Position numbers and translations under genes: made by a program. Below are positions 1 through 64,000 of a stretch of 64,000 bases of DNA, in pieces. The notes beneath the pieces were generated by a model that was not told the DNA's origin, ran no database searches, and saw nothing but the letters and a program-made list of their open reading frames with translations. Position 1 is the first letter of the stretch. Each line of letters starts with the position of its first letter. Source of the stretch: Nitrososphaeria archaeon (GTDB lineage: Archaea > Thermoproteota > Nitrososphaeria > Conexivisphaerales > DTJL01). The DNA is taken from positions 24,001 to 88,000 of the forward strand of contig JARVJU010000003.1 in NCBI GenBank assembly GCA_029775965.1, given 5' to 3'.

Positions 1-365
1 AATCGCAGAGAACGATGCTTGTTGGAAGGATAGCAAAGAGGTTTGGCTTGGTGAGCAATATTTCATTGATAGTTCTGATTTTGACAGGGATTTACAACGC
101 AAGCTGGTACCTTCCTTCATATTCAGCCTTGCTCAGTACCATCCCAGGAAGACTTTTGCTGGCAAAAGTACTCTCTGTGGCTCTTTTGCTTATTGGTGTA
201 TATTCCCACAACGTTTACTTCGGAAGGAAGATTGTCAGCCTTGCAAGAGAGGGAAAGGTGCAGCAACTGAATGCATTAAGGAAAAAAAGTAGAGTTGTTT
301 CGACCTTCAATCTTGTTATGATGATCGTTATTCTGCTTATAGCTGCACTCATGCAGGTCTACTAG
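1..365 (+). CDS. CopD-like integral membrane protein, 5'-truncated by the window edge
   Basis: Visible part is about 120 residues with three or four hydrophobic helices (around LIVLILTGIYN, LLLAKVLSVALLLIGVY and the C-terminal VMMIVILLIAAL). An ATG lies at 15, but the reading frame is open back to the window edge, and the visible helices correspond to the later part of CopD-type domains (a tryptophan/arginine-rich helix followed by LLLAK). I therefore think the start lies outside the window. Related in style to the gene at 24427. Role in copper or haem-related membrane electron transfer is a family-level guess. Alternative: an independent 116-aa protein starting at 15. Confidence 0.55.
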   Translation, partial: SQRTMLVGRIAKRFGLVSNISLIVLILTGIYNASWYLPSYSALLSTIPGRLLLAKVLSVALLLIGVYSHNVYFGRKIVSLAREGKVQQLNALRKKSRVVSTFNLVMMIVILLIAALMQVY

Positions 366-624
366 CTAACTCATAATTTTGTACCAGCTGGAAAGTAAAA
401 ACTGCAGCTAGATTACAGAACAGCATGATGGCAGAAACGGAATTCGTTTTAAGATATATGAATTCCAAGAGCTGTTAGTGCTTATCTTTGCTATCAAACC
501 TAGTCAATACACTTGTATCTATGAAGGTGACTTAAATGTCTTATAGGTACGCAATTGGATTAAGATAGGTCGTAAAATTTTTTGTTTGAATCACCTGTCA
601 TAATTATGCTAGAAGACAATTTTG

Positions 625-778
625 TGGTAGCCCGGGAAGGATTCGAACCCTCGTCCCCAGGGTTCTCCTCTCACCAAGCAAGGTGAGTCTTAGCCCACTC
701 TTTAGGAGATCCAGAGCCTGGGATCCTTGGCCGCTAGATTCGGCGGTCTCTAACCATGATCACGACCTCGACCGGGCT
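625..778 (-). tRNA. tRNA-Gln(CUG) with two introns and encoded CCA
   Basis: Read on the minus strand, the 5' acceptor AGCCCGG (778-772) pairs with CCGGGCT (635-629), followed by discriminator A628 and CCA (627-625). The T arm is GAGGG-TTCGAAT-CCTTC. The anticodon stem CCAGG/CCTGG is separated by a 48-nt intron at 663-710. Its ends fit a bulge-helix-bulge: outer helix CCCAGG/CCTGGG, 3-nt bulges GGA and AAC, central helix CTCT/GGAG. Removing it gives loop CUCUGGC, anticodon CUG. About 30 extra nucleotides also lie between U8/C9 (771-770) and the D stem TCT/GGAT, suggesting a second, non-canonical intron near position 9/10. A second AGCCCGG copy lies directly upstream (785-779). GatD and GatE, which charge tRNA-Gln in archaea, are encoded 3 kb away. 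Confidence 0.82.
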
Positions 779-1193
779 CCGGGCTACCAAGCCTGCCTCA
801 GAGCAGGAGGTAATTAACTTAACTGATACACCGGTTTCTTATCTGTGTGACAAAGCGGCATTAGTCATCTTTACCAAACGTAATTTTTTTTCAAGTGGTT
901 GCCAACCAGAATAGATATTTTCATTAGGGTATTTCGTAACTCGCAAAGGCTCATTTTTACAGTATTGCGTTTCGTTAGGGGTTCAATTAAAGCTTGACCT
1001 TTTGGAATACTAGACTCCATACCTTAACTACGTATTTGCCAGGCTGGAATTGGCATGGGGTGCATCATAGCTAAAAGGTGAATACAGAGAGCTATGTTCA
1101 AGCTCGTAAAATACTATTCCACTACCTTGCTATGGCTGCAAATAGTGCATTATTATTTATCTACCTGCTACATGCCAGCTGTGCAAGGATAGT
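779..1193. other. intergenic, no gene seen
   Basis: Apart from the duplicated acceptor 7-mer next to the tRNA, I see no coding pattern. A TATA-like TTATTTAT at about 1150 precedes the MFS gene at 1194. Confidence 0.5.
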
Positions 1194-2399
1194 ATGCAGA
1201 CACAACGCAGAGATATAGCTATGCTTATTGCTCTGAGAGGATTAAGAAGTTTTGGCTACGGCTTTGTAAACACAGCACTGGGCTTTTATCTGATAGCTCT
1301 GGGTTACAAAACTTTTCAGGTTGGTATCCTTATCACAGCGTCAGGATTCTTTAGCGCGTTTCTGATAATAATTTCAGGCGTTCTTGCAGACAGAATAGGC
1401 AGCAGAAAAATCTTCCTGATTTTATCCTCTTTTCTTACAGCCCTGCTAGGAATAATCTTTGCATCCACGACTAATTTCTTTCTCTTGCTGGCAGGAGCAT
1501 TACTAGGTGGCGCAGGTAGTGCTGGAGGAGGTGGGCCGGGTGGGGGGCCTTTTGGCCCAGTACAGCAAGCACTTCTTGCAGACAAGGTCAGCGACAGAGA
1601 CAGAAACAGTATTTTCAGCTTTAATGCACTTGCAGGAACAGTCTTGTTCAGCTTCGGAGCACTTCTAGCTGGGCTTCCGAGTCTTCTTAGCTCTTACAGA
1701 AGTATGGAGCTTGAAATCTATAAGTTACTCTTTATTCTCATTGCGACTTTGGGCTTGGCTTCGATAATCATTTCTGCTATGATAAAGGAGATGAGGGTCA
1801 AGCAGGAACATTCACGAGGAAACTCGAAGCTGATAGGCAAGTTTACGATGACATCTATACTGAATGGTTTTGGCATGGGTCTTATACCCCTCTCCTTGCT
1901 CACCTTATGGTTTAGTATAGCATACAAGGTAGGCGAATTCCCCATTTCTATAATGGTATGGGCTTCCAACATAGCAGCTATATCATACCTTGCAGCTTCC
2001 AAGCTTGCGAGTATTCTCGGAACAGTCAAGATGATAGTGATAACAAGAGTTCTAGGAGTTGCAATGCTTGCCTCTCTACCAGCCATACCATTTTTTCCTA
2101 TTGCTTCAGCAGTTTATGTGTTCAGGGGTGCTCTGGTCAGTATTGGGATGCCTATCAGGCAGTCATACATGATGGGTGTGGTAGACAGAGAGCATAGGTC
2201 TACTGCTGTGGGAGTGAGCAGCGGTTTGGGCTGGGGCGTGCCTTATGCAGTAAGCCCTGTGATTTCAGGTTATGTAATGCAAGAGGTGAGCGATAATCTA
2301 CCAATATATGCTTCAGCATCCTTTCTGGTTGCGAACAGCATTCTTTACTGGATCTTTTTCCATGACATAAGACCCCCGGAAGAGATGGGGCACAGCTGA
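1194..2399 (+). CDS. MFS transporter, 12-TM type
   Basis: 401 residues with about twelve hydrophobic segments. The MFS loop 2-3 signature is visible as SGVLADRIGSRK near residue 65. A very glycine-rich stretch (GGAGSAGGGG, then GPGGGPFGP) follows around residue 105-120, in the TM4 region where some archaeal MFS proteins carry glycine-rich helices. The N-terminus is short and cytoplasmic. The gene stands alone, 40 bp before the TauE gene on the same strand, which has its own TATA box. Substrate cannot be inferred. Confidence 0.85.
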   Translation: MQTQRRDIAMLIALRGLRSFGYGFVNTALGFYLIALGYKTFQVGILITASGFFSAFLIIISGVLADRIGSRKIFLILSSFLTALLGIIFASTTNFFLLLAGALLGGAGSAGGGGPGGGPFGPVQQALLADKVSDRDRNSIFSFNALAGTVLFSFGALLAGLPSLLSSYRSMELEIYKLLFILIATLGLASIIISAMIKEMRVKQEHSRGNSKLIGKFTMTSILNGFGMGLIPLSLLTLWFSIAYKVGEFPISIMVWASNIAAISYLAASKLASILGTVKMIVITRVLGVAMLASLPAIPFFPIASAVYVFRGALVSIGMPIRQSYMMGVVDREHRSTAVGVSSGLGWGVPYAVSPVISGYVMQEVSDNLPIYASASFLVANSILYWIFFHDIRPPEEMGHS

Positions 2400-2439
2400 A
2401 GATCAAATACTTTTTAATCCGTATTATGCTGGCGATTGC

Positions 2440-3300
2440 ATGAACTTTATTCCGTTAGACGCTTTGGAGGTCTTTCTTTCTGCTCTTATAGCAGGGTTGC
2501 TTGGCTCTTTAACAGGCCTAGGTGGAGGTGTTGTTCTTACTCCTCTACTTGTTCTATTCTTGAGAACGCCTATTCAGTATGCTTTAGGTACATCGCTTAT
2601 CTCTACAATAGCAACTTCAAGTGGTGCGGCATCTGCCTATGTGAAGGATGAACTATCGAACATGTCTGTAGGAATATCTCTCGAAATAGGCACAACAACA
2701 GGCGCTATAACTGGCTCTTTGCTGCTTTATACAATACAGAGGCTAGGCCTTATATACATTATATCCATAATTTTTGGTTGTGTACTCATATTTTCAACCC
2801 TCCCTAACTTCACGAGGATGAAGGGCGAGCTGCCCAAGGAGGTAAAACCTGACTACTTTACGCATAAGCTGAAGCTAACGGGCATGTATCATGATCAAGC
2901 TCTGAACAAGGATGTGCAATATGTTGGAAGGAGATATCCGCTAGGGGTAGCTGGTATGTTTGTTGCAGGTCTAATGTCTGGCCTGCTCGGAATAGGATCA
3001 GGGGCCTTCAAGGTGCTTGCCATGGATATGGTTATGTCTTTGCCTTTTAAGATAACCACAGCAACAAGCAATTTTATGATAGGTGTAACTGCAGCAACAA
3101 GTAGCGGTTTGTATTGGTCCCTCGGGTTCATCGACCCGTTGCTTGTGGCTTCTACTATACCAGGAGTACTTATCGGTTCTTTGATAGGTACAAGATATCT
3201 CAACAGGTTGTTAAGCAGAAGACTCAGACAATTATTCACCATTGTTCTTGTGGTGCTTGGTCTAGAGCTGATACTCAAAGGAGTTGGAATAGTTCTTTGA
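2440..3300 (+). CDS. TauE/SafE family anion exporter
   Basis: 286 residues, seven or eight TM helices, with the duplicated glycine-rich motifs of the family: GSLTGLGGGVVLTPLL near residue 22 and GLLGIGSGAFKVLAM near residue 185. Members move sulfite, sulfoacetate or similar organosulfonates across the membrane. A TATA element (CTTTTTAAT, about 2406-2414) lies about 27 nt upstream of the ATG, so the mRNA is probably leaderless. The stop codon overlaps the TTG start of the DUF1634 gene, a pairing seen in many archaea. Substrate specificity is not shown. Confidence 0.9.
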   Translation: MNFIPLDALEVFLSALIAGLLGSLTGLGGGVVLTPLLVLFLRTPIQYALGTSLISTIATSSGAASAYVKDELSNMSVGISLEIGTTTGAITGSLLLYTIQRLGLIYIISIIFGCVLIFSTLPNFTRMKGELPKEVKPDYFTHKLKLTGMYHDQALNKDVQYVGRRYPLGVAGMFVAGLMSGLLGIGSGAFKVLAMDMVMSLPFKITTATSNFMIGVTAATSSGLYWSLGFIDPLLVASTIPGVLIGSLIGTRYLNRLLSRRLRQLFTIVLVVLGLELILKGVGIVL

Positions 3301-3638
3301 AACTTGAGAGAATCATTAGCCTTACATTAAGGGTAGGTGTGGTGTCTTCAGCTCTACTGGTAGTTTTAGGGCTCTTGCTCTTTTATGTGGAAGGTATAAA
3401 CAGCTTTATACCAACAAATCAGCTGAATGCCTTTTCAGTGTTTTATGGGCTAATAACAGGCAACCCAGAATCGATAATACTTCTGGGTGTAATGGTGCTT
3501 ATAGCCACACCCATAGTTAGGGTACTTGAGTTATTCCTAGATTATGTGTGGTCAAAGGATAGGCTGTACATTGCTTTGTCGCTAGCTGTCCTTATGCTTA
3601 TGCTAGTAGGCGTGTTCTTGCTGCCTATTGTGCATTAG
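3297..3638 (+). CDS. DUF1634 family membrane protein
   Basis: About 113 residues with three TM helices and a conserved-looking centre, GLITGNPESIILLGVMVLIATPIVRV. I place the start at TTG 3297, which overlaps the TauE stop as TTGA and sits downstream of GGAG (about 3281). The upstream ATG at 3114 lies deep inside tauE and would add an unlikely hydrophilic extension. DUF1634 proteins commonly follow TauE and may be an accessory subunit; that role is inferred from neighbourhood only. Confidence 0.85.
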   Translation: MKLERIISLTLRVGVVSSALLVVLGLLLFYVEGINSFIPTNQLNAFSVFYGLITGNPESIILLGVMVLIATPIVRVLELFLDYVWSKDRLYIALSLAVLMLMLVGVFLLPIVH

Positions 3639-3685
3639 TTAGTCACTGAAAGTTATTTATCCCCATGTTTTGCAATCAAAGCCAT

Positions 3686-4993
3686 ATGACGCTTGAGGGG
3701 TACAGAGGTAAACTTCTGGAAATACTTAGCAATGCAAAATGTTCCATAGGAGATGACATAGTAATAGTTACAGAGTCCAGAAGCATTGAAGGAGTTCTTA
3801 TGCCCAGATATCAGTATGCAGATGCCGAGCATCTAGTTCTAAAGCTGAAGAACGGGTATAATATTGGTATATCAGCTGATAGAATAAAGAAAATAAAACT
3901 GATAGGCAAGGGAAAGGAACCTTCTTTTGCTACACCGCCAAAACCAGAGCAGACTCCTGGTCTGCCAAAGGTGCTTATACTTGGTACAGGCGGTACAATA
4001 GCGAGCAGGATAGATTACAGAACTGGAGGCGTAAGGGCAGTTATTTCTTCAGAGGAGCTTTATCATCTTGTGCCTGAGCTTTCCTCCATAGCTGAGATAA
4101 CTACTGACATTCTTTTCAACATATACAGCGAAAATATGACAAGCGAGCACTGGTCCAAGATAGCTACAAGGGTTGCAGAAGCTATCAGAGCAGGGTATGA
4201 TGGTGTAGTTATAACCCACGGGACAGATACATTGCACTATACTTCTGCTGCTCTTACCTTTGCACTTGAATCCCCCCCTCTGCCGGTTGTATTGGTTGGT
4301 GCGCAGAGGTCTTCGGACAGGCCGTCATCTGACTCTGCAAGCAATCTTATAGGAGCTGTAAAATTTGCTGCAGAGTCAAGAGCGAAAGGAGTGTTCGTGG
4401 TTATGCATGATGGGCCAAGTGACGATGAACTTGCAGTGCACAGCGGCGTTAGAGTCAGAAAACTTCATACAAGCAGAAGGGATGCGTTCAAGTCTGTAAA
4501 CAGTGAACCAGTTGCTAGAGTGAAGAATGATAAGATAGAAATTCTGGAAGAGAGTATAAGAGAAGAAAAAGAGTCAGGTTCGTTCAGATTATTTGAGAAA
4601 TTTGATGATAGAGCAGCATTACTCAAAGTTTATCCGGGATTTCATCATTCAATAATAAAAGACCTTGTAGATAATGGCATAAGGGGCTTCATACTGGAAG
4701 GAACTGGGTTAGGGCATGCACCAAAGTCAAGCTATGGGGCTATAACTTATGCGATGAGCAAAGGTGCATTCGTAGGTATGACGAGCCAATGCATAAACGG
4801 AAGTGTAAGAATGACAGTATATGACACAGGAAGAGACCTGCTAAGCATAGGGGTTAAACCTCTTGGTGACATGTTGTCAGAGGTAGCTCTGGCAAAGCTC
4901 ATGTGGGCTTTGGGGAATTTTGATACATCAGAAGTTGGAGATATCATGACCAAGAACCTAAGAGGTGAGATGCAGGAGAGGAGGTTGCTTTGA
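3686..4993 (+). CDS. gatD: Glu-tRNA(Gln) amidotransferase subunit D (asparaginase-like)
   Basis: Supplies ammonia from glutamine or asparagine to GatE, which converts Glu-tRNA(Gln) to Gln-tRNA(Gln). About 435 residues: an N-terminal beta-barrel-like region (about 1-80), then the asparaginase fold with GTGGTIAS near residue 95, THGTDT near residue 180, and RKLHTSRRDAF, which carries the expected lysine. A TATA-like TTATTTAT lies at about 3653, too close to the ATG at 3665, so the second in-frame ATG at 3686 is preferred. The stop overlaps the TTG start of gatE, implying coupled translation of the heterodimer. Confidence 0.95.
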   Translation: MTLEGYRGKLLEILSNAKCSIGDDIVIVTESRSIEGVLMPRYQYADAEHLVLKLKNGYNIGISADRIKKIKLIGKGKEPSFATPPKPEQTPGLPKVLILGTGGTIASRIDYRTGGVRAVISSEELYHLVPELSSIAEITTDILFNIYSENMTSEHWSKIATRVAEAIRAGYDGVVITHGTDTLHYTSAALTFALESPPLPVVLVGAQRSSDRPSSDSASNLIGAVKFAAESRAKGVFVVMHDGPSDDELAVHSGVRVRKLHTSRRDAFKSVNSEPVARVKNDKIEILEESIREEKESGSFRLFEKFDDRAALLKVYPGFHHSIIKDLVDNGIRGFILEGTGLGHAPKSSYGAITYAMSKGAFVGMTSQCINGSVRMTVYDTGRDLLSIGVKPLGDMLSEVALAKLMWALGNFDTSEVGDIMTKNLRGEMQERRLL

Positions 4994-6885
4994 GCCAGCT
5001 AGACCCAGAAAGGATACGCCTGAAAGTAGGGCTTGAGATTCATAGACAGATAAACAGCTCTGCAAAGCTGTTCTGTGCATGTCCTATCATAAAAGAAGAA
5101 GATGGAAAGAGTTTTAGGAGGAAGTTTAGACCGAGCGAGAGCGAGCTCGGGGAAGTTGATCCAGCAGCATTGTTCGAAGCAAGGAAAGGGATATGGATAA
5201 GCTATGTAGCTGGAAGAGAATCGAGCTGCCTTGTTGAAGCAGATGAGGAACCTCCGCATGAAGTTAACAGGTATGCCATTGAAACAGCCATAATGGTATG
5301 CAGAATACTTGGCTCAGAAGTTGTTGATGAAATACAGGTGATGAGAAAGATGGTCATAGATGGTTCAAACACAACGGGTTTCCAGAGGACTATGGTTTTA
5401 GGCATAGGAGGTTCGCTCAGTGTAAAAGGAAGAGTGGTAGGTGTTCAGACAGTCACTCTTGAAGAGGATGCTGCAAGGATACTTGATAGCAAGGATAGAG
5501 AAAGAAGGTTCTCACTTGACAGACTTGGAATACCTCTGATAGAAGTGTCTCTTGAACCTGTTACAGCATCTCCGAAGGAGATAGAGGAGATAGCTTTGGC
5601 ATTGGGAAGGCTTCTTAAGGCTACAGGTAGGATGGAGAAGGGTATAGGTTCTGTAAGACAGGATATCAACATCTCCGTGCTTGACGGCGAAATTATAGAA
5701 GTGAAAGGTGTCCAGCAGCTTGATCTTATATCAAAGGTTGTACAGTTCGAGGCAGAAAGGCTGCTCTGGCTTAATGAGCTGGCTAAAATCATGAAGGAAA
5801 GAGGATTAAAAAAAGGGTTTATGAATCAACAGGTATTTGATGTAAGCACATTACTATCAGGGACAAGCAGTAAGATAATTCTTGCTGGGATAAAGAAAGG
5901 AGAAAGGGCTCTGGCTGTCAAAGTAAAAGGGATGAAGGGTTTGCTTTCAAAGGAGCCAAGGCCTAATATGAGACTTGGAAAAGAGCTTGCTGATATAGCT
6001 AGATTTTACAGCCTTGGAGGTTTGTTTCATTCAGATGAACTGCCGAACTATGGAATAAGTAAGGAAGAGGTTCAGAAAATAGAGGAAGCTTTGAATTGCG
6101 ATGTAGATGATGCCTTCTTGCTCATTGTGGGAGAAGAAAATAGAGCAAAGCTGTGCATTCAGGCTCTTTGCAAAAGGATTGAACAGGCTCTGCTTGGAGC
6201 ACCAGCTGAAACAAGAGCAGCAAAAGATAATGGTGAAACAAGGTTCATCAGGCCGAGACCTGGTTCTGCAAGAATGTATCCTGAGACAGACATACCTCCA
6301 ATACCGGTAACCAGTGCAATGATAGCAAAGGTAGACCAGTCTATACCTCCTCTTTGGGAGGAGCAGGTGGAGCAGATTAAGCAAAGATACAGCCTCGGAG
6401 AAGAGCAGGCACAAAAGATCATCGACTCTGACTACCTTGAACTGTTCAAAGAGCTTGCAACTAGCCTAAAACTGCAACCCACATTCATAGCAACTCTCTT
6501 GACAGATACCATTGTCAGTCTGAGGCGCGATGGGTTTGATACGAGCAAGATATCTGAAGACACACTTAGAACCCTTTTGTATAGCATATCAAACGGCACA
6601 ACAGCCAAAGAAGCAAGTTACGATATTCTCGCTTTAGTTGCAAAGGAAGGCATAACTGTGGATGAGGCGATAAACAAGTTAAATGTTTCAACTATAACAA
6701 TCGAAGAGCTTGTCAGGATAATTGACTCTGTAATAGAGAAAGAATACAAGACGCTTGAAGAGAAGAAGGAATTGGCTTTCAGTGCACTGATGGGCTCAGT
6801 AATGTCTCAGGTAAGGGGAAGAATAGATGGCTCAATCGTAAGTAAGATATTGAAGGAAAGAATTCAGAAAGGGTTGAAGAACTAG
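4990..6885 (+). CDS. gatE: Glu-tRNA(Gln) amidotransferase subunit E
   Basis: 631 residues, the length expected for archaeal GatE, against about 480 for bacterial GatB. The N-terminal GatB/PET112 domain starts LKVGLEIHRQINSSAKLFC and contains GSVRQDINIS near residue 220. A central aspartyl-tRNA-synthetase-like insertion follows (RFIRPRPGSARMYPETDIPPI near residue 420), and the end is a helical YqeY-like tail. It is the kinase/transamidase partner of GatD. TTG start at 4990 overlaps the gatD stop. An organism with GatDE normally makes Gln-tRNA indirectly. Confidence 0.95.
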   Translation: MSQLDPERIRLKVGLEIHRQINSSAKLFCACPIIKEEDGKSFRRKFRPSESELGEVDPAALFEARKGIWISYVAGRESSCLVEADEEPPHEVNRYAIETAIMVCRILGSEVVDEIQVMRKMVIDGSNTTGFQRTMVLGIGGSLSVKGRVVGVQTVTLEEDAARILDSKDRERRFSLDRLGIPLIEVSLEPVTASPKEIEEIALALGRLLKATGRMEKGIGSVRQDINISVLDGEIIEVKGVQQLDLISKVVQFEAERLLWLNELAKIMKERGLKKGFMNQQVFDVSTLLSGTSSKIILAGIKKGERALAVKVKGMKGLLSKEPRPNMRLGKELADIARFYSLGGLFHSDELPNYGISKEEVQKIEEALNCDVDDAFLLIVGEENRAKLCIQALCKRIEQALLGAPAETRAAKDNGETRFIRPRPGSARMYPETDIPPIPVTSAMIAKVDQSIPPLWEEQVEQIKQRYSLGEEQAQKIIDSDYLELFKELATSLKLQPTFIATLLTDTIVSLRRDGFDTSKISEDTLRTLLYSISNGTTAKEASYDILALVAKEGITVDEAINKLNVSTITIEELVRIIDSVIEKEYKTLEEKKELAFSALMGSVMSQVRGRIDGSIVSKILKERIQKGLKN

Positions 6886-6973
6886 GAAAGAAGATAGTGT
6901 ATTGCTCTGTTTGCTTGTGAATCCATTTTGTATTCCATACTGCTTATAATCCTCTTCTGTTCAACCATCATCC

Positions 6974-7435
6974 GTGTCACAGAATAACGTAAGGATAAGG
7001 ATAAAGATCGGACAGAATGAAGCCGAAATAGAAGCACCAAGGGAACAGATGCGTGAACTGATAGATTTACTGCCCGAATTTGTGAAAAGTGTAAGTAATA
7101 TTCAGCAAAGAGAAGATGTTAGCACTAGTATGCCTCGTGCTAATGAATTGCCAGAGATCAGGGTGGAAAAGGGAGAGTCTTTGCCATCTATAATAGTAAA
7201 GTTATTCTATTCTAGCTGGGGAAGACAACCAAGAAAGTTGCTTGATGTCAAAGAAGCTCTTGAATCCTTTGGACTTATATATCCCAAACAGTCTGTAGCT
7301 GTATCCTTGCTGAGACTTGCAAAAGAGGGGAAGCTAAGAAGGTTCAAGCAAGCAGATGGAGAATTTGTCTACACCGCCTCTACAAGTCTCTTGCCTTTTG
7401 AGCAGCAAGTTGCAGGTGAGGTGCAGCAGACTTGA
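6974..7435 (+). CDS. winged-helix protein with N-terminal beta domain (paralogue 1)
   Basis: 153 residues with a GTG start. The N-terminal 30 residues look like a small beta unit (RIRIKIGQNEAEIEAPREQM) followed by a helix. The C-terminal 80 residues resemble a winged helix (LLDVKEALESFGL, then AVSLLRLAKEGKLRRFKQ and a YTAS wing). Same architecture as the two next genes. The stop overlaps the TTG start of 7432 by 4 nt, so the two are translated together and probably form a heteromer. Function unknown; DNA binding is inferred from the winged-helix shape. Confidence 0.75.
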   Translation: MSQNNVRIRIKIGQNEAEIEAPREQMRELIDLLPEFVKSVSNIQQREDVSTSMPRANELPEIRVEKGESLPSIIVKLFYSSWGRQPRKLLDVKEALESFGLIYPKQSVAVSLLRLAKEGKLRRFKQADGEFVYTASTSLLPFEQQVAGEVQQT

Positions 7436-7926
7436 GCGAACAAGATAGACTGAAAGTTCATATCAAGTTTGGAGACTTCGAAAACGACATAGAAGGGAAC
7501 CCCGAAGAAGTTGCTGAAGAGTTCAACAGGGTAGTTACGAAGCTGATACCAACGTTTGATATTGCAAGAAAGATAGTGCTAAACTATAGCCTGAATGACC
7601 TTATCTCTAGATTTGGCGACTTCATAAAGATAACGCCTGAGGGACCAAGAGTGATAACAGAGAAAAGGCTGAGTGACAAGGTAATGATAGCGCTACAGCT
7701 GGTAGCTGTTAAGGTTGGTGCAGAGTCTGGTAGAAAGACATCCCACAGAGTTACTCTGCCAGAGCTGGAGAGAGCTACAGGTCTTAACCCAAAATCGATA
7801 AGCTCAAGGTTAAGTGAGCTTGTAAAGGCGGGTTATGTAGAAAGAGTTGTCGTAGATGATGGCACCTACTACTTTATAACTACTATGGGCGTCGAATGGT
7901 TATCTAGGCAGGTCTCAAGGTCCTAG
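7432..7926 (+). CDS. winged-helix protein with N-terminal beta domain (paralogue 2)
   Basis: 164 residues, TTG start overlapping the preceding stop. The N-terminus LKVHIKFGDFENDIEGNPEE aligns by eye with paralogue 1. The C-terminus is a MarR/ArsR-like winged helix: VTLPELERATGLNPKSISSR as a helix-turn-helix near residue 105, and a beta wing ERVVVDDGTYYFITT. Its 3' end overlaps the convergent third paralogue by 12 nt. Probably a regulator or a DNA-scaffold protein; partner and targets are unknown. Confidence 0.75.
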   Translation: MSEQDRLKVHIKFGDFENDIEGNPEEVAEEFNRVVTKLIPTFDIARKIVLNYSLNDLISRFGDFIKITPEGPRVITEKRLSDKVMIALQLVAVKVGAESGRKTSHRVTLPELERATGLNPKSISSRLSELVKAGYVERVVVDDGTYYFITTMGVEWLSRQVSRS

Positions 7927-8313
7927 CTCCGGAGGCTTCTTCTGAACATACCTGTAATTTCTTGCACTTCCCTCTCTGCTTAGTAGTCCTTCCCTGACCA
8001 GGTCGGCTAGAACGTGGGAAACAGCAGTCCTATCGTAATGGTATCCCCTCCTTTCAAGCTCTTCGTCAACTTCTGCTAGGGAACGAGAGCGCGAGAACCA
8101 GGTTTCTTTCCACATCTGCTCCATAAGTGTTTTGCATGTTACACCAGTTGATTCTTTCTCTGCCTCTTTTTGAACATCTAACCCTGCAAGTACCTTCTGT
8201 ATTACTTCAGTCACCTTATCCTCGGCGCATTCTAGCTCTATCTCCCAGCTCCCTCTTTTAAGACGAAGTCTTATCATGGAAGAGCTCATGTGACCACCCG
8301 TATTGTTGCGCAT
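7915..8313 (-). CDS. winged-helix protein with N-terminal beta domain (paralogue 3)
   Basis: About 130 residues. The N-terminus MIRLRLKRGSWEIELECAED matches the beta unit of the two upstream genes, followed by a helix and a C-terminal winged helix (RSLAEVDEELERRGYHYDRT, then VLADLVREGLLSREG and RNYRYV). A TATA element (TTAATAAG, about 8331-8339) suggests transcription starts near 8310, so ATG 8313 is used here. ATG 8289, preceded by GGTGGT, is an equally possible start, while TTG 8328 lies too close to the TATA. Convergent with and overlapping paralogue 2. Confidence 0.7.
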   Translation of the reverse strand: MRNNTGGHMSSSMIRLRLKRGSWEIELECAEDKVTEVIQKVLAGLDVQKEAEKESTGVTCKTLMEQMWKETWFSRSRSLAEVDEELERRGYHYDRTAVSHVLADLVREGLLSREGSARNYRYVQKKPPELGP

Positions 8314-8454
8314 CTTGCTAGTGCGCAATACTTATTAATGCCTTTCTGCTTGCTATTGTTGGCCAAGATGTTCAATCAATATACCCTAGGAGCATGTTGC
8401 CTAAAAACCTTTGCTACTTACAAGCTAGATACATGCATATGCAGGTGAGATATT

Positions 8455-9441
8455 TTGCAAGTTGAAGCTCTTCAAACCGATGATCTGTCAATGTTGTCAA
8501 AAGAAAGTGTTTCGTTTCTTAGGGGTAGAAGAATTATCCTTCACAGGATAGGACAAGAAGAGAAGCCTTTTCTGGGCTGGAATTCTATAGGTGAAAACAG
8601 GCTTGACATAGTTGAATTTTCTGATACGAATAACAGACAGCCTGTTGCATCAATTGATTCTAGTGTTATACAAGTAGCAGAAACTGACGAAGGGTATGTA
8701 TTTGCAGCAAAGGGTTGCGTAGCTTATAATTTTTTGGATAAAAAGAGAACATTGATGTTTGGACCTGCCATTTACTACTGGGCAGAATCAACCTCCAGCC
8801 ATATAGAAGAAAGGCTTGGGGAAAAGATACCTAGCATATTCTTCCGCGATCCCCAGCTAGCAATGCGAGCGTTGAGGATCCTGCTCGAGAGGAACCTGAC
8901 ATTTAGAGCAGTAAAACAACTGCGGCATGGTACTGTACTTATTGATGGATCTCTGAAGTACTCTTCTATTGAGCCTCAGAATGCTGACCTCAGAAGTATC
9001 ATAATGTTGAGCAAAGAAAATTATGGAAGCTTGGCTGGAATAGCAAAGAAGACCAAGATAAAGGAATTACAAAGACTAGAGGGTCTGCTATTAACAAGAA
9101 ATTTTCCCTCATTCATAGACGTGACAGAGATAATGAAGATAGCTGGTGTTGAGATAGCAGGAAAGAGTTTCTTGGCAAAGTTGTCTGGCAATGCGCCTGC
9201 TCTCAGAGTAGATATAAGCCATGATGAAGGAGAAGATTTCTTCAGTAAGCTCATCAGTAGTGATGCAATTGTGAATGGTTATCCTGAGACACTTAGGGCA
9301 GCACATCTTCTTTCAATCTTCTCACCAGCAGATGAAGCTGCTGTCAAAGCTAGACTAGGTAAAATAGATGGATTGTCAATCTTGCCTGGATTCAACATCA
9401 GGCATATGCTACTAGGAACACTGGAGGTCAAAAGAAGATGA
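8455..9441 (+). CDS. nurA: NurA-family 5'-3' nuclease
   Basis: 328 residues. NurA acts with the HerA helicase to resect DNA ends during recombinational repair. The two metal-binding aspartate motifs are visible: VASIDSS near residue 65 and TVLIDGSL near residue 160, followed by a conserved-looking SKENYGSLAGIAKKTKI segment. TTG start at 8455 is preceded by GGTGA. The stop TGA overlaps the herA ATG (ATGA), so the pair forms a coupled operon. Mre11/Rad50, often adjacent in other archaea, is not in this window. Confidence 0.9.
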   Translation: MQVEALQTDDLSMLSKESVSFLRGRRIILHRIGQEEKPFLGWNSIGENRLDIVEFSDTNNRQPVASIDSSVIQVAETDEGYVFAAKGCVAYNFLDKKRTLMFGPAIYYWAESTSSHIEERLGEKIPSIFFRDPQLAMRALRILLERNLTFRAVKQLRHGTVLIDGSLKYSSIEPQNADLRSIIMLSKENYGSLAGIAKKTKIKELQRLEGLLLTRNFPSFIDVTEIMKIAGVEIAGKSFLAKLSGNAPALRVDISHDEGEDFFSKLISSDAIVNGYPETLRAAHLLSIFSPADEAAVKARLGKIDGLSILPGFNIRHMLLGTLEVKRR

Positions 9442-10901
9442 GGATACTGACAAAACAGAATGATGAGCTAAGAGTATTGGCTATGCCGGGAGAAAATATT
9501 AACAAAGGAGATTACCTCAAAATTTATGATAAATTGCAGGATTTATCACTTGTAGTTCAGGTATATGATATAGCGTACTTTGACTCATTAGGGATAGAGG
9601 AGGATATACTAAGGGATGAACTTTTTTCTTCCTCGGAGATAGTAAGGGAAGATCCTCTTCAGACAGAGAACCTAGGCTTAATGATCAAAGATGCAAGGGT
9701 TCTGATATGCAAGATAAGAGGTGTAGTGAAGAAGGATAGGAAGGAGAACGACTTTGGCTGGTTGCCAAGCAGAAGCATAAGCAAGATAGCGAAGCTTGGA
9801 ATAGAAGAAGTGGCAGCTCTTGCAGGATCTTCAGGGGAGAGAAGCATAAAACTTGGCTATTCTTTATCCGGCGAGGAATTTTCGATTCATGCAGAAGATT
9901 TGGATGGAAGACTAAATGTGATAACAGGTAGAAAAGAAGCTGGGAAATCTCATCTTGCAAAACTTCTTGTTTCTGGTCTGATTGACCATGGAGCTAGAGT
10001 TCTTGTTCTTGACATAAACGGTGAATATGGTGGCTTAGCTTTCGATAAGGATGGAGGGGCTAGCAGGTATGCAAAGAAGATAAAGGTTCTTCAACCAGGA
10101 TTCAACCTTAAATTCACTTTGCAATATCTCGGCAAGAGAGCAGTTGTAGACCTGATGCAGAATGTTCTTGATGCTCCTGGTGCAAGCTTAAGGGAGTTCA
10201 TGAGGATATGGGATTATCTCCAGCAATCAGGAAGTGTTTCTCTCGGCTCTCTCGAGGATGCAATTCTAAGATGGAAGTGCAATGAGCTTGTCAGGGATGC
10301 TTTACTTTCGAGGTACTATTCTCTTTTGGGTTCTGACCTAGTCACAGATAATGCAAGGTACGCTACAACATTAGAGGAGGAATTCTATTCTATCAATGAA
10401 GGAGGTGCGGTAATAGTATCTTTAGGAACCATAGGACCCGTAGCAAGAAGGCTTGTTGTAGAAGCTCTACTCGCAAAGCTGGTAGAGTCAGAGGAGCAAA
10501 GAAAGCTGGACCCTGTATTTCTTTTTGCCGAGGAAGCTCATCTTTATCTTAGGCATACGTACTGGGAAGATCTAATAACAAGAATGAGACATTTTGGCAT
10601 ATTCACAACATTTATAACAAATCAGCCAGATGCAATAAATGCTGGTATATACAGGCAAGTAGACAACATATTTCTGTACAACTTTACAAATGACAAGGAT
10701 GTAGATATGATTGCGCAGGCTTCCATGACAGATTTTGAAACTGTAAAGAGCATTATCAGATCATTACCTCCTAGGCATTGCCTTGTGCTTGGAAAAGTTG
10801 TTAACGACATGCCTGTAGTTCTAAGAGTAAAGGATACAGACTTTCAGACGTTAGGATTTACACGTCTTTTTTTCAATCAGCTGACAGCTAAGGTTCAGTA
10901 A
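9438..10901 (+). CDS. herA: HerA-like bipolar DNA helicase/translocase ATPase
   Basis: 487 residues. An N-terminal HAS-barrel-like region (about 1-120) precedes the FtsK/HerA ATPase core: Walker A GRKEAGKS near residue 164, a strand LVLDINGEYGG near residue 190 that is typical of HerA, Walker B VFLFAEEAHLYL near residue 355, and the C-terminal region THFITNQP-like FTTFITNQPDA. Forms hexamers that load NurA and drive end resection. Translationally coupled to nurA. Confidence 0.92.
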   Translation: MRILTKQNDELRVLAMPGENINKGDYLKIYDKLQDLSLVVQVYDIAYFDSLGIEEDILRDELFSSSEIVREDPLQTENLGLMIKDARVLICKIRGVVKKDRKENDFGWLPSRSISKIAKLGIEEVAALAGSSGERSIKLGYSLSGEEFSIHAEDLDGRLNVITGRKEAGKSHLAKLLVSGLIDHGARVLVLDINGEYGGLAFDKDGGASRYAKKIKVLQPGFNLKFTLQYLGKRAVVDLMQNVLDAPGASLREFMRIWDYLQQSGSVSLGSLEDAILRWKCNELVRDALLSRYYSLLGSDLVTDNARYATTLEEEFYSINEGGAVIVSLGTIGPVARRLVVEALLAKLVESEEQRKLDPVFLFAEEAHLYLRHTYWEDLITRMRHFGIFTTFITNQPDAINAGIYRQVDNIFLYNFTNDKDVDMIAQASMTDFETVKSIIRSLPPRHCLVLGKVVNDMPVVLRVKDTDFQTLGFTRLFFNQLTAKVQ

Positions 10902-10911
10902 GGCAACTGTT

Positions 10912-10921
10912 ATATATACAA
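10912..10921 (+). promoter_or_regulatory. TATA box of the XRE regulator
   Basis: TTATATATAC lies about 24 nt upstream of the ATG at 10940, the usual archaeal distance to a transcription start at or near the start codon, so this mRNA is probably leaderless. Confidence 0.6.
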
Positions 10922-10939
10922 TCGACAGATAACGGAAAC

Positions 10940-11647
10940 ATGCCAGATGCTGTTGATGAACTTGCAATAATGATAGCTGGAGAGCTTGCAATAAGCCCAA
11001 ACCCAGGAAAGGCGATGAAGACATGGAGGGAGAGGGCGGAAATAGGACAGGCTCAACTCGCTAGGGAGATGAGGATATCTCCATCTGTTCTGAGTGATTA
11101 TGAAAATGGAAGAAGAAAATCTCCAGGAACTGGCTTTCTAAAGAGGTTTGTTCATGCATTACTTGTGCTTGATAGAGAGCATGGGAGGCTTCTGCAGAAG
11201 AAGCCAGATGATCAGAGGGAACAGGCTATACTTTCCATAGGAGAATACCTTGAGCCTATAAAGGCGCAAAAGGTGGTAGATGCCTTAGGCTGCCAAATAC
11301 TGACAGGAGAGGATCAGTTAGAAAGATACCTATACGGTTTTACTGTGTTAGACAGCATAAGGACAATTTATGCTTTATCCGGTACAGAGTTCTATAAGAT
11401 ATTCGGTGCAACCACAGAAAGGGTGATAGTATTCACAAAGGTTGGTCTTGGAAGAAGTCCTATGGTGGCTGTGAGAGTTTCACAGCTTAAACCCAGAATG
11501 GTTGTTGTGCATGGTATAAAAGAAGTTGACCCCTTAGCTGTGGAGCTCGCAAAACAGGAGAGAATTATACTTGGTACATCTTTGCATCAGGAGGGCAAAA
11601 TTCCAGAGACACTTGCTGCGCTATCGAACATCTGGATAAACTATTAG
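10940..11647 (+). CDS. XRE-type helix-turn-helix transcriptional regulator (archaeal COG1395-like)
   Basis: 235 residues. The Cro/cI helix-turn-helix is at about 30-65 (GQAQLAREMRISPSVLSDYE, NGRRKSPG), followed by a helical linker and a C-terminal domain from about residue 125 (GFTVLDSIRTIYALSGTEFY and onwards) that is typical of a widespread archaeal regulator family of about 230-310 residues. The C-terminal domain probably senses a ligand; which one is unknown. Own promoter, single gene after nurA-herA. Confidence 0.85.
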   Translation: MPDAVDELAIMIAGELAISPNPGKAMKTWRERAEIGQAQLAREMRISPSVLSDYENGRRKSPGTGFLKRFVHALLVLDREHGRLLQKKPDDQREQAILSIGEYLEPIKAQKVVDALGCQILTGEDQLERYLYGFTVLDSIRTIYALSGTEFYKIFGATTERVIVFTKVGLGRSPMVAVRVSQLKPRMVVVHGIKEVDPLAVELAKQERIILGTSLHQEGKIPETLAALSNIWINY

Positions 11648-11780
11648 CATCTGTTAGACAAATTCTTTTCACTCGCTAGCTTGCAGATTGACTGATAACA
11701 ATTATAGCTAGGGTATAGCACTAGATACTTCGCATCTGGGTTCACAAGGCATAAGAACCATATACTTTTAGCCAGAGTGG

Positions 11781-12578
11781 ATGCCAAGTCTAGGACTGGA
11801 TTTACTTTTTTCCCTAGGCTTGATCATCGTTGGATATGCATCTTACAGAGCAAAAGCTACAGATGTATCTGGCAGCCTAGCAGCTATGCTGATAGGAATT
11901 ATTATAGGCTTTACGGCGGGGTGGCTGTGGGTGATCTATATTCTTGTATTTCTTGTAGCTGGCTCCCTCGCTACACACTTCAGATACAACGAAAAAGCAA
12001 AGCTCGGTGCAGCAGAGGAGAAGGGAGGGAGGAGAGGCGTGTCAAACGTTTTGGCGAACGGTTCCATAGCTCTTCTGCTTGCTATACTTTACTGGGCAAC
12101 AAAAGACTGGTACATAACCGGCATGTTCGTAGCAGCTGTTGCATCCCCTGCCGCTGATACTATGGCAACAGAGTTTGGTTTACTGAGCAAGACTAGCCCA
12201 AGGATGATTACTGATTTTACACCAACCCAACCCGGTAGGAGCGGGGGCATAACGCTACTTGGAAGCCTTGTCGGACTTGCAACCTCTGTTATCTTTGGAA
12301 TACTAGCAATTCTAATGGGTATCACAGATCTATCACTAGCAGCTATAGGCATAATAGGCGGGTTTGTTGGTGTCTTTCTTGATAGTTTTCTTGGCGCAAC
12401 TTTACAGAGCCTTTACCAATGCTATGTGTGCCAGAGATATACAGAAAAGAAATTACATTGCAATAAGCCTACGAAAAGAATACATGGTTATAGCTTGATA
12501 GATAATAACATAGTGAACCTGCTTGCAGGCGTAGGGGCTGTATCATCTGTTATTTTACTTGAGATTTTTCTTTTTTAG
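11781..12578 (+). CDS. DUF92 family membrane protein
   Basis: 265 residues, six or seven TM helices. The DUF92 signature regions are visible: RAKATDVSGSLAAMLIGI near residue 25, SPAADTMATEFG near residue 128, and GGITLLGSLVGL near residue 155. Plant VTE6 and bacterial relatives phosphorylate isoprenyl phosphates, so a polyprenyl-phosphate kinase role for lipid or quinone metabolism is possible, but archaeal members are not well characterised. Its 3' end overlaps the convergent dtxR-type gene by 24 nt. Confidence 0.85.
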   Translation: MPSLGLDLLFSLGLIIVGYASYRAKATDVSGSLAAMLIGIIIGFTAGWLWVIYILVFLVAGSLATHFRYNEKAKLGAAEEKGGRRGVSNVLANGSIALLLAILYWATKDWYITGMFVAAVASPAADTMATEFGLLSKTSPRMITDFTPTQPGRSGGITLLGSLVGLATSVIFGILAILMGITDLSLAAIGIIGGFVGVFLDSFLGATLQSLYQCYVCQRYTEKKLHCNKPTKRIHGYSLIDNNIVNLLAGVGAVSSVILLEIFLF

Positions 12579-12986
12579 CTTATCCAAAAGCTCGGAAATC
12601 TTCTGTAGTGTTATCGGATGCAGGTAATGTTCAATCAGCTCTGCATCTTCATAGGCAATGTGTTCATCTACTCCTATTAGCAGGAAAAATTCTGCCAGCA
12701 TCTTATGCCTTTCTTCCATTCTTTCTGCGAGTCTTCTTCCCTTTTGAGTCAGGCCTATGCCTCTGTACTTAACATATTCAACGTAGCCCTTATCCTTCAG
12801 CCTTTGCAGCATCAGAGTTACACTAGGCTTGCTTACACCAAGCCTCTCAGCTACGTCTGTCTGTGATGCATAGCCGTATTTTTTTATCAGGTGATTAATT
12901 ACTTCTACATAATCTTCAAGAGCTGCCTGTGTACCACCTTTTCCTCTGGATGGTCTATAGGACACTGCGTTTCTAGTTGCTGTCAT
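12555..12986 (-). CDS. DtxR/MntR-family metal-dependent repressor
   Basis: About 143 residues. An N-terminal winged helix (YASQTDVAERLGVSKPSVTL near residue 35) precedes the metal-binding dimerisation domain, with HKMLAEFFLLIGVDEHIAYEDAE and HYLHPIT supplying Glu/His ligands. The SH3-like third domain is absent, as in MntR. A TATA box reading CTTAAATAA (13011-13019, minus) makes ATG 12986 the likely leaderless start, rather than ATG 13004. Divergent from an Nramp transporter with two repeated sites between them, which suggests manganese- or iron-responsive repression of both. Confidence 0.9.
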   Translation of the reverse strand: MTATRNAVSYRPSRGKGGTQAALEDYVEVINHLIKKYGYASQTDVAERLGVSKPSVTLMLQRLKDKGYVEYVKYRGIGLTQKGRRLAERMEERHKMLAEFFLLIGVDEHIAYEDAELIEHYLHPITLQKISELLDKLKKKNLK

Positions 12987-13024
12987 GTAATATAAGCATT
13001 GCATACTCCATTATTTAAGTTTAG

Positions 13025-13060
13025 AAGTTATGTTATCTAAAAAAAGTTATATTTACCTAA
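13025..13060. promoter_or_regulatory. tandem candidate DtxR/MntR operators between divergent genes
   Basis: Two similar copies, AAGTTATGTTATCTAA (13025-13040) and AAGTTATATTTACCTAA (13044-13060), are spaced about 20 nt apart. The second contains the TATA-like TTATATTTA that should drive the Nramp gene, whose TTG start is at 13077. The first abuts the TATA box of the regulator. Occupancy would block both promoters. The repeat is seen; binding is inferred. Confidence 0.6.
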
Positions 13061-13076
13061 CTATGAACCATATTGC

Positions 13077-14333
13077 TTGAGTGATTCTGTGCAGGGCTCT
13101 GTATGGACTAGCGAAAAGTCATTCTTTGCAAAACTGCTAGCCTACACAGGGCCAGCACTCATTGTAAGTGTTGCATACATGGACCCTGGAAACTACGGTA
13201 CAGACATAGCTGGTGGAAGCAGTTTCAACTATGATCTTTTATGGGTGGTCTGGCTTGCAAGCTTTATGGCTATGCTTATGCAATATCTGTCTGGAAAGCT
13301 TGGAATAGCTACGGGCAGGGACCTTGCAGAGCAGTTGAAAATATCTCTTGCAAAAAAGAGGTATTATGTTCCTTACTGGCTTGCGTCAGAAGTAGCAATA
13401 GCTGCAACTGACCTTGCTGAGTATCTTGGTACAGTGCTTGCTCTAAATATGCTCTTTGGCATACCATTGCTTATAGCATCTATTTTTGGCGCTGCAGATG
13501 TTGTAATAATACTAGTGGCAGTTTCCAGAAGGTTCAGAGTGCTCGAGCATTTATTCGCATTATGGGTATCGATAATAGGTATAGGATTCCTCTATGAAAT
13601 ATTCTTGGTAAGACCGAGCCTTTCCCCAGTTGTGATTCATTCTTTCATTCCTGAGCTTAGTCCAGCAACTATAGCTGTTGCAGTCGGGATAATAGGTGCT
13701 ACTGTAATGCCTCATGCTATATACGTTCATTCCTGGCTCACAAAGAACAAGATAAAACAAGGGAGCAGAGAGGAGAAAAGAGAACTGCTAAAATTACACA
13801 GAGCTGAGACTATTTTATTGCTTGGTGTTGCTGCTTTTGTTAATGCTGCAATATTGATCATGGCTGCCGCAACTTTGTATCCAAGATATAGTTATGTAAC
13901 AGAAGTAAACCAGTACTATCTAATTTTGAGGCCTTTATTCGGCCCAGCAGCTGCTATCATATTTGCCACTACTTTGCTTGCTTCTGGTCTATCTTCCTCT
14001 ACCACTGGCACTCTTGCAGGACAAGCTGTTATGGAAGGATTGCTCGGTGCACGTGTAAATGTGTATCTAAGACGAATTGTAACGAGACTCATAAACGTGA
14101 TACCAACAACCTTAGCTATACTGATTGGAATAGCTCCCCTTGAACTTCTTGTATATAGTCAAGTTGTTCTCAGTTTAATGCTTCCTCTTCCTATGATACC
14201 TCTGCTCAAGTATACAAATGACAAAAGATTGATGGAAGAATTTGCAAACAGGAATTTAACTTCTATCATTGCTGTTCTTGTTGCCATTACCATTATAGCG
14301 TTTAACGCCTACTTGCTTCTCTCTTTATCGTAA
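13077..14333 (+). CDS. mntH: Nramp-family divalent metal (Mn2+/Fe2+) transporter
   Basis: 418 residues, eleven TM helices. The two metal-site motifs of the family are present: DPGNYGTDI in TM1 (about residue 35) and MPHAIYVHS in TM6 (about residue 213), with the methionine that favours manganese and iron over magnesium and calcium. Proton-coupled uptake at the cytoplasmic membrane. TTG start about 25 nt after the TATA element. Divergent DtxR-type regulator next door. Confidence 0.93.
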   Translation: MSDSVQGSVWTSEKSFFAKLLAYTGPALIVSVAYMDPGNYGTDIAGGSSFNYDLLWVVWLASFMAMLMQYLSGKLGIATGRDLAEQLKISLAKKRYYVPYWLASEVAIAATDLAEYLGTVLALNMLFGIPLLIASIFGAADVVIILVAVSRRFRVLEHLFALWVSIIGIGFLYEIFLVRPSLSPVVIHSFIPELSPATIAVAVGIIGATVMPHAIYVHSWLTKNKIKQGSREEKRELLKLHRAETILLLGVAAFVNAAILIMAAATLYPRYSYVTEVNQYYLILRPLFGPAAAIIFATTLLASGLSSSTTGTLAGQAVMEGLLGARVNVYLRRIVTRLINVIPTTLAILIGIAPLELLVYSQVVLSLMLPLPMIPLLKYTNDKRLMEEFANRNLTSIIAVLVAITIIAFNAYLLLSLS

Positions 14334-14420
14334 TTCAGCTAAACAGAAAACTCCTCTTTAAAAGCGAGCAAAAAGATGGGTGTAAAGCAAAAGTAATCTG
14401 TGACTTGAAAATTTCTTTAG

Positions 14421-16100
14421 TCAGCTATTCGAATTTCTCAGAAGCTCATCAACTACAGATTCCTGATTGACCCTTCGCTGCTTCCAAGTATCTCTTTCTC
14501 TGATCGTCACAGTGCTATCCTGAAGAGTCCTGTCATCAACAGTTACAGCAAAAGGGGTTCCTATTTCGTCCACTCTTGCGTATCTTCTCCCTATGGAGCC
14601 TGAATCGTCGTAAATGCATGGTATACCTGCCTTTTTTATCTTGCTGTAGATCTGCTGTGCTGTTTTCTCCATCTCTAATTTGTTCACCAAAGGGAATACC
14701 CCAGCTTTGATTGGGGCTAATCTGTATGGCAGGTGCATTACGTTCCTCTTATCCCTTATGTCATAGGCATAGAGAAGACATGCAAGCATAACCCTTTCTC
14801 CTCCAAAACTTGGTTCAACAACATGAGGTATGAATTTTCTACTCTGCAACATAACTTCTTCTTCTTTAATAATAATAAAAGATGGATCTACCGCTATACC
14901 TGCAATACTTTGTGGTGGGGTATTAGTTCTATCCTTTATGTTACTGTACTCCTTCATCACTTCCTTCCATCTGACAGGTTCTCTTTCTTTCAATTTTTGG
15001 ACATCTATAGACCAGACCCTCCTCTTCACCTTCTGCGGTTCATCAAGCTGAACGCTAGCTGTATATTCTGCTCCAGTCTTCTTCATATGTGAAGTAAGGT
15101 CATAATCCGTTCTGTAGGCATGACCAGCTACCTCAATCCAGCCAAGCTCGTACATGAATACCTCGTGGTCGAAGGTCTGAGCGGAATAGTGTGCTCTTTC
15201 ACCTGTAATTTTCTCCACAAACCTTTGCTTCTCTCTCGGAACACCCAAAGACTGCAAGAATCTCTGTGAAAGAGCCATAAAGTATGCGAGCCATTCTGTC
15301 TTTATAATGGAAGAAGCTAGTGCATCCATTATGCTTATTGCTACAGCATCCATCTCTCCTTGAAGAATCCTTCTTTCGTCAAGAATGTAGAGCTCTTCTT
15401 TAAGCACCTCATCTATATATTTGCATTTAGTATCATTGGGATCCATAAACAGCTCAAGCTCCAGCATATGGAATTCTCTGAGCCTTATTATCCCCTGCCT
15501 TGGAGATATTTCGTTCCTGAATCCTCTTCCTATCTGCGCTATACCGATAGGAATTCTACTCCTTTCTATCTGAAAAAGTCTGTTGAACTCTACGAATATT
15601 CCTTGAGCTGTTTCTGGCCTAAGGTATGCAATATTATCTGCGTAAGGACCGATCCTTGTTTCAAACATTGTCAGAAATGGCTTAACTTCCCAGCTTGTAG
15701 AGCCACATTCAGGACATCTTATAGCTAAGTCAGTAAGCTCCTTCTTTATCTGTTCTATGCTCAGAGATTCTTGTATTTTCTTGCCTGCGTCTGATAGAAG
15801 GTGATCGGCTCTATACTTTCTGTGACAATTAAGGCACTCAGCCATTGGGTCTTTAAAGTTAGCAACATGCCCTGAAGCCTCAAGCAGAGGCATAGGCATG
15901 AGACTTGGCGTATCTACTTCTACAAAGTCATGTGGCCTAACAAAAGTATCTCTCCACAGCTCTTCCACATTATTCATAAGCTTGACACCTAGGTCTCCCA
16001 AGACATAGAGACCTGCAGAGCCACCGTATGTTTCGTAAGCAGCCCAGAAGAAGCCTCTCCTCTTTGCTAGGTCTAATACATCGTTGACTCTATTCTGCAT
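14421..16100 (-). CDS. glyS: glycyl-tRNA synthetase, class II alpha2 type
   Basis: About 559 residues, the archaeal/eukaryotic-type enzyme. The N-terminal AKRRGFFWAAYETYGGSAGL, motif 2 region GRGFRNEISPRQGIIRLREF and motif 3 region (CLLYAYDIRDKR after PSFGGERVMLA) are visible. A zinc-binding pair is seen (CLNCHRKYR and RCPECGS), and the C-terminal anticodon-binding domain starts near LPYRLAPIKAGVFPLV. TATA-like CTTTAAG at about 16130 favours ATG 16100 over the in-frame ATG at 16124. Confidence 0.95.
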   Translation of the reverse strand: MQNRVNDVLDLAKRRGFFWAAYETYGGSAGLYVLGDLGVKLMNNVEELWRDTFVRPHDFVEVDTPSLMPMPLLEASGHVANFKDPMAECLNCHRKYRADHLLSDAGKKIQESLSIEQIKKELTDLAIRCPECGSTSWEVKPFLTMFETRIGPYADNIAYLRPETAQGIFVEFNRLFQIERSRIPIGIAQIGRGFRNEISPRQGIIRLREFHMLELELFMDPNDTKCKYIDEVLKEELYILDERRILQGEMDAVAISIMDALASSIIKTEWLAYFMALSQRFLQSLGVPREKQRFVEKITGERAHYSAQTFDHEVFMYELGWIEVAGHAYRTDYDLTSHMKKTGAEYTASVQLDEPQKVKRRVWSIDVQKLKEREPVRWKEVMKEYSNIKDRTNTPPQSIAGIAVDPSFIIIKEEEVMLQSRKFIPHVVEPSFGGERVMLACLLYAYDIRDKRNVMHLPYRLAPIKAGVFPLVNKLEMEKTAQQIYSKIKKAGIPCIYDDSGSIGRRYARVDEIGTPFAVTVDDRTLQDSTVTIRERDTWKQRRVNQESVVDELLRNSNS

Positions 16101-16187
16101 CCAAAAAAGCTCCAAGGTATGCATTCTTAAAGTTTTGAGCCAGTTGGTTAGATTTGTTCTGTATTAGCCTCGACTTTCTTCAATCAG

Positions 16188-16817
16188 TCATTCTTTCTTG
16201 TACTGAGCTCTAATCTTCGCTACCTGTTCATCACTGAGAATAGAAACACTACCAAGTTGCATCATAGCAATGTATATCTTTGCAGATTCTTCAAGCACTT
16301 CTATCTTTGATGCTGCATCATGCAATGTCTTTGCAAATGCAAAAAAACCATGATTCTTTATACCAACAACATCACAAGTTTCGAGAACCTTTGAAACTGC
16401 ATTCGCTCCCTCTTTACCTGGAGTAGCAAAGTCGACTACTTGCAATTTATGCACAGCAGCTGCATGCTCTGGGGTAACAGCCTTAAGCTCAAAACCGGAC
16501 GTTATAAGAGCTACAGCTGTTGGAGGATGACCATGAACAACAGCTGAAATATCCCTTCTTTTTCTGTATGCGATAAGGTGTGTCTGTAGCTCGCTAGAAG
16601 GAGTCTTCCCTCTAATTATCTTTCCTTCAAGTGTAACTTCTACCAGCTCTCCTTTAGCGATACCTCCTTTGAAGTATCCCGAAGGAGTAATAAGTATTCT
16701 ATCACTAGAAAGTCTCACACTTGCGTTTCCTCCTATGCCAGAAATAAGGCCTCTTAGATAGAGTCTCTTCATCGTGAAAGCCAATTGTTGCGCAGCCAAG
16801 TTGGAATGTCTTTCCAT
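16188..16817 (-). CDS. class II aldolase/adducin family protein (fuculose-phosphate aldolase-like)
   Basis: 209 residues. The fold signatures are in order: GIGGNASVRLSSDRILITPSG (phosphate loop) near residue 25, SSELQTHL near residue 77, metal histidines in VVHGHPPTAVAL near residue 95, and a third histidine in IKNHGFFAF near residue 152. Cleaves phosphorylated deoxy- or ketoses using a divalent metal. Substrate not determinable; archaeal homologues serve pentose or deoxynucleoside salvage or MIO-type pathways. Confidence 0.85.
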   Translation of the reverse strand: MERHSNLAAQQLAFTMKRLYLRGLISGIGGNASVRLSSDRILITPSGYFKGGIAKGELVEVTLEGKIIRGKTPSSELQTHLIAYRKRRDISAVVHGHPPTAVALITSGFELKAVTPEHAAAVHKLQVVDFATPGKEGANAVSKVLETCDVVGIKNHGFFAFAKTLHDAASKIEVLEESAKIYIAMMQLGSVSILSDEQVAKIRAQYKKE

Positions 16818-16900
16818 AACTTCAAGGATAAAAGGTCAGATATGTATGCCTATTGTTCAGAGTAGTCTAACTTTAAATCGCTTGCTTCAACAGCTATCTT

Positions 16901-16976
16901 GGGCCCGTGGCCAAGCATGGATTAAGGCATCAGCCTCCGGAGCTGAAGATCGTGGGTTCAAATCCCACCGGGCCCG
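16901..16976 (+). tRNA. tRNA-Arg(CCG), intronless
   Basis: Acceptor GGGCCCG (16901-16907) pairs with CGGGCCC (16969-16975), discriminator G16976, no encoded CCA. The anticodon stem TCAGC/GCTGA encloses loop CTCCGGA with anticodon CCG, reading CGG. T arm GTGGG-TTCAAAT-CCCAC. 76 nt in total. Confidence 0.95.
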
Positions 16977-17354
16977 CTCAGGTTCGATTTCTTAACGCAA
17001 ACCTCGATTTCATTATGTCGGTTCGCTTATACATTCTATGCAAGTTTCAGCTATCTCTTATAATCGATAATGTCTGTTTGACATTTTACAGGATGGCATA
17101 GCTAATGCTATCCACAAAAATTTATAGATTCCCGATCCTAGCATATTCATCGCTCTAGCCTTCACTTTCCTTTCAGGCTGCCGCTTAATCTCATCTCGCC
17201 TTAGTCGCAAAGAAATCAGCACATAATTACTGAGCACAACCTGGAACCTCATGTACTCTTGCTATCTAATTCTAATATGCTGCAGTATGAATAATTGATG
17301 CAGAACAAATTTTACACCTGCACTACCTTTTCCTTCATCAGCTAAATTATAGCT
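16977..17354. other. intergenic, no gene seen
   Basis: No reading frame with believable composition and no structured motif beyond scattered A/T-rich promoter-like words. Confidence 0.5.
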
Positions 17355-17522
17355 TTAACGTTCTATCCTGAAAATCTCCATGTGATGCTGATTAAAAAGA
17401 TGCTTGGTATATTCAGCAATTTCCTCATCGCTAAGATTCTCTCTGTTTTTCAGGATTTCATAGATAGCTATGCAGTATGAACATGGTTCCCAGGCAAAGC
17501 TGATAGTTGTTGTACTCTGCAT
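17355..17522 (-). CDS. 55-residue Cys/His microprotein
   Basis: ATG at 17522, TAA at 17355-17357. The sequence carries a CSYC pair at residues 14-17 and a histidine cluster (KHLFNQHHMEIF) near residue 40, a plausible C2H2/C2H-type zinc site, with a helical NRENLSDEEIAEY segment between. A TATA-like TTTTTAATC lies about 25 nt upstream on the minus strand, so the transcript should be leaderless. Below usual gene-caller length. Function unknown; a small DNA- or protein-binding zinc finger is an inference. Confidence 0.6.
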   Translation of the reverse strand: MQSTTTISFAWEPCSYCIAIYEILKNRENLSDEEIAEYTKHLFNQHHMEIFRIER

Positions 17523-17669
17523 ACTTATAGCTATTATAGTACATGATTAAAAATCTATCTGAAATCTAGATGTGAAATCTATACAGCCTTGGACTTCGCA
17601 TTTACCTCTTACAGGTGTAAGTTTGAATCCTATCCAAGCTTTTAATATCAAAGCTATAAAGGGCTTTGC

Positions 17670-18524
17670 GTGAACAACAGGCTTGTCAAATTATTCATCC
17701 CCTATGTAGTCATAATGAGTTTCCAATACCAGTTCGCCAAACAAGGCCTAACATACTCGTCTCCATACTCTTTTATGGCGCTGAGATATATTATTGCAGG
17801 CTCTTTGCTGCTTCTGATGTCAAGAAGACTCAGTATGAAAAGAGATACATTATACCTAGCTTTATTAACATCTATCAGCACTTTATTCTGGATAACAGGG
17901 CTGGAGTACGTAAGCCCTGGTGATTCTGCTGTTATCAGCTATAGCATGCCTCTATTTGCTGCTATCGAAGCATCTATATTTTTAAAAGAGAAGATATCCG
18001 TTTCAGAGATAGCGGGTATAACAGTTGGTTTTTTAGGTGTAGCACTATACTCTTCGACTCTTCAGCATGGTTCTCTTTTTCTTGGAGTGGTTCTGACGCT
18101 GATAAATTCTGTCTTTTGGGGAGGGTTCAGCGTCTTTATGAGAAAAATGAGAAATGAAGACACCTTCTCTGTTGTAGGTAGCCAATTTATAATAGGTTCG
18201 ATCCCTTTCCTCTTGCTTAGCATTCCCTACCATCATATTGAGTTCTCCACTAATTTCATATACGATGTATTGTATGTTTCGATACTTGGCGGTGCTGTAC
18301 AGCTTGCGATATGGGATGTATTACTTAAGGCAGACAGAGTTGGCAGGGTAACTACATACTCATTTGCTGTGCCAGCACTTACAGTCTTTGTTGAATCTAT
18401 TGAAACATTGACACTACCTTCACTAACAGCTGTAGCTGGTGCTTTAGTTATGTTCACAGGCATAGCAATTGCCAACAGTAGTTATTTTGGAAGTAAACCT
18501 AAAGAAAGAAAATTATTAGGATGA
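17670..18524 (+). CDS. EamA/DMT-superfamily transporter
   Basis: 284 residues, ten TM helices in two EamA repeats. The first ends with EYVSPGDSAVISYSMPLFAAIEA (proline-containing helix) and the second with RVGRVTTYSFAVPALTVFVE. GTG start at 17670, with a TATA-like TTTTAATATC about 28 nt upstream. Members export amino acids, nucleosides or other metabolites. Specificity is not visible. Confidence 0.87.
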   Translation: MNNRLVKLFIPYVVIMSFQYQFAKQGLTYSSPYSFMALRYIIAGSLLLLMSRRLSMKRDTLYLALLTSISTLFWITGLEYVSPGDSAVISYSMPLFAAIEASIFLKEKISVSEIAGITVGFLGVALYSSTLQHGSLFLGVVLTLINSVFWGGFSVFMRKMRNEDTFSVVGSQFIIGSIPFLLLSIPYHHIEFSTNFIYDVLYVSILGGAVQLAIWDVLLKADRVGRVTTYSFAVPALTVFVESIETLTLPSLTAVAGALVMFTGIAIANSSYFGSKPKERKLLG

Positions 18525-18608
18525 ACGAAGAAAAAGCATAGATATCAGTCTGAGACTCAACTTGATTTAATCTAATCTAATTTTACTTAACTTAGACATC
18601 CTATTGTG

Positions 18609-18690
18609 GTGAACTACCCCACCCTTATGGATGTGGCTTCTGCTTTATCCGTTTGTTTGGAGCTTCTCGCTTCATAGGCAATGCTTGCCA
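18609..18690 (-). mobile_element. relic right end of an IS605/IS1341 (TnpB) element
   Basis: Read on the minus strand it runs from TGAAGCGAGAAGCTCC to the terminal GGGGTAGTTCAC, a typical TnpB-element right end that also forms the 3' part of the omega RNA. It shares long identical blocks with the copy at 49573. No tnpB remains beside it. Confidence 0.65.
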
Positions 18691-18767
18691 TAATTTGAAT
18701 TGAACTTTTCTACATGAACATTCATACTTCTGAACAACATTTCAGCTCGTCTGATAAACGCAAGAGC

Positions 18768-19169
18768 CTAGCCTTTTACGTTATGCCTACTCTTCACCTT
18801 TTCGATGTACATTAAAGGGTAGCTAATTTCTCTGATAAACCTGAGTCTGGCTGTAGCTTCTGCGCCTCCGTAGCGAGCAACCACCTTTACATCTATATTC
18901 CTTCCACTCAACTCTGTATAATCATAAGGATTCTTCTTTTTTTTCAAAATTCCTGTTTTTATCTTCACGTCAGTACTTTCCTTAAAGGGTTGAGTTGCTG
19001 AGCTTAACCTTATCGTCTCTTCTAAAGAGGAGATAAGTCTCTTATCACTTGAAATTGGAATCCCTGTAAACTTATGATATATCATTGCAAGAGCTATAGC
19101 AGCTTCAAATATAGCCCTCTCTCTGTCTGTTATGGAGGGGTCGAAGTACTTTGAGGCAGGGTCAGACAA
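18768..19169 (-). CDS. mptD: archaeal dihydroneopterin aldolase
   Basis: 133 residues. The N-terminus DPASKYFDPSITDRERAIFE and HKFTGIPIS match the MptD (former DUF372) family, which cleaves dihydroneopterin to 6-hydroxymethyl-dihydropterin for methanopterin- or folate-type cofactors. The TTG start at 19169 overlaps the 3' end of the mptE gene by 8 nt. The next step in the pathway is the MptE kinase encoded immediately upstream, and a dihydropteroate synthase-like gene is divergent. Confidence 0.85.
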   Translation of the reverse strand: MSDPASKYFDPSITDRERAIFEAAIALAMIYHKFTGIPISSDKRLISSLEETIRLSSATQPFKESTDVKIKTGILKKKKNPYDYTELSGRNIDVKVVARYGGAEATARLRFIREISYPLMYIEKVKSRHNVKG

Positions 19170-19941
19170 GTTTATTCAACTCTGAACCTGCTACCCTTAT
19201 GAATCCATTTATATCTTCTCCTTTTGACGTAGCATTATACAATTTTGCCTTGCTATACTTGGCAAAGTCCTCGAGGATTCTTTTTGCAATTCCCAATTTT
19301 ATCAATTTACTCGGCCAAGCATAAACATCTTCTTTCAGATTTGACTTTGAAAACCTTCCAACCATCTTACCTAAATCCATCCCGAGCAAAAACACAGAGT
19401 CGCATTCTAGCTCTTCGCACAGCAAGACAGCTCTGTCGCCATCTGTAAAACCTCCGAAATTCCATAAACCATAACCGGGTTCAACCTGTGTAGTGCCGAT
19501 AATCCTTTCCTTAAACTTGGGGACATAAGTTTCCAAAAGCTGCATGTTATCTCCATGAGCATGAACAGACAAGTAAGATCCATACTTGTGACATTGCTGT
19601 ATATCTTGCATTTCCCCATCAAGGTCTGTTACTATGATATCTGGTCTAATTCCTTGCTCAAAGAGGCATGAAGTGGCACCATCAGCAGAAACTACTACTG
19701 GTCTCTTATGCAGTTGAAGCTTCTTGAACAAAGCTACATCAATGGGTAAAGAAGGGCCTGCTCCAAATACGAAGCATGCAGAACCATGCAATGTTTCATT
19801 TATCTGCTTGTACCAGCGATTTGAATCTAGATCCTTTATGAGCTCTCCCAGAAGCCTAGCTGCCATGCTATCTTTTTCAGGATCTATGTTTAGTTCTGAG
19901 ACTATTGTGCGGTAATGTAGCATCCATCGTTCTATGTTCAA
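19162..19941 (-). CDS. mptE: 6-hydroxymethyl-7,8-dihydropterin pyrophosphokinase
   Basis: About 260 residues of the DUF115/MptE family. The nucleotide-binding segment CFVFGAGPSLP is near residue 50, followed by VVSADGATSCLFEQGIRPDI and the acidic VTDLDGEMQD, which are the family's hallmark. Activates the pterin for coupling to the aminobenzoyl moiety. The frame is open to 19989, but that would lie on the wrong side of the TATA elements at 19964-19986. TTG 19941 (or ATG 19923) is a better start. Confidence 0.88.
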   Translation of the reverse strand: MNIERWMLHYRTIVSELNIDPEKDSMAARLLGELIKDLDSNRWYKQINETLHGSACFVFGAGPSLPIDVALFKKLQLHKRPVVVSADGATSCLFEQGIRPDIIVTDLDGEMQDIQQCHKYGSYLSVHAHGDNMQLLETYVPKFKERIIGTTQVEPGYGLWNFGGFTDGDRAVLLCEELECDSVFLLGMDLGKMVGRFSKSNLKEDVYAWPSKLIKLGIAKRILEDFAKYSKAKLYNATSKGEDINGFIRVAGSELNKLV

Positions 19942-19963
19942 GCTGACAAGAGTTGAGTAGCTA

Positions 19964-19986
19964 TGCTTAAAAGGTGTTATATAAAT
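19964..19986. promoter_or_regulatory. shared divergent promoter of mptE and the DHPS gene
   Basis: TTATATAAAT (19977-19986) reads as a TATA box in both directions and a second, CTTTTAAG on the minus strand, lies at about 19964-19971. Both divergent pterin genes must start transcription within this 60-bp region. Confidence 0.5.
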
Positions 19987-20028
19987 CATTGTATGATAAG
20001 ATTGGTTCTGTCAAGACTTGGAAGAGTC

Positions 20029-21225
20029 ATGGTTGGCAATGAATTTGAGCCTAGGCTAGTAGGTGTTATTAACATGAGCCCGGAATCTTTCTTTGAAGGA
20101 TCAATAGCTAGAAATGGAAAAGAAGCTGTAAAAATAGCAGAAAAGATGGTAAGAGATGGCGCTGACATAATCGACATAGGAGGCATGTCAACTGCTCCTT
20201 ACAAAAAAACCCATGTCAGTGAAGAGGTTGAAAAGAATAGAGTATTAGAAGGCATAAAATCTATAAAAAGAGAGATAGATGTAACCATTTCAGTAGATAC
20301 TTTCCGGAGCAAGGTTGCTGAAGCTGCACTTTCAGCAGGGGCAGAAGTGGTAAATGATGTAACAGGGTTAAAAAGTGACGCAGCTATGGCTGGTGTTATT
20401 TCTGAATATAATGCCTCAGCCATTCTTATGGCGCATGATCTGCATGATGGCTCTGATCCTATAAGCAGGATAAGGAATTCTCTAGATGAGAGTATCAGGT
20501 TGGCGCTCAAAGCATCAATAGCTGAAGATAGATTGGTTATAGACCCTGGTATAGGATTCTTTCGGAATGAAGAAATAAAATGGTTCGAATGGGATGCTTA
20601 TGTAATATCTAACCTCAGACGACTTAAAATTATTCACTTTCCTTTGAACGTAGGCGTTTCTCGAAAATCATTCTTAGGAGAAATACTGAATATTAAGGAT
20701 CCAGAAAGCAGATTAACAGCTTCTATTGCTGCTGAGGCAATATGTGTTATAAATGGGGCTGACTCAATAAGAACACATAATGTAGCTGAAAGCAAACAGG
20801 CAATAACTCTTGCTTCCTATATAAGAAAGAGGGCTAAAGCTAAAGGCTCAGCAAGCGAAAAGGTTCAGAGCCTTGAGCTGGCAGACCAGGAGGATGCATT
20901 CTATATTCTAAAAGAGATAGGTGTCCATGAGGCTGGAGCCAGGATATTAGCCAAGAAGGCTGTGTTTAGAGCTATACTGTTAAAACAATTGCCCAAGCCA
21001 TTGGCGCTGATCATAAAACAGGAGATGCTTGCTGTTGGAGCAGATGCAGCAACACCTATGGATACCATACTGGGTGGCGAGATGCCGGTAGATGTAATAC
21101 TACTTGGAACAGTAGCTCAAATCTCAAGATTGTGCAAAAGACTAAGAAAGATGAACTTTTCATTCCTCAGAAAAATGGATATTGCCAACCTTGCTCAGAA
21201 TATTGAGTCTGCCCTGGCTTCATGA
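20029..21225 (+). CDS. dihydropteroate synthase-related protein with C-terminal extension
   Basis: About 398 residues. The N-terminal 260 residues form a pterin-binding TIM barrel: GVINMSPESFFEGS, DIIDIGGMSTAPY, ISVDTFRSKVAEAAL, EVVNDVTG, and LVIDPGIGFFRN. From about residue 265 an extra domain follows (EDAFYILKEIGVHEAGARIL, GGEMPVDVILLGTVAQI), known in archaeal-type synthases but not bacterial FolP. Couples hydroxymethylpterin diphosphate to a p-aminobenzoate-like acceptor. Start set at ATG 20029 because ATG 19993 is within 10 nt of the TATA box. Confidence 0.88.
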   Translation: MVGNEFEPRLVGVINMSPESFFEGSIARNGKEAVKIAEKMVRDGADIIDIGGMSTAPYKKTHVSEEVEKNRVLEGIKSIKREIDVTISVDTFRSKVAEAALSAGAEVVNDVTGLKSDAAMAGVISEYNASAILMAHDLHDGSDPISRIRNSLDESIRLALKASIAEDRLVIDPGIGFFRNEEIKWFEWDAYVISNLRRLKIIHFPLNVGVSRKSFLGEILNIKDPESRLTASIAAEAICVINGADSIRTHNVAESKQAITLASYIRKRAKAKGSASEKVQSLELADQEDAFYILKEIGVHEAGARILAKKAVFRAILLKQLPKPLALIIKQEMLAVGADAATPMDTILGGEMPVDVILLGTVAQISRLCKRLRKMNFSFLRKMDIANLAQNIESALAS

Positions 21226-21236
21226 TATAGAAGCTT

Positions 21237-21491
21237 TCAGATAAATACAAGACCCAAGAGGAAGGCAAGGGCAAGTGTTCCTGCCATAATCCAGAACTCC
21301 TTTACTTCGTCTGCACTATTTCTTGTATAGACGTATGTGAGCATTGCAAAAGCTATCAGCTCCGCTCCAAGAAGCTCTCCGAATTGCTGTTGCTGTGCAA
21401 TAGGATGCAGAATCCACATCACCGAAGCCAAGACTATCATAAACACTGCAAGAGCTGAAAGAATATATACTCTGCTATCCTTTTCGCTCAT
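21237..21491 (-). CDS. 84-residue membrane protein of the Rieske/cytochrome b operon
   Basis: Three predicted TM helices (YILSALAVFMIVLASVMWIL, LLGAELIAFAMLTYVYT, FWIMAGTLALAFLLGLVFI) and a charged N-terminus. The start overlaps the cytochrome b stop by 4 nt (ATGA), so it is made with the complex and may be a small accessory subunit like those of b6f or bc complexes. No named family recognised. Confidence 0.7.
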   Translation of the reverse strand: MSEKDSRVYILSALAVFMIVLASVMWILHPIAQQQQFGELLGAELIAFAMLTYVYTRNSADEVKEFWIMAGTLALAFLLGLVFI

Positions 21492-22912
21492 TTACTACTC
21501 ACCGTTTGATAATTAAGAACAAGCCTTCGCAGTAGCTTCAACATAAGGTAGAGTGAAGCAAAAAGTACTGAAATGCTAGCTGAGAGTTGAATAAACTGAG
21601 GATGGGGTGTAGTAACCTGGCCTACAACAGTAGCCATGGATGCAGATGAAGATACTAGAAGGATAAGAAATACGAATGTAGGCCCCTTGTTTTGGAAGGG
21701 TGTCTTCAGAAACTGGAGTTTTGATGCTACTGACTCGACACTAATAGGCTTCGAAACTGCATGTCTTAGTTTGAACGCACCCCAGAAGATCAAAGAAACC
21801 ATCAGAGCGACCCCTCCAATGACTCCTATTGCTTCTGTGTTGGGTATGGTTTGTCCTGGAGTTAAGTACCCCCATATTGTCAATGTGATAAGCTCCGCTA
21901 TTATTATCGCCCCCATAGTTGTGTATACAGGCCTCTTCATCGGGTCTCTTTCTTTTCTTCTATCATAGAAAGGCAGAAGCAGCATCATCAGTGCTGCAAC
22001 TGTTATAATTCCAAGTGCTATAGGCTCGCCTGGCCCTTCAAAAACCTGGAATTTCAGTATCTGATACTGCCAAAGGAAGTACCAGTCAGGCTGAACAACT
22101 ACAGCAGGAGCAGTTGGCGAATATGCGGGGGGAAGCTGAAGAGGAAATATGGCTGAGGCTACAAGCACTGCAGCTACAAATACAGCACCTATCATAAGCA
22201 TGTAAAGCAAAACATCGGGAAACCATTTGATGCTTTTTTCTTTAGCAACTCTTCCAGAGGGAGGATCTGAGGCACCGTGGATTTCGAACAGATAAAGCTT
22301 GAGGACTATGAGGAGAAGGAGCACAAATGGTAAGACCACAACATGAAATACAAAAAATCTGAATAACTCTGCAGTATTAGTCCCTGCTCCTGCTATAAGG
22401 TATTTTATAGGTACAAGAAGCTGGGGAGGTAGTATGCCAAGAAAACCTATGCCAACATCAGTAGCTGACTTTGCAAGAACAGTCCATGGTAGCAGATAGC
22501 CAGTAAAAGCTTGGCCCAGAACAACCACTCCCATAATAAAACCTACAACCCACATAATCTCTCTTGGTTTTTTCTGTACACTTACAAAGTAATTCCTCAT
22601 CAGATGCATGAAGACTATAATTATCATTGCATAGGCCATATAGAGGTGGAAAGTCTCTATAAGGTATCCCAGTGGTACACTCTTTATTACATACATGGTT
22701 GAGCTATAAGCTTGGTCTGGTGTCGGCACATAGTAAAGTAGCATTAAAATGCCTGTCAGCCCTTGCGCAAAAAAGGCAAGGACAGCAATAGCACCTAGCC
22801 AACTGAAAGGGTCCATGGCATGATAGGGAACAGGTCTAAGGAATGTGCTAGTAAAGCCTATTCGTGAGTCGAGAAAATCTTGAAGCTTGGCAACTAATCC
22901 CTTTTTTTGCAT
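21488..22912 (-). CDS. cytochrome b (bc/b6f-type) subunit
   Basis: About 474 residues with roughly twelve TM helices, so it is an unsplit cytochrome b plus extra C-terminal helices. Haem ligands H89 and H103 are spaced 14 apart (ETFHLYMAYAM to VFMHLMRN), with H190 in VFHVVVLPF. The position 15 residues later, expected to be the fourth ligand in b6-type proteins, is lysine (IVLKLY, K205). The quinol-site region reads QPDWYFLWQYQILK, a PDWYF motif variant of PEWY. Oxidises quinol together with the Rieske protein just upstream. GTG 22921 is an alternative start. Confidence 0.92.
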   Translation of the reverse strand: MQKKGLVAKLQDFLDSRIGFTSTFLRPVPYHAMDPFSWLGAIAVLAFFAQGLTGILMLLYYVPTPDQAYSSTMYVIKSVPLGYLIETFHLYMAYAMIIIVFMHLMRNYFVSVQKKPREIMWVVGFIMGVVVLGQAFTGYLLPWTVLAKSATDVGIGFLGILPPQLLVPIKYLIAGAGTNTAELFRFFVFHVVVLPFVLLLLIVLKLYLFEIHGASDPPSGRVAKEKSIKWFPDVLLYMLMIGAVFVAAVLVASAIFPLQLPPAYSPTAPAVVVQPDWYFLWQYQILKFQVFEGPGEPIALGIITVAALMMLLLPFYDRRKERDPMKRPVYTTMGAIIIAELITLTIWGYLTPGQTIPNTEAIGVIGGVALMVSLIFWGAFKLRHAVSKPISVESVASKLQFLKTPFQNKGPTFVFLILLVSSSASMATVVGQVTTPHPQFIQLSASISVLFASLYLMLKLLRRLVLNYQTVSSK

Positions 22913-22913
22913 A

Positions 22914-23570
22914 CTAACCACTACTTGGAATTGCTGTTGCCTGAGTAACTAGTGTGCTGTTAAAGGTATCATACATAAGCACATCTGCTGGATTGTCGGT
23001 TCTTCCAGGTCCTTTGCCGTATATATTTGGAGGACCCATGGCTGTGATGTATATATCTCCGTTAGAATCAAGCTCAAGCTTTCCCTGGGGTAAATTGTAG
23101 GGTGCAGGTCCGCCTATAACCTTGGCCCCTTCAACAAGGTCATACTGACTGCCATGGCAACAGCAATACGCCATAGGAAACTTTGCTTTGTAGGAAGGAT
23201 TGCATGGGGGGGATTGACCAGTATTTAGAAGACCTGGTGTGCAGCCGAGATGCTGGCATATGCTACTAAAGGCAACAATATCGCCATCTGGCCCTATACC
23301 TCCCTCAGCCTTTACACCAAGCTTGAGAAGCCAGTTAGGAGTATCCGTATCAGGGTAAAGAAATACTATAGGTTGCATAACCTGAAGCTGATTTATATTT
23401 GCTATTCTTATTCTTGGCCATGATGTTGCATAGGTTATAGGAGGTGTAAGATATTTTCCAACCCCTCCTAAACCAGCTATAGTTGCAACTGCACCTATTG
23501 CAAACAGTATTTTTATGAATCTTCTTCTTGGATTAGCCTGCTCCTCTCCGCTAGGTGCTTCATCTACCAA
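22914..23570 (-). CDS. Rieske iron-sulfur protein
   Basis: 218 residues. A twin-arginine-like signal anchor (NPRRRFIKILFAIGAVATIAG) spans residues 13-33, then a Rieske domain with cluster ligands CQHLGC near residue 105 and CCCHGSQYD near residue 135, and the proline loop GGPAPYNLP. Sits outside the membrane and passes electrons from quinol to a periplasm-side acceptor. First gene of the operon with cytochrome b. No cytochrome c is encoded here, as is common in archaea. Confidence 0.93.
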   Translation of the reverse strand: MVDEAPSGEEQANPRRRFIKILFAIGAVATIAGLGGVGKYLTPPITYATSWPRIRIANINQLQVMQPIVFLYPDTDTPNWLLKLGVKAEGGIGPDGDIVAFSSICQHLGCTPGLLNTGQSPPCNPSYKAKFPMAYCCCHGSQYDLVEGAKVIGGPAPYNLPQGKLELDSNGDIYITAMGPPNIYGKGPGRTDNPADVLMYDTFNSTLVTQATAIPSSG

Positions 23571-23649
23571 CAGGCCTCACTTACAAGGCCCATATACCAT
23601 CTGGTTTATGAAAATTTCGCATCAGCTCTAGCCATCTGCTAAAGGATAC

Positions 23650-24261
23650 TCAAAGAGCGTATTGTATAAAATCCTCCAAGCTATTAAGAGCAATCGCTGG
23701 GTTTGTGCTGCATTCTCTTTGTACTGTAGAAGTTTTTGTAGCTCCATAGTCGTGACCAGGATAAATTACTATCCCCTTTTTTAGGGTGCATATCCTTCTG
23801 AGGCTGTTGAACATATCCTTCGGGTTGCTGTCAGGCAGGTCGACCCTGCCACAAGTTCCGACAAAGAGAGTATCTCCGGTGAACAAGCATTCATTCTGCA
23901 AAAGATAACAGACAGAATCCTTAGTATGGCCTGGAGTATATATCACGTCTACAGTCAGGTCAGCAAGGACTAATTTACTTCCATCCTCTACAGCTATATC
24001 TTTGTCCACAGGGGATAGAGCATGAGCTACTATCTTGGCATTGGTGAGATGCTTGAGAAAACCGTTATCCATGTTATGATCAAAGTGATTGTGAGTAGAT
24101 AGAATGTATCTCAGGTTCAGATTATGCCTTTTTATCTGTTCGTGCAACTTTGCCCCACCAAAGCTAGTATCTATCACCAATGCGTCAGACCCAGAGTATA
24201 CCAAGTATGAAAAGTTCTGCATATTGCCCACCTCAAGTTGTAACACATTGTACTGTGACAT
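23650..24261 (-). CDS. metallo-beta-lactamase-fold hydrolase (glyoxalase II / persulfide dioxygenase-like)
   Basis: About 203 residues. The metal ligands are in order: THNHFDHNMDNG near residue 55, TPGHTKDSV near residue 110, FTGDTLFVGTCGRVDLP near residue 130, and YPGHDYG near residue 170. The GTCGRVD sequence resembles ETHE1-like persulfide dioxygenases as well as hydroxyacylglutathione hydrolases, and archaeal versions often work in sulfur metabolism. ATG 24261 is preferred over the TTG 24288 of the open frame. Confidence 0.85.
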   Translation of the reverse strand: MSQYNVLQLEVGNMQNFSYLVYSGSDALVIDTSFGGAKLHEQIKRHNLNLRYILSTHNHFDHNMDNGFLKHLTNAKIVAHALSPVDKDIAVEDGSKLVLADLTVDVIYTPGHTKDSVCYLLQNECLFTGDTLFVGTCGRVDLPDSNPKDMFNSLRRICTLKKGIVIYPGHDYGATKTSTVQRECSTNPAIALNSLEDFIQYAL

Positions 24262-24426
24262 GGCATAGTTTGAGGCCAAGGTGTCCAATAAGTCTTAAGG
24301 CAAAAGAAGGCAGTCAGTATTAACATAAGAATACATCAATTTTAGAGGTAGAACACCTAACAGCCTTGTGGCGAAAACACAGCAGAAACTTTATTAGGTC
24401 TTCCAAGCAAACAAGCATTTTACTCA

Positions 24427-25017
24427 ATGACTAAAAATGAATCTACTATTGAAGCAGGCTCATCCATGTCTTTCGTCTATACTAAGTCTCTGCTCCTGTG
24501 GAGTTTTGTTATAGCTCTAATACCTGTGTTTGCACTTATTATCTCGCTTGCTGTTAAAAGCTTCTACCTGCTTCAGTATATACATGTTCTAACCGGTGGA
24601 ACATGGACTGGCTTTGACCTGTTCATGGGTCTGGTTATGACAAGAGTTATGAAGAATCTTGATACAGCAGCAAGGGTCGAGGTTGCTAAGAGACTTACAC
24701 CAACAACTTTCTTTATTATGCCTTCTTTGGCATCAGTGGCAATAGCTTCTGGAATATACCTAGCTTCAGAAATGGATATCTTCAACATTTATTCTCCGTG
24801 GATAATAGCAGCAGGTATAGTTGTTATAATTCTGTCAGGCCAAGGGTTCGGTATCTTTATGCCTAACGGGCTTAGGATCTTTATAGAGCTGTCAAAGCCA
24901 AAACCAGATTCAGAAAAGATATCACGGCTAAACATGCAAAATATCAGGCTAGCAGGGAGCCAAGCTTTCTTTCAGGTTGCTCTTATTCTGATAATGGCAC
25001 ACTTGGCTGTTTATTAA
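24427..25017 (+). CDS. CopD-like four-helix membrane protein
   Basis: 196 residues, five TM helices. YIHVLTGGTWTGFDLFMGLV near residue 50 contains the His/Trp motif shared by CopD and related haem or copper membrane proteins. TATA-like TTTATTAGG lies at about 24391, giving a near-leaderless ATG. The stop overlaps by one base with the next ATG. Likely a small membrane electron carrier or copper-related protein by family resemblance only. Confidence 0.65.
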   Translation: MTKNESTIEAGSSMSFVYTKSLLLWSFVIALIPVFALIISLAVKSFYLLQYIHVLTGGTWTGFDLFMGLVMTRVMKNLDTAARVEVAKRLTPTTFFIMPSLASVAIASGIYLASEMDIFNIYSPWIIAAGIVVIILSGQGFGIFMPNGLRIFIELSKPKPDSEKISRLNMQNIRLAGSQAFFQVALILIMAHLAVY

Positions 25018-25229
25018 TGGGTGAGCGATTGATGAATCTGGGAGCTTTGTTTGCCATTCTGATATTTTTCCTTGTCCTCTTGGGTATATTCGGCGCCATT
25101 TATTTCTCCGCAAGCAAAGCGATAAGGCATGGAGAAATGCCTAAAGATGGTCTGCATGTGCTTAAACTCGCTTTTTTAGGACATATCGTAATCTTCCTTT
25201 TGCTTATTATTACAGCTTTTCTTGCTTGA
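25017..25229 (+). CDS. 70-residue two-helix membrane protein
   Basis: Two TM helices (ALFAILIFFLVLLGIFGAIYF and LAFLGHIVIFLLLIITAFLA) with a short charged loop. Translation is coupled to the CopD-like gene through the overlap TAATG, so it is probably its partner subunit. No family recognised. Confidence 0.65.
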   Translation: MGERLMNLGALFAILIFFLVLLGIFGAIYFSASKAIRHGEMPKDGLHVLKLAFLGHIVIFLLLIITAFLA

Positions 25230-25330
25230 TCGTCTTGATGAAGGTGATTTGCATCAGAAAAGGTAAAGTAAAACTAACAAAACTCGAGCAGAAATTAGAA
25301 CAATTGTGAGGCTGCCAAAACTTTTTCGCC

Positions 25331-25891
25331 TTATTCTCCCGACTGCAGACTCGCTTCTAAAGCGCGTGCAATATCTCTATTTCTGGCTTCTACAATCCTC
25401 CAATAGTAGTAGATAAAGGCTGATGCGAGAACTAAAATAATGCCCCAGATTAGCATAATACCCAGCCAATATAACTCTTCCCACCTACCAAACAGATATA
25501 TCGAATATGAGGCACCGTACGAAGTTACCATTATAAGATATGAGCCTTCTTGATATATGGGTATTGATGTGTTTATGCTGTTTACTATGGAGTTTAAACT
25601 GAAGATGTACGATTCGGGAAGCTCCTTAATATTGGGGTTTCTGTTTGAAATCTGAATCGTAACGTTACCCGTCCCTCCCTTTGTAGCTATCATTGTGATC
25701 TGCTGGTTTGGATTTATAGGCGGTGTCTCATATACATCTATCACGTAGCTGAACCCGGAATTTGACTGTTTCGGGCCAGTAAGGTGCATCATGCCGTTCA
25801 ATTGAATATTAGGTGCAATACTACCTGTTATAATGAACCCTACTCCTAGGACAGCACATAATATCCAAGCCACACGTAGTCTGTCCAACAT
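25331..25891 (-). CDS. membrane protein with extracytoplasmic beta domain
   Basis: About 186 residues: an N-terminal TM helix (VAWILCAVLGVGFIITGSI), a Thr/Asn/Ile-rich extracellular domain of about 110 residues, a second TM helix (LGIMLIWGIILVLASAFIYYY) and a basic cytoplasmic tail. A TATA element (CTTTAAAAG, about 25911-25919, minus) puts the leaderless start at ATG 25891 rather than ATG 25939, which abuts the adjacent IS end. Function unknown. Confidence 0.65.
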   Translation of the reverse strand: MLDRLRVAWILCAVLGVGFIITGSIAPNIQLNGMMHLTGPKQSNSGFSYVIDVYETPPINPNQQITMIATKGGTGNVTIQISNRNPNIKELPESYIFSLNSIVNSINTSIPIYQEGSYLIMVTSYGASYSIYLFGRWEELYWLGIMLIWGIILVLASAFIYYYWRIVEARNRDIARALEASLQSGE

Positions 25892-25940
25892 GGCATGTAT
25901 GCTGCTCCTATCTTTTAAAGAATGAGCTAAATTCGGCATG

Positions 25941-25975
25941 TGACACTCCCACGACTGAAGTTCGTGGGCTTCTCT
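25941..25975 (-). mobile_element. right-end hairpin of the tnpB element
   Basis: On the minus strand a stem CCCACGA / TCGTGGG closes a 7-nt loop ACTTCAG, followed by GAGTGTC. This is the standard right end of IS605/IS1341 elements and the 3' part of the omega RNA; the guide would be encoded just beyond it, running into the start region of the 25331-25891 gene. Confidence 0.75.
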
Positions 25976-25978
25976 CGT

Positions 25979-27163
25979 TCAGCTAAAGCTTTCCGCATTT
26001 AACCTCATCTGAGAGTTTGGGGGTGTCACGCTCCCCCATCCCAAACCGCTCTTTACGGCTTGAGCTATGTTTATGGCTCCGTTTAAATCTCTGTTGTATA
26101 CCAATCCGCACTTTGGACATCTGAATTCTCTTCCATTTACCTTCTGGGTAACATACCCACATCTATTGCATGTCTTAGATGTTCCTCTGGCTCTGATGTA
26201 TCGAACCTCAATTTTTTCAATGTTTGCTTTGTATTCTATGTAGAGTTGCAGTTTACGATACTGCATCGAATGCACCAGCCTATTCATTCTCTTTGAGAAA
26301 TTCATATGTCTTCTCAAACCGTTCAAGTCTTCCATCGCAATTACAGGCTTTGAGAACTGCTTTGCATATGCAATTATCTGATTCGCTAAGATGTGCAGTT
26401 GCTGATTGATAATACGTTTCTCCTTTGTACCAATCTCCTTAATCTTCTTGAAGAGTTTCTTTTCTCCAAGTCTTCTTCTGATGTGGTTATACAATCCTCT
26501 TGTTTGCTTTATTTCTGAGCCCCTCCAGAACTTCCCTTTCTGTGGCTTGTCAGTTAATGCTATGGCTGTAGCAAGATTTACTTCGCCTATGTCTATACCA
26601 ATAACAGTTTGAGGCTCATCTTCAAATGTAACAGTCTTCTTTAGCACAAAATGAGCATCATTCTCCATAATGCTTAACCATGTCAACTGTAGTGAAAGAC
26701 AATTCCTTTCTTAATGTAGATTCAATATATCTTTCTTGACGCTTTCCAAAGACTATTGGCAGGCTTATTCGCTTGTGGTTAAGTGTTAGAATTAGCAATA
26801 TTGAGTTAAGACATTGGTTGTCTTTGAAAGGGTGTAGCATCGCTTGTCAAATCTAATTGATATCCTTTTTAACCTTAAGACACTGTTCTTCTTGCCTTTT
26901 TTTCTAAAGCTTTTGAGAATTTCAACTGCTTTATCTCTGGCAGTCTGTATTAGAGCTGAGCCAAGTTCAAAGTTCTCTCTAGCATAGTAATATCCATTTC
27001 TATGCAAGTATGTCTTAGAGATACTATCTAGCAAGAGATACCATTTTACAAGTCTAATGTATTCACCGAGGCATCTGTTTAATGCCAAAACCTTTTGCTC
27101 ATTAGGGCTGAGAACCTTTCCTACAACAGTTATCTGAACGTCTTTCTGCATCGGAACATCCAA
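25979..27163 (-). pseudogene. tnpB: tnpB (IS1341-type) broken by two frameshifts
   Basis: Three pieces in different frames make one RNA-guided nuclease: residues 1-123 from 27163 (VGKVLSPNEQKVLALNRCL), a middle piece covering about 26840-26658, and a C-terminal piece of 235 residues ending at 25979. Catalytic RuvC residues survive: GIDIGEVNLAT, AMEDLNGL and YNRDLNGAINIA, with the zinc ribbon CNRCG...CPKCG. Breaks lie near 26800-26840 and 26660-26690. No tnpA is present. Either dead, or rescued by programmed frameshifting, which I consider unlikely with two breaks. Confidence 0.88.
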
Positions 27164-27214
27164 GAGTTATTGACTACAAAGCTATTAAGTCTTTTATTCG
27201 CTCTTATCACAATT

Positions 27215-27260
27215 CATCCCCGCCCTTGCGGACGGGGTCTTCTTGCGAGATTAGATAAAG
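27215..27260. mobile_element. IS605-type terminal hairpin relic
   Basis: CCCCGCCC-TTGC-GGACGGGG (27218-27237) forms a strong stem and is followed by CTTCTTGCGAGATTAGATAA, which recurs exactly in the relic near 46140. It lies 55 nt upstream of the tnpB start, so it may be the left end of that element or the right end of another one. Confidence 0.6.
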
Positions 27261-27329
27261 AACCTTTTGATTGTAGAGGAATAGATTGTATCTAATCTGT
27301 ATGCTAATGCAAATTCTGGAAGTTAAGGT

Positions 27330-28367
27330 TCAGTCGCCATTGTGCTCTGCAACCATAGCACTGATGCTGCCAGAAAATGCGACAGCTGGTACAGACCATG
27401 TTACATTGTATTTTCCAGTAATAGTGCTCTGCTCTGCTTGAATGATAAAGCTACCTGAGGAGTTGAATCCAGTTAGCGTACATGTACCTGCGATACGAGT
27501 TATGGTGGCAGAGCAGTCTATTTCATTTGCTGTTGGAATTATCGAAGTGCCAGTGTATCTTCCCTGACCGTTCAACGCACTATCGCTCATGCCTGTGAAT
27601 GCTATTGAACCAGATTCATTCTCTTTGCCTGTGACGAAGTTCTCTATTGCATTGGTTGTCTGTACGAAGCTACCTGATACTGCTTCTGACCCCAGGCTTC
27701 CCCCCAGATTCCCGGCAAGCTGTACGTTATGCCATACCACCTGAGATCTATCGTACGATGAAACAAGGACGAATGCCCCATCCTGTGTGCTGATAACCAG
27801 AGGAGCTTTGTACGGGTTAAGGAATCCCAGCTCTACTATCAATTCTACAGGTATTGTGCTGCCGGAGTAGGTTATTTTACCAGCCGCCACGAAAAATACA
27901 GGAATTGCGCTTGTATCACTTGGCTGGCATGCTCCATTGCTTGGTGTTGATAAAGAAGGGAAGCATTCCCCAGCTATCATTGCAACTACAGGCCCTCCAG
28001 TAACAGATACTGTTTGTCCATCAACAGAGCCGTAAAATGTTAGTGCAAGCATTCCTTCCGCAGATAGGCCATCAACCTTTGCATTTAGTGAATAATGAAA
28101 AGATGAGATTGAAACCTGCTGCCCATTGAAAAGTGCATACAAAGCATCATTTTGCGAAGCAGACTGAAACCATCTCTGCTCTCCAGCTGACACAATCTGC
28201 CCAGTTAGCGTTAATGAAAGACTGTTCTGTTCGCCATTATCGTTTGCAGCTTTTTGCCAGTTTGAATCCGCATGGATTGTGACAGGTGCAGCAAGGCTGA
28301 ATAAAGCTATTGCAGCTATTATACCAACCATCCCTCCTACCTTCATGCTGCGTAAAACAGAAATCAT
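27330..28367 (-). CDS. secreted protein of unknown function
   Basis: About 345 residues. A cleavable-looking signal peptide (MKVGGMVGIIAAIALFSLAA, then PVTIHADS) is followed by a Ser/Thr/Gly-rich, beta-strand-rich body with no TM helix, and two cysteine pairs (GECFPSLSTPSNGACQP and ATITRIAGTCTLTG with an earlier DCSAT). TATA-like AATAAATATC at about 28405 supports ATG 28367. The 92 residues of open frame upstream have coding-unlike composition. Exported, perhaps surface-associated. No family recognised. Confidence 0.65.
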   Translation of the reverse strand: MISVLRSMKVGGMVGIIAAIALFSLAAPVTIHADSNWQKAANDNGEQNSLSLTLTGQIVSAGEQRWFQSASQNDALYALFNGQQVSISSFHYSLNAKVDGLSAEGMLALTFYGSVDGQTVSVTGGPVVAMIAGECFPSLSTPSNGACQPSDTSAIPVFFVAAGKITYSGSTIPVELIVELGFLNPYKAPLVISTQDGAFVLVSSYDRSQVVWHNVQLAGNLGGSLGSEAVSGSFVQTTNAIENFVTGKENESGSIAFTGMSDSALNGQGRYTGTSIIPTANEIDCSATITRIAGTCTLTGFNSSGSFIIQAEQSTITGKYNVTWSVPAVAFSGSISAMVAEHNGD

Positions 28368-28474
28368 TTCTACCCTTAGCTTGAAATAATGCCCTTCAGA
28401 TAGATATTTATTCCGAATTCCAAAGTTTTCATTCAACATGTTCAGCAAAACAACAACTTGATATTTACATGCCG

Positions 28475-28900
28475 CTAGCTGCTTTGCTCCACTGTTTCGT
28501 GGTTCAGTTGCTGCTCCGTCATCCTTTCCAGCGCCCTTTTGACATAATCCTGAGTTACCACCCTTGCGTTGATAAGATTGGTAAGGGCATTGGCTGAAGC
28601 TGTCCCTGTGACTCTTCCCTGCTCTTCTGCAGTGGACCTCCACTTCAGCTTCGTGTTACCACTCTTTGATTCATATATTATTCCAAGTACATCCTTAGCA
28701 TTTACAAAAGTTATGTCCCTTATCTTCTTGATACTTACCTTATCAGCTGCCTCCACATATATACCTCCCTGACCTGTCTCCCTTTCAGGAAATATCTCTG
28801 GATCTCTCAGATAGCTCTCTGGTATAAAGGATATGCATGTGCTGTATATCAGAAACATCCTGAATTTATCTAATGATGCCTCGACGTCTATGTTCGCCAT
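28475..28900 (-). CDS. uncharacterised protein, possible PH-like domain
   Basis: About 141 residues, soluble. After an N-terminal helix comes a strand-rich centre (GGIYVEAADKVSIKKIRDIT, FVNAKDVLGIIYES, TKLKWRS) that could be a PH/GRAM-like barrel, then a C-terminal helix (YVKRALERMTEQQLNHET). The fold is a guess. ATG 28924 is an alternative start. Neighbouring genes give no functional hint. Confidence 0.55.
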   Translation of the reverse strand: MANIDVEASLDKFRMFLIYSTCISFIPESYLRDPEIFPERETGQGGIYVEAADKVSIKKIRDITFVNAKDVLGIIYESKSGNTKLKWRSTAEEQGRVTGTASANALTNLINARVVTQDYVKRALERMTEQQLNHETVEQSS

Positions 28901-28924
28901 TGACTCTCTTCCATGCTCCATCAT

Positions 28925-29153
28925 TTACGCATAAATAAACGATTAACGCAAAAACATGAAGCTCAGTCACTATTATCAGATGGCAAAGGTATACCCTTTG
29001 GGGCGATGAAGACTCTAGCCCATGTGATGCATGATGATCTGGATCTTGAGTTCGGAGCCTCATTATAATTGCCACCCCATTGCCAAAGCATGTTATCTTG
29101 CACCTGCAAGCTGGTCAAAAAGATAAGTAGATACTACAATCTGGGCTGTGTGG
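28925..29153. other. intergenic between divergent genes
   Basis: About 230 bp separating the minus-strand gene at 28475 from the flippase. No structured element recognised. Confidence 0.45.
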
Positions 29154-30692
29154 ATGCCTGATAACGAAAAGACGGAACCCTTGGCCAAAGGAGCATACAG
29201 ACTCTTCCTGAGCAACATAACTGCAACAATCATATTAGCTGTTTCAAGTATAGTAATAGGGAGACTTCTAGGGCCGAACAATTTTGGACTTTACACACTT
29301 GCGCTTGTAATACCAGGCTATGCATACACAATAATGCAGCTTGGCATACCCACTGCAGCAACAAGATTTTCTGCAATGTATAGTTCATCTGGGGATAAAG
29401 AAAGGTCTGCATCCTTTGCCTACAACATGCTTCTCTTTGAATTCATTGTTTCACTGCTTCTTATAGCTGCACTGATACCATTCTCTGGCATCTTTGCCAG
29501 GTATGTATTCCACAGACCAATACTGCAGTCTGCAATAGCAATAGCACTGCTTGCGCTCTTCGGCCAATCTGGGTTCTATACAGGCTTATCTGCACTGCAA
29601 GGAGTAGGCAGAATGGACAGGTTTGCTCTTTTGCAGATACTTCAGGCAATGGCAAGACTTTTCATGCAGGTGCTTCTGCTTTTACTTGGCTTCGGAGTTC
29701 TGGGTGCCATCTCTGGCCATGTGGTAGGATTCTTCATTTCTGGTATGATAGGCCTGATGTTTATCAAATCAATTTATGCAGGAGTCAGGCCAAGAAACTT
29801 CATTTCAGATGTCAACACAGCTTTGAGGTATGCCATGCCTCTCTACCTAGCATCACTGGTATCAGGCATAGTTCCACCCCTTCAGAACACACTGCTAGCT
29901 TCCTTTGTTTCAAACTCTGAAATTGGTGGTTTTGGTGCTGCCTCAAACATATCTGTTATAATATCACTTTTTGTCTTTCCCATACAGACTGTTCTCTTCC
30001 CTGCATTCAGCGCATACAAAGATAGGGCAAAGTTGCTTGATTTTTACAGACTTACTGCAAAATACACTGCAGTCTTTATAGTTCCTGTAGCTTCCATCAC
30101 TGTGATAGCTCTATCTTCGCCCATAACTGCTGCAGTGTACGGCAGGGTTTATCAGTTCGCAGGTCCATATCTTGCACTTCTGGTTTTGCCAAGCCTGCTT
30201 GCTGGGTTTGGTTCTCTATCTCAAGGAAATCTTCTGAATGGTATAGGGGAGACGAGAAAGTCATCCATAGCAGGGATCTCAGGTGCAATAGTAACACTTG
30301 CTTCATTACCTATACTAATATACCTTTACGGAGTTTATGGAGCCATAATAGGGTCCATTGCTGGCCAGCTTGTTTCCTTTGCCATAGCATGGAGAATGAT
30401 ATCCAATACCCTATCAGGAAATATCAGGGTATCTGATGCCTACAGAATTTACATAGCCTCTTTCTTAAGCGCTGCTCTTGTGTATCCTGTTACCTTTGTG
30501 CACACCTATCCTGTAATCACAGTGCTTGCTGTGGGTCTACTCTTCCTTGCAATCCTGATACCCTTTCTGGCATTGACAAAGGCTCTAACCAGGGATGATG
30601 TAGCATTCCTTGATTCTCAGTTTTCAAGGCTGGGCTTCATTCATACACTCCTCAAGCTTCTTATACGTTATTATAACATCTTTGCTAGATAG
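29154..30692 (+). CDS. polysaccharide/lipid-linked oligosaccharide flippase (MATE/MurJ-like)
   Basis: 512 residues, fourteen TM helices, of the MOP superfamily (Wzx type). Visible features: N-terminal IVIGRLLGPNNFGLYTLALV near residue 35, the first-half motif TAATRFSAMYS, and the repeat SGNLLN-like GSLSQGNLLNGIGETRKSS near residue 365. Moves lipid-linked glycans across the membrane for S-layer glycosylation or surface polysaccharide. ATG 29154 is preferred over GTG 29148. Its 3' end overlaps the convergent gene by 8 nt. Confidence 0.88.
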   Translation: MPDNEKTEPLAKGAYRLFLSNITATIILAVSSIVIGRLLGPNNFGLYTLALVIPGYAYTIMQLGIPTAATRFSAMYSSSGDKERSASFAYNMLLFEFIVSLLLIAALIPFSGIFARYVFHRPILQSAIAIALLALFGQSGFYTGLSALQGVGRMDRFALLQILQAMARLFMQVLLLLLGFGVLGAISGHVVGFFISGMIGLMFIKSIYAGVRPRNFISDVNTALRYAMPLYLASLVSGIVPPLQNTLLASFVSNSEIGGFGAASNISVIISLFVFPIQTVLFPAFSAYKDRAKLLDFYRLTAKYTAVFIVPVASITVIALSSPITAAVYGRVYQFAGPYLALLVLPSLLAGFGSLSQGNLLNGIGETRKSSIAGISGAIVTLASLPILIYLYGVYGAIIGSIAGQLVSFAIAWRMISNTLSGNIRVSDAYRIYIASFLSAALVYPVTFVHTYPVITVLAVGLLFLAILIPFLALTKALTRDDVAFLDSQFSRLGFIHTLLKLLIRYYNIFAR

Positions 30693-31101
30693 AAACCTTG
30701 CTATTCCTGCCAAACTGATTTATCAGCTGCTTCAGTTCTGTCTTCAGCTCATGCAAATCATCATACTCTACTATCGTCTTTCTGTCCATGTGCAAAAGCA
30801 TCCTTGATAATTTTGCTCCCTTTTTTGCGACAAGCACTATATCCTTGCCAGAATTATAAGCTGCCATTATCTCCATTCCCACACCAGTGCTTGGCTCGCT
30901 GACATCAGCTATAAGCAGGTCGCAACTTTCTGCTCCTCTTTTGTCCCTGAGGAAGACGTCTATGCCATCGATCTTTTCCACCTCTCGCAACACCCAAGGC
31001 GATACCAGCTCATTACCTGATTGTATTATTGTTTCTGCTAACACCTTTGCTCTTTCTAAAGAGCGGTTAGCGATCATCGGAACAGAAAGGTATATTTTCA
31101 T
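30685..31101 (-). CDS. nucleoside 2-deoxyribosyltransferase-like / DNPH1-type hydrolase
   Basis: 138 residues with the fold's landmarks: N-terminal IYLSVPMIANRSLERA, a middle DLLIADVSEPSTGVGMEIMAAY containing the acidic catalytic Asp and Glu of the family, and a C-terminal VLVAKKGAKLSRML. Cleaves N-glycosidic bonds of (deoxy)nucleotides or sanitises the pool. Substrate not determinable. Confidence 0.75.
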   Translation of the reverse strand: MKIYLSVPMIANRSLERAKVLAETIIQSGNELVSPWVLREVEKIDGIDVFLRDKRGAESCDLLIADVSEPSTGVGMEIMAAYNSGKDIVLVAKKGAKLSRMLLHMDRKTIVEYDDLHELKTELKQLINQFGRNSKVSI

Positions 31102-31119
31102 AGGCTCTCGTGCTGCAAT

Positions 31120-31647
31120 TCAATCCGGGGGTTCGAGTTCGTCAAGAGGCTTTGCAACCCTGAGGCTGTCTCCTATGACAGACCTCTGACTAACCATTCC
31201 AACAGGTCTTCCATCTTCAGTAACAAGAAGCCTTCTTATTCTGTGTTTTTCCATCAGCTTTAGTGCCTCTGGAACTGTGGCAGTGGAAGGTATGCTTATC
31301 ACAGGCGATGACATTATCTTTCTCAAAAGGACCTTTGATGCAGGCAAATCCTCCGCAGCAACCTTATAGAGTATATCCCTTTCTGTTACTATTCCCACTG
31401 GTTTACCGTTCATCGTAACAATAACGCTTCCTGCGTTGTTTTCTCTCATCAGTTTGGCTGCATCCCAGGCTGAAGAGCTTGAATCGAGTATGAGCAGTCT
31501 TTTCCTTATAAAGTTCCTTAATGATGGTGTTCCTTCCTGCAAGGGCTGCAACCATATTGACGCTGAATAATGGCAAGAAGGACATTCATCCGGTGGCGAA
31601 TCTCCCACGAAGATATATCCACACCTGTAGCATTCCCAGCGAGACAT
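31120..31647 (-). CDS. zinc-ribbon/rubredoxin-like plus tandem CBS domain protein
   Basis: 175 residues. An N-terminal four-cysteine metal knuckle (WECYRCGYIFVG then PDECPSCHYS) is fused to a CBS pair (about residues 45-170), each half with the pattern VGIVTERDILY and VGMVSQRSVIG. CBS pairs bind adenosyl nucleotides; the ribbon may carry iron or zinc. A strong TATA (CTTATAAATAAG) precedes the ATG with no leader. Probably an energy- or redox-state sensor, target unknown. Confidence 0.85.
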   Translation of the reverse strand: MSRWECYRCGYIFVGDSPPDECPSCHYSASIWLQPLQEGTPSLRNFIRKRLLILDSSSSAWDAAKLMRENNAGSVIVTMNGKPVGIVTERDILYKVAAEDLPASKVLLRKIMSSPVISIPSTATVPEALKLMEKHRIRRLLVTEDGRPVGMVSQRSVIGDSLRVAKPLDELEPPD

Positions 31648-31766
31648 GCTGCCTATACCATTACTTTCCTTATTTATAAGAGAATATCATAGATTGCATT
31701 TAATCCTTCTGGCCTAGCTCATCAACATGATGAATTTTGGAGATAATGGAACTTTAACCTGAGGCT

Positions 31767-32378
31767 TCACTTTGCCTGCATGAATGGTTCTTCCACATGC
31801 TGTTCCTCTGTCTTTGTGGCTCTGATCCTTATCAGACCTACGTTTACCTCCTTCGACATAACATGGTAGCCATAAGAAGATAAAACTGTGACAACAAATT
31901 CTGCAGTGCATTCGGTGCTTGATAATCTTCTCCCTGCTTTTATTATATCCACACTAACGGAGCGCTGGTCGAGTTTTGTGACCTTAAGTGTCTTTACAGG
32001 CATAAGTATCATAAAATCTGTGGCAACAGCTGCAAGGCTATCTATATCTGGGGCTATCATCTTCAGTATACCCACCAAACCATTTGCAAGATCGCGGAAC
32101 ATCTTCAGTGTACCTTCCTTATCAAGGACATAGACTTTGTCTATCAACTCATCAACAAAGTCAGCAGGTAGGGTAAGGACATCGATGTAACGTTTTATCA
32201 AATAAAACGACTCCCATAACTTGTACAGCTCCTTTATATCTCCCCCTTCTGCATATATTCTTGCAACTGCATCTAACGTTTCATTTGTAAATGCAAAAAG
32301 TGTCTTATTCTGCTTTCTTGCCTGATTGGAGAACTCTTCAAATATCGAATGCTCGACAGAGATGTTTGTCCTTCTCAT
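31767..32378 (-). CDS. ribbon-helix-helix transcriptional regulator with C-terminal domain
   Basis: About 203 residues. RRTNISVEHSIFEEFSNQAR and NKTLFAFTNETLDAVARI fit a ribbon-helix-helix DNA-binding domain at residues 1-45. The remainder is helical then mixed (VTDFMILMPVKTLKVTKLDQ), perhaps a sensing or oligomerisation domain. TATA-like CATAAATATC makes ATG 32378 the leaderless start; TTG 32399 would lie on the TATA itself. A palindromic 13-mer that recurs near 33270 and 33360 sits just upstream, so autoregulation is likely. Confidence 0.72.
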   Translation of the reverse strand: MRRTNISVEHSIFEEFSNQARKQNKTLFAFTNETLDAVARIYAEGGDIKELYKLWESFYLIKRYIDVLTLPADFVDELIDKVYVLDKEGTLKMFRDLANGLVGILKMIAPDIDSLAAVATDFMILMPVKTLKVTKLDQRSVSVDIIKAGRRLSSTECTAEFVVTVLSSYGYHVMSKEVNVGLIRIRATKTEEQHVEEPFMQAK

Positions 32379-32410
32379 ATCATGAATAGTAAGAACCAAG
32401 CGATATTTAT

Positions 32411-32423
32411 GAACATGTGTACA
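32411..32423. promoter_or_regulatory. candidate operator, copy 1 (GAACATGTGTACA)
   Basis: Lies directly upstream of the TATA box of the ribbon-helix-helix gene. The exact reverse complement occurs at 33269-33281, and GAACATATGTACA, one base different, at 33356-33368. Confidence 0.55.
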
Positions 32424-32466
32424 AATGCATTATTTTGTAACCAATAAAACGTTTATGTGAATGCTG

Positions 32467-33165
32467 CTACGGGGCCCAATGTGAAAAGGCAACGAGATGG
32501 CCAGGCAGTGCATTTATTCCTATGTAGAGTGCAAGTAGACCTGCTGCCAAGAATACTATGACTGGAATCCAGAGCCACCACGAATATGATATGCTTGCAG
32601 TCTTGCCTACAGCCCCTGTTGCATGAGTCATAGGTGGAATCAATTGGGGAGCCTGAGCTGTTGCTGCCACTTCAAGGGCCTTTGCTCTTATTCTGTCAGC
32701 ATACAGTGCAAAGGGGTATGTAAGTATCCCTGCCAGCCCCCACAAGAGATACAGGCCAAGAAGAGCTGCTGGCTCAGATGTCATGTTTGCATTAAAGCCC
32801 AAAGCACCGTAGTACATCGTTATTGCTCCAAAGAGAAGGCTGAAGAATCCAGCGTACTCAAGCCTGAAGTTTGACCTCATCAAGGCGGCAAAGACAGTAA
32901 GTATAAGACCGAACATCGCATACAGATCATAGAATAGTATATTGTATGAACCCGGCAGAGGCCAAACCAACTGCCCCCAGAGGCCTGTGACAAAGCTGTA
33001 TATTCCTATACCGAGGAGTAAAGGCCACATTACCTGATATTCTCTCTCTATACTTTCTCCTCTTCTTGATCTCATGAAGATCTTAACCAGGAAATACCCC
33101 AGTGTAATTCCTGCCACACCAAGTACGAACAGCTGAATGGCCAGTATGTCAATAAACAACGCCAT
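32467..33165 (-). CDS. DUF981 family membrane protein
   Basis: 232 residues, six or seven TM helices, with the family's central segment VTGLWGQLVWPLPGSYNILF near residue 65 and FNANMTSEPAALLGLYLLWG near residue 130. The ATG is preceded by a strong Shine-Dalgarno, GGAGGTG, and a TATA-like CTTAATAATTTTT, so unlike many neighbours this message has a leader. The candidate operator lies about 100 bp upstream. Function unknown. Confidence 0.85.
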   Translation of the reverse strand: MALFIDILAIQLFVLGVAGITLGYFLVKIFMRSRRGESIEREYQVMWPLLLGIGIYSFVTGLWGQLVWPLPGSYNILFYDLYAMFGLILTVFAALMRSNFRLEYAGFFSLLFGAITMYYGALGFNANMTSEPAALLGLYLLWGLAGILTYPFALYADRIRAKALEVAATAQAPQLIPPMTHATGAVGKTASISYSWWLWIPVIVFLAAGLLALYIGINALPGHLVAFSHWAP

Positions 33166-33268
33166 TTCTCTGCACCTCCGTAGATTATAGTATCATGAAA
33201 AATTATTAAGCATGTCCGTACAAAGATTGTAATTTGCATATGCTTGCATATATATCCTTGCATTTCTA

Positions 33269-33281
33269 TGTACACATGTTC
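33269..33281. promoter_or_regulatory. candidate operator, copy 2 (TGTACACATGTTC)
   Basis: Exact inverse of the site at 32411, in the intergenic region between the DUF981 gene (minus) and the 33429 gene (plus). Confidence 0.5.
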
Positions 33282-33355
33282 ATTTGTCTGTATCTCCAGC
33301 TTACAATCCTGCTCCGATCATTATAAAGCAATCAAGCATGCTTCATCAATCACGT

Positions 33356-33368
33356 GAACATATGTACA
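33356..33368. promoter_or_regulatory. candidate operator, copy 3 (GAACATATGTACA)
   Basis: One mismatch from copy 1. Lies 61 bp upstream of the gene at 33429. Confidence 0.45.
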
Positions 33369-33428
33369 GAAAGCTAAAAGTACAATCCTGACTGATAAGT
33401 GAATAGAATGACGAGTCTTTAGGGTAGG

Positions 33429-33707
33429 GTGGGCTTGCCTGTGATCCATAGGACAAAAGCCATGGAATGGAATTCGATGAAGGAGGATATGATGGGTAAG
33501 CTTGCCCTAGAATTGAAGAGAAAGGTGCATGGATTTAAGAGAATAGTAGGTATAAGAATGATAGTCGAAAAACCAACTCATGAGCTGATAGTAGAGGGAT
33601 TCATTGAACTTGTCTGCCAATATGACAGATCAAGATCCATACTTGACTTCTATGCAATACTAACACATGAAGGTCAGCTTCGTAGAATTAAATTTGGGCC
33701 TAGCTGA
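33429..33707 (+). CDS. small uncharacterised protein
   Basis: 92 residues from GTG 33429 (ATG 33462 is an alternative). A helix (LALELKRKVHGF) is followed by strands: RIVGIRMIVEKPTHELIVEG, FIELVCQYD, FYAILTHEGQLRRIKF, suggesting a small alpha/beta protein. 47 bp before the next gene and probably cotranscribed. No family recognised. Confidence 0.5.
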   Translation: MGLPVIHRTKAMEWNSMKEDMMGKLALELKRKVHGFKRIVGIRMIVEKPTHELIVEGFIELVCQYDRSRSILDFYAILTHEGQLRRIKFGPS

Positions 33708-33754
33708 CACAAGGTATATTACTTTCCAGGAAGCAGTAAACATGATCTTCATAG

Positions 33755-34528
33755 ATGATTGGTAGTTTTGAAAGGCCGGGAAGTGTTGGATCTTACAAAC
33801 CATACTCAAAAAATGCAACAGAATTGTTCATCAGAGTACGTCAAGGAATTTATACTGTGCATGATATTATCAAGCTTATATCTGATCATAATGCTTCGCT
33901 TACAAATTTTAACATGCACATTGTATCGCAGGATGAGTATTCAGCAACGATGATCCTGGAATTTGATTACGTGGATTGCACTTCTTATGAATTAATCAAC
34001 CAGATAAAGGAGTTAAGAGATGTAATTCAGCTAGAGGTGCATAACGTCGAAGGTAGGCTCTTCGGTCGATTTGGATATCCATTGCTTGTAATGGAAAGAT
34101 ACAGAGCTATAATTATCAGAACCACTCCTTTACTCCAGATAGAGCACAGACTTACCGAATCATTTGGAACAGCCGGGCCCGCTATAATGTTTGAAGAAGG
34201 GAAGGCTTATGCTTCTGCGGTGGTTGACCAGTATATTGAAGCATTGCAAGATACAGAAAGGACAGAGCTATTATCACATATAGCTGACGGCTGGCATGCC
34301 ACGGGATGGGGAACACTAAATATCAGACAAGACGCAAATGATTATTATGTTACACTTGGCGATTCCCCCGTATTTTATGAGCCGAAGATAAAGGAGTCGA
34401 GGTTTCTCTATGGGATGGTTGCAGGGATAATACTGAAGGTATTTGGAAAAGATACTGTTGTAATTAGCAGCTATGTTGATGTTGAGAATAAGAAGATAGA
34501 GTTAAGGTTAAGGAGCTCAAATGCCTGA
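33755..34528 (+). CDS. uncharacterised protein, possible ACT-like N-domain plus V4R-like C-domain
   Basis: 257 residues, soluble. Residues 22-105 (TELFIRVRQGIYTVHDIIKL ... FNMHIVSQDEYSATMILEFD) look like an ACT-type beta-alpha-beta unit. Residues 125-250 (TESFGTAGPAIMFEEGKAYA, GWGTLNIRQ, FLYGMVAGIILKVFGKDTVV, EIRLRSS-like ending) resemble the V4R/small-molecule-binding fold. Both assignments are by eye and weak. Would make it a ligand sensor. Confidence 0.55.
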   Translation: MIGSFERPGSVGSYKPYSKNATELFIRVRQGIYTVHDIIKLISDHNASLTNFNMHIVSQDEYSATMILEFDYVDCTSYELINQIKELRDVIQLEVHNVEGRLFGRFGYPLLVMERYRAIIIRTTPLLQIEHRLTESFGTAGPAIMFEEGKAYASAVVDQYIEALQDTERTELLSHIADGWHATGWGTLNIRQDANDYYVTLGDSPVFYEPKIKESRFLYGMVAGIILKVFGKDTVVISSYVDVENKKIELRLRSSNA

Positions 34529-34662
34529 TGGCTACGAGGCTTAGCCTCTGGTTCTGAAAGATTCATGCAATCATGAGAGAACTTAAGCATGTGCTTGATT
34601 GACAAGAGTATTGCATGCTGCATTAGGAAGCTATCACACATGAAGAATTGAACACTTTGTAA

Positions 34663-34689
34663 AGTTGAAGTTGAAGTTGAAGTTGAAGT
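34663..34689. repeat. short tandem repeat (AGTTGA)4
   Basis: Four consecutive 6-nt units just past the stop codon of the MFS gene, which ends at 34693 on the minus strand. Confidence 0.8.
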
Positions 34690-34692
34690 AAG

Positions 34693-36183
34693 TCAGCTGC
34701 TCTTTCCTCTACCCCGCATCAGTGATGGTATAATTGCAACAAGCTGAAAGATTGTTGATATGTAGTAAATCAAATCTATCGAATGGAGAAAGTTGTGTAT
34801 AAGACCTTGATCCGCACCTACCTTGCTTCCAAGCAGAATGAGCTGAAGCTCTGATGAAGGAACACCAGCAGTAATTATTGCGAATGCCAAACCAAGGCTA
34901 AATGTTGACCCTACATTAACCAGAGTCGTGCTAACACCAGCCGTTAAACCCCTTTCTTCAGGTTCAACAGAATTCATTATGGATGCTCTGTTGGGCGAAG
35001 CAAATATACCCATCCCCCCTCCTATCAGTATTAAAGGGATAAGAAGCTGCAGAAAAGTAATCCTTGCACCTATTTCAGACAGCATCAGAAAGCCCAATGA
35101 AGATACAACAAGCCCTAAAGATGCAAGTATTCTGGCTCCATATCTGTCTGATAACCATCCGCTTACAGGACCAAGTACAGCCAGAGAAGCTGACATGGGG
35201 GTGAGATAAATACCAGCTGTTAACGGGTCAAGCCCCATGGACGGCCCCTGCAGATAAAGAATCAGGACCAGTGAAACAGCTCCTCTTGCCAGTGCATTGA
35301 GAAATATTGCAACATTACCAGCTGTAAACATTCTGTTTTTGAAGAGAGAAAGATTGAACATGGGATTGCTTACACGTCTTTCTATTGCTATGAAGAAGGC
35401 AAGAAATGCCAGGCCTGCTGTTGCTACTATAACAGATTCTAGAAGATCCAGCGATCCTATTGCATGCAGGGTTATGGAGGTAAGAATGCATGCAAGTCCT
35501 GCAACAAATGCTAGGTTACCATAGATGTCTATCGAATGTTTCCTCTCTAACTTTGCCAGCTCCTTCAGTCTATAATGGGACCAGACAGTGGCAAATATCC
35601 CTATGGGTATGTTCACCCAGAATATAGACCTCCATCCTGCGAAGGATGTAAGGAACCCTCCCAGAACAAGCCCTGTAACAGATCCAGCAACTATGGCTAC
35701 TTGATTTGTGCCCAGAGCTCTACCTCTTTCATTTACAGGAAATGCGTCAGTTATTATTGCTGCACTGTTGCTGAATAGAAAGGCAGCCCCAAGGGCCTGA
35801 ACCATTCTAAAAGCTACAAGCTGAAGCCCTGTCTGAGCTATGCTGCTGAGAGCTGAACCTGCAGTGAATACAATAAACCCTATGTTATATAGCTTCACCC
35901 TTCCGAACATGTCAGAAAGTCTGCCAAAGTTAACAAGCACGGAGGCTGTCACAAGCTGGTAGCCAAGCAGTACCCATAGCAGATCAAAGAAGGAAGTCTT
36001 TGGGAGTTCTCTAGCTATTGTGGGTATTGCAACTATAACTATATTGCTGTCTAGCGAGGACATCAGTGTTCCAAGTGTTGTGTTAGATAACACAATCCAC
36101 TTGTACTGCACAAGCTTTGCCCAATAATATGTGGTTTTAATCGTTATCTCGATTATCTGCTCAAACCAGAGTGTTAATATCAT
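34693..36183 (-). CDS. MFS drug/proton antiporter, DHA2 (14-TM) type
   Basis: About 496 residues with fourteen TM helices. The DHA2 marker TLMSSLDSNIVIVAIPTIARE is near residue 38, GRLSDMFGRVKLYNIG near residue 85, and motif C-like GSVTGLVLGGFLTSFAGWRSIFW near residue 145. Exports drugs or small organic molecules. ATG 36183 lies 23 nt inside the upstream DUF2203 gene; earlier in-frame starts would overlap that gene further. Confidence 0.87.
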   Translation of the reverse strand: MILTLWFEQIIEITIKTTYYWAKLVQYKWIVLSNTTLGTLMSSLDSNIVIVAIPTIARELPKTSFFDLLWVLLGYQLVTASVLVNFGRLSDMFGRVKLYNIGFIVFTAGSALSSIAQTGLQLVAFRMVQALGAAFLFSNSAAIITDAFPVNERGRALGTNQVAIVAGSVTGLVLGGFLTSFAGWRSIFWVNIPIGIFATVWSHYRLKELAKLERKHSIDIYGNLAFVAGLACILTSITLHAIGSLDLLESVIVATAGLAFLAFFIAIERRVSNPMFNLSLFKNRMFTAGNVAIFLNALARGAVSLVLILYLQGPSMGLDPLTAGIYLTPMSASLAVLGPVSGWLSDRYGARILASLGLVVSSLGFLMLSEIGARITFLQLLIPLILIGGGMGIFASPNRASIMNSVEPEERGLTAGVSTTLVNVGSTFSLGLAFAIITAGVPSSELQLILLGSKVGADQGLIHNFLHSIDLIYYISTIFQLVAIIPSLMRGRGKSS

Positions 36184-36562
36184 CCAAGAGTGGCTGTCTT
36201 GAGTTGTATCCCTCATCCTTTGTGTGCCAGTACAGCACTCTGGGTTCACCGGACTTCCAGCAGAGCCAGACTTCTTCGCCGAATTTTATTGCAGGGAAGT
36301 CAATCAGCCCCTGATCCACATCTTTTACTATACACCCAAGCGCCTCTATCTCTTCCACCTGAGCATAGAAATCTGCGACAAGTTTGTTAAGCACTCTTTT
36401 TTCTTCACAAAAAGCGCCAAGGGTTGAGTTCGCCTGGGCCTCAGCCAATTTACCCTGCTGCTCTATTATTCTCTGCTTCAACTGCAAAAGGAAGGAAAGC
36501 CTGTCCACAAGCTTTGGTATCAGTCTGTTTACCTGCTCTGGAGTAAAGTAACCGTTCCTCAA
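36161..36562 (-). CDS. DUF2203 family protein
   Basis: 133 residues. Begins YFTPEQVNRLIPKLVDRLSF and ends with the family's conserved block GCIVKDVDQGLIDFPA, EVWLCWKSGEPRVLYWH, EGYNSRQPL. The first half is a long helix. Found across bacteria and archaea, function not established. Overlaps the following MFS gene. Confidence 0.88.
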   Translation of the reverse strand: MRNGYFTPEQVNRLIPKLVDRLSFLLQLKQRIIEQQGKLAEAQANSTLGAFCEEKRVLNKLVADFYAQVEEIEALGCIVKDVDQGLIDFPAIKFGEEVWLCWKSGEPRVLYWHTKDEGYNSRQPLLDDINTLV

Positions 36563-36678
36563 GCTGTCGCAGCTACTGCGCGCAAAGTTATAAAGATATA
36601 TCTCTGTGTCTGCTTTTGCATGCCAAAACTCTTAGAAAGATATATTAGCGTCTCATTGGAAAGTGTTACAGAAAAGTA

Positions 36679-38466
36679 ATGTCCGAAAAAGATTCCGATG
36701 CTGAAATAACACTGAGATTGGGGGCAGCTGCAGGTGATGGTATTCAGAGTGCAGGAGAAATGATCATGAAGGTTCTATCGAGAAGCGGCATGCATGTGAC
36801 TACTTACAACGGGAATCAGTCTCTGATAAGAGGTGGACATGTGTGGTTTCATGTACATGCCTCAACAAAGAAGATTTATTCTCTGGGCTATGGTATAGAC
36901 TTCCTCATACCCCTTACCCAGCTATCCTACGATCAGCACTTCGAGAAACTGAATCAAGGCGGAGCAGTGATATACGACCCTGTTGCCGTGAAGATCCATG
37001 ATTTAGATCCCAAAGTGATGCAGATAAGTGTACCTTTAGCTGATATAGCACTCAAGTATGATAAGAGGCCAATAATGAAGAATACTGTAGCCTTGGGGTC
37101 TCTCTGTGCAGCAATAGGAGTTGATATCAATGTGCTTTCTAAGGCTATCCAGGACCAGTTCGGCAGGAAGGAGCCTGCTGTGGCTGAGAATAACATAAAG
37201 GCTGCCATGGATGGCTATGAGATGGTTAAAAAGCAGACCAGACCTCTCAAAAATATTCAGTACAATTATTCTGTACGAAGGCCTGCCATGACAGCTGATT
37301 ATGCTTTGGCGCTAGGTGCTGTGGCAGCCGGTTGCAGATTTTATGCTGCATACCCTATGTCCCCTGCAAGTCCTATCGTCCACTGGATGGCATCACACGC
37401 CAAAAAATTAGGGATCACAGTCTTTCTGGGTGAAGATGAAATATCGGTGATGAATGCTACCATAGGAGCCTCCTATGCTGGTGCAAGAGCTATGTGTGCT
37501 ACCAGCGGTGGCGGCTTCGCACTCATGCAAGAAGCAATAGGAGAAGCAGCAATGACAGAGACACCAGTTGTTGTTGTAGATGTAATGAGGGCTGGGCCAA
37601 GCACAGGCCTCCCCACCAAGACTTCACAGGGTGACCTGAACATGATGCTTGGAATATCTCAGGACGACTTTCCAAGGGTTATACTGGCGCCGAGAAATCC
37701 TGAGGAGTCTTTTTACACAGCTCCAAGAGCCTTTAACCTGGCTGAAAGGTATCAGGTGCCTGTAATAATACTTTTAGACTTCGCCATAGGAGACGGAGGC
37801 TATTCAACAGTAGATAATCTGAACTTCGCTTTTGAGATAGACAGGGGCAAACTACTGAGCACACCTCCTCCTGCATACACAAACGGTTACTGGTTCAAGA
37901 GGTTCGCGATAACAGATGATAACATATCACCAAGATCCATTCCAGGAACACCAGATATGATGTTTGTAGCAAAGACTGATGAACATGATGAATGGGGGCA
38001 TGACCTGAGTGACGTTCTGGCAGGTCTGAAGGAATATCTTCCCATAAGACGCAGAATGCATGAAAAGAGGATGAAGAAGCTTGAAGAGATAAAGAAGGAG
38101 ATGAAATTGCCAGAGATATACGGCCCTTCAGGAGCTGATATATCCATCATAACATGGGGTAGCTCTTCAAACGCAGTAAGGGAAGCTCTCCATGAGCTTC
38201 ATAAAAAAGGTGTAAGTGTTAACTCGTTTGAATTCTCTGACATTTACCCCATGCAAGAAGACGAGGTGAGAAAAATTCTTTCCACCGCAGGTATAATGGT
38301 TGATGTAGAAGTAAATTACAGCGCACAGTTCGCAAAGCTTCTCAAGAGAGAGGCAGGTGTGGAGATCAATAACTTCTTCCTGAAGTATGATGGAGAGCCT
38401 ATCTATCCTGAAGAAGTAGAGAAGCATATTCTGGCAACAAGGAAAGAGGTGCATGCCATTGCTTAA
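36679..38466 (+). CDS. 2-oxoacid:ferredoxin oxidoreductase, fused gamma-alpha subunit
   Basis: 595 residues. Residues 1-190 form the gamma domain (LGAAAGDGIQSAGEMIMKVL, NQSLIRGGHVWFHV); from about 205 the alpha domain begins (AMTADYALALGAVAAGCRFY, with YPMSPASPI as the substrate-loop motif, then CATSGGGFALMQEAIGEAAM). Oxidatively decarboxylates pyruvate or 2-oxoglutarate to acyl-CoA, reducing ferredoxin. Two-subunit form as in Sulfolobus. Overlaps the beta gene by 14 nt. TATA-like AGATATATTAG upstream. Confidence 0.93.
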   Translation: MSEKDSDAEITLRLGAAAGDGIQSAGEMIMKVLSRSGMHVTTYNGNQSLIRGGHVWFHVHASTKKIYSLGYGIDFLIPLTQLSYDQHFEKLNQGGAVIYDPVAVKIHDLDPKVMQISVPLADIALKYDKRPIMKNTVALGSLCAAIGVDINVLSKAIQDQFGRKEPAVAENNIKAAMDGYEMVKKQTRPLKNIQYNYSVRRPAMTADYALALGAVAAGCRFYAAYPMSPASPIVHWMASHAKKLGITVFLGEDEISVMNATIGASYAGARAMCATSGGGFALMQEAIGEAAMTETPVVVVDVMRAGPSTGLPTKTSQGDLNMMLGISQDDFPRVILAPRNPEESFYTAPRAFNLAERYQVPVIILLDFAIGDGGYSTVDNLNFAFEIDRGKLLSTPPPAYTNGYWFKRFAITDDNISPRSIPGTPDMMFVAKTDEHDEWGHDLSDVLAGLKEYLPIRRRMHEKRMKKLEEIKKEMKLPEIYGPSGADISIITWGSSSNAVREALHELHKKGVSVNSFEFSDIYPMQEDEVRKILSTAGIMVDVEVNYSAQFAKLLKREAGVEINNFFLKYDGEPIYPEEVEKHILATRKEVHAIA

Positions 38467-39319
38467 TCCTAAACCCTTTGAGAGTGATACAAGGGCCGAT
38501 TGGTGCCCTGGATGCGGAGACTTTGGTGTCCTTGCAGCTTTGAAGGATGCACTCCAGAAGTCTGGCAGACAACCTCATGAAGTGGTTGTGGTATCAGGAA
38601 TAGGATGTTCATCGAACCTTCCAGGATACATAAGGACGTATGGATTCCATGGCCTGCATGGCAGGCCAGTACCCGTTGCAGTAGGAATAAAGAATGCAAA
38701 TCCAAAGCTTCTGGTCATAGCTACTGCAGGAGATGGGGATGAGTATGGAATAGGGTTTAACCATGTAGTTCATGCAGCAAGAAGAAATGATGACATAAAG
38801 CTGATAGTTATGAATAACGAGATATATGGCCTTACCACAGGCCAGCTCTCTCCAACATCCAAGCTCGGGCAGAAGACCAAGACTTCACCTGACGGAAGTA
38901 TAATATATCCGTTGAAGCCATTACCCACAATACTGGGTGCTGGGGGCACTTTCATAGCAAGAACATTCTCCGGTGATCCCAAGCATATGTCCTGGGTCAT
39001 CCAGGAGGCAATAAAGCATAGAGGTTTTGCTCTTGTAGATGCGATAAGCCCATGTGTAACATGGCATAACATATACGACGAAGTCAAGAAGCTATTCTAC
39101 AGGCTGGAGGATAGGGGTTACAAGCCAGATGATGAGAATGAAGCATACAAAGCCATGAATGCTCAAGATGGTATTCCTATAGGCATATTCTACAGAAGGG
39201 AGGATAAACAAAGCTTTCAGGAGAGGCTCGCTGAAATAAATGGAGGGAGATGGGCTGCAGATAATGTCAAATCGCTGGGCAGTGAAATAGCACAGAGCCT
39301 TGTACAAGAGATGTTATAA
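38453..39319 (+). CDS. 2-oxoacid:ferredoxin oxidoreductase, beta subunit
   Basis: 288 residues, thiamine diphosphate and [4Fe-4S] subunit. Cluster cysteines: WCPGCGDFG near residue 17, GIGCSSNLPGY near residue 50, and SPCVTWHN near residue 200. The ThDP/Mg motif is GDGDEYGIGFNHVVHAARRN near residue 95, then VMNNEIYGLTTGQ. No separate ferredoxin-like delta subunit follows, as expected for the two-subunit class. Confidence 0.94.
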   Translation: MPLLNPKPFESDTRADWCPGCGDFGVLAALKDALQKSGRQPHEVVVVSGIGCSSNLPGYIRTYGFHGLHGRPVPVAVGIKNANPKLLVIATAGDGDEYGIGFNHVVHAARRNDDIKLIVMNNEIYGLTTGQLSPTSKLGQKTKTSPDGSIIYPLKPLPTILGAGGTFIARTFSGDPKHMSWVIQEAIKHRGFALVDAISPCVTWHNIYDEVKKLFYRLEDRGYKPDDENEAYKAMNAQDGIPIGIFYRREDKQSFQERLAEINGGRWAADNVKSLGSEIAQSLVQEML

Positions 39320-39326
39320 CTTCAGT

Positions 39327-39614
39327 ATGTCAAGCCTAGAGGTACCCTTCGAAGACTTTGCCAGATACATGGAAAAGAAAAAGGATACCTATACCGTGCT
39401 GTACGAAGGAGATGATGTAAAGATAATCTTCTACGGCTCTTCATCCACAATAGTGGACAAGCTGGGGAAGCCTGTGACAATAACAATCCTTGCAAAAAGA
39501 ATAGGCAGCATGGTCAGGTTCAAGAGTATGCAGGCTGAAATAGGGGATGAGGTCTTTGAAGGTAGTGTTGGGTCTCTCGAGAGCTGGTTACTTGAAATTA
39601 AAGGAGAACTTTAG
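39327..39614 (+). CDS. uncharacterised 95-residue protein
   Basis: ATG 39327, 7 nt after the beta-subunit stop; the open frame extends upstream, but inside the beta gene. An amphipathic first helix (FEDFARYMEKKK) then five strands (TYTVLYEGDDVKIIFYG, KPVTITILAKRIGSMVRF) suggest a small beta-rich domain. Probably cotranscribed with the oxidoreductase. Family not recognised. Confidence 0.6.
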   Translation: MSSLEVPFEDFARYMEKKKDTYTVLYEGDDVKIIFYGSSSTIVDKLGKPVTITILAKRIGSMVRFKSMQAEIGDEVFEGSVGSLESWLLEIKGEL

Positions 39615-39937
39615 CCAGCGGCGCCTTTGTATGGGTTATTTTCACCATTCTCCTCGAACATAACATCCGAGAGTTCCTGCAAGAAGCTTTCCGTAAGCAT
39701 CTTCAGGTCAGCCACCTGTTTCCCTATTCTCTCCTTGGCTTCCAGAGATACATCAGAGTCAGCCTCCATCTTCTGGGTCATAGCTATTACACCGTCACAC
39801 TTACTGATAAGAAGATGAAGCTTTGGAGCCAGTTCAGGCTTGAGGCTGTACACATCTCCCAGTATACCCTTCAGAGCATCTCTGTACCTGCTTATGTCCT
39901 GCCTTATTTCATTGACAAACCCTCTTCTCTCAGACAT
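39611..39937 (-). CDS. uncharacterised helical (coiled-coil) protein
   Basis: 108 residues, almost all helical with heptad-like leucines (DALKGILGDVYSLKPELAPK, LHLLISKCDGVIAMTQKM, ERIGKQVADLKMLTES). Convergent with and overlapping the 39327 gene by 4 nt. No family recognised. Confidence 0.6.
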   Translation of the reverse strand: MSERRGFVNEIRQDISRYRDALKGILGDVYSLKPELAPKLHLLISKCDGVIAMTQKMEADSDVSLEAKERIGKQVADLKMLTESFLQELSDVMFEENGENNPYKGAAG

Positions 39938-40014
39938 GACAGCCTGCTATAACATCATATGCTTTTATCGCTTTTGATAAAACATGATGTCAACAAGGGC
40001 AATAATATTTGACC

Positions 40015-40503
40015 TTACAGCTCAGGGGTAAGGAATTCACCATGCTCCCAGGGGAAGACTATCCAGGCTTTGGTTGTTTCTACAAAGAAGTCAGGTGAGA
40101 ATCTGCTCCAGGGTTTTACGAAGAGTACTGCCGTTTTCAGGTTCCTGATTGAATAATTCTGCCTTAGAAAATCTGTCATCTTCTCCAGAGTATCGCCCTC
40201 ATCCACCAGGTCATCCACAAGCAACACACTCTTTCTGTTTGCATCCTCCAGCAGAGTTGAAAGTATGCGTACTTCTGACCTCTTTCCTTCTCCAGTGTAT
40301 GACTTCACATTTATAAAATCAACAGGGACTCTCAGCCTGTCTGCCAGCACCATAGAAAGGGGTATACCACCTCTAGCTATTCCCACAACAAGGTCTACTC
40401 CTGAGTCATCCGACTGCACCTTCTTGACAAGCCTTTCTGTTAATATGCCGAATTCTTCCCACCCTATGACCTGCTTCAGGTATGGTCTAGCTCCAGCTGA
40501 CAA
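40015..40503 (-). CDS. purine-type phosphoribosyltransferase
   Basis: 162 residues. PRTase type I: VDLVVGIARGGIPLSMVLAD near residue 40, the PRPP motif SVLLVDDLVDEGDTLEKMTD near residue 93, and flexible-loop region KSYTGEGKRSEV. The acidic-rich domain and short hood fit archaeal xanthine/hypoxanthine-guanine salvage enzymes (COG2236-like). Substrate base not settled. Confidence 0.85.
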   Translation of the reverse strand: MSAGARPYLKQVIGWEEFGILTERLVKKVQSDDSGVDLVVGIARGGIPLSMVLADRLRVPVDFINVKSYTGEGKRSEVRILSTLLEDANRKSVLLVDDLVDEGDTLEKMTDFLRQNYSIRNLKTAVLFVKPWSRFSPDFFVETTKAWIVFPWEHGEFLTPEL

Positions 40504-40752
40504 ATAAATTCACTATCCTTAGATGAAGGCCTAAAAATTTCAGGTTAAAAACTTTTCAATTTGTTGTTGACCAGATTGCTGAAGAAATGGCTAGTGCTTG
40601 ATGAGTGAATGCAGCTGATGCCAGCTACAAGGAATATTCGTATATGCATTTCATTTCATTTCAATTATGCGTCTTCAATTAGAGGTTACATCCAGCCTTT
40701 CTTGTTGCTAGTAGAGAAAAGTATTATTATAAGATCAGCTGAACAGCTTGTT

Positions 40753-41367
40753 ATGTCTGTAAAGTCCAAGCAACTTCCTCCAGGCCAGAGATTTATCAAG
40801 AATTTTATCTACTATGCTGCATTGGGTCTGCCTGAAGTAGATATAGCGTCTTACAGACTGAGAATATTTGGTAATGTGTCGAAGCCGCAGGCATTCACAT
40901 ATCAGCAGCTATTATCTTTATCAGATACTGTTGTAGAGAAGGATTTTCATTGCGTAACAGGATGGAGCATTGCAGATGCCAGGTGGGAAGGTGCCAGTCT
41001 TTCAAAACTGATCACACAATGCAGACCACTTGCTGATACAGAATGGGTCTTGTTCCATTCACTTGATGGATACACAGCACCAGTAACATTTCAGGATGCA
41101 ATGGAAGAAGACTCTATAGTGGCCTTCAGACTTAACGGCAAAGAGCTGACAAGGGAGATGGGTTACCCAGCCAGGCCAATCATACCGAAGCTGTATGGCT
41201 GGAAGTCTGCAAAATGGCTTGACGGCATAGAATTGCTAAAGGATTACAGGGATGGCTACTGGGAAGAAAGAGGGTACAATGAAAGAGGAAATGTCTGGTA
41301 TGAAGAGAGATTCAAGAGCTGGGGCAGGCATCTGCCGAGGTCTCCTGTATCATCCAGCAATCATTGA
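40753..41367 (+). CDS. sulfite oxidase-family molybdopterin oxidoreductase
   Basis: About 204 residues, the Mo-domain only. The molybdenum-ligating cysteine is in DFHCVTGWSIADARWEG near residue 65, with SLDGYTAPVTFQDAM and GYPARPIIPKLYGWKSAKWL completing the family pattern (YedY/SorA-like). No signal peptide, so cytoplasmic unless exported with a partner. TATA-like AGTATTATTATAAG at about 40720-40733 supports ATG 40753; the earlier frame is not coding-like. Could oxidise sulfite or reduce sulfoxides. Confidence 0.87.
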   Translation: MSVKSKQLPPGQRFIKNFIYYAALGLPEVDIASYRLRIFGNVSKPQAFTYQQLLSLSDTVVEKDFHCVTGWSIADARWEGASLSKLITQCRPLADTEWVLFHSLDGYTAPVTFQDAMEEDSIVAFRLNGKELTREMGYPARPIIPKLYGWKSAKWLDGIELLKDYRDGYWEERGYNERGNVWYEERFKSWGRHLPRSPVSSSNH

Positions 41368-41554
41368 CGCCTGCTAGCTAGAGGTCAATTGATTCTTTGC
41401 TAAAATGAATTATTTTCTTACCTTGACATTGCAACCATTTTATTCTGCAGTGCAAAATATCTGCAGAGATGCAACTCATTCAAATATCGGGCAACATTTT
41501 TTCCAGAGGATTCTGATGCTTTCAATTGCATAGCTATGCTCTTAATTTCTTCAA

Positions 41555-42343
41555 TTATTCTGCCTTGCTCATGTATTCTGACAGGAGCAGAGAGTAGGTG
41601 GATGGTCTTCTTGCCTTCAGTCTTTGCTCCCTCTGCTCTCTTATGAGCTCCGTATCTATTTCTGCTATTATTGTTGACTCCTCCTCGTTCGCTTTTGCCA
41701 CGACCCTCGGATAGACTATATCCTCCTGAACAAACAGGTCCACTATAAGACTGCATCCAGGAAATTTTGGAGTTGCCAGTGTATTGGGAAGCACCATGGG
41801 TAACCTGTTTTCCAGTGCCCTTGCCTTTGCATACAGCTCCCATGGATCCAGACCTTCTCTTTTTATTCTGGAAGGCACAAAGAGTATCTCTGCACCCTGC
41901 AGTGCAAATATTCTGACAACCTCAGGATATACAAGGTCATGGCATATTGCAATACCAAACTTTACCCCCTTGAATTGGAAGATCCTGTATGAGTTCCCCG
42001 GCTTTGCCATACTCTTCTCATGACCGAACAGATGCACCTTTTCCTGTACTCCTAGCTCTCTACCATCTCCTCCTATCACTATGCTTTCTATGGTTGTCTT
42101 ATCTTCATATTTTACAAAATCTGCACCTGCTATAACCAATCCATCAAAGTCTTTAACAGCACTCTTTAACCTTCCTATAACTTCCCTCAGGTCAGCATTC
42201 TGTCCAGGAAGCCAGTGCTCAGGCAAGCATGCTATATCCACACCCTTTGATAAAGCAGAAAAGATCAGATTCGCAGCTCTATCTACCACCTGCTCTTTCG
42301 AGCCCGTTGAGTTGGGCTGTATTGCAGCTACTTTAATCTTCAA
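41555..42343 (-). CDS. nitrilase-superfamily carbon-nitrogen hydrolase
   Basis: 262 residues with the Glu-Lys-Cys triad: CLPEHWLPGQN near residue 40, KVHLFGHEKS near residue 105, and FGIAICHDLVYPEV near residue 140. Amidase or omega-amidase type; substrate unknown. TTG start overlaps the coaBC 3' end by 11 nt, so the two are cotranscribed. Confidence 0.88.
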   Translation of the reverse strand: MKIKVAAIQPNSTGSKEQVVDRAANLIFSALSKGVDIACLPEHWLPGQNADLREVIGRLKSAVKDFDGLVIAGADFVKYEDKTTIESIVIGGDGRELGVQEKVHLFGHEKSMAKPGNSYRIFQFKGVKFGIAICHDLVYPEVVRIFALQGAEILFVPSRIKREGLDPWELYAKARALENRLPMVLPNTLATPKFPGCSLIVDLFVQEDIVYPRVVAKANEEESTIIAEIDTELIREQREQRLKARRPSTYSLLLSEYMSKAE

Positions 42344-43580
42344 TTCTTAATGCCTCATCTATTATGCTGGAAGCTACTTCATCCTTTGTCGACAGCGGTA
42401 CATGAATTACCTTTCCGTTCTGCTTGATGATAAATACTTCATTGTTATCCGAACCAAAACCAGTTTCCTTTTTACCCACGTCATTTGCTACAGCCATGTC
42501 TGCCTTCGATTCCATCAGTGCTTCTTTGGCTCTTTTAATGAGCTCCTGTTGAGTCACCCTATGCTCCGCTTTGAATATTATGAGTTTTGTTGAAGGACTG
42601 CGTTCTTTGACCATTCTGACTATCTTTGGCGTTGCATGTAGCTGCAGTGTAAGTCTTGGAATCTCAGATGTGCGAAGCTTTACATTCTGCACCTTATCCG
42701 GGGAATAGTCAGTCACTGCAGCTGTTGCGATAACCAGATCATAGGAGAGGGAAAGGAGTTCCTTTTCTACACCTTCATACATTTCCTCAGCTGTTTTCAC
42801 CTTGATCAGCTTTATCCCTTGAGGCGGGGAGGCTACTCCCTGACCATAGACAAGAGTAACATCTGCACCTCTTCTCTTTGCAACCTTAGCCAGAGAAACA
42901 GCCATCTTGCCTGAGCTCATATTCGTGATTACTCTGACAGGATCTATGTATTCCAGCGTGGGGCCTCCTGTTATCAGAACATGCCTGCCTTGCATGTCTT
43001 TGGGCGATAAACTCGATATTACTGCTTCTGTTATTGTTTCTTCGTTTGCAAGCTTTGCTTTTCCTTCTTCCATTACAGGAGTGATAAATTGTACACCCAG
43101 TGTCTTCAGGTATTCTATATTATCCTGTACGATTTTTTGACTGATCATGGTGTCGTGCATAGCTGGTGCTATGAGAATAGGTATACCCGAACCCAAGGCC
43201 GAGGAAGCGTAGGAAGTAACTGGAGTGTCATCTATACCTTTTGCTATCTTGCTTATTGTGTTAGCTGTGGCTGGTGCGATAAGGAGCGCATCAGCCTTCT
43301 GTGAGCCTGATGTGAATTGTATGTGCTCTATCTTCCCCGTCAGCTCAGTCACAACATCATTTCCAGTGGCCCACTGAATCAGGTTGGGATGTATTATCTT
43401 CTGTGATGAGGGGGTCATGACTGCATATACTGTTGCACCATGCCTGATCAAGTCTCTAGCTATATCTGCAGCCTTGTACGCAGAAACACTTCCAGTGATG
43501 CCAAGAACTATCTTTTTCTGAGAGAGTTCATTCCCTTTCTTTCCTTTTATATCTTCTGTGCTTGCATTCAACAATATCAA
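42333..43580 (-). CDS. coaBC: bifunctional phosphopantothenoylcysteine synthetase/decarboxylase
   Basis: 415 residues. N-terminal flavoprotein decarboxylase domain (KIVLGITGSVSAYKAADIAR, then ALLIAPATANTISKIAKGID, and PAMHDTMISQKIVQDN), C-terminal CoaB ligase domain (HVLITGGPTLEYIDPVRVIT, NMSSGKMAVSLAK, KEVLIATAAVTDYSPDK-like). Two steps of coenzyme A synthesis. TTG start. Confidence 0.93.
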   Translation of the reverse strand: MILLNASTEDIKGKKGNELSQKKIVLGITGSVSAYKAADIARDLIRHGATVYAVMTPSSQKIIHPNLIQWATGNDVVTELTGKIEHIQFTSGSQKADALLIAPATANTISKIAKGIDDTPVTSYASSALGSGIPILIAPAMHDTMISQKIVQDNIEYLKTLGVQFITPVMEEGKAKLANEETITEAVISSLSPKDMQGRHVLITGGPTLEYIDPVRVITNMSSGKMAVSLAKVAKRRGADVTLVYGQGVASPPQGIKLIKVKTAEEMYEGVEKELLSLSYDLVIATAAVTDYSPDKVQNVKLRTSEIPRLTLQLHATPKIVRMVKERSPSTKLIIFKAEHRVTQQELIKRAKEALMESKADMAVANDVGKKETGFGSDNNEVFIIKQNGKVIHVPLSTKDEVASSIIDEALRIED

Positions 43581-43651
43581 TAGCTGCTTGCATGGATATT
43601 AATGCTACTGTAGCTACAAAAGACTAATTAGCTTGATTGTTAGAGCATTAA

Positions 43652-43792
43652 ATGGTTATGGCAGAGGATGAGGAGCATATTAGATTTTGGGGAAAGAGTG
43701 CAGAAAAGGTGATTTATGGTGAAGAATGTCCATTCTGTCATAGTAGAATCGATGAGTTTGGATTTTGTGCCTGTGATGCAGCGGGAGATTGA
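43652..43792 (+). CDS. 46-residue Cys-rich microprotein
   Basis: ATG 43652, TGA 43790-43792. Four cysteines plus histidine in CPFCHSRIDEFGFCACDAAG at residues 26-45 form a likely zinc knuckle, preceded by an acidic helix (MAEDEEHIRFWGKSAEKV). Short enough to be missed by gene callers. Function unknown. Confidence 0.6.
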   Translation: MVMAEDEEHIRFWGKSAEKVIYGEECPFCHSRIDEFGFCACDAAGD

Positions 43793-43826
43793 TAAGGCTT
43801 ATAACGGACCAGGGCAGAAGACCACT

Positions 43827-43943
43827 TTATTCATCCTGTGGATTAAGCTCCTCCTGCTCCTGGATGTACCTCTGCATCGTCTCAGCTGAAGCATACCTGC
43901 AGCACCCACGTAGTATGGCAGCAACAAGAGCAGACTGACACAT
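43827..43943 (-). CDS. possible small or 5'-decayed protein
   Basis: From ATG 43943, 38 residues: ALVAAILRGCCRYASAETMQ is followed by RYIQEQEELNPQDE. The frame stays open and protein-like upstream (ALPEAEEEVSELREK) for about 25 codons but has no ATG, GTG or TTG there before a stop. Either the start is internal or the 5' end has decayed into the repeats that follow. Confidence 0.3.
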   Translation of the reverse strand: MCQSALVAAILRGCCRYASAETMQRYIQEQEELNPQDE

Positions 43944-44012
43944 CTTTTCTCTCAGCTCTGAGACCTCTTCCTCAGCCTCAGGCAGTGCTATAGCTAAACA
44001 GAGCTGATTGTG

Positions 44013-44087
44013 TTTAGGTAATCACCTTCAGATAATTGTTTGATTTAGGTAATCACTTGGTTTAGGTCGCTCGGTTTAGGTAATCAC
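44013..44087. repeat. 31-nt-spaced direct repeats TTTAGGTAATCAC
   Basis: Three exact copies of the 13-mer at 44013-44025, 44044-44056 and 44075-44087, each 31 nt apart, with a partial TTTAGGT copy at 44061. Regular spacing of about three helical turns suggests an array of protein-binding sites rather than random repetition. Confidence 0.75.
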
Positions 44088-44407
44088 TTTGGTTATGCAA
44101 TAAACACAAAAATCTGTGCATCAGCAAAATCAGCTGCCGCGCTGGTTCTTAGCATTAAGAGAATGGCAAAAAAATTGTGGAGGCAGAAGAATTTGCAATA
44201 TATAAAACTAGTCAATGATTCACATAATTGCTTATAGATAATAATTAATTAAGTGTGCAACCCTTTTTCCATTAATTAAGTTACTAGTAAAAAAAGAATT
44301 ATGTACAGTATATTAAAATAGGAAAAAGAGTGCACTGCCTGCACATTCAGGCTCATAGTATTTTTTAAAGGATCATATGCCAAACATATATGCATTGCAT
44401 TTGATCT
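44088..44407. other. AT-rich intergenic, no gene seen
   Basis: Contains two ATTAATTAAGT words 40 nt apart (about 44241 and 44272) but no coding frame. Ends where the TnpB relic starts. Confidence 0.45.
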
Positions 44408-44503
44408 TCACTTTATCCGCAGAGCGAGGACCTCCCTAAGGTGTTTGGTAAGCTAGAGCGCTGAAGCGGGAAGCCATAGGTTAAAACCGGTGGAGGGCGT
44501 CGC
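44408..44503 (+). mobile_element. relic right end of a TnpB element with last TnpB codons
   Basis: The frame ending at TGA 44462-44464 reads SEDLPKVFGKLER-stop, a typical TnpB C-terminus. It is followed by GAAGCGGGAAGCCATAGG and a stem-loop ending AGGGCGTCGC, the element's right end. Nothing of the rest of tnpB remains upstream. Confidence 0.65.
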
Positions 44504-44555
44504 AAGCCATCGGATTAATCCTTATATAATATGCAGCGCATATACATTATATCGT

Positions 44556-44831
44556 ATGCTGTTCATCAGCCTTGCAAAGTTTAAAGGGCAGCCCAAGGAG
44601 CAAGAAGCCGATAGGCTAAAGCAGGAAGCTGCAAAAAGAAACATAAAGATCAAAGCACATTACATCACACTGGGCAGTTATGATGAAGTGGTTATTTATG
44701 AGGCACCGAACGAAAAGGCCGTCATAGAGTTGCTTATGGGAAGGACTAACGTTGTATCGTCAGAGACTCTCGTAGGAGTAAAGAGAGAAGATGTGGAATA
44801 TCACAAGTATGGCTCCTACGGAAAGGAATAG
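44556..44831 (+). CDS. GYD-domain protein
   Basis: 91 residues. FISLAKFKGQPKEQEADRLK, IKAHYITLGSYDEVVIYEAP and NEKAVIELLMGRTNVVSSET match the GYD (dimeric ferredoxin-like) family of unknown function. A TATA element TTATATAATAT at 44522-44532 gives a leaderless ATG 44556; the open frame from 44490 starts inside the IS relic. Confidence 0.75.
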   Translation: MLFISLAKFKGQPKEQEADRLKQEAAKRNIKIKAHYITLGSYDEVVIYEAPNEKAVIELLMGRTNVVSSETLVGVKREDVEYHKYGSYGKE

Positions 44832-45079
44832 ATTCAAACATTATTCCTATTCAACGCTATTGCCTCTAATATAATTCCTGGCGCTTATCTGCTAAATATG
44901 CTTGTATTTGCTGCAAAGAGCGTTATACAGCTTGAAAATTCCAGCTGTTAATTGATAGCCTAACAGCTGAAGCTTGTCTCATGCTCTGGAGACAACTTGT
45001 TAGCATCAAAGATATGATTTGTAAAAAGGATACCCTGTATCTTCTGACACTTACTGCTGGAAGTTTTTCCTCTTCACTC

Positions 45080-46009
45080 TCAGTACCTGAAGTAGTCGTA
45101 TGATGTTGCTTTTGTTTTAATAAAGCTCCCGTTCCTCAGTTCCTGCAAAGCCAATAGAATCTGTGCATCAGTATTCATCACTATAGGCCCATACCACGCA
45201 ACTGGCTCTCCTAAAGGCTTGCCTGACAGCAGGAGAAAATGAACTGCAGAATCCTCAGTAATCACTCTGATAGTATCGCCTTCTCTTTCGTACAGAACCA
45301 CACTTTTTTCTCCAACCTTTGCCTTACTTTCCTTGTCGAATATGGCCTCTCCCTCAGAAACATATACAAAAGCAGTGTAACCCTTTTTGACAACGAATTC
45401 CACGTCGCTATGTTCAGGTACAGTCACATCAAAATACCTGGGCTCAACGTTATTGTCAGCAATAGGTCCAGCTAGATTGCCGATGCCAGGTATATGCTTT
45501 ATCTCACCAGCGAATACTTTCACCACTGTACCATTGTCCAGAGTTGCTTTAGGAACAGATTTAGATGAAAGATTCTTGTAGCTTGGGTCCACCATCTTTT
45601 GCCTGGCAGGAAGGTTTATCCATAGCTGAAGCCCCCTCATTTCAGGATCCTCTATCTCACCACTTTCCTGGTTCATCAGAGGCTTTGGCATCTCCGAGTG
45701 AAATATGCCGCTTCCAGCTGTCATCCATTGTATCTCTCCACCCCTGAGTATCCCCTTTGTTCCTGTGCTATCCTCGTGGTGAAGCTCGCCCTTAATCAAA
45801 TAGGTGACAGTAACTATTCCCCTATGCGGATGCCACGGAAATCCAGCTAAATACTCATGAGGAAATCTTGAACCAAAGTCATCCAGCAAAAGAAAAGGAT
45901 CAAACAGTGGTGCTAGCTCAGGATTACCAAAAGCTCTTCTCAGTTTCACACCTGCGCCTTCAAGCGTTGGTTTGCTCTGAATTACATGAGATATTCTTCT
46001 GTACGTCAC
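45080..46009 (-). CDS. pirin-like bicupin
   Basis: About 310 residues. Pirin metal and substrate motifs: FPWHPHRGIVTVTYLIKGEL near residue 55, HHEDSTG, MTAGSGIFHSEMP near residue 95, then the second cupin. Bacterial pirins show quercetinase or redox-regulatory activity. TATA-like TTAATATATTC at about 46034 favours GTG 46009; the longer frame to 46090 crosses that element. Confidence 0.85.
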   Translation of the reverse strand: MTYRRISHVIQSKPTLEGAGVKLRRAFGNPELAPLFDPFLLLDDFGSRFPHEYLAGFPWHPHRGIVTVTYLIKGELHHEDSTGTKGILRGGEIQWMTAGSGIFHSEMPKPLMNQESGEIEDPEMRGLQLWINLPARQKMVDPSYKNLSSKSVPKATLDNGTVVKVFAGEIKHIPGIGNLAGPIADNNVEPRYFDVTVPEHSDVEFVVKKGYTAFVYVSEGEAIFDKESKAKVGEKSVVLYEREGDTIRVITEDSAVHFLLLSGKPLGEPVAWYGPIVMNTDAQILLALQELRNGSFIKTKATSYDYFRY

Positions 46010-46112
46010 AGAAGCAATGTTTTTAACCCTTGAATATATTAATCTTGCCAGTATTCCAAGGCAGGTTATTCCATCACGAAATTTTTCCATTGTACTTATA
46101 GCATACAGAAAA

Positions 46113-46162
46113 GTGAACTACCCCGCCCTTGTAGATGTGGCTTCTTGCGAGATTAGATAAAT
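46113..46162 (-). mobile_element. relic right end of a TnpB element
   Basis: On the minus strand: TCTAATCTCGCAAGAAGCC to GGGCGGGGTAGTTCAC. The inner part matches the hairpin relic at 27215, and the terminal GTGAACTACCCC (plus) matches those at 18609 and 49573. Confidence 0.65.
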
Positions 46163-46199
46163 CTCTAATAGCGCCATAGACGATAGGGTAGAACAGCGC

Positions 46200-46988
46200 T
46201 TGACAGATCTAAGCATTTTTGAACTGGAAGGTGAAAAGGCAGTTGTAACAGGCGGGTACACAGGCATAGGCAGGCAGATGGCTGAAGCGCTCCTTGAAGC
46301 AGGTGCAGATGTTGCTGTATGTGCGCGCAGGATAGAGAGATGGAAGGAATCATATGATGAACTTGCAAGGGTAGCGGGTAATAATCATAGAATACTTCGA
46401 GGCTTCAGATGCGATGTATCCTCAGAGAAAGAAGTGGAAGCGTTCTTCAATTCAGTTTTAGGGTATTTTGGTTCAATCGATGTCTTGGTCAATGCTGCTG
46501 GGATCGCCTGGAGCGCTCCAGCGCTGGAAATGAAGCTTGAAGATTGGGAGAAGGTTATCCGAACCAACCTGACAGGTACATTTCTGTGTTCTCGAACTGC
46601 TGCAAGAAGCATGATAAGTAGAAAGAAGGGAAGCATCATAAACGTATCTTCTGTGTTGGGTCTCTTCGGCTCATCACCTGAAACTCTTGATGCTGTAGGC
46701 TATACCGCAAGCAAGGCAGGAATAATAGGCTTAACCAAAGACCTTGCTTTAAAGCTGGCCATGTATAACATAAGAGTAAACGCTGTGGCGCCTGGCTGGT
46801 TCAGGACTCATATGACTGATAAGTTACTAGAAATTAACGGCAACAGACTGCTGAGCCAGATTCCCATGGGCAGGTTCGGTTCTAAAGATGACCTGAAAGG
46901 TGTTACAGTATTCCTTGCATCAAAGGCATCAAGCTATATAACAGGTCAGGTCATATGTGTAGATGGCGGTTTATCCTCTGGTAGATAA
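46200..46988 (+). CDS. short-chain dehydrogenase/reductase
   Basis: 262 residues, classical SDR. Nucleotide motif TGGYTGIGRQMAEALLEAGA near residue 17, VNAAGIAW near residue 95, catalytic S in INVSSVLG, YTASKAG near residue 165, and the C-terminal GQVICVDGGLSSGR. Basic residues after the second strand (CARRIERWK) suggest NADP. Related to gluconate 5-dehydrogenase and 3-oxoacyl-ACP reductases. TTG start. Confidence 0.9.
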   Translation: MTDLSIFELEGEKAVVTGGYTGIGRQMAEALLEAGADVAVCARRIERWKESYDELARVAGNNHRILRGFRCDVSSEKEVEAFFNSVLGYFGSIDVLVNAAGIAWSAPALEMKLEDWEKVIRTNLTGTFLCSRTAARSMISRKKGSIINVSSVLGLFGSSPETLDAVGYTASKAGIIGLTKDLALKLAMYNIRVNAVAPGWFRTHMTDKLLEINGNRLLSQIPMGRFGSKDDLKGVTVFLASKASSYITGQVICVDGGLSSGR

Positions 46989-47171
46989 TGCTACAAAATA
47001 TACAGCTCTTGCAATAAATTCTATAATTGCTGCCATAAAGATGAATATAACATAAATAATGTAATGATGCTCTACCAATTATTGATATCTACTTTCATAT
47101 CAAATTTTTATGCAAAAGAGTGTTGATTTTGGCAAATTCCTATATATGTCTCTGCACAGCAAAGGCATGTT

Positions 47172-47324
47172 ATGAACATGCATCAGATGCCTTCAAAAGT
47201 GAAGAATAAATGTGTGTTCGCTGAGATGACAGAATGCAAAGGAGATGTCAGGTACAATCCTGATTTCGGTGTATGGATATGCTCTAAACATTCAGTAGAG
47301 CTATTCCAAATTGCAATGAAGTGA
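47172..47324 (+). CDS. 50-residue Cys/His microprotein
   Basis: ATG 47172, TGA 47322-47324. C14, C22 and C38 with H41 (KNKCVFAEMTECKGDVRY, WICSKHSVELF) could form a single zinc site. A TATA box, CCTATATATG at 47138-47147, gives a leaderless transcript starting at the ATG. Function unknown. Confidence 0.6.
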   Translation: MNMHQMPSKVKNKCVFAEMTECKGDVRYNPDFGVWICSKHSVELFQIAMK

Positions 47325-47640
47325 TGAATTAAGAATAAGTTAGGATATAACGCCTCTGGTTCATCTGATTGACACTTTTCAGCTAACTTTTTGATGATTT
47401 AAAACATGTGACAAAGCTAAGCTATCATGCACTGATATTTCTCTTTTTTAAGAATGTTCTGATTCTTCTCAAGTCCGCATATGTATTGATGAAGTTCAAG
47501 ATTCAGCTTATCTTAAAGCAGATATTTTTGATTTGCACAATAACTATATTTTATATCATATGTCTTTGGAGATTTCCTTCTTAAGCGTCTGACTTAATCA
47601 GATATACTATTTATACTAACAAACACATGATATCATAAAT
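47325..47640. other. intergenic with permease promoter
   Basis: AT-rich. CTATTTATAC at about 47608 sits the right distance upstream of ATG 47641 to be its TATA box. Nothing else seen. Confidence 0.5.
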
Positions 47641-48948
47641 ATGGCTGAAAAATTCAGTATACAACATATACCAGATGACATGAGACATGGCAGTGTCTTT
47701 AGCATATTTACTTTATGGCTTGCATCTAACCTGACAATAGCTGATTATGCCCTAGGTTCTGTATTCTATGGTCTGCCTCTTGCAGATATATTCATTCTCA
47801 TAACAGTCGGTAACATCCTGGGAGGCCTGATGCTTGCTCTTGCTGTTGCAATGGGTCCTCAACTGGGTTACCCCCAGATGATGATTTCCCAAGGCGTGTT
47901 CGGCAGGGTTGGAAATAAACCGTTTGCAGCAATGAACTGGATCAGCACCGCTGGATGGTATACTGTGAATATAATACTTGGCAGTTATTCGCTAGAGCTT
48001 CTTACTGGACTTGGATTTATTGAATCTGCTGCTCTGCTTTCAGTTGTGCAGGCATTGCTGGCGCTTTATGGGTATGACATAATCCATCGCTTTGAAAGAG
48101 GAATGGCTATCGTGCTCGGTATACTGTTTGTCTCTGGCATGGTAATCATATATCCTTCATTCAACTCTCGTTTGCAGCAGTATGCTGCATCCTCATCATT
48201 CAACACTTTCTACTTTGCATTGGTCCTTGCCGCTGTCTTCTCCTACCTTATGAGCTGGGCTCCTTATGCAAGCGACTATTCACGCTATCTTAGCTCAAAA
48301 GCGAATAAGCTTCATCTTGTTATTTACGCACTACTTGGAGGAATGCTTGGAAGCATTATCTCTGAACTTTTTGGTGTAATGGTCTACATAACAGCTGGCA
48401 ATCCAGCAGCCAATGCCATTCAAGCTACATATATGATTGGAGGCTATCTTGCCTACACAGCTGTTTCTGCTATTGCTCTTGGAGCGCTTTCGGCAAATGC
48501 TCTTAATCTGTATACAAATTCTTTATCTGCAGTTACATTCTATCAGAATGCGAGAAGGTCTGTAGCCGTTTTGCTCGCTGTTATAATGGGCTTCCTTTTA
48601 GCCCTGGTAGGCCAAGCCAGCTTTGTCACCTTCTACGAAGATTTCCTTTTAACACTGGACTACTGGATTACCCCTTGGCTTGGAATCATGCTTGCCTGCT
48701 TTTATATTTCAAAAAAGATAAAGCCAGAAGTTATAGCCAGAGCAGCTAGCACAAACTGGAGGGCTGTATTTTCCTACTTGGCAGGTATCATAATGTCTAT
48801 ACCGTTCATGAACCTAACATCATATGGCATAGCCTTTGAGGGGCCTGCAGCTGCGCTGCTTAAAGGTGCTGATGTGAGCTATTTTGTTTCATTTGCACTG
48901 GCAGCAATATCATTTATATTTCTTCAAAAGAAGGCAAAGAAATCATAA
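47641..48948 (+). CDS. NCS1-family nucleobase permease (CodB-like)
   Basis: 435 residues, twelve TM helices. Characteristic regions: GNILGGLMLALAVAMGPQLG near residue 60, PQMMISQGVFGRVGNK near residue 80 (substrate cavity), and SWAPYASDYSRYLSSKANK near residue 205. Imports cytosine, purines, allantoin or thiamine precursors with a cation. Followed 21 bp later by another membrane protein. Confidence 0.9.
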   Translation: MAEKFSIQHIPDDMRHGSVFSIFTLWLASNLTIADYALGSVFYGLPLADIFILITVGNILGGLMLALAVAMGPQLGYPQMMISQGVFGRVGNKPFAAMNWISTAGWYTVNIILGSYSLELLTGLGFIESAALLSVVQALLALYGYDIIHRFERGMAIVLGILFVSGMVIIYPSFNSRLQQYAASSSFNTFYFALVLAAVFSYLMSWAPYASDYSRYLSSKANKLHLVIYALLGGMLGSIISELFGVMVYITAGNPAANAIQATYMIGGYLAYTAVSAIALGALSANALNLYTNSLSAVTFYQNARRSVAVLLAVIMGFLLALVGQASFVTFYEDFLLTLDYWITPWLGIMLACFYISKKIKPEVIARAASTNWRAVFSYLAGIIMSIPFMNLTSYGIAFEGPAAALLKGADVSYFVSFALAAISFIFLQKKAKKS

Positions 48949-48969
48949 AGGTGTTTCATCATCCTCTTG

Positions 48970-49572
48970 ATGCCCCAATTCAGTTTTTTGGTTTTCACTG
49001 CTGTGTTATGGGCCCTTACAACCGAGTCTATAGAGGATTCTTTTGCTGACCTTGTATATGCCAGGATGTTTGGCTGGAGAAAGCTGGCTCTATCCGCTAT
49101 AGCTGCAGGTGCAATCATCATCTTTCTATCTGTAATACTATCCGATGCATTAGCTTTCCTGCCATTGAACTACTATACATACATAAGGCAGATAGCATCA
49201 TCTGTAATAATACTGATCGGCCTTTACTGGTTAATAGGAGTATTTGCCAAGCATCATGAATCAGGCAGATACAGAAGCGATTTTGCATACATTGCAGACA
49301 AAAAAAGCTACTATGTATTAATTCCTTTGATGCTTGTCGAGGAAGCAGAGATAGCAATCATAATACTGCCTCTTGCATTAAGGGGTTATGCAATAGAAGC
49401 TCTTTCAGGTGCAGGAATAAGTATAGCGGTCAGTTTATACTTTTCACTTGTCTTGCAGAATCTTCTGGGGAAGGTTATGGCAAAATATTATAAAGAGCTC
49501 AAGGGCGTTTCTGCCATGGTACTTATAGCCCTGGGCCTTTTGCTTCTTTTAAATGCAGGGGGAAAGGCCTAA
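48970..49572 (+). CDS. integral membrane protein, LysE/UPF0016-like architecture
   Basis: About 200 residues, six TM helices in two three-helix halves, with acidic residues inside helices at matching places (ALTTESIEDSFADLV and LMLVEEAEIAII). Such E-rich repeats recall cation-exchange families (TerC, UPF0016). TTG 48967 is adjacent. May be cotranscribed with the permease. Substrate unknown. Confidence 0.65.
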   Translation: MPQFSFLVFTAVLWALTTESIEDSFADLVYARMFGWRKLALSAIAAGAIIIFLSVILSDALAFLPLNYYTYIRQIASSVIILIGLYWLIGVFAKHHESGRYRSDFAYIADKKSYYVLIPLMLVEEAEIAIIILPLALRGYAIEALSGAGISIAVSLYFSLVLQNLLGKVMAKYYKELKGVSAMVLIALGLLLLLNAGGKA

Positions 49573-49880
49573 GTGAACTACCCCGCCCTTGCAGATGTGG
49601 CTTCTGCCACATCCATTTGTTTGGAGCTTCTCGCTTCAACGGACATGCTTGCTCATGTATTGGAATATGGAAACCCATATTCCGCATTGCATACAAGGCA
49701 GAGGCATAATCCTCCACGAGCGTTTAACCTGCGTTCCACAGGCGAGCCTTTTCGGCAATATTATTATATTAGCACAACTATAAACACTTTTGCTTTCATC
49801 CACTTGCCAAGTCAAGGGGACTTCCCGCTCGCTGAGTTTAATTGGCTTATGCCACTAAGGCTCTGTAGCATCTGAACCTG
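49573..49880 (-). mobile_element. TnpB-element right end with degraded tnpB 3' region
   Basis: The outer 90 bp (TGAAGCGAGAAGCTCC to GGGGTAGTTCAC on the minus strand) match the relic at 18609. Further in, the minus strand carries stretches reminiscent of tnpB C-terminal code. An apparent 100-codon plus-strand frame here is an artefact of this element. Confidence 0.6.
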
Positions 49881-49890
49881 GCAAGGGTGT

Positions 49891-51525
49891 ATGGATTTCA
49901 TGACTGATGTCGAGTCCAAAAGACGGATTGCATATTTTACAATGGAGATAGCAATAGATGATTCTATCCCCAGCTACAGCGGAGGCCTTGGTGTTCTAGC
50001 AGGAGATTTGATGCTTTCGTTCGAAAGGCTTGCCATACCATGCGTATGCATTACTCTGCTTTATGGCAGGGGGTATGCATCCCATGATAACAACAATGAT
50101 GTCTTTGATCCCAGTAAAACTGGGATGTCAAATCTGCAGGTGAATGCCAACCTGGAGATAGGATCAGACACCTTATCTCTATCTGCTTGGAGCTATAAAG
50201 TTGGCAGGTATGTGGATATTCTTTTTATAAAAGCTGATAGCAATGACCCAAATTTTGCACACCTAACAGACTTTCTGTACGACCCCAGTGAATATATCAG
50301 ATTAAGGCAGGAGATGATGCTTGGGATAGGAGGTGTAAGAATCCTGAAGGCGCTGGGCTACTCTCCTGCTGTATACCATATGAACGAGAGTCACTCAGCA
50401 TTTCTTGTGGTTGAACTGCTAAAGGATATGAATGAGAAAGAAGTTCTAGATAGATGCGTCATGACAACACATACGCCAATTTCAGCAGCACATGAACGCT
50501 ACAGCATAGCCAGCCTGAAGGAAGCATTTCAAAAGTATGACTGGATGGATTGGAACAAATTCAGTGATGGAAAAGAGATCAATATGTCCCTTTTTGCTGC
50601 CAGACACTGCAGAGCTGTAAACGCAGTATCTATGAAACATAAATACGTATCCAGAGATTTATTTCCAGGTCAGAAACTTCTGCACATAACTAACGGGATA
50701 AACCATCTGCGATGGGTCCATGCAGCGTGGTGTGAAGTCTTTGATAGTTATTTATCAGGCTGGAGAGATGAGCCTTCTCTTCTGAGACAGGCGTTCAACA
50801 TACCATCTGAAGCAGTAATAAAGGCTCATGCAGCTGCAAAGGATCAGCTGCTAAATTATGTAATGAGCAGAACAGGCATCCAGCTTGATAAAGGCATGAT
50901 AACTATTGCCATAGCAAGACGTATGACTGGTTATAAAAGGAATAACCTGATTTTAAGAGATGTTGATAGACTTGAAAATATAGCATCTGAGGTAGGAGGT
51001 ATGCAGCTCCTGTTCGCTGGTAAAGCTCATGCTAATGATGAATCTGGCAGAGCTGTATTGGATGATATCAAAGCCAAGGCCTCAGGCAAAGGTAATCTCC
51101 GTATTGTATTTCTTGACAACTATGGCCTTGATGCTGCAAAACTTCTGACAGCTGGAAGTGATGTCTGGCTCAATACACCAAAGGCACCTCTTGAAGCTTC
51201 TGGCACCAGTGGAATGAAGGCTGCATTGAATGGTGTGCTGAACCTGAGTGTATGGGATGGCTGGTGGCTTGAAGGAGGTATTGAGGGAGTTAACGGATGG
51301 GGGATAGGCGAAAGAAAGGACTGGCAGGATTTATCCAGCAGTGATGATGAAACAGATTATAACGCATTGATTGCCAAGCTTTCGAATGCAGTGCTGCCAG
51401 CATTTTATAAAGACGAGCAGAGATGGTTGAATATGATGAAATCAAGCATAGCAACTGTAGCTCCATATTTTAACACAGACAGAGTGGTCAAAGAATACGT
51501 GGCAAAGATGTACACTAACCTGTAA
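49891..51525 (+). CDS. alpha-glucan phosphorylase (GT35, short archaeal type)
   Basis: 544 residues. Releases glucose-1-phosphate from glycogen or maltodextrin. YFTMEIAIDDSIPSYSGGLG at the N-terminus, VYHMNESHSAFLVVEL near residue 165, TTHTPISAAHERY near residue 193, GYKRNNLIL near 348, and LNTPKAPLEASGTSGMKAALNG near residue 430, whose lysine would hold pyridoxal phosphate. Shorter than the 800-residue classical form, as in archaea. First gene of the polysaccharide locus; 3' overlap of 11 nt with the convergent nucleotidyltransferase. Confidence 0.88.
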   Translation: MDFMTDVESKRRIAYFTMEIAIDDSIPSYSGGLGVLAGDLMLSFERLAIPCVCITLLYGRGYASHDNNNDVFDPSKTGMSNLQVNANLEIGSDTLSLSAWSYKVGRYVDILFIKADSNDPNFAHLTDFLYDPSEYIRLRQEMMLGIGGVRILKALGYSPAVYHMNESHSAFLVVELLKDMNEKEVLDRCVMTTHTPISAAHERYSIASLKEAFQKYDWMDWNKFSDGKEINMSLFAARHCRAVNAVSMKHKYVSRDLFPGQKLLHITNGINHLRWVHAAWCEVFDSYLSGWRDEPSLLRQAFNIPSEAVIKAHAAAKDQLLNYVMSRTGIQLDKGMITIAIARRMTGYKRNNLILRDVDRLENIASEVGGMQLLFAGKAHANDESGRAVLDDIKAKASGKGNLRIVFLDNYGLDAAKLLTAGSDVWLNTPKAPLEASGTSGMKAALNGVLNLSVWDGWWLEGGIEGVNGWGIGERKDWQDLSSSDDETDYNALIAKLSNAVLPAFYKDEQRWLNMMKSSIATVAPYFNTDRVVKEYVAKMYTNL

Positions 51526-52777
51526 CAACTTCATTTATCTTACTGCTTCCTTTCATCACCCTTGCATGAGGTAGGATGCGTGAGGAGACAAGAGTGCTCC
51601 CTTCATCTATCATTGCATCATCTCCTATCATGCACAATCCTACCAGCCATGTAGGTTTTAGTAATGAAGACCTTATATCCACATATCTCCCTATAATGCT
51701 ATCCTGAATCTGCGCACCTTCCCCAACAACAACCCCATCCATAAGCGAAGATCTCTCAATTGTAACATTGCTGCCTATAACACAGTAATTATCTATGGCT
51801 GAATCCTTGATTACAGTGCCATCTCCTATTCTCGTATGTCTGCCTATCAGCACACACCCCTCAATCCTTATTTTACCCTGTCTTGCCTTCGAGATTATCT
51901 CTTCACGTCTGCGCTCTGCCTCTTTGCTTTGACCCCTTATCCATACCCTTCCCAGCTCAGCTATCGGTTCTCCGAATCTATCCTTAGCTGAAGGAGAATT
52001 TAACAGACTTCGCATGGCTTGCAAGTATCCTCTGGGTGTGCCAACATCCATCCATTCTCCGTCAGAAATGTAGCCATAGACAGGATAGTTCTTTTCTACA
52101 AGGTAAGGGATAAAATCCATGCCGAAGTCAAGACGTCTTCTTTGAGTTATCAATGATTCAAGTTCTGAGCTTCTAAAAAGTGATCTGACGGCAGGAGAAA
52201 GAATGTAGATCCCTGTATTGGCATATTTTGAAGGAGCTTCCTCTTTCTTTGGTTTCTCTACAAAACGCCTTATCCTGCCATCGCTCCTCAAATCCGCAAT
52301 ACCGTAAGCCTCGACATCGCTCACCTTTGTCAGAGCTATTGTCATGAATGCTTTGTTCTCTTCATGAAGTTGCAGCATAGACCTCAGATCAAGTTCAAAG
52401 ATGTTATCTCCCTGTACAACCATGATTTCTCCGTTGATGTCATAGTATTCCATATTTATCCTGACAGAGTCAGCGCTGCCAACATCTTCTATTCTTGGTT
52501 GGTACCTTATATGAGCTCTCGGTTCAATTTTGTACTTGGCAGAAAAACCTGTTCCCTCGCCGAAGTAATCAAATAGACTTTTGTAATTGACATAACCCTT
52601 TACACCGAATATAAAATTCCTTACACCCTGCTTTGCAAGCTCTATCAATGCAAATTCAACCACCGGCCTGCCAACAATTCTGATCAATGCCTTCGAAACC
52701 TCTGTTGTGAGAGGCTGCATCCTTTTTGCTTCTCCACCCACAGGTATGATTACTGTCAGCTCCGATGGATCCAACAA
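51515..52777 (-). CDS. NDP-sugar pyrophosphorylase with left-handed beta-helix tail
   Basis: 420 residues. Nucleotidyltransferase core (VIIPVGGEAKRMQPLTTEVS, then SKALIRIVGRPVVEFA, and MVVQGDNIF, EWMDVGTPRGYLQAM) to about residue 250, then hexapeptide repeats (IGRHTRIGDGTVIKDSAIDN, VIGSNVTIERSSL). Makes ADP-, UDP- or GDP-sugar; GlgC-like use for the adjacent glycosyltransferases is plausible. Motif G-G-E-A-K-R-M differs slightly from the usual GxGTRM/R. Confidence 0.88.
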   Translation of the reverse strand: MLDPSELTVIIPVGGEAKRMQPLTTEVSKALIRIVGRPVVEFALIELAKQGVRNFIFGVKGYVNYKSLFDYFGEGTGFSAKYKIEPRAHIRYQPRIEDVGSADSVRINMEYYDINGEIMVVQGDNIFELDLRSMLQLHEENKAFMTIALTKVSDVEAYGIADLRSDGRIRRFVEKPKKEEAPSKYANTGIYILSPAVRSLFRSSELESLITQRRRLDFGMDFIPYLVEKNYPVYGYISDGEWMDVGTPRGYLQAMRSLLNSPSAKDRFGEPIAELGRVWIRGQSKEAERRREEIISKARQGKIRIEGCVLIGRHTRIGDGTVIKDSAIDNYCVIGSNVTIERSSLMDGVVVGEGAQIQDSIIGRYVDIRSSLLKPTWLVGLCMIGDDAMIDEGSTLVSSRILPHARVMKGSSKINEVVTG

Positions 52778-52827
52778 GGGTATATATTTAGAATAGCTAA
52801 TTAGGTTTTACGCGGAGTAGATAACAT

Positions 52828-54342
52828 TTGCCTGATATCGCATTTATCTTCGAGGTGCATCAGCCATTAAGAATAAGGAGCGACTTTTTGGCGAAGAGAC
52901 CATTTAACCCCTTAGGCCTTAGGAAGCTTGCAGATTATTATTTTGATACTGAGCTTGACAGAGATATATTTGACAGGATAGCATCAAAGTGCTACCTGCC
53001 AGCTAATAACTTGCTGCTACGAATTATAGATGCACATAAAAGGGATAGCAGAAAGGTGAAGTTCTCATTCAGTATATCCGGCATATGGCTTGAGCAATGT
53101 GAAAGATTCAACAAGGATCTGCTGGAGAGCTTCAGACAGTTAATGGATACAGGTATGGTGGAACTTCTTGGACAGACATATTATCATTCTTTGGCATCTC
53201 TGTATGAAGACAGTGAAGAATTCAAGGAGCAGATAGCAATGCATACAAAAGCTATGGAAGAAATATTTGGTTTCAAACCAAAAATCTTCGAGAACACAGA
53301 GCTGATATACAACGATAAAATAGCAAAGGTAGTAGAATCAATGGGTTTTTCAGGAATATGCACAGAGGGGGCGGAAAGAGTTCTGGGAAATCTTTCACCA
53401 AACGAACTTTATACTGCAAAAAATAGCAGCCTCAAAGTCATACTGAGAAATTACAAGCTTACAGACGACATAGGCTTCAGGTTTTCTGCAAAATGGTGGA
53501 ATGAATGGCCTCTTACTGCTGACAAATATGCCTCCTGGTTGTCAAATACACCAGGTCAGTACCTGTGCATCTTTCCTGATTATGAAACATTTGGAGAACA
53601 TCATTGGAAGGAAACAGGGATATTTGACTTCCTTGAGCATTTACCAGAGGAAATACTGAAAAAGGAGAATCTATCATTTGCTACTCCTTCAGAGATAATA
53701 TCTAAGCATCCTGCAAGGGGTGAAATAACAGTGCCAGAGGGTTCTACCATATCTTGGGCTGATATAGAAAGAACAACAAGCAGCTGGCTCGGCAACAATA
53801 TGCAATGGGCCTATTATACATCTGTCAAGGAGCTGGAGCATGTAGCAAAGGAGAGCAGAAAAATGTTGGAAGTCTGGAGATACTTTGGAATAAGTGACCA
53901 TCTCTATTATATGTTCACTTCTGGTGGAGGGCCAGGAACTGTTCACTCATATTTTAGCCACTATTCAAATCCTTTTGATGCGTTTCTATCAGCATACACA
54001 GCAATTATGGACTTCTCATGGAGATCTGATGCAGTAGCTTACACAGCTGATCATCCGTTTATGTTCACAGACAAAGAGGGCGAAGTGTTACGTACAGTAT
54101 ATTCGCTTCTGGGATTTTATGAAGCATTAAAAGTGGTCTCAATCGAAAGCATAAATAACCATGCAAAAAGGAACGATTTTGCCAGGTGGATCAGATCAAG
54201 TCTGCATGATCCATCCCTTGCGAATTCTGTGTCGAAGATCAGGAATATGCGCGGAGAGAGGCTCAGGCTTGAGCTTGAAAGAATTATCGGTGAAAGGCTG
54301 AAGCGAAGAAAACTTGCCTTGCAGGAGTTAGTATTATCTTGA
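52828..54342 (+). CDS. GH57 alpha-amylase-type glycoside hydrolase
   Basis: 504 residues. HQPLR at residues 11-15, GQTYYHSLASLYE near residue 115, the nucleophile region IFENTELIYND near residue 155, and the acid/base region IFPDYETFGEHHW near residue 250 are the conserved GH57 blocks. Cuts alpha-1,4 glucans. No signal peptide, so intracellular. TTG start; its stop overlaps the TTG start of the debranching enzyme. Confidence 0.9.
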   Translation: MPDIAFIFEVHQPLRIRSDFLAKRPFNPLGLRKLADYYFDTELDRDIFDRIASKCYLPANNLLLRIIDAHKRDSRKVKFSFSISGIWLEQCERFNKDLLESFRQLMDTGMVELLGQTYYHSLASLYEDSEEFKEQIAMHTKAMEEIFGFKPKIFENTELIYNDKIAKVVESMGFSGICTEGAERVLGNLSPNELYTAKNSSLKVILRNYKLTDDIGFRFSAKWWNEWPLTADKYASWLSNTPGQYLCIFPDYETFGEHHWKETGIFDFLEHLPEEILKKENLSFATPSEIISKHPARGEITVPEGSTISWADIERTTSSWLGNNMQWAYYTSVKELEHVAKESRKMLEVWRYFGISDHLYYMFTSGGGPGTVHSYFSHYSNPFDAFLSAYTAIMDFSWRSDAVAYTADHPFMFTDKEGEVLRTVYSLLGFYEALKVVSIESINNHAKRNDFARWIRSSLHDPSLANSVSKIRNMRGERLRLELERIIGERLKRRKLALQELVLS

Positions 54343-56237
54343 CAGAGCATTCCATAAAACTTGAGAAGACAATACTGCAGGAGCACGGAAAGGCGGAGAG
54401 GATAGAATGGCTGTTAACGAATGGCATAGGAGGATATGCTTCGAGCACAGTTATAGGAGAGAATACGAGAGGCTATCATGGTTTACTAATAGCCAGTCTA
54501 CCATATCTTCAGAGGGTTCTCCTACTATCCAAGATTGAAGAAGAAGTAGAAACTCATGGTAAGAGATTCCAGCTGTCAACCAACAGGTATCCAGATGCAA
54601 TCTATCCTAAGGGATATAATTTTCTTCAGAGCTTCGAACTGGACTCAGGTGTCTCATTCACATACAAAATTCATGATATCATTCTGCGCAAGAGTGTAAT
54701 GCTCGCAAAAGGAAGAAATAAGTCCATAATCTGTTACGAAGTTCTGAAATCTCCCGAAGAAGTTATGTTAATTGCCCGCCCACTGATAAACTGCAGAGAC
54801 CATCACCTAAGGACGCATGAAGGTCAGCTATCGTTCAAACAGGAAATTCTTTCTGGCAAAGTGATGATAACCTCTATCCCTGGACTGGCAGGTATCTCCA
54901 TATCATACAACACAGGCATGTATAGCATGGAAGAAGTGTGGTACAGGAACATGATTTATCAGGAGGAGTTAGAAAGAGGCCTATCTTACATGGAGGATCA
55001 TTTCTGCCCTGGAAGGTTTGAAGCTGGAATCAGCATTGGTAGAAAATTTATCATTACAGTCTCAATTGATGATGGCAAAGAAATCAACCAGGATGAAAGC
55101 AGAGTTTTCTATGATGATTTTGTATCCGACCGTTTAAGAAAGGCTTCAGACCAATTTCTGGTCAGAGGTGCCTTTGGTGAAGGGATAATAGCTGGGTATC
55201 ACTGGTTCGGCGAATGGGGAAGAGATACCGCTATATCCATCCCAGGCCTTTTGCTTGTCTATGGTAAAAACAACTCGGCCAAGAAGATAATAGCAAGGTA
55301 TCTTTCTCTCTGCAGACGTGGTATCATTCCAGCATTCATATCTGAAAAAGGGGAGCTGTCATATTCATCAGTAGATACTTCCCTCTGGTTCATCTATGCC
55401 ATCTACAAGTATTATGCCTATACGATGGATGAAGAGTTCATAAAGTCCATCTTCCCAGCTATGAAGGAAATAATAAATTACTATATCAGAGGCACTGACT
55501 ATGGAATAGGGATCAATGATCAAGGACTTCTGGAGTGCAGATATCCATGCATGACATGGATGGATGCTAAAGTAGATGGGATGCCAACGACTGGTCGAAG
55601 GGGTCTTTGTGTGGAAGTGAATGCATTATGGTACAATGCACTAAAGACTATGGAAAGCTTTGCAAGGCTTGTCGGAGAAGATTCCATGAATTATGCCAAA
55701 AAGGCTGATGCTGCAAGACAAAGCTTCAACAGATTCTTCTGGTTCAGTAAAGGAAGATACCTTTACGACTACATAGATGGCAGTAGAGCAGATGAATCAC
55801 TGAGGCCCAACCAGATATTCTCGATAAGTCTTCCATTTCCTGTGCTTGATGGAAAAAGATGGGTTGATGTACTGAATAAGGTAGAAGAAAGTTTATTCAC
55901 TCCATTTGGACTCAGGACACTTGATCCCTCCCATAGTCAATACAGAGCTAGATGCACAGGTGACCAGAGACAGAGAGACCTAGCATACCACAACGGTACT
56001 GTGTGGGCATGGCTACTGGGACCGTTTATTTCTGCAAAATTAAGAGCTGGATTCACAGTTTACCTTGACAGAATTGTTACACCTTTTAAAAAGCATATGC
56101 TCGATGCTGGATTGGGAACCATATCTGAAATATTTGATGGTGATGCACCCCATACCCCTAGAGGCTGCATAGCACAGGCATGGAGTGTAGCAGAAATAAC
56201 CAGAATCTTGCATGAGGCAAGGCTTGAGTTAAAGTAA
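54339..56237 (+). CDS. amylo-alpha-1,6-glucosidase (GDE/GH133 debranching enzyme)
   Basis: 632 residues. An N-terminal beta-sandwich (WLLTNGIGGYASSTVIGENT, RGYHGLLIASLP) precedes an (alpha/alpha)6 barrel with GYHWFGEWGRDTAISIPGLL near residue 290 and the C-terminal TVWAWLLGPFISA near residue 555. Removes branch-point glucose. TTG start overlaps the GH57 stop. Confidence 0.92.
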   Translation: MTEHSIKLEKTILQEHGKAERIEWLLTNGIGGYASSTVIGENTRGYHGLLIASLPYLQRVLLLSKIEEEVETHGKRFQLSTNRYPDAIYPKGYNFLQSFELDSGVSFTYKIHDIILRKSVMLAKGRNKSIICYEVLKSPEEVMLIARPLINCRDHHLRTHEGQLSFKQEILSGKVMITSIPGLAGISISYNTGMYSMEEVWYRNMIYQEELERGLSYMEDHFCPGRFEAGISIGRKFIITVSIDDGKEINQDESRVFYDDFVSDRLRKASDQFLVRGAFGEGIIAGYHWFGEWGRDTAISIPGLLLVYGKNNSAKKIIARYLSLCRRGIIPAFISEKGELSYSSVDTSLWFIYAIYKYYAYTMDEEFIKSIFPAMKEIINYYIRGTDYGIGINDQGLLECRYPCMTWMDAKVDGMPTTGRRGLCVEVNALWYNALKTMESFARLVGEDSMNYAKKADAARQSFNRFFWFSKGRYLYDYIDGSRADESLRPNQIFSISLPFPVLDGKRWVDVLNKVEESLFTPFGLRTLDPSHSQYRARCTGDQRQRDLAYHNGTVWAWLLGPFISAKLRAGFTVYLDRIVTPFKKHMLDAGLGTISEIFDGDAPHTPRGCIAQAWSVAEITRILHEARLELK

Positions 56238-57455
56238 GGTGGAGTACAGTTGAACTGTATCTCTTGCTGCCTTTTGCCACGTAAAATTTTCGATCACCCT
56301 CTTTCTTGCATTGTATCCCAATCCTTCTAAATCAGATTCAAGAAGAGCGTTTATTCCCCATGCTATATCTTCAGGCCTTTTTCCATCTACATGCATACCG
56401 CATTTATCCTTACCATCCGGAATCACTATTTCTCTAAAACCAACTGTTCCTGATGCACCTACAACCACAGGTTTCCTCATCGCCATTGCTTCAAGGGCTA
56501 CTATTCCAAACGGTTCGTAAATGCTCGGAAAGCAACATATATCAGATGCTGCATAGCTGAGTATCCTTTCTTCCTCGCTAACAAACTCTGCTCTCAAGAC
56601 TACACTACCCTCAAGGCCAAGTTCTTTTATGATCGTTTTGATTCTCTCCTGCATTTCCCCCTCGCCCAAGATCACCAGCTTAACTCTGTCCTTCTTTGCT
56701 ACGTAAGGCATTGCTCTGACCAGATTGTCCACCCCCTTTACTGGGGTGAGCCTTCCCACATACAGAATCATGGTTTCCTCTGCTCCTACACCGTACCTCT
56801 GCCTTATGGCAAGTATATCTTGCTTTGACAGTCTCTCAATGTTATATTTTTCAGGGTTAACACCATTGTACACTACATGCAGATTCCGTCTACCTATGCC
56901 AAGAGATTCCAGCTCTTGCTTCATTGCATAGGATACAGTTATTATCATATCAGCTTCTTCTGACGCTCTCCTTTCCAGCTCCATCACAGTCTTACTACCC
57001 CTGTTCATTGTCCTGCCCTGCTCTGTAGAATGAAAATGAAAGACCATCGGGACCCTTGCATTCTCCCTGACAAGCAGGCCTGCCATTGCAGATAACCAAT
57101 CATGAACAGCTATGACGTCAAATTTCCGACCTTTTGGCATAAGGTCATTAACAACTTTGCTGGCTGAAAGCAGATTATAAAGATAGATGACAGAAAAGAA
57201 CGACAGGCTTGGTCCCCAGGATTTCAGCTCTTCGTTAACTGTTAGGCTTAAAGATGAAGAAGCTCCAAGAACCTTCGGCCTGTGTACATGAACCCCGTTT
57301 ATTACCTCCTTTGTTTTCAGGCTACCATCATTCACTGTAAATACATCAACATTGTTACCTGTCTTTACCAGTTCTGTTGTTATCTCAGCAGAATACGTTC
57401 CTAATCCTCCTACAATCCTTGGCGGATATTCCCAGGTGAAGAAACCTATATTCAT
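56229..57455 (-). CDS. glycosyltransferase (GT4/glycogen synthase-like), copy A
   Basis: 408 residues, GT-B fold. N-terminal FFTWEYPPRIVGGLGTYSAE, AVHDWLSAMAGLLV near residue 115, then the C-terminal half VGRLTPVKGVDNLVRAM and the E-x7-E-type motif FPSIYEPFGIVALEA near residue 305. Adds glucosyl units to the polysaccharide from a nucleotide sugar. Convergent with the debranching gene, overlapping by 9 nt. Confidence 0.87.
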   Translation of the reverse strand: MNIGFFTWEYPPRIVGGLGTYSAEITTELVKTGNNVDVFTVNDGSLKTKEVINGVHVHRPKVLGASSSLSLTVNEELKSWGPSLSFFSVIYLYNLLSASKVVNDLMPKGRKFDVIAVHDWLSAMAGLLVRENARVPMVFHFHSTEQGRTMNRGSKTVMELERRASEEADMIITVSYAMKQELESLGIGRRNLHVVYNGVNPEKYNIERLSKQDILAIRQRYGVGAEETMILYVGRLTPVKGVDNLVRAMPYVAKKDRVKLVILGEGEMQERIKTIIKELGLEGSVVLRAEFVSEEERILSYAASDICCFPSIYEPFGIVALEAMAMRKPVVVGASGTVGFREIVIPDGKDKCGMHVDGKRPEDIAWGINALLESDLEGLGYNARKRVIENFTWQKAARDTVQLYSTLL

Positions 57456-57491
57456 GCTGCTACACCAACTTGCTCACAGCATCTCTGTCTT

Positions 57492-58706
57492 CTACTTTGG
57501 TTTCCATGAACCAGCATCATACTCTTTTATAACCCTCTCATAAACAGAAAGAGTGCTTCTAGCTATATTATCCCATCTGTAGAGTGATTTTGCCCTTTTA
57601 TACGCGGATTCAGCTAAAGCATCAGCCAACGCTCTGTTTTGAAGTAGCTGAGAAATCCCCCATCTTATGGACTCTGGAGTGGAATGGACAAATAAGGCTG
57701 TCTTCTCATGCTGCAATATCTCACCCAATCCTCCCACACCTGTAGTTACTATGGGGCATCTTGATACCATTGCTTCAAGTGCTACTATTCCAAACGGTTC
57801 ATACAGAGAAGGTATTACGCATATATCAGCAACTCTGAATAGCTGTTTCAGTATGGACGATTCAAGAAAGCCTGTTATATAGACTTTATTCTCTATGCCC
57901 AGCTGGCGAGCTCTGTTTATGAGCTCTTCTTTCAGGTATCCTTCTCCAACCACAACAAGTTTGGCATTGAAGTCCCTTACAAGTAAAGGCATAGCCTCTA
58001 AAAGTAAATGAACACCCTTTTCGTGGACGAGTCTTCCTACATAGAGAATGAGCTTTTCATCTGTCAAAGCAAATCTCGATCTGATTTCTTGGCTTGCTGG
58101 AGTTTTCTCATAACTTTCTGAATTTATTCCGTTAGGCACTACATCTATTTTGTCATGGGACACACCCAGAATGTTTGAAACTTCCCATGCCATGTAGTTG
58201 CTGCAACAGATCACCCTCCACGCCTCTCTTGTTAACCAGGACTCATGGGAGCTTATCATCCTTTGGTAATCATCATGTATACCATTTCTCCTACCATACT
58301 CCGTAGAATGTATCGTAGCTACAAGGGGAAGCCTGAAGGTATGCTTTAATCCTATGCCGGCATCTGCTACAAGCCAATCATGAGCATGAAGAAGGGTGAA
58401 TTTTTTACCAGAAGCTATAATCTCCGCTGCAGCATGCTGAAGATTTACATTCATCATTGCAACCCATGTGGCAAAGTCTGGGGTAGGATAACGATATGAG
58501 TCTATTCTGTGCACTTTTACACCATCATCTTCTTCGTATTCAGGTGCACCCGGAAAGTCACATGTTACAACGTGCACTTTTACACCCATCTCTGCCAAAC
58601 TTTTTGAAAGTTCATAGACATGAGCAGAGAGGCCACCTATTATCCTCGGTGGATATTCCCATGTAAGCATGATGACAGAGATCATGTCTTCCATGCAATA
58701 CTTCAC
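57492..58706 (-). CDS. glycosyltransferase (GT4/glycogen synthase-like), copy B
   Basis: 404 residues, closely similar in plan to copy A: LTWEYPPRIIGGLSAHVYEL, HAHDWLVADAGIGLK near residue 115, YVGRLVHEKGVHLLLEAMPL, PSLYEPFGIVALEA near residue 308. GTG start at 58706 overlaps the preceding stop (GTGA). Likely the second enzyme of glucan synthesis, perhaps with a different acceptor or a trehalose-type product. Confidence 0.87.
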   Translation of the reverse strand: MKYCMEDMISVIMLTWEYPPRIIGGLSAHVYELSKSLAEMGVKVHVVTCDFPGAPEYEEDDGVKVHRIDSYRYPTPDFATWVAMMNVNLQHAAAEIIASGKKFTLLHAHDWLVADAGIGLKHTFRLPLVATIHSTEYGRRNGIHDDYQRMISSHESWLTREAWRVICCSNYMAWEVSNILGVSHDKIDVVPNGINSESYEKTPASQEIRSRFALTDEKLILYVGRLVHEKGVHLLLEAMPLLVRDFNAKLVVVGEGYLKEELINRARQLGIENKVYITGFLESSILKQLFRVADICVIPSLYEPFGIVALEAMVSRCPIVTTGVGGLGEILQHEKTALFVHSTPESIRWGISQLLQNRALADALAESAYKRAKSLYRWDNIARSTLSVYERVIKEYDAGSWKPK

Positions 58707-59323
58707 TGTGAAGCCAGAAGTCCTTGATAAGACAGGATCAATTGATCTGTATCTGAGAATACTTTGATCTTGGTACTCGGCACTGAATGAATTTTGTTTA
58801 TTTCTTCAAGCATCCATTTACTGTTCACAGACACAAACTCTGATTCATACAATCCCAGCCACTCAATTCCCTTTATGCACGAACTGAGAGCGGAAGAAGG
58901 ATTACCAGTTCTGTGATCCTCAAGACTGTGGGGTGTGAATACAAAGCGTATTCCAATCGCCTTTTTCAACGTAACTGCTGCAGGGATAAAATGCCAGCCA
59001 TGCACATCTATAAGCATGTCCTTCTTTGCCCTATCATAATACATATCAGCAACAATCCTTTCTATTTCTGAGCAGAGGCTAACAGACCAGGTTACTATTG
59101 TTGCATGAGGCGTGACAGGATTTGGAACCCTGTGGATCTCTAGCTTTTCCGAGATTGACTCCATGTTGTACGGTGCATCGTGAAAAGTTACAACAGACAC
59201 AGGTAGCTTTTGAGATATTCTTCTTGCTATCATATCAACCTCATAGGCCATCTGTCCTACTACCCTGGGAGGATATTCCCATGAGAGAATTGTTATCAGA
59301 GGAGCCAGATTCAATTCAATCAT
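58703..59323 (-). CDS. one-domain glycosyltransferase homologue, N-terminal half only
   Basis: 206 residues that align by eye with only the N-terminal (acceptor) domain of copies A and B: ILSWEYPPRVVGQMAYEVDM, DVHGWHFIPAAVTLKKA, FVFTPHSLEDHRTGNPSS. The second glycine of 'GG' is replaced (VGQ). The C-terminal nucleotide-sugar domain is missing and no frame continuing it is present before copy B. Either a degraded gene still under translation coupling, or a regulatory/acceptor-binding partner. Confidence 0.75.
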   Translation of the reverse strand: MIELNLAPLITILSWEYPPRVVGQMAYEVDMIARRISQKLPVSVVTFHDAPYNMESISEKLEIHRVPNPVTPHATIVTWSVSLCSEIERIVADMYYDRAKKDMLIDVHGWHFIPAAVTLKKAIGIRFVFTPHSLEDHRTGNPSSALSSCIKGIEWLGLYESEFVSVNSKWMLEEINKIHSVPSTKIKVFSDTDQLILSYQGLLASQ

Positions 59324-59325
59324 CT

Positions 59326-59580
59326 TCAGGTGTAAAGCGATGCAACCCTGATTATTCCCCTGCCAGTTAGAAAATATCTTTTTGATCCTGCCTTATCAAC
59401 GTTGAAGTCAACGTACCCAGCATTGATATGCTCTGCAACCATTGCTGCCAGATCATCGAGGGTTATTCTTGTTATGGCAGCTAACTCATCCAATGTCTTC
59501 CCCGCTTTCGCAGAAACTGCTCCCATGTTATGCAATGAAACAAGTAACTTCTGCAGAAGTGAAATGTCTTTGTAACTCAT
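59326..59580 (-). CDS. small winged-helix protein at the head of the glycosyltransferase operon
   Basis: About 84 residues from ATG 59580 (TATA-like AGTTATTAATTG about 25 nt upstream). KTLDELAAITRITLDDLAAM reads as a helix-turn-helix, YVDFNVDKAGSKRYFLTGRG as the wing. Two bases separate its stop from the next gene, so it is the first gene of the three-glycosyltransferase operon and divergent from the glucoamylase. Possibly a local regulator of both. Confidence 0.65.
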   Translation of the reverse strand: MSYKDISLLQKLLVSLHNMGAVSAKAGKTLDELAAITRITLDDLAAMVAEHINAGYVDFNVDKAGSKRYFLTGRGIIRVASLYT

Positions 59581-59660
59581 CCCTTCCCTGAAGGTATTAA
59601 CAATTAATAACTCTTTAGAAGCTAATAATTCAAATATAGCTATGCTGAACAGATTGCTTG

Positions 59661-62030
59661 ATGCCAGGAATTGCTCCGGGAGCTCCAGGTATAGAGCCAA
59701 GGTGGACTAGCAGTGCGAAATCAGGTGTAGGTACAGCAGCAAGCAGGCATAGTAAGGTATGGTTTACCTTATCTCATGGCATAATTAATGAAGTATACTA
59801 TCCAAGGCATGACCAGGCAAATACAAGAGACCTTCAATTTTTGGTTGCAGATGGTGTATCTTTCTTCTCTGAGGAAAGAAGACATACCATTTCCAAGATA
59901 GCACCTTTAGCTCAGGGAGTTCCTGGCTATGTGCTTACAAATAGATGTAAACAGGGAAAATATACAGTAAAGAAGATTGTGATAACAGACCCATATAGAC
60001 ATGTTCTGTTGCAGAGGGTATGGTTCACGCCTTATGATAAGCAGCTCAGTCTGTTTGTGCTTCTTGCTCCTCACATAGCAAACAGGGGATATGGCAATGA
60101 TGCATGGGTGGGTGACTATAAAGGGATCCCGATGCTCTTTGCTCAAAGAGAAGGAACAGCACTGGCGTTAGCCTGCTCAACTGGCTTCGTACAGAGAAGT
60201 TGTGGTTATGTTGGTAGAAGTGATGGATGGCAGGACATAGCCATGAATAAAAGGATGACATGGTTCTATGATTATGCCCCAAACGGTAATGTAGCTTTAA
60301 CGGGAGAAATACCCTTGCAGGAAAAAAGTGATGGTTTTGTGCTGGCTCTTGCGTTTGGTAGAAATCATGCGGAAGCTGGTCAACAGGCAAGAGCTTCACT
60401 GCTTGTCGATTTTGACACGCTTAAGAGGGATTACATACAGCAATGGAAGATATACCAGAGAAGACTGCTCAATTTAGGACATAAGGATAGCTCTGGATTC
60501 AATATGTACAGAGTGAGCACAGCCATGCTTACGACTCATGAATCTAAGGACTTCCCAGGCGGGATAATTGCCAGCCTATCCATACCATGGGGTTTCTCAA
60601 AAGGTGATGAGGATTTGGGAGGCTACCATCTGGTCTGGCCCAGAGACCTTGTTGAAGCTGCGGGAGCTATGCTGGCAGCTGGTGACAGCTATGGAGCAAG
60701 GAGGGCTTTGTTTTATCTTATGAATACACAGGAGCCTGATGGCCACTGGCCTCAAAATATGTGGATAGATGGCACACCTTACTGGTATGGCGTGCAGCTG
60801 GATGAAACTGCATTTCCTGTTTTACTTGCAGATGCACTCAAGAGAGAAAATAAACTTAAAAAAATAAATGCGTGGCCCATGGTGAAAGCAGCTGCTTCAT
60901 TCATCGTACAGAATGGCCCTGTGACCCAGCAGGATAGATGGGAAGAAGATTCTGGCTACTCCCCTTTTACTCTAGCAGTGTGCGTAGCTGCTTTATTATC
61001 AGCCTCGGACTTTGCGGAAGAATCGGGTCAGGTTAAAACCGCGGAATACCTGAGGGAGACTGCTGATTATTGGAATTCCTCTATAGAAAAATGGACCTAT
61101 GCCACTGGGACAGATCTTGCCAAGAAGCTGGGTGTAGATGGCTATTATGTGCGCATATCTAGCGCAGAATATCCAGGAATGGCATCTCATGCTTGGGTTC
61201 CCATAAGGAACAGGCCAAAAGGTCAGGAGCTCGCACCAACAGAAGAAGTAATAAGCCCTGATGCATTAGCATTAGTCAGGTTCGGGCTAAGAAGGGCAGA
61301 TGATCCAAAGATACTAAATACCGTAAAAGTAATCGATGCTTTGCTGAAGAAGAGTGTTAGAACAGGTGTTGTATGGCATAGGTACAATTTAGATGGTTAC
61401 GGAGAGCATGATGATGGTTCCCCGTTTGATGGGACAGGCGTAGGTAGAGGATGGCCTTTGCTTGTTGGTGAAAGAGCTCATTATGAGTTAGCCTTGGGAA
61501 ACAAAGAAAGGGCGCATGAGCTGCTTCACACAATGGAGGCTCAGGCAGGAATCGGTGGCCTTTTACCAGAGCAGGTCTGGGACCAGGATGATATTCCAGC
61601 CAGGGGACTACGGAATGGTCATGCCACAGGTTCAGCAATGCCACTTGTGTGGGCTCATGCAGAATACATCAAGCTCCTCCGCTCCCTGAAAGAAGGAAAA
61701 CTGTTCGACACACCTCCACAGACAGTGAAAAGGTACCAGATGCTGAAGGTGGAGAGCAAGATTGAAGTCTGGAAGTTCAATCACAAATTAAGAAGTATAA
61801 ATCATGGCAGAGAGCTCAGGATAGATCTTCTCAGCCCGGCAACTGTGCACTGGAGCATAGATGACTGGAGGACAGTAAGAGATGACGATACAATAGATTC
61901 TGGGCTGGGAGTGCACTACTTGCACATTCCTGTATCCGATGCTCCTCCGGGAACTGTCATTAGATTCACATTCTTTTGGAAGATCAGCCAGAATTGGGAG
62001 GGAAGAGATTTCGAAGTGAGAATTTCATAA
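59661..62030 (+). CDS. GH15 glucoamylase/glucodextranase-type enzyme
   Basis: About 789 residues. N-terminal beta-domain (about 1-270; GVGTAASRHSKVWFTLSHGI, NEVYYPRHDQANTRDLQFLV), then an (alpha/alpha)6 barrel with YHLVWPRDLVEAAGAMLAAG near residue 332, catalytic acid in QDRWEEDSGYSP near residue 430, and the second catalytic Glu in LLPEQVWDQDDIP near residue 635. A C-terminal beta extension (LRSINHGRELRIDLLS) follows. Releases glucose from alpha-glucan ends. No signal peptide. ATG 59661 chosen over the adjacent TTG 59658. Confidence 0.92.
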   Translation: MPGIAPGAPGIEPRWTSSAKSGVGTAASRHSKVWFTLSHGIINEVYYPRHDQANTRDLQFLVADGVSFFSEERRHTISKIAPLAQGVPGYVLTNRCKQGKYTVKKIVITDPYRHVLLQRVWFTPYDKQLSLFVLLAPHIANRGYGNDAWVGDYKGIPMLFAQREGTALALACSTGFVQRSCGYVGRSDGWQDIAMNKRMTWFYDYAPNGNVALTGEIPLQEKSDGFVLALAFGRNHAEAGQQARASLLVDFDTLKRDYIQQWKIYQRRLLNLGHKDSSGFNMYRVSTAMLTTHESKDFPGGIIASLSIPWGFSKGDEDLGGYHLVWPRDLVEAAGAMLAAGDSYGARRALFYLMNTQEPDGHWPQNMWIDGTPYWYGVQLDETAFPVLLADALKRENKLKKINAWPMVKAAASFIVQNGPVTQQDRWEEDSGYSPFTLAVCVAALLSASDFAEESGQVKTAEYLRETADYWNSSIEKWTYATGTDLAKKLGVDGYYVRISSAEYPGMASHAWVPIRNRPKGQELAPTEEVISPDALALVRFGLRRADDPKILNTVKVIDALLKKSVRTGVVWHRYNLDGYGEHDDGSPFDGTGVGRGWPLLVGERAHYELALGNKERAHELLHTMEAQAGIGGLLPEQVWDQDDIPARGLRNGHATGSAMPLVWAHAEYIKLLRSLKEGKLFDTPPQTVKRYQMLKVESKIEVWKFNHKLRSINHGRELRIDLLSPATVHWSIDDWRTVRDDDTIDSGLGVHYLHIPVSDAPPGTVIRFTFFWKISQNWEGRDFEVRIS

Positions 62031-62177
62031 GCACATAGCCTTGACGCCATGGCTCTTGATATTGCCATTCTAGAACATTTCTTTCATGCAAGTACCCCTA
62101 TGTTAGCCAACCTTTACAGAAAGTTGCAAAAACCCTGATTTTTATAATGGCTAAATTGCGATGAAATCCGCAGAAAG

Positions 62178-62198
62178 CCAAGGACGTTCAGTCCTTGG
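62178..62198 (+). mobile_element. TnpB-type right-end hairpin
   Basis: A perfect 8-bp stem CCAAGGAC/GTCCTTGG with loop GTTCA, preceded by GAAAG. This is the usual right-end hairpin of a plus-strand IS605-type element. No tnpB code lies upstream. Confidence 0.65.
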
Positions 62199-62257
62199 AT
62201 GAATGCAGCCGCCTGAGTCGTATTGGAACTTTTGTATAATGCTTATAGGTATGTTAG

Positions 62258-62419
62258 ATATCCGTCAGAGGCATTCCACTTGCCTACGTTGAGCCGAGAA
62301 ACACATCGCAAGAGTGCTCTCGGTGTGGAAGCGTAGGGACAAGGGAAGGAAAGAAATTCGTGTGCGAATCGAATGAATGCAAACACGTTGACCATGCCGT
62401 ATTGTGTATTCTTCAATGA
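62258..62419 (+). pseudogene. tnpB: tnpB C-terminal zinc-ribbon fragment
   Basis: Frame after a stop at 62255-62257 reads [20 protein letters not shown], then [20 protein letters not shown] and VDHA before TGA 62417-62419. This is the four-Cys zinc ribbon next to RuvC-III of TnpB, but the following RuvC-III Asp block is missing. It lies downstream of the hairpin at 62178, so it comes from another element or a rearrangement. Confidence 0.8.
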
Positions 62420-62753
62420 TTTGCACTATACTCTCTCCTGGATTTGACGAGGCAAACGATGGAGGAATATTGTCTCCCACATGGAGAGCAACTACTGGTA
62501 CTTGCTATAGCTTGGTATTCAACAAAAGATATTGACAGAACTATTATACTTAACGACCAGAGAACTTTGTGTTGCATCCATACATTTTTTTGTTGCCATA
62601 CTACCATGATATACTAATACTATGTGTATCATGTTTACCTTACCATGGTATACGCAAAGCAATTGCTTGTTGAGTTTATGCAGACTCTCTAATGATTCAT
62701 AGAAATCATAGTAAAGGTAAAACTTGATTGTCTGTCTATAGCTTTTGCCTCTT
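62420..62753. other. intergenic with repeated ACCATGRTATAC-type words
   Basis: ACCATGATATAC (62603-62614), its near-inverse GTATCATGTTTA (62625-62636) and ACCATGGTATAC (62642-62653) lie about 20 nt apart. No gene start is close by. Otherwise no feature. Confidence 0.4.
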
Positions 62754-62996
62754 TTAGATTACTTGCTTGGCAAAATATCTTCTGTCGTCGAGGTCGACTG
62801 CGAGTATGGAACCAGACTGGTCCAGCAGAGCTGAAAAATCCTTCATGAATGGTTCTCCAGTGCTCCTGCGTGTAAGCTTGAGAACGCCTTCCAACCTTTG
62901 TTTATAATATTTCGTAACCTTGATCATTTCAACTGCATAATCTGCTTCAAGAATACGCTTTATGGCCTCTTGCAATTTAGAAACTTCTGATTCCAT
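62754..62996 (-). CDS. uncharacterised 80-residue protein
   Basis: ATG 62996. The first 40 residues are helical and charged (SEVSKLQEAIKRILEADYAV, EMIKVTKYYKQRL), followed by a short alpha/beta end (FSALLDQSGSILAVDLDDRR). No family recognised. Stands alone next to TnpB debris. Confidence 0.55.
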   Translation of the reverse strand: MESEVSKLQEAIKRILEADYAVEMIKVTKYYKQRLEGVLKLTRRSTGEPFMKDFSALLDQSGSILAVDLDDRRYFAKQVI

Positions 62997-63360
62997 TAAC
63001 TATCTCCCTCTCCTTTTTGACCTTAAAACTCCAGACCTCAAGTTTGCTTTGCTTGCACATAAGGGATATATCGTCCTTGCCTGGCCCCCTTTATCGTCTT
63101 TATATTCACAGTTTTATAATTCAACCTGTACAGCTATGTTGAAAAATGTAGATATGCACATACTTGTACACAAACAAAATGCTACCATAAGGGGTATATT
63201 TTATCCCTTGCTAGATCCAGCTTCTGCAATAATTGATGAAGCTAGCATGAAAAGCCATTGTGCGCTGTTCGCAGCATAATACAAAAACATGCTTTTGCAG
63301 CATAAAAGTAATTTCTACACACAAAGTCATTAATACATCCATTTCCTTACATAAGTTGGT
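62997..63360. other. intergenic, no gene seen
   Basis: An open frame on the plus strand (62962-63279) starts inside the previous gene's antisense and has no protein-like pattern. No other structure was noted. Confidence 0.45.
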
Positions 63361-64000
63361 ATGCTTATACAATTGAAATTGCCTAGCCAAAGATTATCAG
63401 ATGAAAACAGTTCGACTCTGTTCACAGTGATCTTTGCACTTGTGATTGCAGCAGGCGGGCTGGGTCTATATTTTGCAGAGTACACGGATCTCATAAAAGG
63501 AGGAGTATTTCAAGGCATGGTCACCTTATATGGCATTGTTAGCCTTCAAGCTACTGCTGTGTTTATGAGCTCCTTGCAACTAACCTTTGGAATTTATTTA
63601 TTGGCTAAGGGTCATTTTAATACAATACGCTATATGGGGGTTGCATTCCTGCTTCTAGCTTTCCTGGAAATTCTTGCCTTATACATGAAGGTAATGACTT
63701 TCATAAGCTTGTTAATCTTTATAATTTCCTCTTTGAGTCTGTTGATTCTTCATCGCAGCAAAGGATGTTCTTGCTGGAAGAGTTTTTTACATATTAGCAA
63801 CTTGGCAGACAAAAATTACGAAAGCCCGCATCGCTCAAAAGGCAGAATGAAGATTCTTATCATAGGCCTTATAGTTGTCTTATCATCACTTACACTGTAT
63901 TCTGCAATAAGCATAGCAAGCCATCAGCAAACTCCCTATGTTTTAAGATTGGTGATTATACCTTCTGAACATAATGGTACGATAGAACCAAGATACTTTG
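63361..64000 (+). CDS. membrane protein, 3'-truncated by the window edge
   Basis: From ATG 63361 the frame runs open for 213 codons to the window end. Five TM helices are visible (FTVIFALVIAAGGLGLYFAE, YGIVSLQATAVFMSSLQLTF, MGVAFLLLAFLEILALYMKV, FISLLIFIISSLSLLILHR, and ILIIGLIVVLSSLTLYSAIS near residue 182), then an extracellular stretch begins. No family recognised. Confidence 0.65.
   Translation, partial: MLIQLKLPSQRLSDENSSTLFTVIFALVIAAGGLGLYFAEYTDLIKGGVFQGMVTLYGIVSLQATAVFMSSLQLTFGIYLLAKGHFNTIRYMGVAFLLLAFLEILALYMKVMTFISLLIFIISSLSLLILHRSKGCSCWKSFLHISNLADKNYESPHRSKGRMKILIIGLIVVLSSLTLYSAISIASHQQTPYVLRLVIIPSEHNGTIEPRYF

What the first reader, a model, noticed from the sequence alone, without database searches (positions are those of the whole stretch)
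625..788. tRNA-Gln(CUG) with two introns and a tandemly duplicated acceptor arm
The mature tRNA needs removal of a 48-nt intron with good bulge-helix-bulge geometry (663-710) and of about 30 nt near position 9/10, a rare site. Upstream, AGCCCGG is repeated directly (785-779 and 778-772), and GGTAGCCCGG there is fully complementary to the 3' end, so the precursor can fold in two competing ways. Non-canonical introns are known from Thermoproteota and Thaumarchaeota; this arrangement with duplicated acceptor I have not seen described.
Basis: partly seen in the sequence, partly recalled or inferred. Interest (0 to 1): 0.6.

Follow-up and report, generated by a model that had tools for sequence, protein, structure and literature searches.

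The report
Decoy acceptor strand in archaeal pre-tRNAs
Some soil and sediment archaea interrupt a transfer-RNA gene so early that the splice signal needs the same bases as the tRNA's main stem, and every such gene read here carries a spare copy of that stem strand just upstream, apparently to hold its partner strand while the intron is cut out.

Summary
Window 788-625 (minus strand) encodes tRNA-Gln(CUG) with a canonical 48-nt intron (710-663) and a 30-nt intron at position 10/11 (768-739). The acceptor 5' strand AGCCCGG occurs twice in tandem (785-779, 778-772).

The repeat is not a local oddity. Every gene I read with an intron at positions 8-11 (Gln, Thr, Asn, Ser, Glu; Nitrososphaeria, Bathyarchaeia and others) has a second copy of its own acceptor 5' strand in the leader: 13/13 such genes in the window's family, and 60/60 distinct tRNA-Gln sequences found by intron alone. 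Introns further into the D-arm, and intron-free genes, almost never do (about 1 of 119; 5 of 219 genomes). What is conserved is pairing with the 3' acceptor strand, through G.U variants and one compensatory change.

The splice motif uses acceptor nucleotides 3-8, so it excludes the acceptor stem. Folding predicts that the leader copy takes the 3' strand and frees the real 5' strand for splicing (median motif probability 0.86 with the copy, 0.01 without). I infer a surrogate acceptor strand that makes the intron spliceable. The hand-over to the mature stem is unexplained. No description turned up in the papers searched. All evidence is computational.

The parts
811..822 (-). probable TATA-like (box A) promoter element TTAAGTTAATTA, about 30 nt upstream of copy 1
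   Evidence: sequence; across related genes box A is centred 28 nt upstream of copy 1, as it is of the mature 5' end in intronless genes. The box in the window itself is a weak match.
779..788 (-). leader copy 1 (surrogate acceptor strand) GGTAGCCCGG, complementary to 635-626
769..778 (-). exon 1: true acceptor 5' strand AGCCCGG plus U8 C9 G10
   Evidence: U8 and G10 follow only this copy; identical exon in relatives
739..768 (-). intron A, 30 nt, position 10/11; inner helix GGUC/GACC, central-helix strand GCCG at 744-741
711..738 (-). exon 2: D-arm remainder, anticodon stem 5' strand, anticodon CUG
663..710 (-). intron B, canonical 37/38 intron, 48 nt, bulge-helix-bulge with central helix CUCU/GGAG and cuts GG^A and AA^C
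   Evidence: sequence
625..662 (-). exon 3: anticodon stem 3' strand, variable loop, T-arm, acceptor 3' strand CCGGGCU (635-629), A73, encoded CCA

Best explanation
A tRNA-Gln gene whose 5' leader carries a surrogate acceptor strand. The intron at 10/11 can be cut only if nt 5-8 of the acceptor 5' strand pair with the intron's 3' end (GCCG) to form the splice motif, which excludes the normal acceptor stem. Transcription starts just upstream of copy 1. The intron hairpin and splice motif form on copy 2 as it emerges, and when the 3' acceptor strand is made it pairs with copy 1 instead of invading the motif. The splicing endonuclease (two subunits in this genome) then excises the intron and the ligase (RtcB-like, encoded next to one subunit) joins the exons. 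Copy 2 finally replaces copy 1 on the 3' strand and RNase P removes the leader. Shown by sequence: the copies, their tie to intron position, conserved complementarity, promoter spacing, the predicted switch. Inferred: transcript start, splicing order, strand exchange, RNase P cut.
For: (1) Rule: in four genomes of the window's family plus one outgroup, 13 of 13 tRNAs with an intron at 8-11 (Gln-CUG x4, Gln-UUG x2, Thr-GGU x4, Asn-GUU x2, Ser-UGA x1) have the copy, each of its own acceptor, against about 1 of 119 others (Fisher 4e-17, not corrected for relatedness). (2) Patterns that fix only the intron, over 84,980 species genomes and 400 class genomes: all Gln genes read have the copy; 58/60 strict and 2 near, against 0.78 expected. 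(3) Sister contrast: Gln-UUG of G002 and G003 lacks both intron and copy, while G000 and G001 have both. (4) Complementarity, not identity, is kept: GTCCGG and GCTCGG leaders keep pairing through G.U; G003 has GAUAGCCCGG with CCGGGCUAUC where the window has GGU and ACC. Spacer varies 0-19 nt. (5) Bathyarchaeal Glu and Ser genes with other acceptors (GCTCCGG, GCCGGGA) follow the rule. (6) Folding of 60 precursors: motif 0.86 with copy, 0.01 without; mature stem 0.00 against 0.94. (7) Box A lies at -28 from copy 1, as from nt 1 of intronless genes (P=0.76), not from copy 2 (P=5e-7). (8) Two endonuclease genes, one beside an RtcB-like gene.
Against: No RNA data. By secondary-structure energy alone the leader still holds the 3' strand after splicing in most precursors (mature stem above 0.5 in 8 of 60), so the hand-over needs something not modelled. 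For the window's own precursor the motif is not the minimum-energy fold (-73.1 against -77.8 kcal/mol), and it is weak in some Thr, Ser and Asn cases. Four or five Gln genes have the copy without the 10/11 intron. Genes of one isotype in related genomes are not independent; I count at least five isotypes.
Confidence: 0.74

Rival explanations
1. By-product of intron gain: the intron arrived through a tandem duplication of the gene's 5' end; the copy is a passive relic with no role.
For: Copy 1 sits at the ancestral promoter distance; G005 Gln-UUG has a clean 10-nt tandem duplication of positions 1-10, ending exactly at the intron site, without an intron; G002 Asn copy 1 keeps the GCCGCCG acceptor of the intron-free G005 gene while its copy 2 is GCCGTCG.
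Against: A relic should decay. The copy persists across classes while spacer length and sequence drift (0-19 nt), and changes keep pairing (G.U variants, compensatory change). No intron-bearing gene read has lost it, whereas a few intronless genes have it. This may well be the origin, but not the reason it is kept.
Confidence: 0.13
2. The leader copy serves another maturation step (blocks early RNase P or RNase Z cleavage, protects the 3' end, or quality control), not the splice motif as such.
For: In the window's family pairing extends over A73-C75 (10 bp), which would mask the CCA end; the leader outcompetes the mature stem even after splicing in most models.
Against: Half of the Gln copies pair only with nt 66-71, so the CCA end is not covered; tRNAs with introns elsewhere in the D-arm lack the copy. 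An order-of-processing role is compatible with the main explanation and hard to separate without experiments.
Confidence: 0.1
3. Copy 1 is the mature 5' end and copy 2 belongs to a longer intron.
For: Copy 1 is at the normal promoter distance and can pair with the whole 3' strand in the window.
Against: Only copy 2 is followed by U8 and a base that completes the D-stem; copy 1 often lacks a pairing position 1 (CGCCCGG in Nitrososphaera) or carries G.U variants; the splice motif joins copy 2 U8-N9-G10 to N11.
Confidence: 0.03

Closest known systems
Archaeal pre-tRNA with non-canonical bulge-helix-bulge introns (Thermoproteales, Thaumarchaeota; PMC4090602, PMC8450103)
   Same: Short intron outside 37/38, central helix with 3-nt bulges, two-subunit endonuclease genes, often combined with a canonical intron
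   Different: The motif consumes acceptor nt 3-8, and a complementary leader strand accompanies it; none of the papers read mentions such a leader
Split (trans-spliced) tRNAs of Nanoarchaeum, Caldivirga and Desulfurococcales (PMC3218864, PMC4090602)
   Same: Leader sequences whose pairing builds the splice-competent structure
   Different: Here there is one continuous gene; the leader pairs with the tRNA's own acceptor 3' strand, not with the other half's trailer
Tandem tRNA-Thr 5' fragment in Caldiarchaeum (PMC3293823)
   Same: Direct repeat of a tRNA 5' part upstream of an intron-bearing tRNA
   Different: There the repeats are 1.8 kb apart and flank an integrated element; here they are 0-19 nt apart, apparently inside one transcript
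Mutually exclusive RNA folds (attenuators, riboswitches; general knowledge)
   Same: Two strands compete for one partner and decide a processing outcome
   Different: No ligand or regulation indicated; appears constitutive

Membership tests
Archaeal non-canonical (BHB) tRNA intron | Intron outside 37/38 whose removal restores a normal cloverleaf | tested here: met
   Removal of 768-739 and 710-663 gives a 76-nt tRNA-Gln with U8, a D-stem of pairs 10-13 with 22-25 (two of the four G.U) and complete anticodon, T and acceptor stems (paired by hand)
Archaeal non-canonical (BHB) tRNA intron | 4-bp central helix between two 3-nt bulges | tested here: met
   CGGU/GCCG conserved 60/60 (GCCG was part of the search pattern, so its invariance is partly by construction); inner helix paired in 171 of 176 cells against 67 of 180 slid by +1 and 143 of 174 slid by -1. 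The outer helix is missing, so it is a relaxed motif.
Archaeal non-canonical (BHB) tRNA intron | Splicing endonuclease able to cut relaxed motifs (two-subunit type) | tested here: inconclusive
   Two PF01974 proteins, 93.4 and 64.2 bits; one keeps Tyr/His/Lys by eye, the other appears to lack the His. Activity not tested.
Archaeal non-canonical (BHB) tRNA intron | Excision in the cell | not testable with these tools
   no RNA data
Split tRNA | Halves encoded at separate loci | tested here: not met
   All exons contiguous in order within 788-625
[quoted passage not shown]
   Exon order 1-2-3 is normal
Mutually exclusive fold switch in a leader RNA | Conserved alternative pairing with covariation | tested here: met
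   G.U variants and one compensatory change; predicted switch on removal of the copy

The most novel reading that the evidence does not exclude
A general device of archaeal tRNA maturation: any intron whose splice motif borrows the acceptor 5' strand needs a surrogate strand in the leader, so the 5' leader is an obligate, coevolving part of the splicing substrate, and maturation includes a strand exchange between leader and exon.
Probability: 0.6. Interest if true: 0.8.

Novelty: new variant of a known kind. Interest (0 to 1): 0.72.

Why it matters
It answers how introns can sit at positions that destroy the acceptor stem, explains why such tRNAs are missed by standard finders, gives a sequence rule for finding them, and adds a role for a pre-tRNA leader in splicing. 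The leader mimic also poses a testable problem: how the mature stem displaces a perfect competitor, and whether RNase P or a chaperone drives it. It also suggests a route for gaining such introns: duplicate the 5' strand first, then tolerate the intron.

Tried and rejected
Chance repeat: rejected by shuffling and by recurrence in at least five isotypes. Copy 1 as mature end: rejected by U8, D-stem and diverged copies. Split or permuted tRNA: exon order is normal. Mobile-element target duplication: no element between the copies; spacers are 0-19 nt. Pseudogene: the gene and its splice sites are conserved in relatives. Chance partial copies in L141 (offset 6 nt, overlapping) and L158 (6 of 7) were set aside. 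Two of five Glu-pattern hits (L312, L313) were not tRNAs. One small script failed on a file name. In one search the last fold cut the canonical intron one base too long, so it is not used.

Full report
OBSERVATION. On the minus strand the window holds tRNA-Gln(CUG): leader ...GGT, AGCCCGG (785-779), AGCCCGG (778-772), TCG, a 30-nt insert, the rest of the D-arm, anticodon loop CTCTGG, a 48-nt insert, then C38, T-arm, CCGGGCT, A, CCA ending at 625. ARAGORN and Rfam at the gathering score find only the tRNA-Arg at 16901 in this window. The exact ends follow from bulge-helix-bulge geometry. Intron B is 710-663 (central helix CUCU/GGAG, cuts GG^A and AA^C). Intron A is 768-739, at 10/11 (central helix CGGU of nt 5-8 with GCCG, bulges CG^A and AA^U, inner helix GGUC/GACC).

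OWN GENOME AND FAMILY. The second tRNA-Gln (UUG) of the same genome has the same 10/11 intron and also a near copy, GGCCCGG-A-AGCCCGG. I fetched the tRNA regions of three family members and one outgroup and scanned them. Thirteen genes have an intron between positions 8 and 11: Gln-CUG in four genomes, Gln-UUG in two, Thr-GGU in four, Asn-GUU in two, Ser-UGA in one. All thirteen have a second copy of their own acceptor 5' strand 0-5 nt upstream. Genes with introns further downstream (Glu, Arg-CCU, Ser, Leu) and intron-free genes, about 119 in all, show one real copy: G005 Gln-UUG, a clean 10-nt tandem duplication of positions 1-10 without an intron. Orthologous contrasts agree: Gln-UUG in G002 and G003, Ser in G005, Asn in G005 lack both intron and copy.

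BEYOND THE FAMILY. A pattern that fixes only the Gln intron was run over one genome per species (84,980), and a slightly looser one over 400 genomes of the class. They found Nitrososphaera and other Nitrososphaeraceae, Bathyarchaeota and other Thaumarchaeota, and 50 genes in 47 genomes of 26 genera in the class. Every gene read has a leader stretch complementary to the acceptor 3' strand. After removing identical sequences there are 60: 48 GCCCGG, 8 GTCCGG, 2 GCTCGG, one GCCCGT and one GCCCGA; the spacer varies 0-19 nt; 58 strict matches against 0.78 expected by shuffling. Intron-free Gln genes occur in 219 of 400 genomes; only 5 genomes have GCCCGG within 20 nt upstream. Bathyarchaeal genomes add Ser-UGA and Glu-UUC with other acceptor sequences. 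A Glu-type repeat pattern over the phylum gave three tRNA hits, all with an intron after position 10; these three were chosen by having the repeat, so they do not test the rule in that direction.

PAIRING IS WHAT IS CONSERVED. The copy matches a different acceptor in each isotype. GTCCGG and GCTCGG replace G-C by G.U and keep the helix. In G003 both partners beyond the acceptor changed (GAU with AUC for GGU with ACC). The intron's inner helix is paired in 171 of 176 cells, against 67 of 180 when slid by +1 and 143 of 174 when slid by -1.

MECHANISM. The splice motif and the acceptor stem share nt 5-8 (Gln, Glu) or nt 3-7 (Thr, Ser, Asn; registers by inspection). With the native leader the median predicted probability over 60 Gln precursors is 0.86 for the motif, 0.90 for leader with 3' strand and 0.00 for the mature acceptor. 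Without the copy it is 0.01, 0.00 and 0.94; with a shuffled leader 0.17, 0.09 and 0.66 (first set of 26, Wilcoxon P=6e-7). For the window itself the leader takes the 3' strand with probability 1.00 in place of the mature stem, but the motif is 4.7 kcal/mol above the best fold. The box-A element is 28 nt upstream of copy 1, as it is upstream of nt 1 in intron-free genes (P=0.76), and not so relative to copy 2 (P=5e-7), so copy 1 is very probably transcribed and occupies the old gene start. The genome has two splicing-endonuclease paralogs; the gene of one overlaps the end of an RtcB-like ligase ORF. RtcB and the subunit types were named by eye from sequence motifs, not by a family search.

OPEN STEP. 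After splicing the leader still wins on paper in most cases (mature stem above 0.5 in 8 of 60). Half of the Gln copies pair only six positions while the mature stem has seven, coaxial stacking and tertiary contacts are not modelled, and RNase P removal would make the exchange irreversible; this is inference.

ORIGIN. Promoter spacing, the G005 duplication and the ancestral-looking copy 1 of G002 Asn suggest that duplication of the 5' strand came with or before the intron. The asymmetry (intron without copy: none seen; copy without intron: a few) fits a copy that is required for the intron.

LITERATURE. The open library holds reviews and tools for archaeal non-canonical introns, split and permuted tRNAs; the passages read, and searches for a duplicated acceptor or leader role, gave no description of this arrangement. 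Subscription papers were not searchable, so novelty is provisional.

Noticed in passing
L310 (G000 C11, about 49.6 kb): A splicing-endonuclease-like gene (207 aa, apparently without the catalytic His) overlaps the end of an RtcB-like tRNA-ligase ORF: nuclease and ligase of tRNA splicing side by side.
   Followed up: partly
L225 (CP070692.1): A record titled Deltaproteobacteria bacterium (4.7-Mb chromosome) contains an archaeal-type tRNA-Gln with the 10/11 intron and leader copy; probably a chimeric or mislabelled assembly, possibly transfer.
   Followed up: no
L289, L290 (G261, G212): Gln-CUG genes of one family keep a 9-10-bp leader copy with a spacer of about 19 nt but have no 10/11 intron; they carry a different D-arm intron. 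Possible relic of intron loss.
   Followed up: partly
L075/L124/L286 (G005): Gln-UUG with an exact 10-nt tandem duplication of positions 1-10 and no intron; a possible snapshot of the step before intron gain.
   Followed up: partly
window 3665-4993: GatD-like ORF (archaeal Glu-tRNA(Gln) amidotransferase subunit, named by eye) about 3 kb from this tRNA-Gln gene.
   Followed up: no
L015 and L182: The tRNA-Val region with flanks looks identical between G000 and G003 (different genera), unlike other tRNA loci; recent transfer or cross-contamination of the assemblies.
   Followed up: no
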